This document shows, piece by piece, positions 1 through 40,997 of a stretch of 40,997 nt of DNA. Numbering within the stretch: the first letter of the stretch is position 1; every line of letters begins with the position of its first letter. Location of the stretch: the NCBI GenBank assembly GCA_902826515.1, contig CADEFD010000036.1, positions 1 through 40,997 of the forward strand, in the 5' to 3' direction. The notes below the pieces were generated by a model that was given only the letters and a program-made list of their open reading frames with translations, was not told the DNA's origin and made no database searches. The position numbers and the translations under genes are program-made. The DNA comes from an uncultured Acidobacteriota bacterium (GTDB lineage: Bacteria; Acidobacteriota; Vicinamibacteria; Vicinamibacterales; UBA2999).

Positions 1-433
1 TCTCGTAGGTGCCCTGCACGATGCCCTGGCTGCCGATGTAGATCCAGGAGCCGGCCGTCATCTGCCCGTACATCATCAGGCCGAGCCGATCGAGTGCGTG
101 GAAGTGTTCCCACGTGGCCCAGTGCGGCACCAGGTTCGAGTTGGCGATGAGCACACGCGGCGCGTCACGATGTGTGCGGAAGACGCCGACGGGTTTGCCC
201 GACTGCACGAGCAGCGTCTCGTCGTCCTCGAGCGCCGTGAGCGTCTCGACGATGCGCTCGAAGGCCGGCCAGTTGCGCGCCGCTTTGCCGATGCCGCCGT
301 AGACCACCAGATCCTCGGGCCGCTCGGCCACGTCGGGATCGAGGTTGTTCATCAGCATGCGCAGCGGCGCTTCGGTCAGCCAGCTCTTTGCGGTGCGCGT
401 CGTGCCCCTCGGGGCGCGGATCACTCGACTCAT
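1..433 (-). CDS. hutU: Urocanate hydratase (urocanase), N-terminal part, cut by the window edge
   Basis: Second enzyme of histidine breakdown; it converts urocanate to 4-imidazolone-5-propionate with a tightly bound NAD+. About 144 N-terminal residues are present. Recognisable urocanase segments are [11 protein letters not shown] and the stretch [19 protein letters not shown] at the truncated end, where GSQGI is part of the family's conserved block. The ATG at 433 overlaps the hutG stop codon (ATGA), which implies translational coupling in a hutH-hutG-hutU operon. The C-terminal three quarters lie left of the window. Whether hutI follows cannot be seen. The family assignment is strong. Confidence 0.95.
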
Positions 434-1284
434 AGGACCCCTGTGTCTGGCGGCGACGCCTCCGGACCCTCGACAGCCCAGGACACGATGCCTTCGAGCA
501 CGCCGGTGAGCGTGGAGCGCAGGCGCGCCGCCCGCGCCTCGACATACGGTGACGGCCAGTTCGCTTCGTGCACCTCGGCCGGTTCGTCCATGTAGCCGCG
601 ACAGGCGAGCTCCATCTGGAGCGCATGCACGCCGGCCTCGGGACGCCCCAAGTGGCGCGTGATGTAGCCGCCCTTGAAGCGCCCGTTCGTGACGCGCGAC
701 ATCGCGGCGCGGTCGCACACCCGCTCGACCGCGCGCGTGAGCGTCCAGTCGCAGCTCGCGCCGTCGTTCGTGCCGATGTTGAACTGCGGCAGCTGGCCCT
801 CGAAGAGCCGCGGCACCACCGAGCGGATCGAGTGGCAGTCGTAGAGCACGATGCGCGGATGCCGGCCCATGAGCCGGGTGATCTGCGCATCGAGCGCCGC
901 GTGATACGGCGCGAAGTATCGGCGCCGGCGTTCGGCCAGGTCGCGCACCGTGGGTGCATCTCCCTCGGCGTAGAGCGGCTCGCCGTCGAAGGTCTCGGTG
1001 GGACACAGCCCGGTCGTATTCCGGCCCGGGTAGAGGGAGACGCCGCTCGGATCGCGGTTCACGTCGATCGCGGTGCGCGAGATGGCGGTGTGGACGATGG
1101 TGGCGTCGAGGTCGGCCGCAAACGCGTAGAGCCGGTCGATCCACCAGTCGGCGTCCTTGCGGGCGAGCCACGGCGACACGACGCGGGCCTCTACCTCTGG
1201 CGGCAGCACGGTTCCGGTGTGGGGCAGGCTCACGATGAGCGGCGCCGCACCGGGCGTGACCGTGAGCCAGTCGGGCGCCATCAT
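430..1284 (-). CDS. hutG: N-formylglutamate deformylase (N-formylglutamate amidohydrolase)
   Basis: About 284 residues of the N-formylglutamate amidohydrolase family, which hydrolyses N-formyl-L-glutamate to glutamate and formate, the last step of the five-step Hut route. Visible family features are [10 protein letters not shown] near residues 15-24, [11 protein letters not shown] at 71-81 and the YDCHSI motif in the middle. The protein starts ATGATG, overlapping the hutH stop; either Met is possible (1284 or 1281). It ends in an ATGA overlap with hutU. Because this is the FGase type rather than the arginase-like formiminoglutamase, the host should also carry HutF (formiminoglutamate deiminase), which is not in this window. 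Confidence 0.93.
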
Positions 1285-2840
1285 CCACGCGCTCCTCGGC
1301 TGTCGTCCGGATCGACCGTCGGCAGGTCCGCCGTGCCGGCGGCCTCGGCCAGACGGCCCGAGGTGACGAGCGCCGCCGCGAAGCGCAGATCGTCTGCCAG
1401 ATACCGGTCGTGGCCGAGCGGCGCGACGCCCGTACGCAGGAGCGCCACGGCGCGTTCGAGCCGGTCGCTCGACACGAGTGGCGCGTGGAAACCGCACCCC
1501 TGCGCGGCAGCGATGAGCTCGATGCCGATGACGGCGGCGGTGTTGGCGGCCATGCCGAGCAGGCGGCGCGCGCCGTGCGTCGCCATCGACACGTGGTCTT
1601 CCTGATTGGCCGACGTGGGAATCGAATCCACGCTGGCCGGATACGCGCGCTGCTTGTTCTCGCTCACGAGCGCGGCGGCGGTGACCTGCGCCATCATCAG
1701 GCCGGAGTTGAGCCCCGGCGACGGCGTGAGGAACGCCGGCAGCCCCGACAGCGCCGGATCGACGATCATCGCGACGCGGCGTTCGGCGATCGAACCGATC
1801 TCGCAGAGCGCGAGCGCGATCATGTCGGCGGCGAACGCCACCGGCTCGGCGTGGAAGTTGCCGCCCGAGATGACTTCCCCCGTCTCGGTGAACACGAGCG
1901 GGTTGTCGGAGACGCCGTTCGCCTCGATGGCGAGGGTGCGCGCCGACTGCCGCAGCAGATCGAGACACGCCCCCATCACCTGCGGCTGACAGCGCACGCA
2001 GTACGGATCCTGCACGCGCGTGTCGCCCACGAGATGCGACTGGCGGATCGCGCTGCCCTTCATGAGCGCGGCGAGCGCCGCCGCGGCGTCGATCTGCCCC
2101 GGCTGCCCGCGCAGCGCCTGGATGCGCGGATCGAACGGCCCGTCCGAACCTTTGGCTGCGTCGGTCGTGAGCGCGCCGGTCACGAGCGCGGCCTGGAAGA
2201 CGCGCTCGGTCTCGAACAACGCGGCAAGCGCCAGCGCCGTCGAGGCCTGCGTGCCGTTGAGGAGCGCCAGCCCTTCCTTCGGCCCGAGCACGACCGGCGC
2301 CAGACCGGCCGCGGCGAGCGCCTCGGCCGCCGGCACCCGCGCGCCGCGCACGTCGAACTCACCCACGCCGATGAGCGCGGCCGCCATGTGCGCCAGCGGC
2401 GCGAGATCACCGGACGCGCCGACCGACCCCTGGGCCGGTACCACCGGCACGAGGTCCTGCGCCAGACACGCGCCGAGCGCCTCGAGCGTGGACCAGCGGA
2501 TGCCGCTCGCTCCCTGCGCGAGGCTCGCCAGCTTCAGCGCCATCATCAGGCGCGCGACCGGCACCGGCAGCGGCTCGCCCACGCCGACACAGTGCGACAG
2601 CACGATGTTGCGCTGGAGCGTCGTGAGGTCGTGAGCGTCGATGCGCACCGACGCCAGCTTGCCGAAGCCGGTGTTCACGCCGTAGACGGGCGCTCCGGCC
2701 GCGACCACCTGATCGATGACGCGGGCACCGGCCTCGACGCGCGGCTTCGCCGCCGGGTCGAGCGCCGCGCCGGCTCCGAAATAGATGGCCCGCCAGGTGG
2801 CCAGGGACGTGGAGCCGGCCGACAGAGTCTCGATGCGCAC
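1281..2840 (-). CDS. hutH: Histidine ammonia-lyase
   Basis: First step of histidine catabolism: non-oxidative deamination of L-histidine to trans-urocanate and ammonia. The Ala-Ser-Gly triplet that cyclises into the MIO electrophile is present in [13 protein letters not shown]. Other conserved blocks are [40 protein letters not shown] and [12 protein letters not shown] chose the GTG at 2840 over an upstream TTG at 2855. The GTG has a GAGAGG ribosome-binding site 8 nt upstream, and it numbers the MIO triplet 142-144, as in the Pseudomonas putida enzyme. Length is 519 aa, normal for the family. It is first in the hut operon and diverges from the zinc-ribbon gene at 2954. Confidence 0.96.
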
Positions 2841-2903
2841 GAAACGGCCTCTCAAACGCGGGGAAGGCGTGTGGGGCGGGCGACATGGCGCCCGCGCGCC
2901 GGA

Positions 2904-2909
2904 ATTCTA
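2904..2909 (-). promoter_or_regulatory. Candidate -10 box for the hut operon
   Basis: TAGAAT on the minus strand, about 63 bp before the hutH start, in an otherwise GC-rich divergent spacer. No convincing -35 hexamer lies 16-18 bp upstream, so this is tentative. I see no recognisable HutC-type operator. Confidence 0.3.
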
Positions 2910-2939
2910 CCGTGAAGGCGCTGGCCGCGGGGGGTGAGA

Positions 2940-2945
2940 TATGCT
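2940..2945 (+). promoter_or_regulatory. Candidate -10 box for the zinc-ribbon gene
   Basis: TATGCT ends 8 nt before the ATG at 2954. A start site 6-8 nt downstream of the hexamer would put the 5' end within 0-3 nt of the start codon. The same spacing recurs at several genes in this window. No clear -35 box is visible. Confidence 0.35.
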
Positions 2946-2953
2946 TGACGCCG

Positions 2954-3703
2954 ATGCTTCCCGCCCTCGACGCCCTCATCGCCCTGCAGGACCTGGACAC
3001 GCGGGCGGAGGCGGCGCGCCGCCGGCTCTCCGACGCGCCGGTGAAGGTGGCGGCCCTCGATGCCACACTGGCCGGCGCCACGCTGGCGCTCGAGACGGCG
3101 AAGGCCGCACTCGCCGAATCGCAGACCGCCCGCCGCGAACTCGAAAAGGAAGCCGCCGTCGCCCAGCAGCGCGTCTCGAAGTACAAAGAGCAGCTGATGC
3201 AGGCGAAGGACAACAAGCAGTTCCACGCCCTGCAGCACGAGATTGCGACCTTCTCCGCCGAAGTGCAGCGCGTCGAGGAGCTCGAGATCGGACGGATGCT
3301 CGAGGTGGACGAACGCACTGCCGTGATGAAGGCGGCGGAAGCGACGCTCGCCACCGAGAAGAAGCGCGTCACGGCCGAGAAGAGCGCCATCGAGGCCGAC
3401 GCGGCCACCGTCGCTGCCGAGCTGGCCACGCTGCAGGCGGCCCGCGGCGACCTGGCGAAGACGATCGACGCCCGCCTGCTCACGACCTACGAGACCGTCG
3501 CGAAGCAGCGCAAGGGCACCGGCATCTCGCGCGTGGTCGACGGCCTGTGCGAGGCGTGCCGCGTGCGCCTGCGGCCGCATCTCTACAACCAGTTGCGCGC
3601 TGGCGATCAGATCATCCAGTGCGAGAGCTGCGTGCGGATCCTCTACTGGATCGCGCCGCCCAAGGCCGAGGACGCGCCGGCCGAGCCGCCCCCGGCGTCG
3701 TAA
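2954..3703 (+). CDS. Coiled-coil protein with C-terminal C4 zinc ribbon (CT398/DUF164-like)
   Basis: A 249-residue protein. Residues roughly 5-175 are Ala/Glu/Lys/Arg-rich heptads predicted to form a long antiparallel coiled coil. A zinc ribbon follows, with cysteines C199, C202, C223 and C226 (CEAC and CESC). This is the architecture of the widespread CT398/DUF164 family; a Chlamydia member is reported to interact with sigma-54 and type III secretion components, but a general function is not established. I chose ATG 2954, where LPALDALIALQDLD begins as in relatives. An in-frame TTG at 2945 has a better-spaced GGTGAG and cannot be excluded. The tail is Pro/Ala-rich. The gene converges on pgeF and shares a hairpin with it. 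Confidence 0.85.
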   Translation: MLPALDALIALQDLDTRAEAARRRLSDAPVKVAALDATLAGATLALETAKAALAESQTARRELEKEAAVAQQRVSKYKEQLMQAKDNKQFHALQHEIATFSAEVQRVEELEIGRMLEVDERTAVMKAAEATLATEKKRVTAEKSAIEADAATVAAELATLQAARGDLAKTIDARLLTTYETVAKQRKGTGISRVVDGLCEACRVRLRPHLYNQLRAGDQIIQCESCVRILYWIAPPKAEDAPAEPPPAS

Positions 3704-3728
3704 GCGCTCCCCGGTTCACCCGCTTACG
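3699..3728. terminator. Hairpin shared by two convergent stop codons
   Basis: A perfect 8-bp inverted repeat (3699-3706 CGTAAGCG and 3721-3728 CGCTTACG) with a 14-nt loop. The left arm contains the TAA of the zinc-ribbon gene, and the right arm contains the TAA of pgeF read on the other strand. There is no T-tract on either side, so if it stops transcription it is not a classical intrinsic terminator. Confidence 0.4.
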
Positions 3729-4503
3729 CGCGCGCCGGCGCGACGATGAGCGCCGCCATCCGTCCCGCCTGGTCTCCGTCCGCGCGGAACGACTCGAACA
3801 CCTCGCGATGGGTCTGCGTGCAGAGGGCCGCCACATGGATGTGCTCGGCCTTCACGCCTGACTGCTGCAGCAGATCGCGATTCGCCGTCCACAGATCGAG
3901 GACGAGTCGCGTGTCGTCGTCGCGGAACCAGCGATTCGTGAGCGCCGGGGGATGGCCGGCCTCTGCGAACGCGGTGCGCAGTTCCGGTCCCACGGCGTAA
4001 CAACACGGGCCGATGCTCGGGCCGATCGCGGCCACGAGCGACGCCGGGTCCACGCCCCATTCGCGCGTGAGTGTCGCCACGGTGGCGCCGACGATGTTGG
4101 CGGCCGTGCCGCGCCAGCCGGCATGCACCGCGGCAACGGCGCCGGTCACCGGGTCGGCCAGCAGCACCGGCACGCAGTCGGCCGCCACGACCGCCACGGC
4201 GGTGCCGGGGTCGCGCGTCACGGCGGCATCGGCATCCGGCGCGGGCTGGTCGAGTTCGCCGGCGCGCACCACGCGCACGACGGCCCCGTGCACCTGGCGC
4301 ACGCGGCCGATGCGGGGCACCGCGCAGCCCACCGACGCCGCGGCCTCCGTCCACGCGTCCCCGGCGCGTTCGCCGGGGCGCAACCGCAGTTGCCGCGAGG
4401 TGAACCCGTGTTGCGCGAGTCCGTCGAGCGCGCGGCAGCGCAGCATCGGTCCCCAGGGCTCCGTGGTCCAGTGGAAATCAGGCGGCGGCGTGGGCAGGGT
4501 CAT
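3724..4503 (-). CDS. pgeF: Laccase-domain protein PgeF/YfiH (peptidoglycan editing factor or purine nucleoside phosphorylase)
   Basis: A 259-residue member of the DUF152/multicopper-polyphenol-oxidase-fold family. The conserved metal-site residues are present: His72 (RQVHG), Cys110 (AADCVPVLLAD) and His127 (VHAGWRGT). So are IGPSIGPCCYAVG and a C-terminal CTQTH motif. Family members have been reported as cytosolic enzymes that remove mis-incorporated residues from UDP-MurNAc precursors (PgeF in E. coli) and as purine nucleoside phosphorylases; the sequence does not separate these roles. In many bacteria the gene sits near division genes, and here the dcw cluster begins 2.4 kb away. I chose ATG 4503; the reading frame is open further upstream, but that extension does not look like the family. 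Confidence 0.88.
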   Translation of the reverse strand: MTLPTPPPDFHWTTEPWGPMLRCRALDGLAQHGFTSRQLRLRPGERAGDAWTEAAASVGCAVPRIGRVRQVHGAVVRVVRAGELDQPAPDADAAVTRDPGTAVAVVAADCVPVLLADPVTGAVAAVHAGWRGTAANIVGATVATLTREWGVDPASLVAAIGPSIGPCCYAVGPELRTAFAEAGHPPALTNRWFRDDDTRLVLDLWTANRDLLQQSGVKAEHIHVAALCTQTHREVFESFRADGDQAGRMAALIVAPARA

Positions 4504-4697
4504 CGGTGGGTCAAGGCGGAACGGCGCGCGCGTGCGGCAACCGCGGTTGACGACGGCGCCGGCCCGCGCAGCCGCCAGTCGCCCGGGTCTCGAAGGATTA
4601 TCGCGGAAAAGCAGCGGGTGCGCTGCGTGGCACGGCGGTTGAACAGGCCCGGGGCACAGCCGCTCCACACATTTCGCGAGCGGCGGGAGCACACAAC

Positions 4698-5039
4698 ATG
4701 CTGGTCAAGATCTCGCCAAACGACAAGGGCAGCCCGGTCGGCAAACTCGCCGACGCCGAACTCCACTTCACCGAGGGGCCGCTGGCCGGCCTGAAACTCC
4801 TCGGTTTCGCCGTCTGGGAACGCCGCAACGGCTCGGGCCGCAACGTCACGTTCCCGTCGCGGCAGTACTCGGTGAACGGCGAGCGCCGCACCTACGCCCT
4901 GCTGCGGCCGATGACCGAGGTGAAGGCCCAGGATCACATCCGCGACCTGGTGCTGAGCGCCTACGCGAAGTTCGAGGCGGAGGCGGTCGACGATCAGGCG
5001 TCCGACGCCGCCGATGAGGCGGCGCCGCCGCCCTGGTAA
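4698..5039 (+). CDS. Small conserved protein resembling SpoVG
   Basis: A 113-residue protein preceded by a CGGGAG ribosome-binding site 8 nt before the ATG. I do not know it by name. By eye, residues about 18-95 follow the pattern of SpoVG: a beta strand (ADAELHF), a second strand ending in an aromatic/charged turn (LLGFAVWERRNGSGRNVTFP), a basic segment (SRQYSVNGERRTYALLRP) and an amphipathic helix (IRDLVLSAYAKFEAE). SpoVG proteins are small nucleic-acid-binding regulators with the same strand-strand-RxxxDGxxRD-helix order. The last 20 residues are acidic and Pro/Ala-rich, so probably disordered. It stands alone, converging on the radical-SAM gene with a 10-bp gap. The gene is very likely real; the SpoVG link is only a suggestion. 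Confidence 0.7.
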   Translation: MLVKISPNDKGSPVGKLADAELHFTEGPLAGLKLLGFAVWERRNGSGRNVTFPSRQYSVNGERRTYALLRPMTEVKAQDHIRDLVLSAYAKFEAEAVDDQASDAADEAAPPPW

Positions 5040-5049
5040 GACGCTCCCG

Positions 5050-6795
5050 CTACGAGAGGATCGGCAGCAGGCGCGCGTTCTCCTGCTGCCGCTTCGGCGG
5101 CAGCGTCCACTCGGCGCGCTGGCCCTTGGCGAACTCGTTGCGGAAGAACGCGTCCTTCATGCCGCCGTCGATGATGTCCCACGGCAGCATCTTGTCGTTC
5201 GTGCGATCGCGGTAGATGTAGAACTCGGCGTCCACGCCCGATTCCTGCACCGCGGCGCGCCACTGGCCGCCGTTGCGTTCGGCGGCTTCGATGGCCGGCG
5301 CCACCCGCCGGTCGCCGAGCGACATGAGCGCCTGATAGTACGAGTGCCGCTCGCTTTTGATGTTGAAGTACACGTGCTCGAGGTTGTCCACGAGGGCGTG
5401 CAGGCGCTTCATCTTGCGCTCGATCTCGCGGGTGTCGGTCATCGGCAGCCACTGATAACTCGTGCCCGGCTTCGGCACGAGCGGGTTCACGCTGCCGATG
5501 ATCCGGCCCGCGTGGCCGCGCCCGCGGGCGTACTTCAGCATGATGTCCCGCAGCTGCACCGTCTGGTCGCGCATCGCCTCGAGATCCTCGTCGGTCTCGG
5601 TGGGCAGGCCGATCATGTAGTAGAGCTTCAGGTTCTCGATGCCGCTCGCGAAGATGAGCTCCGCCTTCTCCAGGATCTCGTCGTTCGTGACCGTCTTGTT
5701 GATGACGCGCCGCAGCCGGTCGGAGCCGGTCTCCGGCGCGATCGTGAGCGTCCGCTCACCACTCCGCTGGAGCAGGCCGACGATTTCCGGCGTCAGGTCG
5801 TCGAGCCGGAGCGACGCCGGACTGATCGAATAGCCCATCGCCGCAAGGCTCGTGAGGATCCGCTCGATCTCGGGATGGTCGCAGAGCGCGATCGACACGA
5901 GCCCCACCCGGCTCGAGTGGGCGCGCGCCGCCTGCGCCAGTTCGAGGATGCGATCGGCCGGGAACGCCCGCACGGGCAGGTAGTTGTAGCCCGCCCAGCA
6001 GAACCGGCACAGGTTGGCGCAGCCGCGCACCACCTCGATGAGGAACCGCGAGCCGAACTCGGTGTCGGGTGTGAAGATCGACGTGCACGGCGGGTCCACC
6101 GCCTCGGTGGTCTTGAGGGCCGCCTTCTTCACGACCGGCGGGGCGCCGGTGCCGTCCTTCGGCACGTAGGCGTCGATCGTGTTGTCGTCGCGGTAGTGCA
6201 CGTCGTAGAACGAGGGGATGTAGAACCCGCGCCGCGCGGCGAGCTTCTTCAGCAGGTCGTCGCGGGACGTGGCTTCGGACACCGCCGCGAGCAGCGACGG
6301 CACCAGCACCTCGCCTTCACCGGCGGCAATCACGTCGGCGAAGAGCGCGAGCGGCTCGGGGTTCACGAACGTGACCGCGCCGCCAATCACCACCAGCGGA
6401 TGACGGTGGTTGCGGTCGGCCGCGCGCAGCGGCAGGCCGGCCAGCCGCAGCATCGTGAGCACGTTGGTGTAGTCCCATTCGAACGACACCGAGAAGGCGA
6501 GCACGTCGAGGTCGTTCAGCGGCGTCTGCGACTCGATGGTCACGAGGCGGGCGTTCTGCTGCACGAGCGCCGCCAGTTCCTGCTTGGGCGGCAGGAACAC
6601 CCGTTCGCAGACGGTATCCGGATGGTCGTTGAACAGACGGTAAACCGTCTGGAAGCCGAGATTCGACATCCCGACGAAATAGGTATTCGGGAAGGCGAGG
6701 CCCACCCGCATCTTGTCCACGTGCGGCTTCTGCACGTAGCCGACTTCCTTCGAGAGGGTCAGGCGGGCGGCGGCGCGTTGGTCGATTGGGGGCAT
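5050..6795 (-). CDS. B12-binding-like radical SAM protein (TIGR03960-like)
   Basis: A 581-residue protein. Residues 1-170 form a Rossmann-like domain of the B12-binding-associated type (GLAFPNTYFVGMSNLG, FSVSFEWDY, VIGGAVTFVNPEP) but lack the DxHxxG motif of true cobalamin ligands. The radical-SAM core carries C259, C263 and C266 (RGCANLCRFCWAGY), which would hold the [4Fe-4S] cluster that cleaves SAM. Downstream are SLRLDDLTPEIV and TIAPETGSDRLRRVINK, typical of the core strands. The substrate of this family is unknown to me. In many genomes relatives are followed by or fused to a DUF2344 domain; that part is absent here. The gene lies 83 bp downstream of ftsZ on the same strand and may be partly co-transcribed with the dcw cluster. 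Confidence 0.85.
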   Translation of the reverse strand: MPPIDQRAAARLTLSKEVGYVQKPHVDKMRVGLAFPNTYFVGMSNLGFQTVYRLFNDHPDTVCERVFLPPKQELAALVQQNARLVTIESQTPLNDLDVLAFSVSFEWDYTNVLTMLRLAGLPLRAADRNHRHPLVVIGGAVTFVNPEPLALFADVIAAGEGEVLVPSLLAAVSEATSRDDLLKKLAARRGFYIPSFYDVHYRDDNTIDAYVPKDGTGAPPVVKKAALKTTEAVDPPCTSIFTPDTEFGSRFLIEVVRGCANLCRFCWAGYNYLPVRAFPADRILELAQAARAHSSRVGLVSIALCDHPEIERILTSLAAMGYSISPASLRLDDLTPEIVGLLQRSGERTLTIAPETGSDRLRRVINKTVTNDEILEKAELIFASGIENLKLYYMIGLPTETDEDLEAMRDQTVQLRDIMLKYARGRGHAGRIIGSVNPLVPKPGTSYQWLPMTDTREIERKMKRLHALVDNLEHVYFNIKSERHSYYQALMSLGDRRVAPAIEAAERNGGQWRAAVQESGVDAEFYIYRDRTNDKMLPWDIIDGGMKDAFFRNEFAKGQRAEWTLPPKRQQENARLLPILS

Positions 6796-6821
6796 GGGCG
6801 GGGACGTCTGCCCCCGCCGCT

Positions 6822-6827
6822 AGTGTA
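6822..6827 (-). promoter_or_regulatory. Candidate -10 box for the radical SAM gene
   Basis: TACACT on the minus strand ends 26 nt before the ATG at 6795. No good -35 is seen. It would allow expression independent of ftsZ read-through. Confidence 0.3.
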
Positions 6828-6847
6828 CTACCCGATTCCAGCTCGAC

Positions 6848-6871
6848 CGTGGACTCGCCAGCGTGTCCACG
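6848..6871 (-). terminator. Hairpin just after ftsZ
   Basis: A perfect 7-bp stem CGTGGAC/GTCCACG with a 10-nt loop begins 7 nt after the ftsZ stop. There is no T-tract, so it may attenuate or protect the 3' end rather than terminate fully. Confidence 0.35.
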
Positions 6872-6878
6872 CTCAGGA

Positions 6879-8165
6879 CTACTCGTTCTGGCGCCGCAGG
6901 AACGCCGGCACGTCGAGCTCCATCGTGAGGTCCACTTCCCCGGGCTCGAGGTGGCTTTCCATGAGCGGCACGCCGCCCACGATCGCCCGCCCCTGCATCG
7001 GCATCTCGATCGACGGACGCCGCGAGATGTTCGGCCGCTGTCCCGCGGTGGCGTCGATGGCGTTGGCGCCGGCGCCGGCGCGCAGGTGCGCCGTGTAGTT
7101 CGACAGGTCCACCGGGGTGGTCGACGGCGCCGCCGGAATCGAGCGGCCGGCGCGCGCGTGTTCGAATCCGGTGGCAATCACCGTGATCTTCACCTTGCCG
7201 GCAAGCGTCGGGTCCACGACCGCGCCGAAGATGATGTTGGCGTCTTCGTGCGCCGCTTCCTGGATGATCGACAGCGCGTCGTTCACTTCCATGAGCGACA
7301 TGTCGGGGCCGCCGGTCACGTTCACGATCACGCCGCGGGCGCCGTTCACGCTGGCGTCTTCGAGCAGCGGGCTCGACACCGCGCGATTGGCGGCATCGAC
7401 GGCGCGCGTCGGGCCATCGCCCATCGCCGTGCCCATCATCGCCACGCCCATGCCCGACATGATCGTCTTCACGTCGGCGAAGTCGAGGTTGATGATGCCG
7501 GGCACGAGAATGAGGTCCGAGATGCCCTGGATGGCCTGGCGCAGCACGTCGTCGGCGGTGACGAACGCGTCGAGCATCGAGGTCTGGCGATCGATCACCG
7601 AGAGCAGCCGCTCGTTCGGAATCGTGATCACCGTGTCCACCGAATCGCGCAGCGCGTCGAGGCCGTGCGCGGCCTGCAGCAGTCGCTTCTTGCCCTCGAA
7701 CTTGAACGGCTTGGTCACGACCGCGATCGTGAGCGCGCCGAGCTCGGTCGCGAGGCTGGCGATGACCGGCGCGGCGCCCGTGCCGGTGCCGCCGCCGAGG
7801 CCGGTGGTGACGAACACCATGTCGGCGCCGCTCAGCGCCGAGATGAGCGCGTCGGTGTCCTCGAGCGCGGCCTGGCGGCCCACGTTCGGGTCGGCGCCGG
7901 CGCCGAGGCCCTTCGTGAGCTTGCTGCCGATCTGGATCTTGACCGGCGCCGGGTTCGAGCGCAGCGCCTGGGCGTCGGTGTTGGCGACCATGAACTCGAC
8001 GCCCGACAGCCCCGCCTGCACCATGCGCGACACGGCGTTGCCGCCGCCGCCGCCGACGCCCACGACCTTGATGCGCGCGCCGCTGCGGAGTTCCTCGTCC
8101 AGGGTGAGCCGAAGCGTGTCGGCCACATCGGCCATCGAGGCCTGAGGTTTCAACCATCCGTCCAT
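6879..8165 (-). CDS. ftsZ: Cell division GTPase FtsZ
   Basis: Tubulin homologue that polymerises with GTP into the Z-ring at midcell. Length is 428 aa. The GTP-binding signature GGGTGTG is at residues 124-130, the N-terminal [11 protein letters not shown] at 35-45 and the T7 loop NLDFADVK at 226-233. After a roughly 85-residue variable linker, the protein ends in [12 protein letters not shown], the conserved C-terminal peptide that binds FtsA. The ATG at 8165 overlaps the ftsA stop (TGATG). A second in-frame Met at residue 11 would also give a plausible start. It is the last gene of the dcw cluster, in the usual order ftsQ-ftsA-ftsZ. Confidence 0.98.
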
Positions 8166-9397
8166 CAGAAGAACTCCTTGAATACGGTTCGCAGCCGGCT
8201 GACCATGCGGGTAATGGCGCCGCCACCGACGCCTGCGGGTTCGTGCTGGCGATGGCGATGGGCGTACAACACGAGGCCCAGCGCCGACGCGCAAGCGGGG
8301 TTGCTGAGGTGGTCGGCGAGGCCGCCGACGCCGGCCGGCACGCCGCGCCGCATCGGCAGGTCGAAGATCTGCTCGGCGATCTCCGAGAGGCCGTCGAGCA
8401 CGGCGCCGCCGCCGGTCAGCACGAGACCGGAGTTGAGCGACTTCTCGTAGCCGGCCTTGCTGATCTCGTCCCATGCGAGGTGGAAGAGCTCCTCGGCACG
8501 CGGCTGCAGAATGTCCGACAGGATGCGGCGCGCCATCACGCGCGGCCGCCGGCCGCCGACGCTCGCCACCTCGATCGTCTCGTCTTCGTCCACCATGCCC
8601 GAGAGCGCGCAGCCGGAGCGGCGCTTGACCTTCTCGGCTTCGGGAATCGGCGTGCGCAGCCCGACGGCGATGTCGTTCGTGAAGTGATCGCCGCCGACGC
8701 CGATGACGGCGGTGTGCCAGAGCGCGCCGCGCTCGAAGATCGCCAGATCCGCCGTGCCGCCGCCGATGTCGAGCAGCGCCACGCCGAGTTCCCGCTCGTC
8801 GGGCGTGAGCACGGCCTCGGCCGCGGCGAGCTGGCCGATGACCATGTCCTTCACTTCGATGCCGGCGCGGTTCACGCACGACACCAGGTTCTGCGTGGAG
8901 GTGGTGGCGCCGGTCACGATGTGGACGTTGACCTCGAGGCGGGCGCCGGTCATGCCCACGGGCGCGCCGATGCCGTCCTGGTCGTCGACGACGAAGTCCT
9001 GCGGCAGCACGTGCAGCACTTCGCGGCCGGCCGGCAGCGACACCGCCCGCGCGGCGTCGAGCGCGCGGCGCACGTCTTCGCGGGTGATCTCGCGGTTCTT
9101 GCCGGCCACGGCAACCACGCCGCGGCTGTTGAACCCCTTGATGTGCGGCCCGCTCACCGCCAGGTGGGCGGCGTCGATCTCGACGCCGGCCATGAGCTCC
9201 GCCTCCTCGACCGACTTCTTGATCGAGTCGACGGCGGCTTCGAGGTTGACGACGACACCGCGCTTGAGGCCCTTCGACTCGGCGACGCCGATGCCGATGA
9301 CGTCAAGGCTGCCGTCGTCGGACACCTCGCCCACCACCGTGCACACCTTCGAGGTGCCGATGTCGAGTCCGACGATGTACCGCTCGCTTCGTGCCAC
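8165..9397 (-). CDS. ftsA: Cell division protein FtsA
   Basis: Actin-like ATPase that tethers FtsZ to the membrane and signals to FtsW/FtsI. Length is 410 aa. Seen: phosphate-1 motif [16 protein letters not shown] near the N-terminus, the SHS2/1C region ([12 protein letters not shown]), the phosphate-2 motif [14 protein letters not shown] and the adenosine motif [12 protein letters not shown]. The C-terminus [14 protein letters not shown] is a basic amphipathic helix, as expected for the membrane-targeting segment. The start is GTG at 9397, overlapping the ftsQ stop by one base (TAGTG). Confidence 0.97.
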
Positions 9398-10275
9398 TAC
9401 TGTCCTCCCGACCGTCCTCCCGCATCACGTGATGCGGGAACCGCCCTGGCGTGGTCGTCACGACCGGGGCGCACGTACATCCGTTCACCGAAACGCAGGT
9501 CCACCGTGTCGATGGCCGACATGCGGTCCTTGAGCGCCGTGGCGACATCCAGGTAGTCCTGGAGGCGCGCGGCGAAATCGCGATCGCCGAGCCGCAGCAT
9601 CACCGTGTCGCCGTCGAGCAGCACGACGGCGTCGCGCGCGTCGCGGACGTCGATCTGCGAGACGCGGGCGGCAATCTGCTGGTGCTGCGAGACGTCGTCG
9701 AGCAGGCGGGCGGCCAGCGCCGTGCGGCCCTGATCGACCACCGGCGCGCCCTCGCGCGGCGGCTGCGCCAGGCCGTCGATGACCGGCAGGTCGAGGTCGG
9801 CGTAGCTCGGGCCGAACTCGTCGATGACCGTGCCGTGGGCGTCGACCAGATAGAGGTCGCGGCCGATGCGCGCGATGCCCATCGGCGTGCGCTCGCGCAC
9901 GACGACGTCGAGCGTGTTCGGCAGCACGCGCCGCACGACGGCGTCTTCCACCCACGGCGAGGTCATGAGCTTGTCGCGCCAGTCGTCGAGGCGGATCGCC
10001 AGGATGTTGCGGCCGCGCAGATCGCCGATGAGCGCCATCGCTTCGCCGCGCGACAGACGGTCGGTGCCGTGAATCGCGATGTGCGCCACGTTGAACGTCG
10101 GCGACCCGGTCACGAGCGTCACGACGCGCCAGAGCGCCAGGCCGGCCACGACCACGACGGCGAGCGACTTGGCGGCCAGCTGGGCGCGCCGCCACACGAG
10201 GCCACGGCGGCCGGTCGGGCGCACCTGGGCGCGGCGGAACCGTTTGTCGGCCGGGGCCGGCAGGCCGGGGGTCAC
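9397..10275 (-). CDS. ftsQ: Cell division protein FtsQ/DivIB
   Basis: Bitopic membrane protein that scaffolds FtsL/FtsB and the septal synthase. Length is 292 aa: a basic cytoplasmic N-terminus (about 1-32), one transmembrane segment (about 33-53, SLAVVVVAGLALWRVVTLV), and a POTRA domain that begins FNVAHIAIHGTDRLSRGE. The beta domain follows, with SPWVEDAVVRRVLPNTLDVVVRER and the family's DLRFGERMYVRP near the end. The GTG start at 10275 overlaps the murC stop (GTGA). The C-terminal 25 residues are Arg/Asp/Gly-rich and look disordered. Confidence 0.93.
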   Translation of the reverse strand: MTPGLPAPADKRFRRAQVRPTGRRGLVWRRAQLAAKSLAVVVVAGLALWRVVTLVTGSPTFNVAHIAIHGTDRLSRGEAMALIGDLRGRNILAIRLDDWRDKLMTSPWVEDAVVRRVLPNTLDVVVRERTPMGIARIGRDLYLVDAHGTVIDEFGPSYADLDLPVIDGLAQPPREGAPVVDQGRTALAARLLDDVSQHQQIAARVSQIDVRDARDAVVLLDGDTVMLRLGDRDFAARLQDYLDVATALKDRMSAIDTVDLRFGERMYVRPGRDDHARAVPASRDAGGRSGGQ

Positions 10276-11696
10276 GATCGCGCCTCCGTCTCCAGGCGGC
10301 GTTCGAGTTCGCGCGTGAGCGCGGCCGGCACGGTGCCGATCGACCCGGCGCCGAGCGTAATCACGAGGTCGCCGGGGCGCGCCAGGTCGGCCACGGCGCC
10401 GGCCACCTGGTCGAGCGCCTTCACCACGGTGACGGGACGGGCGCGGCGGCGGTTCACGGCCTCGGCCAGCGCTTCCACGGTCACGCCGGGAATCGGCGCT
10501 TCACTCGCGGCGTAGATGTCGGTCAGCACGATCTCGTCGGCCGGGGCGAGCGCGGCCGCGAAGTCGGGCAGGAGCTGGGCCGTGCGCGAGTAGCGGTGCG
10601 GCTGGAAGGCCACGACGATGCGGCTCGGCGCCGCCGCCCGCGCCGCCGCGAGCACCGCGGCGATTTCCGTCGGGTGGTGGCCGTAGTCGTCCACCACGGT
10701 GATGCCGCCGACGACGCCGCGGAACTCGAAGCGGCGTTCGGCGCCCACGAATTCCTCGAGCGCGCTGGCGATGACGTCGTACGGCACGCCGAGCTCGAGC
10801 CCCACGGCCACCGCGGCGAGCGCGTTCAGCACCGAGTGGCGGCCGGGCACCTGCAGGCGCAGCCGGCCGAGCGGCGCCGCCGGGGCGTGGCGGTCGTGCG
10901 GGTCGCGATGCACGACGGTGCAGGTGCTGCCGAACCCTTCGAGCGCGACATCGGTCGCACCGACCGTCACGTCGGCGGCGTCGATGCCGTACGTGGTGGC
11001 GCGGCGGGCCATCCGCGGCAGGATGCGCGCCAGCTCCGGGTCGTCGGCGCAGGCCACGACGGCGCCGTAGAACGGCACCTTGTTGGCGAAGTCCACGAAC
11101 GCCTGCTGCAGGTCGTCGAAGCCGCCGTAGGCTTCCATGTGTTCGCGGTCGATGTTGGTGATGACGGCAAGCGTCGGCGACAGCTTCAGGAACGATCGGT
11201 CGCTCTCGTCGGCTTCGACCACCATGTGCTGGCCGTGGCCGAGGCGCGCGTTGCTGCCGAAAGCCCGCAGGCGGCCGCCGATGACGGCCGTCGGATCGAG
11301 TCCGGCGCGTTCGAGCACGAGGGCGATCATCGACGTCGTCGAGGTCTTGCCGTGCGCGCCGGCCACGGCGATGCCGATCCGCAGGCGCATGAGTTCAGCC
11401 AGCATCTCGGCGCGCGACACCACCGGGATGGCGCGGGCGCGCGCCTCGAGAATCTCGGGGTTGTCGGTCCTGATGGCCGACGAGAAGACCACGACGTCGG
11501 CCGGGCCGACGTGCGCGGCGGCGTGTCCGACGGCGGTGGCGACGCCCATGGACGTGAGCCGCTCGAGCGTGGCCGATGACGACTGGTCCGATCCCGACAC
11601 CTCGTAGCCGAGGTTCACCAGCAGTTCGGCGATGCCGCTCATGCCGATGCCGCCGATGCCGACGAAATGGATGCGGCGGGTGCGTCCGAGCACCAT
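10272..11696 (-). CDS. murC: UDP-N-acetylmuramate--L-alanine ligase MurC
   Basis: Cytosolic ATP-dependent ligase adding L-Ala to UDP-MurNAc, the first amino acid of the stem peptide. Length is 474 aa from ATG 11696. The Rossmann UDP-binding motif FVGIGGIGMSGIAE is at 11-24 and the Mur ligase P-loop GAHGKTST at 113-120. Other conserved segments are VEADESDRSFL, ITNIDREHMEAY, VPGRHSVLNALAA, DDYGHHPTE and the domain-3 segment FQPHRYSRT. The reading frame is open 44 codons upstream, inside murG, but those residues are not MurC-like. The start is separated from the murG stop by one base (TGACATG). murB, often next, is absent here. Confidence 0.97.
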   Translation of the reverse strand: MVLGRTRRIHFVGIGGIGMSGIAELLVNLGYEVSGSDQSSSATLERLTSMGVATAVGHAAAHVGPADVVVFSSAIRTDNPEILEARARAIPVVSRAEMLAELMRLRIGIAVAGAHGKTSTTSMIALVLERAGLDPTAVIGGRLRAFGSNARLGHGQHMVVEADESDRSFLKLSPTLAVITNIDREHMEAYGGFDDLQQAFVDFANKVPFYGAVVACADDPELARILPRMARRATTYGIDAADVTVGATDVALEGFGSTCTVVHRDPHDRHAPAAPLGRLRLQVPGRHSVLNALAAVAVGLELGVPYDVIASALEEFVGAERRFEFRGVVGGITVVDDYGHHPTEIAAVLAAARAAAPSRIVVAFQPHRYSRTAQLLPDFAAALAPADEIVLTDIYAASEAPIPGVTVEALAEAVNRRRARPVTVVKALDQVAGAVADLARPGDLVITLGAGSIGTVPAALTRELERRLETEARS

Positions 11697-11697
11697 G

Positions 11698-12780
11698 TCA
11701 GTGCCCCCCCGCGAGTGCGACGATGCGGTCGGCCACGCGGGCGGCCGCGTCGGGACGCCCCAGGCTGCGGGCCCGGTCCGCCATGGCGCGGCGGCGTGCC
11801 GGATCGGCGGCGAGCGCGGTGAGCACACCGGCCAGCGCGGCGCCCGACAGGTTCGGCTCGTCGATCACCTCGGCGGCGCCGGCCGCGGCGAGCACCCGCG
11901 CGTTCCTGCGCTGGTGGTCGTCGGCGGCGGTCGGCAGCGGCACGAGCACGGAGGCCCGGCCGAGCACCGTGAGTTCGGCGAGCGTCGAGGCGCCGGCGCG
12001 GGCCACGAGCACGTCGGCGGCGCGCATCCGCGCGTTCATGTCGTGGAAGAACGGCTCGACGGTGGCCGTGACGCCGGCCGCGGCATACCCGTCGCGCACC
12101 CGCGCCAGGTCGCGTTCGCCCGTCTGGTGCGTGAGCACCAGACCGCGGCCCGCGAGCAGCGGTGCGGCGGCGATCATCGCGTCGTTGATGGCGCGCGCGC
12201 CCTGCGATCCGCCGACGATCAACACGCGCACCCCGCCGTCATTTCCGGCCGCGTCATCGCCGGCCTCCAGCGCCTGCAGGAACTCGCGACGCACCGGGTT
12301 GCCGGTGACCACGCCCGTGCGGGGAAAGTACCGCAGCGTCTCCTCGTAACTGAGGGCCGCCGCGCGCACCCAGGGCGCGAGCCGCCGGTTCGTGAACCCG
12401 GGCGCCGTGTTCTGTTCCATGAGCAGCGTGGGCAGACCGCGCAGCGCCGCGAGCAGCAGCACCGGGCCCGAGCTGTAGCCGCCCACACCCACGACCACGT
12501 CCGGCCGGCGGGCCGAAAGCACGCGCCAGGCATCGAGCGCCGACAGCGGCAGCAGCGCCAGCCCGCGCAGCAGCCCCATGAGCGACTTCCCTTTCAGACC
12601 GGCGCTGCGGATGAGATCCAGCGGCAGGCCGAGCGCCGGCACGACACGGCTCTCCAGCCCGCGCGCCGTGCCCACGAACGACACGAGCGTCGCCGGATCG
12701 CGGCGGCGCAGTTCGTCGGCCACCGCGATGCCGGGGTACAGATGGCCCCCGGTGCCGCCGCCCGCGAAGAGGATACGCAC
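11698..12780 (-). CDS. murG: Lipid II synthase MurG (GlcNAc transferase)
   Basis: Peripheral inner-membrane GT28 glycosyltransferase that adds GlcNAc from UDP-GlcNAc to lipid I. Length is 360 aa. G-loops are seen at GGGTGGHLYPG (7-17) and VGGYSSGPVL (about 99-108). MEQNTAPGFTNR is the conserved acceptor-region segment, GGSQGA lies at 190-195 and the donor-binding region RAGASTLAELTVLGR is in the C-terminal domain. The GTG start at 12780 lies 3 bp after the ftsW stop. Gene order ftsW-murG-murC is the usual one. Confidence 0.97.
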   Translation of the reverse strand: MRILFAGGGTGGHLYPGIAVADELRRRDPATLVSFVGTARGLESRVVPALGLPLDLIRSAGLKGKSLMGLLRGLALLPLSALDAWRVLSARRPDVVVGVGGYSSGPVLLLAALRGLPTLLMEQNTAPGFTNRRLAPWVRAAALSYEETLRYFPRTGVVTGNPVRREFLQALEAGDDAAGNDGGVRVLIVGGSQGARAINDAMIAAAPLLAGRGLVLTHQTGERDLARVRDGYAAAGVTATVEPFFHDMNARMRAADVLVARAGASTLAELTVLGRASVLVPLPTAADDHQRRNARVLAAAGAAEVIDEPNLSGAALAGVLTALAADPARRRAMADRARSLGRPDAAARVADRIVALAGGH

Positions 12781-12783
12781 GGA

Positions 12784-13908
12784 TCACGCGGCTCCCGGCT
12801 CCACGGCCGCGCCGTCGTGCACCGCATGCTGCGAGATGTTCAGCAGCACACCGATGGCGGCGAGGTTGACGAGCAGCGACGAGCCGCCGCTGCTCACGAG
12901 CGGCAGCGAGATGCCCTTGGTCGGCACGAGGCCGAGCACGACGCTCAGGTTGATCATCGCCTGCGCCACCACCATCGTCGTGATGCCGATGGCGAGGAAC
13001 GCGCCGAAGCGATCAGGCGCCGCCGTGGCGGCGCGCAGGCCGCGCCAGGCGATGACGCAGAAGCAGACCAGGACGAAGGTGGCGCCGATGAGGCCCATCT
13101 CCTCGGCGATGACCGCGAAGATGAAGTCGGTGTGCGGTTCGGGCAGGAAGAAGAGCTTCTGCATGCCGCCCATCAGGCCGCGGCCGAGCCAGCCGCCGCT
13201 GCCCACGGCGATGAGCGACTGGATGATCTGGTAGCCGGCGCCGTTGGGGTCGGCCCACGGGTCGAGGAAGGCCATGATGCGTTTGATGCGGTAGTCGGCC
13301 GACATCGCCGCCGCGGCGACGAGCGCCACTGCCAGCACGCCGGCGACGGCCACGTAGCCGTAGTGCAGTCCGGCGGCGAGCACCATCACGGCGACGACGA
13401 GGAACATGGCCACGGCCGTACCGAGATCGGGTTCCACGAAGATGAGCAGGCCGAGCGCGCCGACCACGACCGCAATAGGCAGGAGGGCGTACTTCACGTC
13501 GTCGATGCGGTGCATGCGCCGATCGAGCACGTATGCCGTGAAGAGAATCGCGGCGACCTTCGCCAGTTCGGAGGGTTGGATGCCGAAGCCGCCCACGCCG
13601 AACCACCGCCGTGACCCGTTGATCGGCCGCGCGAAGAGCACGGCCAGCAGCATGAAGCCGACGATGCCGACGAGCGTCCAGATGACCTGCTGGTTGCGGT
13701 AGGTGCGGTAGTCCACCCGCATCACGATCGACAGGACGGCCATGCCGAGCACGGCCCACATCAACTGCCGCGTCAGGTAGTGATAGGGCTGCTGGAACTT
13801 GTCGAGCGCCATCATGGCCGACGCGCTGTAGACCATGACCACGCTGACGCACACGAGCGCCAGGGTCGCCAGGAACAGCCACTTGTCAGACCGTAGTTTC
13901 CGCGCCAT
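12784..13908 (-). CDS. ftsW: Septal peptidoglycan glycosyltransferase FtsW (SEDS family)
   Basis: Polytopic SEDS protein that polymerises lipid II at the septum with FtsI. Length is 374 aa from ATG 13908, with about ten hydrophobic segments. Family motifs are NGSRRWFGVGGFGIQPSELAK, FVEPDLGTA, GYQIIQSLIAVGSGG with GLMGGMQKLFFLPEPHTDF, and VPTKGISLPLVSSGGSS. The SD-like GGGAG is only 3 nt before the ATG, which is short. An in-frame ATG at 13929 lies inside a hairpin. Unlike its neighbours, the gene is separated from the upstream gene (murD) by 239 bp of repeat-like sequence. Confidence 0.96.
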   Translation of the reverse strand: MARKLRSDKWLFLATLALVCVSVVMVYSASAMMALDKFQQPYHYLTRQLMWAVLGMAVLSIVMRVDYRTYRNQQVIWTLVGIVGFMLLAVLFARPINGSRRWFGVGGFGIQPSELAKVAAILFTAYVLDRRMHRIDDVKYALLPIAVVVGALGLLIFVEPDLGTAVAMFLVVAVMVLAAGLHYGYVAVAGVLAVALVAAAAMSADYRIKRIMAFLDPWADPNGAGYQIIQSLIAVGSGGWLGRGLMGGMQKLFFLPEPHTDFIFAVIAEEMGLIGATFVLVCFCVIAWRGLRAATAAPDRFGAFLAIGITTMVVAQAMINLSVVLGLVPTKGISLPLVSSGGSSLLVNLAAIGVLLNISQHAVHDGAAVEPGAA

Positions 13909-13921
13909 ACTCTCCCGCCCT

Positions 13922-13937
13922 GAGGGCATTTGCCCTC
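13922..13937 (-). promoter_or_regulatory. Hairpin immediately upstream of ftsW
   Basis: A perfect 6-bp stem GAGGGC/GCCCTC with a 4-nt loop, 5-6 nt upstream of the ftsW SD-like sequence. It could influence ribosome access or mark an mRNA processing site. The structure is seen; the role is inferred. Confidence 0.35.
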
Positions 13938-14041
13938 GGGAAACACACCCCTAAAGTCCCGGAGGACACGAACCGAAACAATTGTCCGGACGCGAACTCT
14001 GCGCCCGGCCGCTCGGCGAACCACATGGCTCGCGAGCGGTC

Positions 14042-14148
14042 AGCAGTCATCAGCCAGATGGGGGACTGGGACACCAGCCTCGCAGACCAAGACGGCCTGC
14101 GCTCCCAGCGGCCAGCTCCCAATCGCCACCACCCGGCTGATGACTGCT
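14042..14148. repeat. 107-bp element bounded by 14-bp perfect inverted repeats
   Basis: The arms are AGCAGTCATCAGCC (14042-14055) and GGCTGATGACTGCT (14135-14148). The interior has further partly repeated GGGACTGGGA/TGGGAGC-type words but no convincing ORF. It fills much of the murD-ftsW gap, and its right end touches the murD stop codon (14148-14150). The size and ends are like a small non-autonomous (MITE/REP-like) element or a large imperfect hairpin. No target-site duplication is evident. Confidence 0.5.
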
Positions 14149-15572
14149 CACCTCTCGCGCTCTTCCCCCGAGTCCCGGCCCCCGGGCCCCGAGCCCCGGA
14201 TCCGTTCCACCGCCTCCTTGAACGCGCGGCCCCGCGCCGCGTAATCCGAAAACATGTCGAAGCTGGAGCAGGCCGGCGCCAGCAGCACCACGCTGCCCGG
14301 CCGGGCCATCTCCCGCGCCCTGGCCACGGCGTCGGCCATCGACCCGGCCTCCACCAGCGGCACGACGGCGCCGAGCGCCGCCCGCACGAGCGGACGCGCC
14401 TCGCCGATCGCCACGACCCCGCGGCCGCGGTGCGCGAGCGGCCCGATGAGGTCGGCGAAGTCCCCGCCCTTGTACTTGCCGCCAACGATGACGACGACGT
14501 CGTCGAAACTTTCGATGGCGCGTCCCGCGGCGTCGATGTTCGTGGCCTTCGAGTCGTTCACGTAACGCACGCCGTCGATCTCGCGCACGAACTCGAGCAC
14601 GTGCTCGAGGCCCGCGAACGACTCGAGGGCGGCGGTCATGCCGGCCTGTGTTGCGCCGGCCAGATGGCTGATGGCGCAGGCGGCCACGACGTTCGAGGTC
14701 ATGTGCCGGCCCGGCAGGCGCACGGCGCCGAGCGGGGCCAGCGGCACCTCACCGGTGTCGCCGCGCTGCCAGACCACGCCGTCCCGCACCGAGACGCCGC
14801 GGTCGAGCACGCGGGTGGACGAATACCGCACCTCGCGCGCCGGGGTGCCGGCGGCCAGCGCGAGCGTCTCGGGCTGGTCGGCGTTCAGCACCTTCCAGTC
14901 GGCCGCTGTCTGATTGGCGAAGATCCGCGCCTTGGCCGCCGCGTAGGACGCCTCGTCGGGATGGCGATCGAGATGATCGGCCGACAGGTTGAGCAGCGCC
15001 GCAATCGCCGGGTGGAACGTGTCGGTGGTCTCGAGCTGGAAGCTGCTCGCTTCGACGACGTGCCACGTCCCGGGCGTCGAGGTCTCGACGTGCGCGCTGA
15101 GCGGCACGCCGATGTTGCCGCCGACGAACACGCGCAGCCCGGAGGCCTCGAGCATCCGGCCGACGAGGGTCGTCGTCGTGGACTTGCCCTTGGTGCCGGT
15201 GATGGCGATGACCTTGCCGGCCAGCCACCGCGAGGCCAGTTCGAGTTCGCCGATGACCGGCACACCGGCCGCCCGCGCCGCCGCGAGCGGGGCCAGTTCG
15301 GGCGGCACGCCCGGACTGGTCACGATGAGATCGGCGCCGGTGAAGAGGGCCGCGTCGTGGCCGCCGAGATCGAGCGCCACGCCGAGGGCGCGCAGATGGT
15401 CTTCGCCGGGAATCGTCGCCGCGCGATCGGTCAGCGTGACCGACGCGCCGCGCGCGGCGAGCAACTCCGCCGCGGCCAGGCCGCTGCGCGCCGCGCCGAC
15501 GACGAGCACGCGCTGGCCGCTCACCGTGAATGCCCGTCCCCGGGGCCCGAGAGGCGTCGTGGCAGCCATCAT
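14148..15572 (-). CDS. murD: UDP-N-acetylmuramoylalanine--D-glutamate ligase MurD
   Basis: Cytosolic ligase adding D-Glu to UDP-MurNAc-L-Ala. Length is 474 aa. Seen: N-terminal Rossmann VLVVGAARSGLAAAELL, TSPGVPP, P-loop GTKGKST at 126-132, NLSADHLDRH, LPGRHMTSNVVAA, NDSKATNIDA, GGKYKGGDF and the C-terminal LLAPACSSFDMFSDYAARGRAFKEAV. The start ATGATG overlaps the mraY stop. The normal family C-terminus ends shortly after FKEAV; here about 18 extra residues (457-474, Gly/Arg/Glu-rich) are encoded by a GC-rich repeat, and the stop abuts an inverted-repeat element. Function is probably intact because all catalytic blocks are present. Confidence 0.96.
   Translation of the reverse strand: MMAATTPLGPRGRAFTVSGQRVLVVGAARSGLAAAELLAARGASVTLTDRAATIPGEDHLRALGVALDLGGHDAALFTGADLIVTSPGVPPELAPLAAARAAGVPVIGELELASRWLAGKVIAITGTKGKSTTTTLVGRMLEASGLRVFVGGNIGVPLSAHVETSTPGTWHVVEASSFQLETTDTFHPAIAALLNLSADHLDRHPDEASYAAAKARIFANQTAADWKVLNADQPETLALAAGTPAREVRYSSTRVLDRGVSVRDGVVWQRGDTGEVPLAPLGAVRLPGRHMTSNVVAACAISHLAGATQAGMTAALESFAGLEHVLEFVREIDGVRYVNDSKATNIDAAGRAIESFDDVVVIVGGKYKGGDFADLIGPLAHRGRGVVAIGEARPLVRAALGAVVPLVEAGSMADAVARAREMARPGSVVLLAPACSSFDMFSDYAARGRAFKEAVERIRGSGPGGRDSGEERER
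14162..14200. repeat. GC-rich repeat inside the murD 3' end
   Basis: Built of CCCCGAG/CCCGG words (on the other strand GGGGCTCGGGG and GGGACTCGGGG). It encodes about residues 458-471 of MurD. Very similar words recur between the rhomboid and cupin genes (36828-36860), which points to a dispersed repeat family. Confidence 0.5.
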
Positions 15573-16654
15573 CGGAGCTTCAGCGTGGTGAGGCTCAGCA
15601 GGGCGAAGAGGATCGCCATGATGAGGAAGCGGGTGATGACCTTCGGCTCGCTCCAGCCGAGCAGCTCGAAGTGGTGATGCAGCGGCGCCATCCGGAAGAT
15701 GCGCTTGCCGGTCAGCTTGAACGAGCCGACCTGCAGGATGACGGAGACGGCCTCCATCACGAAGACGCCGCCGACGATGCCGAGCAGGATCTCCTGCTTG
15801 ATGAGGATGGCGACGGTGCCGAGCGCGCCGCCGAGGGCGAGCGAGCCGACATCGCCCATGAAAATCTCGGCGGGATAGCAGTTGTACCAGAGGAACCCGA
15901 GCGCGGCGCCGACGAGCGCGCCGCAGAACACCGTGAGTTCGGCGGTGGCGGGGATGCGCACGAGCAGCAGGTACTCGGCGAACACCGCATGGCCGGTCAC
16001 GTAGGCGAGCGCCGTGAAACAGGCCGCCGCCACCGCGAAGGTGCTGATCGCGAGGCCGTCGAGACCATCCGTGAGGTTGACGGCATTCGACGCTCCGGTG
16101 AGCAGCAGCATCGCAAACGGCACGTAGCCCCAGCCGAGATCGGGGATGAGCTGCTTGAAGAACGGGAAGATGAGGCGCGTCGTGTACTGGTTCTGCGAGG
16201 CGAGATACAGCAGCGTCAGGCCGACGAGGCCGGCGACGATGAGCTGCAGCCCCATCTTGTAGCGCGCGGCGAGGCCGCCCGACGAGCGGCGGGTGATCTT
16301 GAGGTAGTCGTCGAGGAAGCCGATGGCGCCGAAGGCGGCCGTCGACAGCACGGCGATCCAGATGAAGACGTTGGTCAGGTCGGCCCAGAGAAGCGTCGGC
16401 ACGATCGAGGCCGTGAGGATGAGCAGGCCGCCCATCGTCGGCGTGCCGGCCTTCGCGCGATGCGATTGCGGCCCTTCCTGGCGGATGACCTGCCCGATCT
16501 GGAAGTCGCGCAGCCGGCGGATGAGCCATGGCCCGAGCACGAGCGAGATGACGAGCGCCGAGATGCTGGCGACAGCCGTGCGGAACGTGATGTAGCGGGT
16601 CACGTTCAGCACGCCGAGCTGCGGGGCGAGCGGGAAGAGGAGGTGATACAGCAT
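15569..16654 (-). CDS. mraY: Phospho-N-acetylmuramoyl-pentapeptide transferase MraY
   Basis: Integral membrane enzyme transferring phospho-MurNAc-pentapeptide to undecaprenyl phosphate (lipid I). Length is 361 aa with about ten transmembrane segments. Catalytic or Mg2+ motifs: Asp115-Asp116 in GFLDDYLKI, NLTDGLDG at 193-200, the FMGDVGSLALGG loop and PLHHHFE with His326-328. QEGPQSHRAKAGTPTMGG is the signature near the second helix. I chose ATG 16654, which overlaps the murF stop as TGATG. A GTG one codon upstream (16657) is also possible. Confidence 0.97.
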   Translation of the reverse strand: MLYHLLFPLAPQLGVLNVTRYITFRTAVASISALVISLVLGPWLIRRLRDFQIGQVIRQEGPQSHRAKAGTPTMGGLLILTASIVPTLLWADLTNVFIWIAVLSTAAFGAIGFLDDYLKITRRSSGGLAARYKMGLQLIVAGLVGLTLLYLASQNQYTTRLIFPFFKQLIPDLGWGYVPFAMLLLTGASNAVNLTDGLDGLAISTFAVAAACFTALAYVTGHAVFAEYLLLVRIPATAELTVFCGALVGAALGFLWYNCYPAEIFMGDVGSLALGGALGTVAILIKQEILLGIVGGVFVMEAVSVILQVGSFKLTGKRIFRMAPLHHHFELLGWSEPKVITRFLIMAILFALLSLTTLKLR

Positions 16655-18060
16655 CACTTCCCTCCCGACATGAGGTGCGCCACGACCAGGTCGGTGCGGA
16701 TGCCGCGCGAGCCCTTCACGAGCACGAGGTCACCGGCGGCGAGCTCCCGCGCGACGATCGCGGCGGCCTCGTCACTGGTCGCCGCATGGGCGACGGCAGC
16801 GGCGGGAAGTCCGGCGCCGACGGCGGCGGCGCCCAGGCGGCGGGCCGCGTCGCCACCCACGGTGACGAGACGCTGCACACCGGCCGCCACCGCCTGGCGT
16901 CCGCACGCGTCGTGCAGGGCCGCGGACTGGTCGCCCAGCTCGAGCATCTCGCCGAGCACCGCCACGCGGCGGCCGGCGGGCCGACTGGCGCCGAGCGCGT
17001 CGAGCGCGCGCATCAGCGCGGCGGGGCTGGAGTTGTAGCTGTCGTCGAGGATCGTCGCACCCGAGGGCGTCGTGAGCGTGACGCCGCGATGATCGGCCGG
17101 CGCCAGCAGCGCCAGTTCGCGGGCGATGGTCGCGGTGTCGATGCCGAGTTCGAGGCCCACGGCCGCGGCGGCGAGCGCGTTCAGCAGGTGGCCGTGACCG
17201 GGCAGCGCGATCGTGAGCGTGAAGGCGCCGGCGGCCGTCGCGACGGTGGCGGCGGTGCCGCCGATGCCGCGGTCGTCGATCCCGACCGCCCGTACGTCGG
17301 CGGCGGGCGACACGCCGAACGTCACGGTACGGCCGACGAATCCCGCGGCGCGGGCCATCACCAGCGGATCGTCGGCGTTGCAGACGAGCACCGACGAACG
17401 GGTGGCGGCCTCGAGGATCTCGGCCTTCGCGTCGGCAATCGCCTCGCGCGATCCGAAGTAACCGATGTGGGCGTCGCCGACGTTGGTCCAGACGCGGATG
17501 TCGGGTTCGGCCAGCCCGACGAGCACTCGAATCTCACCGGCGTGGTTCATGCCGAGTTCCATCACCGCCACGTCGGGGCAGCCGCGCATCTCGACGAGCG
17601 AGATCGGCAGGCCGAGGTGGTTGTTCAGGTTGCCGCGGTTCTTGACCACGCGGAACTTGGCGCCGACGACGGCGGCAATCGCATCCTTCGTCGTGGTCTT
17701 GCCGGCGCTGCCCGTGATGGCGACGACGCGGGCGCCCGAGGCGCGGCGCACGGCGCGGCCGAGCGACTGCAGGGCGGCGAGCGTGTCGGGCACCTCGACC
17801 ACGACGGCGCCGGTATCCGTGGCGGGCGCCGCATCGGCCCGCTGCACGACGACGCCGGCCGCGCCGCTGGCGATGGCCGCCGGCACGAAGTCGTGGCCGT
17901 CGCGGGCGGCGACAATCGCGAAGAAGAGGTCGCCGGGCGCGATCGCGCGCGAGTCGATCGACACGTGGCCGAGGCGGCGCGTGGGCGCACCGGCCACCTG
18001 GCGGCCGCCGATGGCCGCCGCGAGGTCCGACGCGGAATAGGTGCCGTGGGCGAGCTGCAT
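16654..18060 (-). CDS. murF: UDP-MurNAc-tripeptide--D-Ala-D-Ala ligase MurF
   Basis: Cytosolic Mur ligase that adds the D-Ala-D-Ala dipeptide to complete the pentapeptide. Length is 468 aa. Domain 1 carries SIDSRAIAPGDLFFAI. The P-loop ITGSAGKTTTKD lies at about 115-126, followed by NRGNLNNHLGLP, VMELGMNHAGEI, the domain-2/3 residues NADDPLV and DSYNSSPAALMRAL, and GEMLELGDQSAALH. ATG 18060 is 2 nt after the murE stop (TAGCCATG). The order murE-murF-mraY is canonical. No ddl gene for its substrate lies in this window. Confidence 0.97.
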   Translation of the reverse strand: MQLAHGTYSASDLAAAIGGRQVAGAPTRRLGHVSIDSRAIAPGDLFFAIVAARDGHDFVPAAIASGAAGVVVQRADAAPATDTGAVVVEVPDTLAALQSLGRAVRRASGARVVAITGSAGKTTTKDAIAAVVGAKFRVVKNRGNLNNHLGLPISLVEMRGCPDVAVMELGMNHAGEIRVLVGLAEPDIRVWTNVGDAHIGYFGSREAIADAKAEILEAATRSSVLVCNADDPLVMARAAGFVGRTVTFGVSPAADVRAVGIDDRGIGGTAATVATAAGAFTLTIALPGHGHLLNALAAAAVGLELGIDTATIARELALLAPADHRGVTLTTPSGATILDDSYNSSPAALMRALDALGASRPAGRRVAVLGEMLELGDQSAALHDACGRQAVAAGVQRLVTVGGDAARRLGAAAVGAGLPAAAVAHAATSDEAAAIVARELAAGDLVLVKGSRGIRTDLVVAHLMSGGK

Positions 18061-18062
18061 GG

Positions 18063-19565
18063 CTAGCCGGCCCTCGCGTGACGGCGCGCCAGGGCGGCGC
18101 GCGACACGTCGGCGTCGTCGAAAGCCAGCACGCGGTCGCCGATGTGCTGCGTCTTCTCGTGGCCCTTGCCGGCGATGAGCACGACGTCGCCGGGCTGCGC
18201 CATCGACACGGCCTTCTCGATGGCGGCGGCCCGATCGACGATGGCGGTGACGTCGGGCGCGCGGTCCGACGCGGCCTCACCGGCGGGAATGCCGCGGCGG
18301 ATCTCGTCGATGATGGCGAGCGGATCCTCGCTGCGCGGGTTGTCGGAGGTGATGACGACGACGTCGCTCAACCGCGCCGCGACCATGCCCATGAGCGGAC
18401 GTTTGGTGCGGTCGCGGTCGCCGCCGCAGCCGAAGAGCGTGATGACGCGGCCCGCGGTCAGGGGGCGCGCGGTTTCGATGAGGTTGCGGAGCGCGTCGTC
18501 GGTGTGCGCGTAGTCGACGACCACGGTCACGCCGTCGGCGGGGCTCGAGACCACCTCGAAGCGTCCGGGCACGCCGGTCTGGCTGGCCAGCCCCGCGGCG
18601 ATGGCCTCGCGCGGAATGCCGAGCGCGCTCGCGGTCGCCACCGCCGCGAGCAGGTTGTAGACATTCGGCCGGCCCACGAGCGACGAACGGATGTCGACCG
18701 GACCCGCGGGTGTCGTCGCCGTGAAGCGCACGCCGGCGAGATCCATCACGAGACCTTCGGGGCGCACATCGGCCGGCTTCTGGATCCCGTAGGTCAGCGG
18801 ACGGGCGCAGGTGGCGACGAGCGACGCGGCCCGCGGATCGTCGGCGTTGATGATGCCTGGGGCGTCGGGCCCGAGCATCTCGAAGAGCCGGCGTTTGGCC
18901 GCGAAGTACGACTCCATGTCGGCGTGGAAGTCGAGGTGATCGCGGGTCAGGTTGGTGAAGGCCCCGGCGGCGAAGCGCACGCCGTCCACGCGACGCAGCG
19001 CCAGCGCGTGTGACGACACCTCCATGACGCAGGAGCGATTGCCGGCATCGATCATCTGCCGCAGCAGCGCCTGCACGTCGGAGGCTTCCGGCGTGGTGCG
19101 CGCCGCAGCGCGCGCCTCCTGGCCGATCTTGTAGTGCACGGTGCCCATGACGCCGGCCGACTGTCCGGCCGCATCGAGCACCGCGGCGAGCAGATACGTC
19201 GTGGTGGTCTTGCCGTTCGTGCCGGTCACGCCGATGACCGGGATCTCGCGGCTCGGGTGCCCGTGCACCTCGGCGCCGATGAGCGCCAGCGCCAGCCGCC
19301 CATCGCGCACCACCACCCACGCGACGTCGAGGCCCTCCGGCCGGGGCGACTCGCTGACGACCAGGGCGGCGCCGCGCCGCAGCGCTTCGGGCACGAAGTC
19401 GAGCCCGTCGGCCTTGAGTCCCTTGAGGGCCACGAAGACTGCGCCGTCCGTCACGCGCCGCGAGTCGTAGGCCACGCCGGTGAGGGCGGGCGTACGAGCG
19501 CTCGCGGCCGCCGTCGTCGACACGACGAGGTCACCGAGCGCGGCGATGACGGCGGGCAACGTCAC
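18063..19565 (-). CDS. murE: UDP-MurNAc-L-Ala-D-Glu--2,6-diaminopimelate ligase MurE
   Basis: Cytosolic ligase adding the third stem-peptide residue. Length is 500 aa. P-loop GTNGKTTTT begins at 115, with MEVSSHALAL, TNLTRDHLDFH and NADDP. The specificity motif DNPR lies at 408-411 (SDNPRSEDP), which in characterised enzymes marks use of meso-diaminopimelate rather than lysine. This predicts mDAP-type peptidoglycan. GKGHE near the C-terminus is also family-typical. The GTG start at 19565 overlaps the ftsI stop (GTGA). Confidence 0.97.
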   Translation of the reverse strand: MTLPAVIAALGDLVVSTTAAASARTPALTGVAYDSRRVTDGAVFVALKGLKADGLDFVPEALRRGAALVVSESPRPEGLDVAWVVVRDGRLALALIGAEVHGHPSREIPVIGVTGTNGKTTTTYLLAAVLDAAGQSAGVMGTVHYKIGQEARAAARTTPEASDVQALLRQMIDAGNRSCVMEVSSHALALRRVDGVRFAAGAFTNLTRDHLDFHADMESYFAAKRRLFEMLGPDAPGIINADDPRAASLVATCARPLTYGIQKPADVRPEGLVMDLAGVRFTATTPAGPVDIRSSLVGRPNVYNLLAAVATASALGIPREAIAAGLASQTGVPGRFEVVSSPADGVTVVVDYAHTDDALRNLIETARPLTAGRVITLFGCGGDRDRTKRPLMGMVAARLSDVVVITSDNPRSEDPLAIIDEIRRGIPAGEAASDRAPDVTAIVDRAAAIEKAVSMAQPGDVVLIAGKGHEKTQHIGDRVLAFDDADVSRAALARRHARAG

Positions 19566-21568
19566 CGCTCGCCTCCGGCCATGGCGCGGGCGGCGCGCCC
19601 AGAGGCGCGGTCGAGCATGATCGTCGACGAACCACCGACGGCGACGCTTTCGCCCGCTTCGGGGTACTGCGCGACGACGACCCCGCTGCCCTGCATCTTG
19701 AGCGACACGCCGAGGCGCGCCATGCGGCGCAGCGCCTCGCGGGCGCTGAGGCCGACGAGGTCGGGCATCGCGCGACCGCCGGCATCATCCACGGTCACGA
19801 CCACCGGCTCACCCGCCGGCGGCACGACCGCCTGCGCCTTGCGGTCCACGAGCACCGGCGGCGCCGGGAACACCGTGGGCGGGACGCCGACGTGACGCAG
19901 TGACGCATCGGCGATCTTCTGGAAGATCGGACCGGCCACCGAGCCGCCGTAGTAGAAGCCGTTGCGGGGCGTGTCCACCACGACGACGATGGCGAAACGC
20001 GGCGAGCGCGACGGCACGAAGCCGGTGAACGAGACGTTGTAGTCGGTGTGCGAGTAGGCGCCGGCGACGAGCTTCTGCGCGGTGCCCGTCTTGCCGGCCA
20101 CGGTGTAGCCCTCGACGCTGGCCTGCGTGCCCGTGCCGCGCACGATGACGTCTTCCATGATCGTGGTGAGCTCGGCGGCCGTGCGCGGGCTGATGACGCG
20201 CCGCACCTCGACCACCTCGGTCGGCGTGCGCACGCCGTCGCGCACCACCGCCCGCACGATGCGCGGCTTGAGCAGGCGACCGCCGTTGGCCACGGCCGAG
20301 GTTGCCGTCACCATCTGCAGCGGGGTCACGCCCACCTGGTAGCCCATCGACACCGACGCCAGCGCGCTGTCGTCGAGGCGGGACGGATTCCAGACGATGC
20401 CGGGGCTCTCGCCGGGGAAGTCGCTCGACACGGCGCGGCCGAAACCGAAGGCGCTCACGTAGGCGCCGAGGCGCTCGGGGCCGAGCTTCCAGCCCACCTT
20501 GATCGCGCCGACGTTGCTCGATTTCACGAGCGCGTCGGCGAAGCTCAGCGTGCCGTAGTTGTGCGTGTCATCGATGCGGCGGTACTTGATCTTGATGTAG
20601 CCAGGCGCGGTATCGACCATATCCGCCGGGTGGATGACACCTTCCTCGAGCGCTGCCGACGCCGTGACGATCTTGAAGGTGCTGCCGGGCTCGTAGAGGT
20701 CCTGCACGGCGCGGTTCCGCCGCTGCTCGGGGGTGGCGTCGCGGAACGTGTTCGGGTTGTACGTCGGGTAGCTGGCCATGGCGAGGATCTCGCCGGTGGC
20801 CGGATCCATCACGACCGCCGTGCCGGTGGCGGCACGATGCGCCTTGACGCCGGCCTCGAGTTCGCGCTCGACGATGTGCTGCAGGTATTCGTCGATCGTC
20901 AGTTCGAGGTTGGCGCCGCTCGTCGGCAGCCGCTCGATGCGGCTGAAGGCGCGGCGGCGGGCATCGGTCTGCACGAGCACCGTGCCGGGCGTGCCGAGAA
21001 TCGACTTGTTGTAGGCAGCCTCGAGGCCGCCGAGGCCGACATTGTCGGTGCCGACGTAGCCGAGCACCTGGCTGGCCAGTTCCTTGTTCGGGTAGAAGCG
21101 GCGGCTTTCCTTCATGAAGCCGACGCCCTCGAGGTCGAGCGCCTTCACGCGTTCGTAGGCCGCCTGCGACACGAACCGCTGCACGTAGGTGAACTGCGCC
21201 TTGCGGCCGAGCTTTTCCTGGAGCTCCGCGCGGTCGGCCGCCGTGCAGTCGTCGAGGGCGGCGCAGAGGTCGCGCGCCGCCTGCTTCGCGTCGGCGATTT
21301 CCGACGGCACCGCGTAGATGGTGTCGACGTCCACGCTGTAGGCCAGCACGCGGTTGTTGCGGTCGCGGATCTCGCCGCGCTTGGCCGGCGCGTGAATGGT
21401 GCGCTTCTGCTGCCCGTCGGCGCGGGCCATGAGGTCGGCGTGGCGGGCCACCTGCAGGTACAGGAGTCGGCTCTCGATGCCGGCCGTCCACAACGCCAGC
21501 AGCCCCCCCGCGATGAGGACGCGCTGCCGGACGGTGCGGCGCCAGGCGTTGGGACGTTCGTCAGTCAT
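19562..21568 (-). CDS. ftsI: Division transpeptidase FtsI (class B PBP) with a PASTA domain
   Basis: Septal DD-transpeptidase (PBP3 type), partner of FtsW. Length is 668 aa. Cytoplasmic N-terminus and one TM segment (about 17-37), dimerisation/pedestal domain with AKRGEIRDRNNRVLA, then the transpeptidase with Ser296 in STFK, SSN at 350-352 and KTGT at 493-496. Residues about 598-654 (MPDLVGLSAREALRRM through PEAGESVAVG) form one PASTA domain, a module that in Firmicutes and Actinobacteria contacts muropeptides or beta-lactams. A PASTA is usual in SpoVD/PBP2x-like proteins and absent in E. coli FtsI. The ATG at 21568 is 20 bp after ftsL. Confidence 0.95.
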   Translation of the reverse strand: MTDERPNAWRRTVRQRVLIAGGLLALWTAGIESRLLYLQVARHADLMARADGQQKRTIHAPAKRGEIRDRNNRVLAYSVDVDTIYAVPSEIADAKQAARDLCAALDDCTAADRAELQEKLGRKAQFTYVQRFVSQAAYERVKALDLEGVGFMKESRRFYPNKELASQVLGYVGTDNVGLGGLEAAYNKSILGTPGTVLVQTDARRRAFSRIERLPTSGANLELTIDEYLQHIVERELEAGVKAHRAATGTAVVMDPATGEILAMASYPTYNPNTFRDATPEQRRNRAVQDLYEPGSTFKIVTASAALEEGVIHPADMVDTAPGYIKIKYRRIDDTHNYGTLSFADALVKSSNVGAIKVGWKLGPERLGAYVSAFGFGRAVSSDFPGESPGIVWNPSRLDDSALASVSMGYQVGVTPLQMVTATSAVANGGRLLKPRIVRAVVRDGVRTPTEVVEVRRVISPRTAAELTTIMEDVIVRGTGTQASVEGYTVAGKTGTAQKLVAGAYSHTDYNVSFTGFVPSRSPRFAIVVVVDTPRNGFYYGGSVAGPIFQKIADASLRHVGVPPTVFPAPPVLVDRKAQAVVPPAGEPVVVTVDDAGGRAMPDLVGLSAREALRRMARLGVSLKMQGSGVVVAQYPEAGESVAVGGSSTIMLDRASGRAARAMAGGER

Positions 21569-21588
21569 CGAGACTCCCCGGAAACCAG

Positions 21589-21984
21589 TCAGCGGGAGAC
21601 GACGACCGAGCGCGCGGGCGGCTCGGCGGGAAGCACACGTTCGAGCACGATCGCGTCACCGGACTTCGGCGCCACCATGCCGAGGCGGGTCAGGGCGATG
21701 CGTTCGATGCGCTGCGGGGCGCGCAGCGTCTCGATCTCGAGCTTGAGGTGGCGGCGCACGTCGTCCTCGGCGGCCAGCGCCTTCTGCAGCGCGTCGATCT
21801 CGTAGCCGTGCCGGATGTGCTCGAAGTGCTGCCAGGCGTCGAACATCACGACCAGCACGAGCACGGCGCCGATGCCGAACATGCTCAGCAGCTCGCGCTG
21901 CTTGCGCTCGTCGACCTCGCGCACGATCGGGTTGTTCCTGACATCCTTGCGGATTGCGTATTCGAAGGTTTCCGCGTGTTCCAC
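21589..21984 (-). CDS. ftsL: Cell division protein FtsL (probable)
   Basis: A 131-residue bitopic protein: cytoplasmic N-terminus with many charged residues (1-33), one hydrophobic segment (about 34-49), then a periplasmic helix with heptad character (EIDALQKALAAEDDVRRHLKLEIETL). It ends with PQRIERIALTRLGMVAPKSGD, which resembles the short conserved FtsL tail. FtsL forms a coiled coil with FtsB and connects FtsQ to FtsW/FtsI. Sequence conservation in this family is low, so position between rsmH and ftsI is a main argument. The GTG start at 21984 follows a strong GGGAGGA site by about 5 nt. Confidence 0.8.
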   Translation of the reverse strand: MEHAETFEYAIRKDVRNNPIVREVDERKQRELLSMFGIGAVLVLVVMFDAWQHFEHIRHGYEIDALQKALAAEDDVRRHLKLEIETLRAPQRIERIALTRLGMVAPKSGDAIVLERVLPAEPPARSVVVSR

Positions 21985-22002
21985 GTTGTCCTCCCCCCCG
22001 AC

Positions 22003-22902
22003 TCACGCCAGACGTTCCGCGACGCGCAGCTTGGCGCTGCGGGCGCGGGGATTCAGTGCGATTTCCTGCTCCGACGCCACGAGCGGCCGGCCGGTGAGGA
22101 CCCGGACGACGCCCGCTTCCCGATCGAGGCCGCGCAGCGTGTGCTTCACGACGCGGTCTTCCAGCGAGTGGAAGCTGATGACCGCCATCCGCCCGCCGGC
22201 GGCGAGCCGGACGGCGACGTGGCGGATGAACTCGTCGAGCCGATCGAGTTCGCCGTTGACCCAGATCCGCAGCGCCTGGAAGGTCCGCGTCGCCGGATCG
22301 ATCCGCTGCCAGCCCGGGGCCGCGACCGCCCGGCGCACGATGGCCGCCAGCTGCCCGGTGGTCGTGATGGCTTCGCGTTCGCGCGCCATGACGACGGCCC
22401 GCGCCACGCGGCGCGACTTGCGCTCCTCGCCGAAGCGGTAAATCACGTCGGCGAGGTCGGTTTCGCTCACGGAGGCCAGCCGCTCGGCGGCCGTCTCTCC
22501 CTGCGACTGATCCATCCGCATGTCGAGCGGTTCGTCACGGCGGAAGGAGAAGCCGCGGCCGGGCGCATCGAACTGCATCGACGAGACCCCGAGGTCGGCC
22601 AGCGTGCCCTGCACCCGGTCGAATCCCTGACGGTCGAGCACCGCGTCGTAGTCGCGGTAGTCGGCGTGCACGAGACGCACGCGCGAGCCGAAGGGCTCGA
22701 GGGTGCGGGCGGCGGCTTCGAGCGCCGTCGGATCGCGGTCGATGCCGATGACGAGGTCGGCGCCGAGGTCGAGCAGGGCGCGGGTATGCCCGCCAAGCCC
22801 GAGCGTGCAGTCCACGAACGTGCCTCCGCGTTCCGGCTGCAGGAGCCGCGTGACTTCGTCCACCATGACCGGCAGGTGCTGGGGCTGGGTCACATCCGAC
22901 AC
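22003..22902 (-). CDS. rsmH: 16S rRNA (cytosine(1402)-N(4))-methyltransferase RsmH
   Basis: SAM-dependent methyltransferase making N4-methyl-C1402 in the 30S decoding centre; formerly MraW. Length is 299 aa. HLPVMVDEV at the N-terminus, the SAM-binding VDCTLGLGGHTRALL, the acidic IGIDRDPTAL, DLGVSSMQFD with GFSFRRDEPLDMRMD, and VISFHSLEDRVVKH are diagnostic. The most upstream GTG (22902) gives a family-like N-terminus but has no good SD; a second in-frame GTG at 22893 is an alternative. It lies 21 bp after mraZ. Confidence 0.96.
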   Translation of the reverse strand: MSDVTQPQHLPVMVDEVTRLLQPERGGTFVDCTLGLGGHTRALLDLGADLVIGIDRDPTALEAAARTLEPFGSRVRLVHADYRDYDAVLDRQGFDRVQGTLADLGVSSMQFDAPGRGFSFRRDEPLDMRMDQSQGETAAERLASVSETDLADVIYRFGEERKSRRVARAVVMAREREAITTTGQLAAIVRRAVAAPGWQRIDPATRTFQALRIWVNGELDRLDEFIRHVAVRLAAGGRMAVISFHSLEDRVVKHTLRGLDREAGVVRVLTGRPLVASEQEIALNPRARSAKLRVAERLA

Positions 22903-22923
22903 CGGGTTGAAGGCTCGCGGTTG

Positions 22924-23376
22924 CTAGAGCTCGAAGCCGGACAGGGCGACTTCGTCTTCCGTCGTCAGCGGGGACTTGACCCTCGCGCCGATGTTCTCGT
23001 CGTTCCACAGGACGAGATGGTCGAGGTTGCCGAGCACGGCCACCGGACCGTTGATTCGCGCCGACTCACGCAGGCGGGGCTGGATGAGGAGCCGCCCCTG
23101 AGAGTCGATTTCGGCGACCTGGCCGAAATAGCTGACGCGCTCGATGAACTTGCGCACGGCCGGGTGCGAGGGGGGGGCCTTGCGCAGTTTGGCTTCCTTT
23201 TCGAGCCAGACCGGCATCGGATACACAAGTACCGATTCGCCAGTCAGACTGGTGACGTAGACCTCGCTGCCGTATTCGCAGTTCTGGAACACGGCGCGAT
23301 GGGCGTTCGGGATCTTGAGCCGGCCTTTGTCGTCGATCTTGGCCGGCTCGTTCCCTCGGAAGGATTTTTGCTCCAC
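22924..23376 (-). CDS. mraZ: Transcriptional regulator MraZ
   Basis: A 150-residue protein with two AbrB-like swapped-hairpin repeats, each with the family D-x-K/Q-G-R signature: KIDDKGRLKIP (residues about 13-23) and EIDSQGRLLIQPRLR (about 89-103). In E. coli, MraZ forms a ring-like oligomer, binds repeats in front of its own gene and represses the dcw operon. It is first in the cluster. The start is GTG at 23376. Three TGGAN boxes lie between the -10 box and this codon, the last one overlapping the start, so autoregulation is likely. Confidence 0.95.
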   Translation of the reverse strand: MEQKSFRGNEPAKIDDKGRLKIPNAHRAVFQNCEYGSEVYVTSLTGESVLVYPMPVWLEKEAKLRKAPPSHPAVRKFIERVSYFGQVAEIDSQGRLLIQPRLRESARINGPVAVLGNLDHLVLWNDENIGARVKSPLTTEDEVALSGFEL

Positions 23377-23395
23377 TCTGGTCCAGAAATTTCCA
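23371..23395 (-). promoter_or_regulatory. MraZ operator: three TGGAN boxes with 5-nt spacers
   Basis: Read on the minus strand: TGGAA (23395-23391), ATTTC, TGGAC (23385-23381), CAGAG, TGGAG (23375-23371). The period is exactly 10 bp, one helical turn, as in the TGGGN-N5 repeats bound by E. coli MraZ. The boxes sit downstream of the -10 element and overlap the start codon. Repeats and spacing are seen; binding by this MraZ is inferred. Confidence 0.7.
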
Positions 23396-23400
23396 CCGGA

Positions 23401-23429
23401 ATGGTATGAAACCGAGGGGGCGGTGTCAA
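23401..23429 (-). promoter_or_regulatory. Main promoter of the dcw cluster
   Basis: A perfect -35 TTGACA (23429-23424), a 17-bp spacer and -10 TACCAT (23406-23401) on the minus strand. The expected start of transcription is near 23394, giving a leader of about 18 nt before the mraZ GTG. This is the best sigma-70-type promoter in the window. Confidence 0.75.
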
Positions 23430-23466
23430 CGGTAAGTTGTCGTGATTATTGGGCTTACGTATTTCG

Positions 23467-23495
23467 TTCGCCCCACTTTTTGTGGGTGGGGCGAA
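23467..23495. promoter_or_regulatory. 10-bp perfect inverted repeat between mraZ and the glycan operon
   Basis: TTCGCCCCAC (23467-23476) and GTGGGGCGAA (23486-23495) are separated by 9 nt. Centre-to-centre distance is 19 bp, near two helical turns, so it could bind a dimeric regulator. It lies upstream of both divergent promoters, 38 bp beyond the mraZ -35 box and about 50 bp before the other -10 box. The binding factor is unknown. Confidence 0.4.
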
Positions 23496-23543
23496 ACGGA
23501 GAGCCACAAGCTGCGTCGCATTACTTTCGCCCTGCGGGGCGCG

Positions 23544-23552
23544 TGATACGAT
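23544..23552 (+). promoter_or_regulatory. Extended -10 promoter for the glycan operon
   Basis: TGATACGAT fits TGN-TANNAT. It ends 25 nt before the ATG at 23578. There is no good -35 hexamer, which is acceptable for an extended -10 promoter. Confidence 0.4.
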
Positions 23553-23577
23553 TGACGGTTCCATTTTTGCACAACTG

Positions 23578-24624
23578 ATGGCCGTTCGCACCGTCCTTGT
23601 CTGCGAAACTCAGGTTCCATTCGTCCGCGGGGGCGCCGAGCTGCTCGTCCAGCAGCTCGTCGATGAACTGCGCCGGCGGGGCTTCGAGACCGACCGCGTG
23701 TCGGTCCCCTTCAAGTGGTACCCCAAGGACGAACTGCTGCCGCACGCCGCCGCATGGGGCCTGCTGGATCTGAGTGAGAGCAACGGCCGCCCGGTCGACC
23801 TGGTCATTGCCACCAAGTTCCCCACCTACCTCGCCCGCCATCCGCGCAAGGTGTGCTGGCTGGTGCATCAGCACCGCGCCGCCTACGAACTGGCCGACAC
23901 GCCCTATTCCGACTTCGCGCACGAGGAACTCGACGTGGCCCTGCGCGATCGCCTGATGGCGATCGACGAACGCGCGCTCGGTGAGTGCGTGGGCCGCTAT
24001 ACGATCTCGCGCACGGTCACCGCCCGCCTGCAGCGCTACAACGGCCTTGACTCGACGCCGCTCTACCATCCGCCGCTGCTGGCGCGGCAGCTCACGCCGG
24101 GCGACTACGGGAACTACGTGCTCTCGGTCGCGCGTCTCGAACAGAACAAGCGTGTCGATCTGGCGGTGCGTTCGGTGGCGCACTGGCCGGAGCCGCTGCG
24201 CCTCGTCGTCGTGGGCGAAGGCAGCCAGCGCACGTTCGTCGAGCGCGCTGCCGAAGAGGCCGGCGTGAGCGCGCGTGTGTCGTTCCTCGGCGCGGTCAGT
24301 GACGACGCCCTGCCCGCGCTCTACCGCGATGCACTCGCCGTGATCTACGTGCCGTACGACGAAGACTACGGCCTGGTCACGCTCGAGGCCTTTCTTGCGG
24401 CCAAGCCGGTCATCACGGCGTCCGACTCCGGGGGGACGCTCGAGTTCGTGGACGACGGCGTGACGGGCGCCGTCACCGCACCGGAACCGGCGGCCCTCGG
24501 CGCCGCCGTGGCCGCCCTCCACGGCTCGCGGCCCCGCGCCGCCTCGCTCGGCGACGCCGGCCGCGCCCGCGCCGCGGCCATCACCTGGGACGACGTCATC
24601 GAACGCCTGGTATCACATGGCTGA
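23578..24624 (+). CDS. GT4-family glycosyltransferase
   Basis: A 348-residue GT-B fold enzyme. The N-terminal domain begins RTVLVCETQVPFVRGGAELLV, with the GGAE loop typical of GT4. The C-terminal domain has YVLSVARLEQNKRVDL, VVGEGSQR, VSFLGAVSDDALPALY and the retaining-enzyme EX7E motif in EDYGLVTLEAFLAAKPVI (about 262-279). Enzymes of this type move a sugar from a nucleotide donor to a lipid-linked or cell-surface acceptor; donor and acceptor cannot be read from sequence. I chose ATG 23578: the frame is open further up but crosses the promoter region. It overlaps the next gene by 8 bp and starts a six-gene operon. Confidence 0.88.
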   Translation: MAVRTVLVCETQVPFVRGGAELLVQQLVDELRRRGFETDRVSVPFKWYPKDELLPHAAAWGLLDLSESNGRPVDLVIATKFPTYLARHPRKVCWLVHQHRAAYELADTPYSDFAHEELDVALRDRLMAIDERALGECVGRYTISRTVTARLQRYNGLDSTPLYHPPLLARQLTPGDYGNYVLSVARLEQNKRVDLAVRSVAHWPEPLRLVVVGEGSQRTFVERAAEEAGVSARVSFLGAVSDDALPALYRDALAVIYVPYDEDYGLVTLEAFLAAKPVITASDSGGTLEFVDDGVTGAVTAPEPAALGAAVAALHGSRPRAASLGDAGRARAAAITWDDVIERLVSHG

Positions 24625-25396
24625 CACAACCGCATCCGGCGTGCTGCCCACGGCGCTCGTGCTGCTGCCGACGTACAACGAGCGGGAGAACCTGCCGACA
24701 ATCGCGAGCCTGCTGCTCGCGCAGCCGAACCTGCGCGTGATGGTCATCGACGACGGCTCGCCCGACGGCACCGGCGCGCTCGCCGACGAGATCGCGGCGG
24801 CGAGCGGCGGCCGGCTGACCGTGATGCACCGCACGGGCAAACGCGGGCTCGGCCGCTCGTATCTCGACGGCATGCGGGCGGCGCTCGAGACCGACGCCGA
24901 GGTCGTCTTCCAGATGGACGCCGATCTCTCGCACGATCCGAAGTACGTGCCCGACCTCGTGCGCGCCTCGGCCAACCACGACATCGTCATCGGCTCGCGG
25001 TATCTGCAGGGCGTGAGCGTCGTGAACTGGCCGCTCCGCCGCCTGATTCTGAGCACGTTCGCCAACTGGTACGTGCGCACGGTCACCGGCATGGTGGTGC
25101 GCGACTGCACCGCCGGCTTCCGCTGCTGGCGCCGCGAGGCGATCGCGCGGATGCCGCTCGACACCATCACCTCCGACGGTTACTCCTTCCAGGTGGAGAC
25201 GCTGTTCCTCGCCCTCGAAGCCGGCTGCACGGTGGGCGAAGTGCCGATCATCTTCGTCGAGCGGCGCGTCGGCGCCTCCAAGATCTCCGGCGGCGTCATC
25301 CGCGAGTCGTTCTTCACGCCGTGGCGCCTGCTGCTGCGGCGCTGGTTTGGCCGGCGGCCGGCCGCGGGCACGCGCTACAATTCCTCCGGCGCGTAA
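24617..25396 (+). CDS. Polyprenyl-phosphate glycosyltransferase, GT2 (dolichyl-phosphate mannose synthase-like)
   Basis: A 259-residue GT-A enzyme: ALVLLPTYNERENLPTI, nucleotide-binding DDGSPDGTG (45-53), GKRGLGRSYLDGM, the metal-binding DADLSHDP (101-108), GSRYLQGVSVVNWPLRR and CTAGFRCWRREA. All are hallmarks of DPM1/polyprenol-monophosphate mannose synthases, which transfer a sugar from a nucleotide to polyprenyl phosphate on the cytoplasmic face. No strong C-terminal membrane segments are present, as in single-domain members. The sugar is not known. It overlaps the upstream GT4 gene by 8 bp. Confidence is high for the family and moderate for polyprenyl phosphate as acceptor. Confidence 0.88.
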   Translation: MADTTASGVLPTALVLLPTYNERENLPTIASLLLAQPNLRVMVIDDGSPDGTGALADEIAAASGGRLTVMHRTGKRGLGRSYLDGMRAALETDAEVVFQMDADLSHDPKYVPDLVRASANHDIVIGSRYLQGVSVVNWPLRRLILSTFANWYVRTVTGMVVRDCTAGFRCWRREAIARMPLDTITSDGYSFQVETLFLALEAGCTVGEVPIIFVERRVGASKISGGVIRESFFTPWRLLLRRWFGRRPAAGTRYNSSGA

Positions 25397-25399
25397 CCC

Positions 25400-26173
25400 A
25401 TGTCCGGCTCGACTCCCCACAGCCTCAGCATCTTCTTCCCGGCCTACAACGACAGCGGCACGATCGGCAGCCTCGTGATCCGTGCGCTGCAGGTCGCCGA
25501 GACGCTGACGCCCGACTACGAGGTGATCGTGGTCAACGACGGGAGCAGGGACAACACCGGCGAGATCCTCGACGAGCTCTCGCGCCTCTATCCCGACCAC
25601 TTCCGCGTCGTGCACCACGTCGTGAACCGCGGCTACGGCGGCGCGCTGCGCAGCGGCTTCGACAGCGCCACCAAGGACCTGGTGTTCTACACCGACGGCG
25701 ACGCCCAGTACGATCCGGGCGAAGTCACGGAACTCTGGAAGGCGCTCACCGACGACGTCGACTGGGTGAACGGCTGGAAGATCAGCCGCTCGGATCCGCT
25801 GCACCGCATCGTCATCGGCCGCGTCTACCACCACACCGTGAAGACGCTCTTCGGCCTCACCGTGCGCGACGTGGACTGCGACTTCCGGCTGATGCGCCGC
25901 CGCATCTTCGACACGGTGCGCCTCGAGAAGAACAGCGGCGTCATCTGCCTGGAGATGATGAAGAAGTTCAAGGACGCCGGCTTCCGCGTGGCCGAAGTGC
26001 CGGTGCACCACTACCACCGCACGCACGGCACGTCGCAGTTCTTCAACTTCCGCCGCATCGCGCGCACGGGCGTCGACGTGCTGAAGTTGTGGTGGGCGCT
26101 CGTCATCCGCCGCGAGCATCTGCGCGGCGCCGGCGCCGCGGCCGCCGCCGGGCCGGCGCGGGGCCCGCGATGA
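25400..26173 (+). CDS. GT2 glycosyltransferase, second paralogue
   Basis: A 257-residue GT-A fold enzyme: SIFFPAYNDSGTIG, VVNDGSRDNTGEIL (45-58), NRGYGGALRSGF, TDGDAQYDPGEV (98-109) and RDVDCDFRLMRR. The closest style is polyprenyl-phosphate glycosyltransferases used in glycan modification. The C-terminus is Ala/Gly-rich without clear membrane helices. It starts 3 bp after the preceding GT2 gene and overlaps the next gene by ATGA, so translation is coupled. The two GT2 genes differ strongly in sequence and are unlikely to be a recent duplication. Confidence 0.85.
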   Translation: MSGSTPHSLSIFFPAYNDSGTIGSLVIRALQVAETLTPDYEVIVVNDGSRDNTGEILDELSRLYPDHFRVVHHVVNRGYGGALRSGFDSATKDLVFYTDGDAQYDPGEVTELWKALTDDVDWVNGWKISRSDPLHRIVIGRVYHHTVKTLFGLTVRDVDCDFRLMRRRIFDTVRLEKNSGVICLEMMKKFKDAGFRVAEVPVHHYHRTHGTSQFFNFRRIARTGVDVLKLWWALVIRREHLRGAGAAAAAGPARGPR

Positions 26174-27183
26174 TCGACCTCGCCGCCCACTATCGCGGCC
26201 GCCGCGCCATGATCACGGGCGGCCTCGGGTTCATCGGCAGCAACCTCGCCATCCGCCTCGCCGGGCTCGGCGCCGAGGTGCTGCTCGTGGACTCGCTCAT
26301 CCCCGGCTCCGGCGGCAACCTCGCGAACATCGAGCCGGTGAAGGATCGGGTGCGGCTGAACGTTGCCGACATCCGCCAGGCCAGCACGATGAACTACCTG
26401 GTGCGCGGCCAGGATGTCATCTTCAACCTCGCCGGCCAGGTCAGCCACATCGACAGCATGCGCGACCCGCAGACCGACCTCGAGGTCAACTGCCGGGCGC
26501 AGCTCACGCTGCTCGAAGCGTGCCGCCATCACAACCCGGGCACCAAGGTGGTGTTCGCCGGCACCCGCCAGGTGTACGGCCGCCCCGATCATCTGCCGGT
26601 CACCGAAGCGCACCTGGTGCGGCCGACCGATGTGAACGGCATCAACAAGGTCGCCGGCGAGTACTACCACCTCGTCTACAACAACGTCTTCGGCGTGCGC
26701 GCCTGCTCGCTGCGCCTGACCAACGTCTACGGCCCGCGGCAGCTCATTCGCCACAACCGCCAGGGGTTCATCGGCTGGTTCGTGCGCCTGGCGCTCGACG
26801 GCGGCGAGATTCAGATTTTCGGCGACGGCTCGCAGGTCCGCGACTTCGTGCACGTCGACGACGCCGTGGACGCCTTCCTGCGCGCCGGCGCCACTGACGG
26901 CGTCAACGGCGAAGCGTTCAACGTGGGCGGCGATGAACCCATCAGCCACGCCGACCTGGTGCGGATGCTCGTGGAACTGAGCGGCCGCGGCACCTGCCGC
27001 TTCGTCGAGTGGCCGCCGGAGAAGAAGGCCATCGACATCGGCAGCTTCTATGCCGACTCGAGCCGGTTCCGCGCCCGCACCGGCTGGGCGCCGGCCGTGC
27101 GCCTGCGCGAGGGGCTCGCGGCGACGCTCGACTACTACCGCGCGCACTACCACGCCTACGTGGACGAAGGGACCGGCGCATGA
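26170..27183 (+). CDS. Extended SDR sugar-nucleotide epimerase/dehydratase family protein, atypical active site
   Basis: A 337-residue NAD(P)-dependent epimerase/dehydratase family protein. The Rossmann motif is ITGGLGFIGSN (15-25). NLAGQVSHIDSMRDP, FAGTRQVYGRPD and RLTNVYGPRQ are typical of GDP/dTDP/CDP-sugar enzymes. The expected catalytic YxxxK reads Asn156-Gly-Ile-Asn-Lys160, so the Tyr is replaced by Asn while Lys is kept; Thr132 is in the Ser/Thr position. Either another group provides the acid/base or the protein has lost standard SDR chemistry. It overlaps its neighbours by ATGA on both sides. The substrate is unknown. Confidence 0.85.
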   Translation: MIDLAAHYRGRRAMITGGLGFIGSNLAIRLAGLGAEVLLVDSLIPGSGGNLANIEPVKDRVRLNVADIRQASTMNYLVRGQDVIFNLAGQVSHIDSMRDPQTDLEVNCRAQLTLLEACRHHNPGTKVVFAGTRQVYGRPDHLPVTEAHLVRPTDVNGINKVAGEYYHLVYNNVFGVRACSLRLTNVYGPRQLIRHNRQGFIGWFVRLALDGGEIQIFGDGSQVRDFVHVDDAVDAFLRAGATDGVNGEAFNVGGDEPISHADLVRMLVELSGRGTCRFVEWPPEKKAIDIGSFYADSSRFRARTGWAPAVRLREGLAATLDYYRAHYHAYVDEGTGA

Positions 27184-28280
27184 GTGCGACGCCGCTGCGC
27201 GTGCCGTTCAACATGCTGCGCCTCGGCGAGGAGCGGGCCGACATCGACCAGGCGATCGCCCGCGTCCTCGACTCGGGCTGGTTCGTGCTCGGTCCCGAAG
27301 TCGCCGCCTTCGAATCCGAGTTCGCCGCCGCGATGGGGGCCCGGCACGCGGCCGGCGTGAACACCGGCACCGACGCCATCGCGCTGGCGCTCATGGCGCT
27401 CGGCATCGGCCACGGCGACGAAGTCATCACCTCGCCGCTCTCGGCCGCCTATTCGGCGCTCGCGATTGACATGGCCGGCGCGACGCCCGTGTTCGCCGAC
27501 ATCGATCCCGATCGGCTCACGCTCGACCCGGCGGCGGCCGCGGCGGCCGTCACGAGCCGCACGCGCGCCATCCTGCCGGTGCACCTCTACGGCCAGCCCG
27601 CCGATCTCGACGGCATCCGCGCGGTGGCGGCGCGCCACAATCTCGCCATCGTCGAGGATGCCTGCCAGGCGCATCTCGCCACCCACAGGGGTGTGCCGCT
27701 CGGCCGCGGATCGGCAGCGGCGGCGTGGAGCTTCTATCCCACGAAGAACCTCGGCGCGCTCGGCGACGGCGGCGCCGTCACGACCGACGATCCCGCGCTG
27801 GCCGAGCGCATCCGCCGGCTCCGCAACGGCGGCCAGGTCACGCGGTATCACCACGAGGAACGCGGCGTGAACAGCCGCCTCGACGAGCTGCAGGCGGCGG
27901 TGTTGCGCGCGCGATTGCCGCGCCTGGCAGCGGCCACCACGGCGCGCCGGCGGCTCGCTGCAGAATATCGCGCGACCCTGCACACAACCGCGATTCAGGT
28001 TCCGCGTGAGTACGACGCCGGGCACGTGTACCATCTATTCCCGGTGCTCGTCGCCGGCCGCGATCGGTTCCAGGCCCATCTGCGGGCCGCCGGCATCGAG
28101 ACCCTGATCCACTATCCTGTGCCCATTCCACGCCAGCCCGCCGCCACCGTGTGGTCGCCCGCCGACTGTCCGGTGGCCGACCGTGTCACGGCCGAGGTCG
28201 TGTCGCTGCCGTTGTACCCGTCACTGCCGCCGGACGCCCTGGCGGAAGTGACCGCCGCCGTCGCGGCGTTTTCGAGGTGA
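27180..28280 (+). CDS. DegT/DnrJ/EryC1/StrS-family PLP-dependent sugar aminotransferase
   Basis: A 366-residue aminotransferase. VPFNMLRLGEE, GPEVAAFESEFA, NTGTDAIALALMALG, DACQAH (with Glu159-Asp160) and the PLP lysine in SFYPTKNLGALGDGGAV (Lys189) are diagnostic. Family members transfer an amino group from Glu or Gln to a keto-sugar nucleotide, as ArnB, FdtB or DesV do. Two SDR genes flank it and could supply the keto-sugar. The cluster therefore probably makes an amino sugar, though the exact product cannot be derived. Confidence 0.9.
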   Translation: MSATPLRVPFNMLRLGEERADIDQAIARVLDSGWFVLGPEVAAFESEFAAAMGARHAAGVNTGTDAIALALMALGIGHGDEVITSPLSAAYSALAIDMAGATPVFADIDPDRLTLDPAAAAAAVTSRTRAILPVHLYGQPADLDGIRAVAARHNLAIVEDACQAHLATHRGVPLGRGSAAAAWSFYPTKNLGALGDGGAVTTDDPALAERIRRLRNGGQVTRYHHEERGVNSRLDELQAAVLRARLPRLAAATTARRRLAAEYRATLHTTAIQVPREYDAGHVYHLFPVLVAGRDRFQAHLRAAGIETLIHYPVPIPRQPAATVWSPADCPVADRVTAEVVSLPLYPSLPPDALAEVTAAVAAFSR

Positions 28281-28284
28281 CCCG

Positions 28285-29247
28285 ATGCGAGTCCTGATCA
28301 CGGGAGGCGCCGGTTTCGTCGGCTCCCATCTGTCCGACGCCCTGCTGAACGCCGGGCATCACGTGCACGTCGTGGACGACCTCTCGACGGGCTCGATCGA
28401 CAACATCTCGCACCTCAAGCCGCACAAGCACTTCGGCTACACGATCGACACGATCTTCAACGAGCAGCTCACGGCCGAGCTGGTCGATCACGCCGACGTG
28501 GTCTTCCATCTGGCCGCCGCCGTCGGCGTGAAGCTCATCGTGGAGCGCCCCGTGCACACGATCGAGTGCAACGTGCACGGCACCGAGGTGGTGCTGCGCC
28601 ACGCCAGCAAGAAGAAGAAGCTGGTGCTGGTCGCCTCGACCTCGGAGGTCTACGGCAAGAGCACCAACGTGCCCTTCCAGGAGGACGCCGACCTGGTGCT
28701 CGGCGCCACGACCCGTCACCGCTGGGCCTACGCCTGCAGCAAGATGCTCGACGAGTTCCACGCGCTCGCCTATTACAAGGAGCGCAAGCTGCCGGCGATC
28801 GTCTTCCGACTGTTCAATACCGTGGGCCCGCGCCAGACCGGCCAGTACGGCATGGTGCTGCCGAATTTCGTCCGCCAGGCGCTCGCCAACGAACCCATCA
28901 CGGTGTTCGGCGACGGCACGCAGAGCCGCAGCTTCACCTACGTGGGCGACGTCGTGCGCGGCCTGATGGCGCTCATGGTCGAGCCGAAGGCGATCGGCCA
29001 GGTCTTCAACATCGGCAACGTCGAGGAAGTGTCGATCCGCGGCCTCGCCGAGCGGGTGAAGGCGGCCACCGGGTCGAGTTCGGAGATCGTGACCATCCCC
29101 TACGACCAGGCCTACGACTCGGGCTTCGAGGACATGCCGCGGCGGGTGCCGGATCTGACCAAGATCCACAAGCTCGTCGGCTACGAACCCCACGTCCAGC
29201 TGGACGAGATCATCAGCCGGGTGGTCGAAGACTTCCGGACCCGCTGA
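28285..29247 (+). CDS. NAD-dependent sugar-nucleotide epimerase/decarboxylase (UDP-glucuronate decarboxylase or 4-epimerase type)
   Basis: A 320-residue extended SDR: ITGGAGFVGSHL (5-16), VVDDLSTGSIDNI, STSEVYGKS, catalytic YACSK (Tyr149, Lys153), RLFNTVGPRQTGQYGMVLPNF and GDGTQSRSFTYVGDVV. The sequence is closest in style to UDP-glucuronate decarboxylases and 4-epimerases. Unlike the SDR two genes upstream, its active site is complete. GAGGTGA, partly inside the upstream stop region, serves as RBS. It is the last gene before a probable new promoter at 29264. Confidence 0.87.
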   Translation: MRVLITGGAGFVGSHLSDALLNAGHHVHVVDDLSTGSIDNISHLKPHKHFGYTIDTIFNEQLTAELVDHADVVFHLAAAVGVKLIVERPVHTIECNVHGTEVVLRHASKKKKLVLVASTSEVYGKSTNVPFQEDADLVLGATTRHRWAYACSKMLDEFHALAYYKERKLPAIVFRLFNTVGPRQTGQYGMVLPNFVRQALANEPITVFGDGTQSRSFTYVGDVVRGLMALMVEPKAIGQVFNIGNVEEVSIRGLAERVKAATGSSSEIVTIPYDQAYDSGFEDMPRRVPDLTKIHKLVGYEPHVQLDEIISRVVEDFRTR

Positions 29248-29263
29248 GGCCCGGCGACGGGCG

Positions 29264-29269
29264 TATACT
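29264..29269 (+). promoter_or_regulatory. -10 box close to the start of the repeat-protein gene
   Basis: TATACT ends 9 nt before the ATG at 29279. The predicted 5' end is about 2-3 nt before the start codon, and no Shine-Dalgarno sequence is present, which fits a leaderless mRNA. No -35 is recognisable. Confidence 0.45.
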
Positions 29270-29278
29270 GGACCTATC

Positions 29279-30046
29279 ATGGTTCGCGCGTCCGTCACGG
29301 CGCTGGCACTGCTGCTCATCGCGCTGCCTGCCTCGGCGCAGCAGCTCTCGCTCGAAATCCGCGACGGCCTGGTGACCCTGCAGGCCACCAACGTCCCGGT
29401 GCGCCAGGTGCTGGCGGAATGGGCGAAGGTGGGCGGCACCAAGGTCGTGGGCGGCGAACGTCTGGCCGGGGCTCCGCTGACGCTGAGTCTCGAAGGCGTG
29501 CCCGAAGCCAAGGCGCTCGACATCGTGCTCCGCGGCGCGGCCGGCTACATGGCCGCCGCGCGTTCGGTGCCCGGCAGCGGCCGCTCCGGCTACGACCGGA
29601 TCCTCGTGCTGGCGACGAGCACGCCGCCGGCCGGTGGCGGACCTGCCGCCGGCGCCGGCAACCGCCCGGCCACGCGCGCTTTCGGCGTGCCGCCGGCAGT
29701 GGAGCCGCCCGACACCGCGGACCTCGGCGTCGGAGACCCCGAGCCGGCCGCGGAGATGCCGCAGGTCAATCCGTTCGCCAATGCGTTCGGCCAGCCGGGT
29801 GCGGCCCAGCCCTTCGGCCAGCCGCCGGCCAATCCGTTCGGGCAGCCCATTCCGCAGAATCCGTTCGGCCAGCCGATGCCGCAGAACCCGTTCGGCCAGC
29901 CGCTGCAGCCGCAGACCGGCCAGGGCCTGTTCACGCCGGTGGCGCCGCAGTCGCAGCCCAACTTCGGCGTCGTCGGCTCGCCCACGCCGGGCGTCGTCCA
30001 GCAGCCGCCGGGTCAGCCCGGCGTGCGTCCCCGTCCCCAGGGCTGA
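29279..30046 (+). CDS. Secreted protein with STN-like domain and NPFGQP repeats
   Basis: A 255-residue protein. A classical signal peptide ends at about residue 20 (ALLLIALPASA-Q). Residues 21-110 (LSLEIRDGLVTLQATNVPVRQVLAEWAKVGG, then a segment beginning GAPLTLSLEGVPEAKAL) resemble the short secretin/TonB N-terminal (STN) fold. Residues about 160-215 are a low-complexity region with FGQP repeated five times, mostly as NPFGQP separated by 3-6 residues. The tail is Pro/Gln/Val-rich. STN domains usually sit in outer-membrane secretins or receptors; here no channel follows. It may be a periplasmic binding or adaptor protein. Function unknown. Confidence 0.75.
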   Translation: MVRASVTALALLLIALPASAQQLSLEIRDGLVTLQATNVPVRQVLAEWAKVGGTKVVGGERLAGAPLTLSLEGVPEAKALDIVLRGAAGYMAAARSVPGSGRSGYDRILVLATSTPPAGGGPAAGAGNRPATRAFGVPPAVEPPDTADLGVGDPEPAAEMPQVNPFANAFGQPGAAQPFGQPPANPFGQPIPQNPFGQPMPQNPFGQPLQPQTGQGLFTPVAPQSQPNFGVVGSPTPGVVQQPPGQPGVRPRPQG

Positions 30047-30055
30047 CCGCCCACG

Positions 30056-31096
30056 ATGGCCGGCCTCGATCGCTACCGCTCGGACGACCGCCGGGCGCTG
30101 GAAGCGCTCTATCGACGCACACTCGGCGTCGAAGCGGCCGAACGCCTGAAGCTCACCTGGGCATGGGAGCGGCGCCAGAACCCCGCGGCCCGGAGTGGCG
30201 AGGCGCCGTGGGTCGTACGTGAGGGCACCGCCCTCATCGCGGCGCTCGTGCCGCAGCCGGTGCGCGTCTCGCTCGCCGGCGCCGACGTGCGCGGCGCCTG
30301 GCTCGTCGATCCGCTGGTCGCGTCCGAGCGCGATCGACAAGGCCTGCAGGAACTGCTCGTGCGCGCCGCCCATCGCGAACACGACATCACGCTTGCCACC
30401 GGGCTGAGCGACGCCACCCGCGCCGTGCTCGATCGCCTGCGCGCCCCGAAAGCGATGCCGCTGCCGTGCCTGGTCAAGCCGCTCAGCCGGCGCGCGCTGC
30501 GTCGTCCCGACTGGCCGCAGCCGGTCAATCGGCTCGTCTCGGCGATGACGCTGCCGATCGTGAAAGTGGTGGCGCGGCAGCGGCCGCTGCGCGAGTCGGT
30601 CGAAGTCGTGCGCCGCCTCGATGGCAGCGCCGACGAGCTGTGGAGCCGCGCCGCCGAAACCATCACGCTCGCCGTGCGCCGAGATGCCGCCTATGTGAAC
30701 TGGCGCTTTGCCGAGCCGCCGCATGCGCGCTACGCCATCGCCGTGCTGCGCCGCCAGGGGGCGGCCGCCGGCTACGTGGTGTACCGCCACGCGCACGAAC
30801 CGCGCGGCCGCGTCACGTACGTGGTCGACTTCCTGGCCGTGCCCGGCGACGACCGCGCCCTCAAGACGCTGCTGCGCTGGGTCGACCGCGAGGCCCGCGT
30901 CGCCGATTCCGACAAGATCCGCTGCCACGCGCTGCATGCCGGCTTCCGCAAGGTGCTGCGCCGCTCCGGTTACTTCGGCGTGCGTTCGTCGGCCACGCTG
31001 TCGGTCAAGCTGCACGACACCCGCGCCACGCGCGCCTTCTACGAGACCACCGATCACTGGCACTTCACGCTCGGTGACGGCGCGGTCGATCACTGA
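30056..31096 (+). CDS. GNAT-fold acyltransferase-like protein
   Basis: A 346-residue protein, probably cytosolic. The pattern is that of GNAT-like proteins found in polysaccharide clusters: an N-terminal YRSDDRRALEALYRRTLG with ERLKLTWAWERRQNP, a central region, and a C-terminal unit with AVRRDAAYVNWRFAEPPHARY followed by GYVVYR strands. A confident acetyl-CoA loop (Q/RxxGxG/A) is not seen, so the transfer reaction is uncertain. It follows the STN-like gene by 9 bp without a good SD. It may modify a sugar, lipid or peptide made by the upstream glycan genes. Confidence 0.65.
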   Translation: MAGLDRYRSDDRRALEALYRRTLGVEAAERLKLTWAWERRQNPAARSGEAPWVVREGTALIAALVPQPVRVSLAGADVRGAWLVDPLVASERDRQGLQELLVRAAHREHDITLATGLSDATRAVLDRLRAPKAMPLPCLVKPLSRRALRRPDWPQPVNRLVSAMTLPIVKVVARQRPLRESVEVVRRLDGSADELWSRAAETITLAVRRDAAYVNWRFAEPPHARYAIAVLRRQGAAAGYVVYRHAHEPRGRVTYVVDFLAVPGDDRALKTLLRWVDREARVADSDKIRCHALHAGFRKVLRRSGYFGVRSSATLSVKLHDTRATRAFYETTDHWHFTLGDGAVDH

Positions 31097-31127
31097 CCCC
31101 GACGTTCACAGAGGAATCGGAGACCCC

Positions 31128-31574
31128 ATGTCGCTAAACGACACGCTCGCCGCGGATCTCGTTCGCGCGATGAAGGCGAAAGACGCCACCACGCTCACGG
31201 CGCTGCGGATGCTGAAGACGGCGCTCACGAACAAGAGCATCGAGAAGAGCCGCGCGCTCGACGCCGCCGAGGAGCTGCAGGTCGTGAACGCGCTCGTCAA
31301 GCAGCGGCGCGATTCGATCGACCAGTTCGAGGCAGCCGGCCGCCACGAGCTGGCCGCGAAGGAGAAAGCGGAGATCGCGGTGCTCGACGCCTACCTGCCG
31401 CCGTCGGCCACCGACGAGGAACTGACGGCAGCGGTGGACGCCGCGGTGAGCTCGACCGGGGCCGCGTCCGCGAAGGACATGGGCAAGGTGATGAAGGCGG
31501 TGATGAGCGCGCTGGCCGGCAAGACCGTGGACGGCAAGCGGGTGAACGAGCTCGTGCGCGCGCGGCTCTCGTAG
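31128..31574 (+). CDS. GatB/YqeY-domain protein
   Basis: A 148-residue protein of the YqeY family, related to the C-terminal tRNA-binding tail of GatB. LVRAMKAKDATTLTALRMLKTAL, KQRRDSIDQFEAAGRHELAAKEKAEIAVLDAYLP and GKVMKAVMSALAGKTVDGKRVNELVRARL are conserved blocks. It is likely cytosolic; roles in aminoacyl-tRNA amidation or quality control are proposed from the GatB link but not proven. An AGAGGAA and a GGAG lie upstream of the ATG. It ends the plus-strand run, with an intrinsic terminator 72 nt after the stop. Confidence 0.9.
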   Translation: MSLNDTLAADLVRAMKAKDATTLTALRMLKTALTNKSIEKSRALDAAEELQVVNALVKQRRDSIDQFEAAGRHELAAKEKAEIAVLDAYLPPSATDEELTAAVDAAVSSTGAASAKDMGKVMKAVMSALAGKTVDGKRVNELVRARLS

Positions 31575-31645
31575 CGCTGCAAACTATTTGACCGCGCCCT
31601 CCGTCTATAGCTCTGAAAGGCCTAGTCAGCCTCTCACCATCCTCC

Positions 31646-31682
31646 TCGGGCTCCCGCCGCAGGGCCGGAGCCCGATTTTTTT
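31646..31682 (+). terminator. Strong intrinsic (rho-independent) terminator
   Basis: A perfect 9-bp stem, TCGGGCTCC (31646-31654) and GGAGCCCGA (31667-31675), with a 12-nt loop, is followed by seven T (31676-31682). It ends the transcript from the yqeY-like gene. The 71 nt between that stop and the stem contain no gene I can support. Confidence 0.88.
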
Positions 31683-31728
31683 GCCGTCCGTTCGCGGGAC
31701 GGTGTCCGAAACCGGCCGCCGGAGGCCG

Positions 31729-31737
31729 TGCTACGCT
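31729..31737 (+). promoter_or_regulatory. Extended -10 promoter for murJ
   Basis: TGCTACGCT (TGN plus TACGCT) lies 13 nt before the ATG at 31751, just beyond the upstream terminator. The predicted leader is about 6-7 nt, with no SD. Confidence 0.4.
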
Positions 31738-31750
31738 TCGGGCAGTTTCC

Positions 31751-33418
31751 ATGTCAGCTTCGGAGTCGATCCCGGGCGGAAGTGAGCCGGGTCCGGCATC
31801 CGGCCACGCCGGACGTTCCGCCGCCACCTCATCATCCGGGCTCGCGCGCTCCGCCGGGGTCGTCGGCGCCGCCACGATGACGAGCCGCGTGCTCGGGCTG
31901 GTCCGCGAGCAGGTGCTGGCCTACTGGTTCGGCGCCAGCGACTCGATGGACGCCTTCCTCGTCGCCTTCCGCGTGCCCAACCTGGTGCGCGACCTCTTCG
32001 CGGAAGGGGCGATGAGCGCGGCGCTCGTCCCCACCTTCAGCCGCACCCTCGCCACGGATGGTCGCGCCCGCGCGTGGCAGCTCGGCAACTCCGTGATGAA
32101 CGCGCTCGTCGCCGTCACCGGCGTGCTCGTGATCGCCGCCGTCGTCTTCGCGCCGCAGCTCGTCACATGGCTCGCCGGCGATTTCGCGACCGTGCCCGGC
32201 AAGTTCGAGCTGACGGTGCTGCTGACGCGCATCATGGCGCCCTTCCTCATGCTCGTCGCCGTCGCGGCCGCCTGCATGGGGATGCTGAACTCGCTCAATG
32301 TCTTCTTCATCCCGGCGCTGTCGCCGGCGATGTTCAACGTGGCCTCGATCGCCGTGGGCATCGGGCTCGTGCCGGTGGCGATCGGCGCCGGCATCGAGCC
32401 GATTCTGGCGATGGCGGCCGGCACGATCGTGGGCGGCCTCGGGCAGGTGCTCCTGCAGTGGCCGGCTCTGCGCGCCCAGGGCTACCGCTACGCGCCGCGT
32501 CTCGACCTGGCCGATCCGGGCATGCGGCAGGTGCTCACGCTGATGGGCCCGGGTGTCGTCGGCCTCGCCGCCACGCAGCTCAACGTGTTCGTCAACACGG
32601 TGGTCGCCACCGGCGAAGGCACCGGGGCGGTGTCGTGGCTGACCTATGCGTTCCGCTTGATGTACCTGCCGATCGGCATGTTCGGCGTCTCGATCGCCAC
32701 GGCCACCACGCCGGCCCTTTCGCGGCTCGTGGCCACAGGCAACACGCCGGCCATGCGGTCCACATTGGCCTCGGCCATCGCGCTCATGCTGACGCTGAAC
32801 GTGCCGGCGACCTTCGGACTGGTCGTGCTGGCAACGCCCATCGTGCGGCTGCTGCTCGAACGCGGCAACTTCACGCCCGCCGATACCATCGCGACGGCGT
32901 CGGCGGTGCAGTTCTACGCGATTGGCCTCGTGGGGTACTCGGTCGTGAAGATCCTGTCGCCGGCGTTCTACGCGCTCGGCCGCAGCCGCACGCCAGCGGC
33001 GGTCGGGGTGGCGTCCGTGCTGCTGAACGCGGCGCTGAGCGTCACGACCGCGCCACATTTCGGCTTCCGGGGCATCGCGCTCAGCGCCTCGGTCGCCGCG
33101 CTCTTCAACGCCGGCATGCTGGCGTTCCTGCTGCGGCGGTCGCTTGGCGGACTCGAACTCGCGCGCGTCGCCGCCACGCTCGGCAAGGTGATCGTGGCCG
33201 GCACGGCGATGGCGGCCACCGCCTGGTGGGGTGAGCAGTGGCTGGCCGGGCTCGCCCCCGGTCCGTCGCTCATCGCACAGTCCGCGCGGCTCGGCGGCGC
33301 CATCACCGCCGCCGTCGCGGTGCTCGGCCTGTGCGCGCAGCTCCTCGGCATCCGCGAGTTCGAGGAAGTCCGTGACGCCGTGCTGAAGCGCCTGCGCCGC
33401 ATGCGCGGCCGCGCCTGA
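31751..33418 (+). CDS. murJ: Lipid II flippase MurJ (MviN family)
   Basis: A 555-residue polytopic MOP-superfamily transporter with about 14 hydrophobic segments. It moves lipid II across the inner membrane for cell wall synthesis. Family signature: MTSRVLGLVREQVLAYWFGA, DAFLVAFRVPNLVRDLFAEGAMSAALVPTFS, with Arg residues in TM1/TM2 loops, and YLPIGMFGVSIATATTPALSR. An unusual feature is a Ser/Gly/Ala-rich N-terminal extension of about 32 residues before the conserved core (LARSAGVVGAATM). A later start is possible, but no good RBS supports it. It is not in the dcw cluster although it completes that pathway. Confidence 0.95.
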   Translation: MSASESIPGGSEPGPASGHAGRSAATSSSGLARSAGVVGAATMTSRVLGLVREQVLAYWFGASDSMDAFLVAFRVPNLVRDLFAEGAMSAALVPTFSRTLATDGRARAWQLGNSVMNALVAVTGVLVIAAVVFAPQLVTWLAGDFATVPGKFELTVLLTRIMAPFLMLVAVAAACMGMLNSLNVFFIPALSPAMFNVASIAVGIGLVPVAIGAGIEPILAMAAGTIVGGLGQVLLQWPALRAQGYRYAPRLDLADPGMRQVLTLMGPGVVGLAATQLNVFVNTVVATGEGTGAVSWLTYAFRLMYLPIGMFGVSIATATTPALSRLVATGNTPAMRSTLASAIALMLTLNVPATFGLVVLATPIVRLLLERGNFTPADTIATASAVQFYAIGLVGYSVVKILSPAFYALGRSRTPAAVGVASVLLNAALSVTTAPHFGFRGIALSASVAALFNAGMLAFLLRRSLGGLELARVAATLGKVIVAGTAMAATAWWGEQWLAGLAPGPSLIAQSARLGGAITAAVAVLGLCAQLLGIREFEEVRDAVLKRLRRMRGRA

Positions 33419-33420
33419 TC

Positions 33421-33434
33421 GGCCGCGCGCGGCC
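33421..33434. terminator. GC palindrome between convergent murJ and peptidase genes
   Basis: The 14-bp perfect palindrome GGCCGCG-CGCGGCC begins two bases after the murJ stop, within a 25-bp convergent spacer. It could form a short hairpin (5-bp stem, 4-nt loop) in both transcripts. There is no T-tract. Confidence 0.3.
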
Positions 33435-33443
33435 TGGGCGGCG

Positions 33444-34730
33444 CTACTGCGCGTTCAGCAGAGCGCGCCAGCCGAACGGCCGCGTCGTCGGCTCGTCGGG
33501 TGACGCCCTCCGCGTTCCGAGGCGGCTCGCCGGCGGCGTGCAGCGGCCGGTGGCGATGAAGTCGAGCGCCGTCGCGAGCGACGCTTCCTCCGGTGAGCCG
33601 AGTTCCTGGCCGATGTCATCGGCGGCGGCGCAGTGCACCGGCAGCCCGTCGAAGTAGTCGCCCTCGCCGCGCGCGTTCACCACCGAAAACGCCACCGGCG
33701 CGAACACCTTGTCGCAGAAGGGCAAACCGTACTGGCCTACAGGTTTGCCGTAGGTGCGGTCGCCGACGATGACCACCGGCAGGAACGGCGCGAGGCCGTT
33801 GATGAGCAGTTCACTCGCCGAGGCCGACGCCCGCGTCGCGATGACGACCAGGCGCTCGAGGCGCAGCGACGAGGCGGCGCCGCCGAAGCGCAGCGTCTGG
33901 TTCCAGCGCCGGTTGCGATCGTTGTGCCGCGACTCGGCGAACACCTGGTCGCGCAGCGCCGTGCCGCCGATGAGGCCGCCGAGATGCCGCGCCACCTCCA
34001 CGAGGCCGCCGCCGTTGTAGCGCAGGTCGAGCACGAGTTCCTGCGCCCCGGCCGTTTCGAGCGCCGCGAACGCCGCGTCGAGCGCCGCCACCGACGGGCG
34101 CACGAAGTTGCGGAAGAAGAGATAGCCCACCGTGCGGCCGTTCACCGCGAAGACCTTCGTGAGCGACACGGTGGGGATCGTGACGGGCCGCTTGCGCGGC
34201 GCGGCGGCGCCCGACTCGCCGGAGCGCGTCACGAAGGTGAGCGCCACGGCGCGATCGATCTCGGCCGGACCGAAGGCACTGTCGATGCGGCCGTCCGCGA
34301 TGAGCGCACTCACCCGCTCGCCGTCGATCGTCTCGATGCGCGAGCCACGGTCGAGCCCGGACTCGGCGGCCGGACTGCCCTCGAAGACCTGAAGGACGCG
34401 GAGCTCGCCGGCGATGAGCGCGGTGGTGATGCCGAGGCCGATGAACTGGCTCTCGGAGTAGAACGCCTCGTCGGCCGCCCGCGACGTGATGTAGCTGAAG
34501 GTGGTATCGAGCGGGCGGAGGCGCGCGCGGTCGAGGTATTCCTCCGGCGAGGCGACATCCGCCGGGTCGAGGTCCGGCAGGTCGCGGTACCAGAGATACA
34601 GCTCCTGCAGATTGTCGCGGACGAACGTCGCCTGCCCGAGCGGCGTGCACGACGACGCGCTCTGGGCGGCGGCGGGCGTCGCGAGGAGCAGCAACAGGAG
34701 CGCGGCGGACGCGCGGCGGGCGATGCGCAT
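33444..34730 (-). CDS. S41-family (C-terminal processing type) serine peptidase, exported
   Basis: A 428-residue protein with signal peptide to about residue 22 (LLLLLLATPAAA-Q). An N-terminal helical region (FVRDNLQELYLWYRDLPDLDP) leads into a PDZ-like domain (IGLGITTALIAGELRVLQVFEGSPAAESGL, then GSRIETIDG), followed by the tail-specific protease fold: VGYLFFRNF, LDLRYNGGG, and the Ser/Lys dyad with Ser within ATRASASASE (about 302-306) and Lys329 in GDRTYGKPVGQ, the spacing known for Ctp enzymes. It likely degrades or trims periplasmic proteins. I chose ATG 34730 (signal peptide starts directly); a longer reading frame begins upstream at 34784. A -10-like TATCAT lies 8 nt before this ATG. 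Confidence 0.88.
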   Translation of the reverse strand: MRIARRASAALLLLLLATPAAAQSASSCTPLGQATFVRDNLQELYLWYRDLPDLDPADVASPEEYLDRARLRPLDTTFSYITSRAADEAFYSESQFIGLGITTALIAGELRVLQVFEGSPAAESGLDRGSRIETIDGERVSALIADGRIDSAFGPAEIDRAVALTFVTRSGESGAAAPRKRPVTIPTVSLTKVFAVNGRTVGYLFFRNFVRPSVAALDAAFAALETAGAQELVLDLRYNGGGLVEVARHLGGLIGGTALRDQVFAESRHNDRNRRWNQTLRFGGAASSLRLERLVVIATRASASASELLINGLAPFLPVVIVGDRTYGKPVGQYGLPFCDKVFAPVAFSVVNARGEGDYFDGLPVHCAAADDIGQELGSPEEASLATALDFIATGRCTPPASRLGTRRASPDEPTTRPFGWRALLNAQ

Positions 34731-34738
34731 GGAGGTCG

Positions 34739-34744
34739 ATGATA
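34739..34744 (-). promoter_or_regulatory. -10 box for the S41 peptidase gene
   Basis: TATCAT on the minus strand, with 8 nt to the ATG at 34730 and no SD, which predicts a leaderless or nearly leaderless mRNA. Confidence 0.35.
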
Positions 34745-34792
34745 GCGCCGCCGGGCTGGCGTGCGGCGGCCGGAGCCGGCCCATCCGGCGTG

Positions 34793-34798
34793 TAGACT
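34793..34798 (+). promoter_or_regulatory. Candidate -10 box for the MFS gene
   Basis: TAGACT, 21 nt before the GTG at 34820. No -35 is recognisable. It lies in the 89-bp divergent spacer shared with the S41 peptidase gene. Confidence 0.3.
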
Positions 34799-34819
34799 AG
34801 ATGGGATGGGGCCGCAGTC

Positions 34820-36049
34820 GTGACACCCGCAGAGGCCGTGCCTGCGCCGGCCCCCGCCGTCCGCACGGTGGCCGGACTTCCCCCCACGGTCGTGTCACTC
34901 GCGTCCACCCACTTCATCGTGGACGCCTACACGAACATCTACACGCCGCTCCTGCCGCTGCTCATTCCGCATTTCGGGCTGTCACTTGCGGCCGTCGGCA
35001 CGCTGGCCATGTGTTTCCAGATGGCCTCGTCGATGTCGCAGCTCGCCTTCGGCGCACTCGCCGACCGCTGGCGTCCGCACGCGCTGCTCATGGCCGGGCC
35101 GATTCTCGCCGTGGTGGTGCTGAGCTTCGTGGGCCTCGCGCAGAGCCCGTTCGTGCTCGGGGCGCTGCTCGTGCTCGGCGGCCTCGGCGGCGCCGCGTTC
35201 CATCCGCCGGCGGCCGCCGCGGTCTATCGTGCGGCCGGCGCCAACAAGGGCTTCGCGATGTCGGTGCACATCACCGGCGGCTCGGTCGGCATGGCGATGG
35301 CGCCGCTCTTCTTCGCGCCCACCATCGAACGCCTCGGCCTGCACTGGTCGCCGATTATCGCCGTGCCCGGTCTGGCCGCGCTGTGGTACCTGCTGCGCCG
35401 GGTGCCGCCCATCGAACGCCAGCATCACGGCGGCGGCGAGGGCCTGGCCGGCCTGCGGCCGTATGCGAAGCCGCTCGCGCTGCTCTACTTCTCGATCGTG
35501 CTGCGCACGCTCACGGCGGCGGGCTTCTCGGTGTTTCTGCCGGTGATGCTGACCTCGCAGGGCATGTCGATCGCCCATGCGAGTCTCGCCGGCACGTGTT
35601 ACCTGCTCATCTCGGGCATCGGCGGCTTCTCGGGCGGACCGCTCGCCGACCGCTTCGGGCCGCGGCGCGTCATCCTCATCTCGCTCATCTCGGCCGTGCC
35701 GTTCATGATGGCGGCCTCGCAGCTCACGGGTTGGTGGCTCACGGCGGCGGTGTCGCTCGGCGGATTGCTGCTGCAGTCCACGCTGCCGGTCAACGTGACC
35801 TACGCGCAGGCGCTCGCGCCGGTGGGCGCGGCCACGGTCTCGTCGCTCATGATGGGCTTCGCGTGGGGCATGGGCGCCGTGATGGTGCCCCTCGTCGGCT
35901 GGATGGCCGACCGCGTGGGCCTGCCCTCGGCGCTGCTCGCCATCTCGGCCTTGCCGCTCGTGGCCGCCGCACTCGCCGCGCAGTTGCCCGAACGTGCACG
36001 GGGCGAACACGCGCCGCCGCCGGGCACCGCCGCGACGCGCGCCCTATAA
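34820..36049 (+). CDS. MFS transporter (fosmidomycin-resistance-like)
   Basis: A 409-residue protein with about 12 transmembrane segments. The N-terminal half has STHFIVDAYTNIYTPLLPLLIPHFGLS, then FGALADRWRP (the MFS loop 2-3 motif). GGLGGAAFHPPAAAAV resembles the region in fosmidomycin-resistance (Fsr) type MFS proteins. The second half has PLADRFGPRRV. Probably a drug or metabolite exporter in the inner membrane; the substrate is unknown. The start GTG 34820 lacks a good SD. The gene is followed by the rhomboid gene 7 bp after its stop codon. Confidence 0.85.
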   Translation: MTPAEAVPAPAPAVRTVAGLPPTVVSLASTHFIVDAYTNIYTPLLPLLIPHFGLSLAAVGTLAMCFQMASSMSQLAFGALADRWRPHALLMAGPILAVVVLSFVGLAQSPFVLGALLVLGGLGGAAFHPPAAAAVYRAAGANKGFAMSVHITGGSVGMAMAPLFFAPTIERLGLHWSPIIAVPGLAALWYLLRRVPPIERQHHGGGEGLAGLRPYAKPLALLYFSIVLRTLTAAGFSVFLPVMLTSQGMSIAHASLAGTCYLLISGIGGFSGGPLADRFGPRRVILISLISAVPFMMAASQLTGWWLTAAVSLGGLLLQSTLPVNVTYAQALAPVGAATVSSLMMGFAWGMGAVMVPLVGWMADRVGLPSALLAISALPLVAAALAAQLPERARGEHAPPPGTAATRAL

Positions 36050-36050
36050 T
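36045..36050 (+). promoter_or_regulatory. Perfect -10 hexamer just before the rhomboid gene
   Basis: TATAAT overlaps the MFS stop codon and ends 6 nt before the rhomboid ATG at 36057. A 5' end 7 nt downstream would be the A of the ATG. GGAG abuts the ATG with no spacing, so it cannot act as a normal SD. Confidence 0.45.
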
Positions 36051-36056
36051 CCGGAG

Positions 36057-36824
36057 ATGGCTCGATACAGCACGGCCGGCTACCAGTTCGGCCCCGGCCC
36101 GCTCAGTGAGGCGCTGAAGACGCTCATCGCCGTCAACGTCGGCGCCTTCCTGCTGACGCTGATCGTGCCGGCGCTCACGATGCGCCTCGGTCTCGTGCCG
36201 GCGGCCGTGCTGCGCGACTTCGCGGTGTGGCAGCCGCTGACCTACATGTTCCTGCATGGCGGCATCGGCCACCTGCTCTTCAACATGCTGGCGTTGTGGA
36301 TGTTCGGCACGGATCTCGAACGCACGTGGGGCACGCGCTTCTTCGTGCGCTACTACTTCGTGACCGGCGTCGGCGCGGCGCTCGTGACGATCGCGTGGTC
36401 GCTGCTGCCGCTTCCGTTCGCCGACGCGCTGTACCGCACGCCGGTCATCGGCGCCTCGGGCGCCATCTACGGCCTGCTGCTCGCCTACGGGATGTACTTC
36501 CCGCACCGGCCGGTGCTCGTGTTCCTGTTTCCGGTGCCGGCACGTTACGCCGTGATGATCTTCGGCGCGATCGCGTTCCTGTCGTCGATGGGCAGTTCCG
36601 GCGACGGCGTGGCGCACGTGGCGCACCTCGGCGGCCTGCTCGTCGGGTACTTGTATCTGAAGGGACGCCGCGGCCCGCTCGACGAGCTGAAGTACCGCTG
36701 GCTCAAATGGCGGCTCGGCCGCACGCGCGCGAAGTTCGATGTCTACGAAGGCGGCCGTCGCGGCCCCTCCACTCCCGGCCCGTCAGGCGACTGGACCAAG
36801 GAGTGGAAGAAACACGTGCACTAG
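36057..36824 (+). CDS. Rhomboid-family intramembrane serine protease
   Basis: A 255-residue protein with about six hydrophobic segments. The rhomboid fold shows WQPLTYMFLHGGIGHLLFNMLALWMFG (59-84, with Asn76), the catalytic Ser134 in GASGAIYGLL and the catalytic His190 in AHVAHLGG. It would cleave transmembrane helices of substrate proteins within the inner membrane; the substrate is unknown. The C-terminal about 55 residues are charged and cytosolic (WLKWRLGRTRAKFDVYEGG onward), longer than in the minimal core. Confidence 0.92.
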   Translation: MARYSTAGYQFGPGPLSEALKTLIAVNVGAFLLTLIVPALTMRLGLVPAAVLRDFAVWQPLTYMFLHGGIGHLLFNMLALWMFGTDLERTWGTRFFVRYYFVTGVGAALVTIAWSLLPLPFADALYRTPVIGASGAIYGLLLAYGMYFPHRPVLVFLFPVPARYAVMIFGAIAFLSSMGSSGDGVAHVAHLGGLLVGYLYLKGRRGPLDELKYRWLKWRLGRTRAKFDVYEGGRRGPSTPGPSGDWTKEWKKHVH

Positions 36825-36827
36825 GGC

Positions 36828-36860
36828 GGGGCTCGGGGTCCGGGACTCGGGGCTCGGGAA
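36828..36860. repeat. Dispersed GC-rich repeat between rhomboid and cupin genes
   Basis: Made of GGGGCTCGGG and CCGGGACTCGGGG words. The same words, in similar order, occur on the opposite strand in the murD 3' end (14162-14200). It fills nearly all of the 36-bp convergent gap. Confidence 0.5.
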
Positions 36861-37259
36861 CTACGAGTTCGATCCGCCCGAGGGGCCCGGCGTCGGGGTG
36901 TCGTTGAAGTAGTTGTCGGTGCCGTCGAGCCAGTCCTGGCGGATCGGGCTGAAGAGGTCGATCTCGAAGGTGTCTTCGAGCGCTTCGGCCTGATGCGGCA
37001 CCCACGACGGAATGTGCAGCACCTCGCCCTCGCGCACGGTGATCTCTTCGCCGTGGATCAGGAACTTCAGCGCGCCCTGGAGCACGTAGGTCAGCTGCTC
37101 GCTTTCGTGCGAGTGCATCGGCACGATCGCGCCACGCTTCAGGTAGATCTGGCCGATCATCTCGCGCTCGCCGGTCACGACCTTGCGCGAGATCATCTCG
37201 GTGACCTTCTCGAGCGCAATTTCATCCCAGCGGTGCAGGCGTACGGGGCGTGTGGACAT
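36861..37259 (-). CDS. Small cupin-domain protein
   Basis: A 132-residue single cupin. PMHSHESEQLTYVLQGALKF contains the HxH...E type metal ligands of cupin motif 1, and REGEVLHIPSWVPHQAEAL gives motif 2 with the late His. Such proteins bind a metal and serve as small enzymes or sensors; which one here is unknown. ATG 37259 has a GAGGA site about 6 nt upstream. The frame is open beyond it, through the promoter region, but that part is not cupin-like. It diverges from the E1 gene. Confidence 0.88.
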   Translation of the reverse strand: MSTRPVRLHRWDEIALEKVTEMISRKVVTGEREMIGQIYLKRGAIVPMHSHESEQLTYVLQGALKFLIHGEEITVREGEVLHIPSWVPHQAEALEDTFEIDLFSPIRQDWLDGTDNYFNDTPTPGPSGGSNS

Positions 37260-37340
37260 GAGGATCCTCGGGAAGCGCCGGGCAGCCGCCGAGCGTCCGG
37301 AAATGGCGCCGCCACATCGGTTCCATGCGCGGGCGGGCGG

Positions 37341-37349
37341 ATTATAACA
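37341..37349 (-). promoter_or_regulatory. Extended -10 promoter facing the cupin gene
   Basis: On the minus strand TGTTATAAT, a perfect TGN-TATAAT, 81 nt before the cupin ATG. Its -35 position (17 bp away) coincides with the -10 of the opposite promoter. Confidence 0.6.
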
Positions 37350-37361
37350 TCCGTACTCGGG

Positions 37362-37370
37362 TGGTATAAT
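37362..37370 (+). promoter_or_regulatory. Extended -10 promoter facing the E1 gene
   Basis: TGGTATAAT, a perfect TGN-TATAAT, 67 nt before the ATG at 37438. The predicted leader is about 60 nt. Its -35 position overlaps the -10 of the cupin promoter, so the two cannot both be occupied. Confidence 0.65.
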
Positions 37371-37437
37371 TTGAAGCACTGACGCTGCGGGATGGGCCGC
37401 GCACGCGGGCGTTCGCCGCCCTCGGGAAGGAAGCCGC

Positions 37438-39594
37438 ATGAAGGGTTCGACACTCGCCAGGAACAGCGAGGCTGCCGCGCGCCGGTCCACCGGAGCCGCA
37501 GTGGCGTCAGAGACGACACTCACCCGCGACGACCTCCTTGCCGCCTACCGGCTGATGCTGCTGTCGCGGCGTCTCGACGACAAGGAAATCCAGCTCAAGA
37601 ACCAGAGCCTGATCTTCTTCCAGATCAGCGGCGCCGGCCACGAAGCGATCTGCGTGGCCGCGGCGGCGCATCTGCGCCCCGGCTACGACTGGTTCTACCC
37701 CTACTACCGCGATCGCGCGCTCTGCCTCGCCCTCGGCATGACGCCGCTCGAGATGCTGCAGGGCGCCGTGGGCGCCAAGGACGATCCGAACTCCGGCGGC
37801 CGCCAGATGCCGTCGCACTGGGGCCATCGCGCGCTGAACATCCCCTCGCAGGGCAGCCCCACCGGCACCCAGTGCCTGCAGGCCGTGGGCGCCGCCGAAG
37901 CCGGCATGATCTACGCCGCGGTGACGGACATTCCCGACGGCGCCGCGCGCCAGCATGGCGACGAGGTCACGTACGTCTCGATCGGCGACGGCGCGACGAG
38001 CGAAGGGGAGTTCTGGGAATCGCTGAACTCGGCCTGCACGAGACCGGCGCCGGTGCTGTATCTGGTGGAAGACAACGGCTACGCGATCTCGGTGCCGGTA
38101 GCCGTGCAGACGCCCGGCGGCGACGTGTCGCGCCTGGTCGAGAGCTTCCCGAACCTGAAGGTGTTCCGCTGCGACGGCACCGACTACTTCGACAGCCACC
38201 GCACGATGGAGGCGGCCGTGCAGTGGATCCGCCGCGAGCGCAAGCCGGCGCTCGTGCACGCCACCGTCACCCGGCCGTACTCACACTCGCTCTCGGACGA
38301 CGAACGCCTCTACAAGACGCCGGAGGAGCGCGAGGCCGAAGCCGCCCGCGATCCACTCGTGCGGATGCGCACCCATCTCCTCACGCAGGGGCTGGCCACC
38401 GAGGCCGAGATCGCGGAGATCGCCGCCGACGTGGACCGCGAGATCGCCCGCGCCACCGACGACGCCATCGCCTCGCCGAAGCCGACGCCCGACACCGCCG
38501 GTCTGTGGGTGTACTCGCCTGACGTCGATCCCACCTCGTCGGCCTTCGACACGCCGGAGGAGCCGGAAGGCCGTCCCGACACGATGGTTGCCGCCATCAA
38601 CCGCACGATGAAGGACGAGATGGCGGTCAACCCGCGCATCGTCGTCTTTGGCGAAGACGTGGCCGATGCCAGCCACGCGGCGGCGCTCGCCAAGGTGCAG
38701 GGCAAGGGCGGCGTGTTCAAGGTCACGCACGGCCTGCAGCGGACCTACGGTTCAGATCGCGTGTTCAACTCGCCGCTCGCCGAGGCCAACATCATCGGCC
38801 GGGCCGTGGGCATGGCGCAGCGCGGCATCAAGCCGGTCGTCGAGATCCAGTTCTTCGACTACATCTGGCCGGCGATGATGCAGATCAAGGACGAGATGTC
38901 CATGATGCGTTACCGCTCGGGCAACAACTGGTCGAATCCGATGGTCATCCGGGTGCCGATCGGCGGCTACCTGCGCGGCGGCGCGCCGTATCACAGCCAG
39001 TCGGGCGTCAGCATCTTCGCGCACTGCCCCGGCGTGCGCATCGTGTTCCCGTCGAACGCCGTCGATGCCGCCGGCCTGCTGCGCACGGCGATCCGCTGCG
39101 ACGACCCCGTGCTCTACCTGGAACACAAGCACCTCTACCGGCAGACCTACAACAAGGGCGCGTACCCGGGCGCGAACTACATGGTGCCGTTCGGCAAGGG
39201 CGCGCTGAAGCGCGACGGCTCGGACGTCGTCGTCATCACCTGGGGCGCGCTCGTGCAGCGATCGGTGCTGGCGGCGCAGCAGGCGGAGAAGGACGGCGTC
39301 AGCGTGGCGGTGTTCGACCTGCGCACGATCATGCCCTACGACTGGGACGGCATCGCCGCGCTCGTGAAGAAGACCAACCGCGTCGTCATCGCGCACGAGG
39401 ATCAGCTCACCTGCGGCTTCGGCGCCGAGATCGCCGCCCGCATCAGCGACGAGCTCTTCGACCATCTCGACGCGCCGGTGAAGCGCGTGGCCGCGATGGA
39501 CTGCCCGGTGGCCTACTACCCGGATCTCGAGGAAGAGATCCTGCCGCAGACCTCGGACGTGCTGGCCGCGATCCGCACGCTCGCGGCCTACTGA
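37438..39594 (+). CDS. 2-oxoacid dehydrogenase E1, alpha and beta subunits fused (branched-chain type)
   Basis: A 718-residue protein. Residues about 30-345 are E1 alpha: the thiamine diphosphate/Mg2+ motif runs from GDG (183-185) to Asn213 in EDNGYAIS, with [19 protein letters not shown] and RPYSHS. Residues about 385-718 are E1 beta: [46 protein letters not shown] and [18 protein letters not shown]. It would decarboxylate a 2-oxo acid and pass the acyl group to an E2 lipoyl protein. The fused form is usual for 2-oxoisovalerate-type E1 in several phyla. No E2 or E3 gene is in the window. RBS AAGGAA; ATG 37438. The first about 28 residues are extra. Confidence 0.92.
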
Positions 39595-39601
39595 CGGCAT
39601 C

Positions 39602-40699
39602 GTGCCCCGCACCGGCGCTGCCGCGTGGGTGCTGATGTGCGTGCTCGGCGCGGCGGTCATCGCCGCGCCGCAGACGCGTCCGCCGCGTCCCCGTGCCGCG
39701 GCGCCGCGGCCGCCCACCGCGCCGGCTACGCCGGAGCCGTACTCGCCAGGCCGTGTGGACACACTGCGCGCGGTCACGGCCCTGCCCGTCGAGATCGTGG
39801 GCGAGTTCCGCGAGCCGCTCGGCTACGAACGGCTCGACTCGGGTGAGGCCCTTGTCTTCGATCGGCGCGGGCATGCCGTGTACGGCGTGCCGGTCGACGG
39901 CCGCGCGGCCCGCAAGCTCGTCGCCATCGGCGGCGAAGACGGCCGCGTCATCGAACCCTCGGCCTTCGACGCCCAGCCCGACGGCACGTTCGTGGTGGCC
40001 GATGCGCCGAACGGCCGCGAACGCGTGCAGATCTTCACGAAGGACGGCCGCCGCGCCGGCGGCTTCCAGCTTCCGGGCCGGGCGACGGCGCGCGTCACGC
40101 TCGGCGCGCTCTCGCTGAGCGGCGTCGGCACGCTGCAGTTCACCGGGCGATCGGTGCTCGTCAGCCAGCCGGAAACCGGCGGGCTCATGACCGAATACGG
40201 CCTGGCCGGCACGCCGGTGCGGACGATTGGCCGTCTGCGCGCGACGGGGCACGAAGCCGACCGCGACCTGCATTTGGCGCTCAACGCCGGCATCCCGCTC
40301 AAGGCCGCGGACGGCAGCTACTGGTTCGTGTTCATCGCCGGCGAACCGGCCGTCTCGCGATTCGACGGCACCGGCGCACTCGTCTTCCACCGGCGGATGC
40401 AGGGGAGGGAACTCGATCCCGTCGTGGCGGCGATTCCCGCCGTGTGGCCGCGGCGGGCCATCGACGGCGCCGAAGTGCCGCTCGTCTCGCCGGCCGTGCG
40501 CACCGCGGCGCTCGATCCCGCGGGCCGGCTGTGGGTGTCGTTCGTCGTGCCCTACACCTATGTGTTCGACGGCCTCGGCGAGAAGATCCGGACGGTGCAG
40601 TTCCAGGCGGCCGGTCTCAACGCGCCGAACAGCCTCAGTTTCGCGCCGGGGGGGCGGCTGCTCGTGACCCCCGGCTGCTTCGAGTTCGACGTGCGGTGA
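39602..40699 (+). CDS. Exported protein with propeller-like repeats, function unknown
   Basis: A 365-residue protein. A hydrophobic N-terminus (WVLMCVLGAAVIAAPQ) looks like a signal peptide or anchor, followed by a Pro/Arg/Ala-rich linker (about 24-50). The rest has repeated short-strand segments: FREPLGYERLDSGEALVFDR, PSAFDAQPDGTFVVADAPN, TAALDPAGRLWVSFV and PNSLSFAPGGRLLVTPG. The pattern Asp-x-x-Gly-x-h-h-h-h is that of NHL/6-bladed beta-propellers. I do not recognise a specific family. The GTG start at 39602 is 7 bp after the E1 stop with no SD. It may be co-transcribed with E1, but a functional link is not apparent. Confidence 0.65.
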   Translation: MPRTGAAAWVLMCVLGAAVIAAPQTRPPRPRAAAPRPPTAPATPEPYSPGRVDTLRAVTALPVEIVGEFREPLGYERLDSGEALVFDRRGHAVYGVPVDGRAARKLVAIGGEDGRVIEPSAFDAQPDGTFVVADAPNGRERVQIFTKDGRRAGGFQLPGRATARVTLGALSLSGVGTLQFTGRSVLVSQPETGGLMTEYGLAGTPVRTIGRLRATGHEADRDLHLALNAGIPLKAADGSYWFVFIAGEPAVSRFDGTGALVFHRRMQGRELDPVVAAIPAVWPRRAIDGAEVPLVSPAVRTAALDPAGRLWVSFVVPYTYVFDGLGEKIRTVQFQAAGLNAPNSLSFAPGGRLLVTPGCFEFDVR

Positions 40700-40700
40700 C

Positions 40701-40722
40701 GGCCCGGCCGTCCGGCCGGGCC
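40701..40722 (+). terminator. Perfect GC hairpin after the propeller gene
   Basis: GGCCCGGCCG (40701-40710) and CGGCCGGGCC (40713-40722) make a near-perfect palindrome with a 2-nt centre (realistically an 8-bp stem and 6-nt loop), one base after the stop codon. No T-tract follows. Confidence 0.45.
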
Positions 40723-40727
40723 AGCCA

Positions 40728-40757
40728 TTGGCCCGGCGGCCCCGGCCCCGGTATGAT
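40728..40757 (+). promoter_or_regulatory. Promoter of the lipoprotein gene
   Basis: -35 TTGGCC (40728-40733), an 18-bp spacer and -10 TATGAT (40752-40757). The ATG at 40768 is 10 nt further, predicting a leader of about 4 nt. Confidence 0.45.
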
Positions 40758-40767
40758 CGGATTCCCC

Positions 40768-40997
40768 ATGAGCTGGCCGACTGTCGCGGCGCGCGCCCGA
40801 CGCGCGTGGCACCGCCTGCTGATCGTCGCCGTCGCGACGATCGCGGCGGCCGCCTGCGGCGACGACGCCCCCACGCCCACGGCGCCGAGCCTGCCCACGC
40901 CGCCGACGGTGCAGCCCTTCGCCCTGCAGTGCCCGGCCGACATCCTCGGCCAGTCGGCCTCCGGAGGGCCGGTCGCGGTCCAGGTGCCGGCCGCCAC
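40768..40997 (+). CDS. Lipoprotein, N-terminal part (HYR-like domain begins)
   Basis: The gene runs off the right edge; 76 residues are visible. A basic start (ARARRAWHR), a hydrophobic stretch and TIAAAACGDD give a lipobox with acylated Cys30, so it is probably anchored in a membrane. A Thr/Pro-rich linker follows (APTPTAPSLPTPPTV), then LQCPADILGQSASGGPVAVQ, which resembles the start of HYR (hyalin repeat) immunoglobulin-like domains common in acidobacterial lipoproteins. An in-frame ATG at 40753 lies inside the -10 box and is less likely. Function unknown. Confidence 0.65.
   Translation, partial: MSWPTVAARARRAWHRLLIVAVATIAAAACGDDAPTPTAPSLPTPPTVQPFALQCPADILGQSASGGPVAVQVPAA

Follow-up and report, generated by a model that had tools for sequence, protein, structure and literature searches.

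The 40,997-nucleotide stretch of DNA analysed here (the window; contig CADEFD010000036.1 of an uncultured Acidobacteriota bacterium) carries three TGGAN boxes between the promoter of its dcw gene cluster and the start of mraZ. This raises the question of whether the boxes form the operator of the MraZ repressor and how MraZ would recognise boxes in which the fourth base is A. MraZ boxes at the E. coli promoter Pmra were reportedly described by Eraso and colleagues in 2014, a study that PMC8475190 also cites.

According to PMC8475190, MraZ represses the operon in both E. coli and M. genitalium; citing Fisunov et al. 2016, the same source gives the Mollicute MraZ site as repeats of AAAGTG[T/G]. 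In Burkholderia cenocepacia, the operator at PmraBc consists of four 7-nt repeats with a 3-nt spacer, located 3' of the -10 hexamer and over the transcription start (PMC7761207).

Promoter, boxes and MraZ of the window

Read directly on the minus strand (23429-23371), the region has the sequence TTGACA-N17-TACCAT-TCCGG-TGGAA-ATTTC-TGGAC-CAGAG-TGGAG (Table 1). This confirms the layout given in the original prediction, in which three TGGAN boxes with a 10-bp period (23395-23371) follow the TTGACA-17-TACCAT promoter, the first of them 5 nt past the -10 hexamer. The promoter is the sole consensus match within 1.5 kb. The pattern TGGA-N6-TGGA-N6-TGGA has one copy in the window and none in 100 shuffles, and the relaxed pattern TGGW-N6-TGGW-N6-TGGW has two copies across the 5.85-Mb assembly, one being the mraZ operator; the other sits within an apparent coding sequence and was rejected as a second operator. 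Boxes 1 and 3 have G immediately ahead of TGG, and box 2 has C (CTGG). Judging from the position of the -10 hexamer, transcription is predicted to start within box 1, about 7 nt downstream of that hexamer.

The protein matches PF02381 above the cut-off in two stretches and has two DxxGR halves, as in the MraZ family. It misses the TIGR00242 equivalog cut-off (64.5 vs 98.35 bits), although every NCBIfam match is still MraZ, and is best described as a divergent member of the family. An AlphaFold model (pLDDT 81) has two halves with matching strand-loop-strand units near residues 13-18 and 90-94. Its best PDB matches are MraZ throughout, including the M. genitalium MraZ-promoter complexes 9r4j and 9sz7, cryo-EM entries released in February 2026, from which part of the residue-base contact picture may already be known. 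One relative (L120; G142, contig C90) encodes a second, divergent MraZ with loops DTQNR and EVQGR beside a normal MraZ, and CAGGAC/ATAGGAC repeats with a 10-bp period lie upstream of the divergent gene.

Table 1. Features of the mraZ region, in coordinates of the window
Feature	Position	Strand	Basis
-35 hexamer TTGACA, dcw/mraZ promoter	23424..23429	-	10/12 consensus match, 17-bp spacer
-10 hexamer TACCAT	23401..23406	-	order consensus TACTAT, 5 nt ahead of box 1
Putative MraZ box 1, G-TGGAA	23391..23396	-	sequence and order profile
Putative MraZ box 2, C-TGGAC	23381..23386	-	sequence and order profile
Putative MraZ box 3, G-TGGAG; holds mraZ start GTG	23371..23376	-	sequence, ORF
mraZ, 150 aa, two-half MraZ repressor	22924..23376	-	Pfam PF02381 1.2e-12
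K17 codon, N-half loop DDKGR	23326..23328	-	covariation with base before TGG
Q93 codon, C-half loop DSQGR	23098..23100	-	covariation with base after TGG
Conserved element CGAACGAAATACGTAAG, upstream of promoter	23454..23470	-	motif count in order
rsmH (mraW), dcw cluster gene 2	22003..22902	-	PF01795 1e-98; TIGR00006 7.6e-92
ftsL/divIC-like gene	21589..21984	-	PF04977 6.4e-6, under curated cut-off
ftsI-like penicillin-binding protein with PASTA domain	19562..21568	-	domain search

Conservation of the box array

The comparison covered 318 relatives, the order set comprising the 140 genomes with enough sequence upstream of mraZ. The closest relatives that carry a name are Acidobacteria MAGs. The boxes proposed in the original prediction are conserved in these relatives: at least three TGG boxes at an exact 10-bp period were found in 130 of the 140 order genomes, compared with 0.3% of Markov shuffles. 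Distances between TGGs are concentrated at 10 (282 pairs) and 20 (155 pairs), with only 6 pairs at 9 and 2 at 11. The order profile, built from 119 triples, reads TTGACA, 17 bp, TACTAT, 5 bp, GTGGA-TTTTT-GTGGA-NNAAA-GTGGAG, and the register of promoter and boxes is constant through the order, the -35 hexamer lying at -34 to -29 relative to the first TGG. Order-wide, G precedes TGG in 327 of 401 boxes. The TGGAN definition of the box omitted this preceding base, although the unit that is conserved is GTGGA, with GTGG as a firmer core than the fourth base. Operators of four or five boxes occur in families f36, f26, f37 and f60 (e.g. L057, L071, L078, L039, L096 and L061), and box number looks family-typical, f36 having five.

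In common with known MraZ operators, the window boxes are 10-bp direct repeats that lie just 3' of the -10 hexamer, ahead of mraZ-rsmH-ftsL and over the inferred transcription start, and they share the GTG(G) core common to distant bacteria (GTGG in boxes 1 and 3, CTGG in box 2). The E. coli locus (L125) likewise has 10-bp direct repeats just past the -10 hexamer and before mraZ, in the same gene order. G precedes every TGG in E. coli (GTGGG boxes), as it does in boxes 1 and 3 of the window. The fourth base is G in all three E. coli boxes, with Ala in the C-half loop, whereas the window has Gln in this loop and A in 3/3 boxes, which thus depart from the E. coli form TGGGN. The start codon lies well downstream of box 3 in E. 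coli but inside it in the window. The Mollicute system, including that of M. genitalium (9r4j, 9sz7), shares the GTG core, the repeats and the MraZ fold, although Mollicute boxes tolerate GTGT, whereas the Acidobacteriota boxes examined are GTGG or variants of it. The repeats of PmraBc are also placed past the -10 hexamer and on the transcription start (predicted in the window), but number four instead of three; in a B. stagnalis relative, the boxes read GTGG/GTGT.

Box 3 and the start of translation

No start codon precedes the GTG in AGAGTGGAG (23376-23374) in the mraZ frame, and no other GTG is a plausible start; the position of this GTG within box 3 agrees with the overlap originally described. 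Judging from the order genomes, however, this overlap is a local state of some families. In 95 of these genomes, the start codon stands directly before a conserved [FL]RG, typically 10-14 nt past the TGG of box 3, and the GGAG of this box is therefore placed like a Shine-Dalgarno sequence. Another 28 genomes (22 from the family of the window, five from f4 and one from f9) no longer have the start adjacent to [FL]RG, which leaves the [AG]TG of box 3 as the sole in-frame start, ATG in two of them. The GGA of box 2 stands 5 nt upstream of the GTG start and could act as a weak Shine-Dalgarno sequence where box 3 holds the start. The claim that MraZ would also block translation initiation directly was rejected, because MraZ binds DNA and a DNA box overlapping the start codon leaves the start codon of the mRNA exposed; moreover, the overlap is family-specific and most box 3s of the order are a GGAG upstream of the start.

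Covariation of MraZ loops and box ends

The idea that loop residues and end bases covary was recorded from the first relatives, before more genomes were fetched, and boxes were counted by loop type in arrays with at least three boxes, arrays with fewer than two TGGs being omitted. With K in the N-half loop and Q in the C-half loop, G precedes TGG in 531 of 618 boxes; with A, G, N, Q or T in the N-half loop it does so in 0 of 70, and R is intermediate. G follows TGG in about 5% of boxes where the C-half loop has Q and nearly always where it has K or R. All four loop combinations are found in Acidobacteriota, namely GTGGW (K,Q), HTGGA (non-K,Q; families f12, f28, f60 and f66), GTGGG (K,K/R; three f39 genomes, one of which has GTGGG in all boxes) and HTGGG (non-K,K; Aminicenantia). 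Among the later-fetched genomes, G precedes TGG in 0 of 59 boxes with N-half residues other than K or R and in 94 of 107 with K, and follows it in 105 of 109 boxes with C-half K or R and in 4 of 120 with Q. Taken over the 318 relatives, this suggests that two MraZ residues set the bases framing each repeat.

Where the N-half loop has Q, the core becomes T[A/T]GGW, with A immediately preceding GG in 58% of boxes compared with 4% in K types. In f33, which has this residue, the only TGG box is GTGG, such single-box genomes being outside the counts. MraZ proteins with DxQGR as the first loop and TAGGW/TTGGW boxes, about five in a row, were observed in L055, L061, L069, L236, L237, L244 and their relatives, and families of this type are f23, f33, f60, f65, f66 and f67. 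In Gram-positive MraZ with DxQGR, TGG is followed by A, T, C and G (GGG in Subdoligranulum), and a universal rule from Q to A/T is contradicted by Bacillota and Actinomycetota.

Alternative explanations and the fourth base

Such covariation could have arisen through common descent or from base composition instead of contact, and the genomes with K or R in the C-half loop do come mostly from one large clade. However, a scan of every MraZ column, with families weighted equally, placed K17 at the top for the base before TGG (R2 0.81; linked Q93 0.47; next column 0.22) and Q93 at the top for the base after it (R2 0.91; linked K17 0.52; next column 0.37), both far above all other unlinked columns. 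On a quick tree of two genes only (MraZ without its loops, and RsmH), Pagel-type dependence tests gave LR 49.8 (p 4e-10) for the N-half loop and the preceding base, with about eight trait changes and matching box changes in most, and LR 19.7 (p 6e-4), with few changes, for the C-half loop and the following base. Base composition was ruled out as the explanation since the pattern stands in each G+C bin, and the AT-rich Aminicenantia have G at position 4, yet lack G before TGG. Either of these origins is thus unlikely. Still further from probable is the suggestion that the triple is the site of another regulator or a chance repeat, which we consider highly implausible given that the array is conserved with constant register next to mraZ, that this layout recurs in E. 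coli and in three or more further phyla, and that the boxes covary with MraZ itself.

The fourth base was originally taken as a sign of a shifted recognition base in this lineage. Order-wide, 335 of 401 boxes (84%) have A at this position, 33 have T, 21 have G and 12 have C; 80 of the 119 triples read AAA, and the share of A in the order profile is 85%, 83% and 86% for boxes 1, 2 and 3. Outside the order, Acidobacteriota that share this C-loop type have A in 127 boxes, T in 95, C in 24 and G in 10, and the base is G in Aminicenantia and some neighbours. In other phyla, sampled mostly through database entries that are classed as plasmid or phage but contain an mraZ region of chromosomal type (names as deposited), the fourth bases are G,G,T in Proteus, A,A,T in Aeromonas, A,C,T in Bacillus velezensis, T,G,T in Listeria, G,G,G in Subdoligranulum and G,A,T,A in Nonomuraea. 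The A is thus kept in the lineage as proposed, but it is not a clear shift from a universal G, because TGGG is the form found in E. coli and Aminicenantia-like Acidobacteriota and the base elsewhere is A/T-rich or mixed. On these counts, A at the fourth base is a real lineage preference, yet no replacement of a universally recognised G, and G before TGG is kept more widely than the fourth base. It has also to be considered that MraZ might not read this A, with TGGAG maintained for its role in translation initiation (as start codon or as GGAG Shine-Dalgarno sequence) and no other constraint on position 4, which would agree with the Shine-Dalgarno-like placing of box 3 in the 95 genomes and with the mixed position 4 of other phyla. 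This is doubtful, as boxes 1 and 2 are equally rich in A though not beside the start codon in those genomes, and in other classes the boxes lie mostly 60-200 nt upstream while position 4 is still A/T, with G in the genomes that have K or R in the C-half loop.

Proposed mechanism

From the observed sequence, conservation, position and covariation of the boxes, we infer that the three-box (G)TGGA array is most probably the site at which MraZ binds and represses its own operon, and that the protein would contact the bases framing TGG directly. The 10-bp period places neighbouring boxes on a single face of the helix, where MraZ would occupy them next to one another, and since the predicted transcription start lies in box 1, bound MraZ would cover the initiation site, stop RNA polymerase and so repress the dcw operon. 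The third residue of the N-half DxXGR loop (K17) would most likely specify the base preceding TGG, and its C-half counterpart (Q93) would influence the base that follows, the K and Q loops giving rise to GTGGA boxes in the lineage of the window.

A more general reading, towards which the balance of the evidence tips slightly, is that the two pseudo-symmetric halves of MraZ read the ends of the 5-bp box and that the repressor and all its boxes changed together repeatedly within the phylum. In the N-half, K would go with G, small residues or N with A/T/C, and Q with T, often with a T-to-A change at the next base (TAGGW); in the C-half, Q would go with A/T and K or R with G at the last base. The resulting operators would be GTGGW, HTGGA, GTGGG, HTGGG and TWGGW. 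If this is correct, the residue-base correspondence and its natural swaps would make MraZ sites predictable from protein sequence, would open the specificity of an AbrB-like repressor with two halves to direct testing, and would show the joint change of a repressor and several repeated sites of one operator.

Other elements upstream of the promoter

The motif CGAAANTT(A/T)NGCGTAA[CG] is found upstream of the promoter in 68 of 130 order genomes, compared with about 1% in shuffles, and its commonest position is exactly 75 bp ahead of the first TGG. The element at 23454-23470 is probably the target of a further regulator of the dcw operon. The region that separates mraZ from the divergent gene also contains an inverted repeat (TTCGCCCCAC...GTGGGGCGAA, 23467-23495), which is possibly a terminator or a regulatory hairpin.
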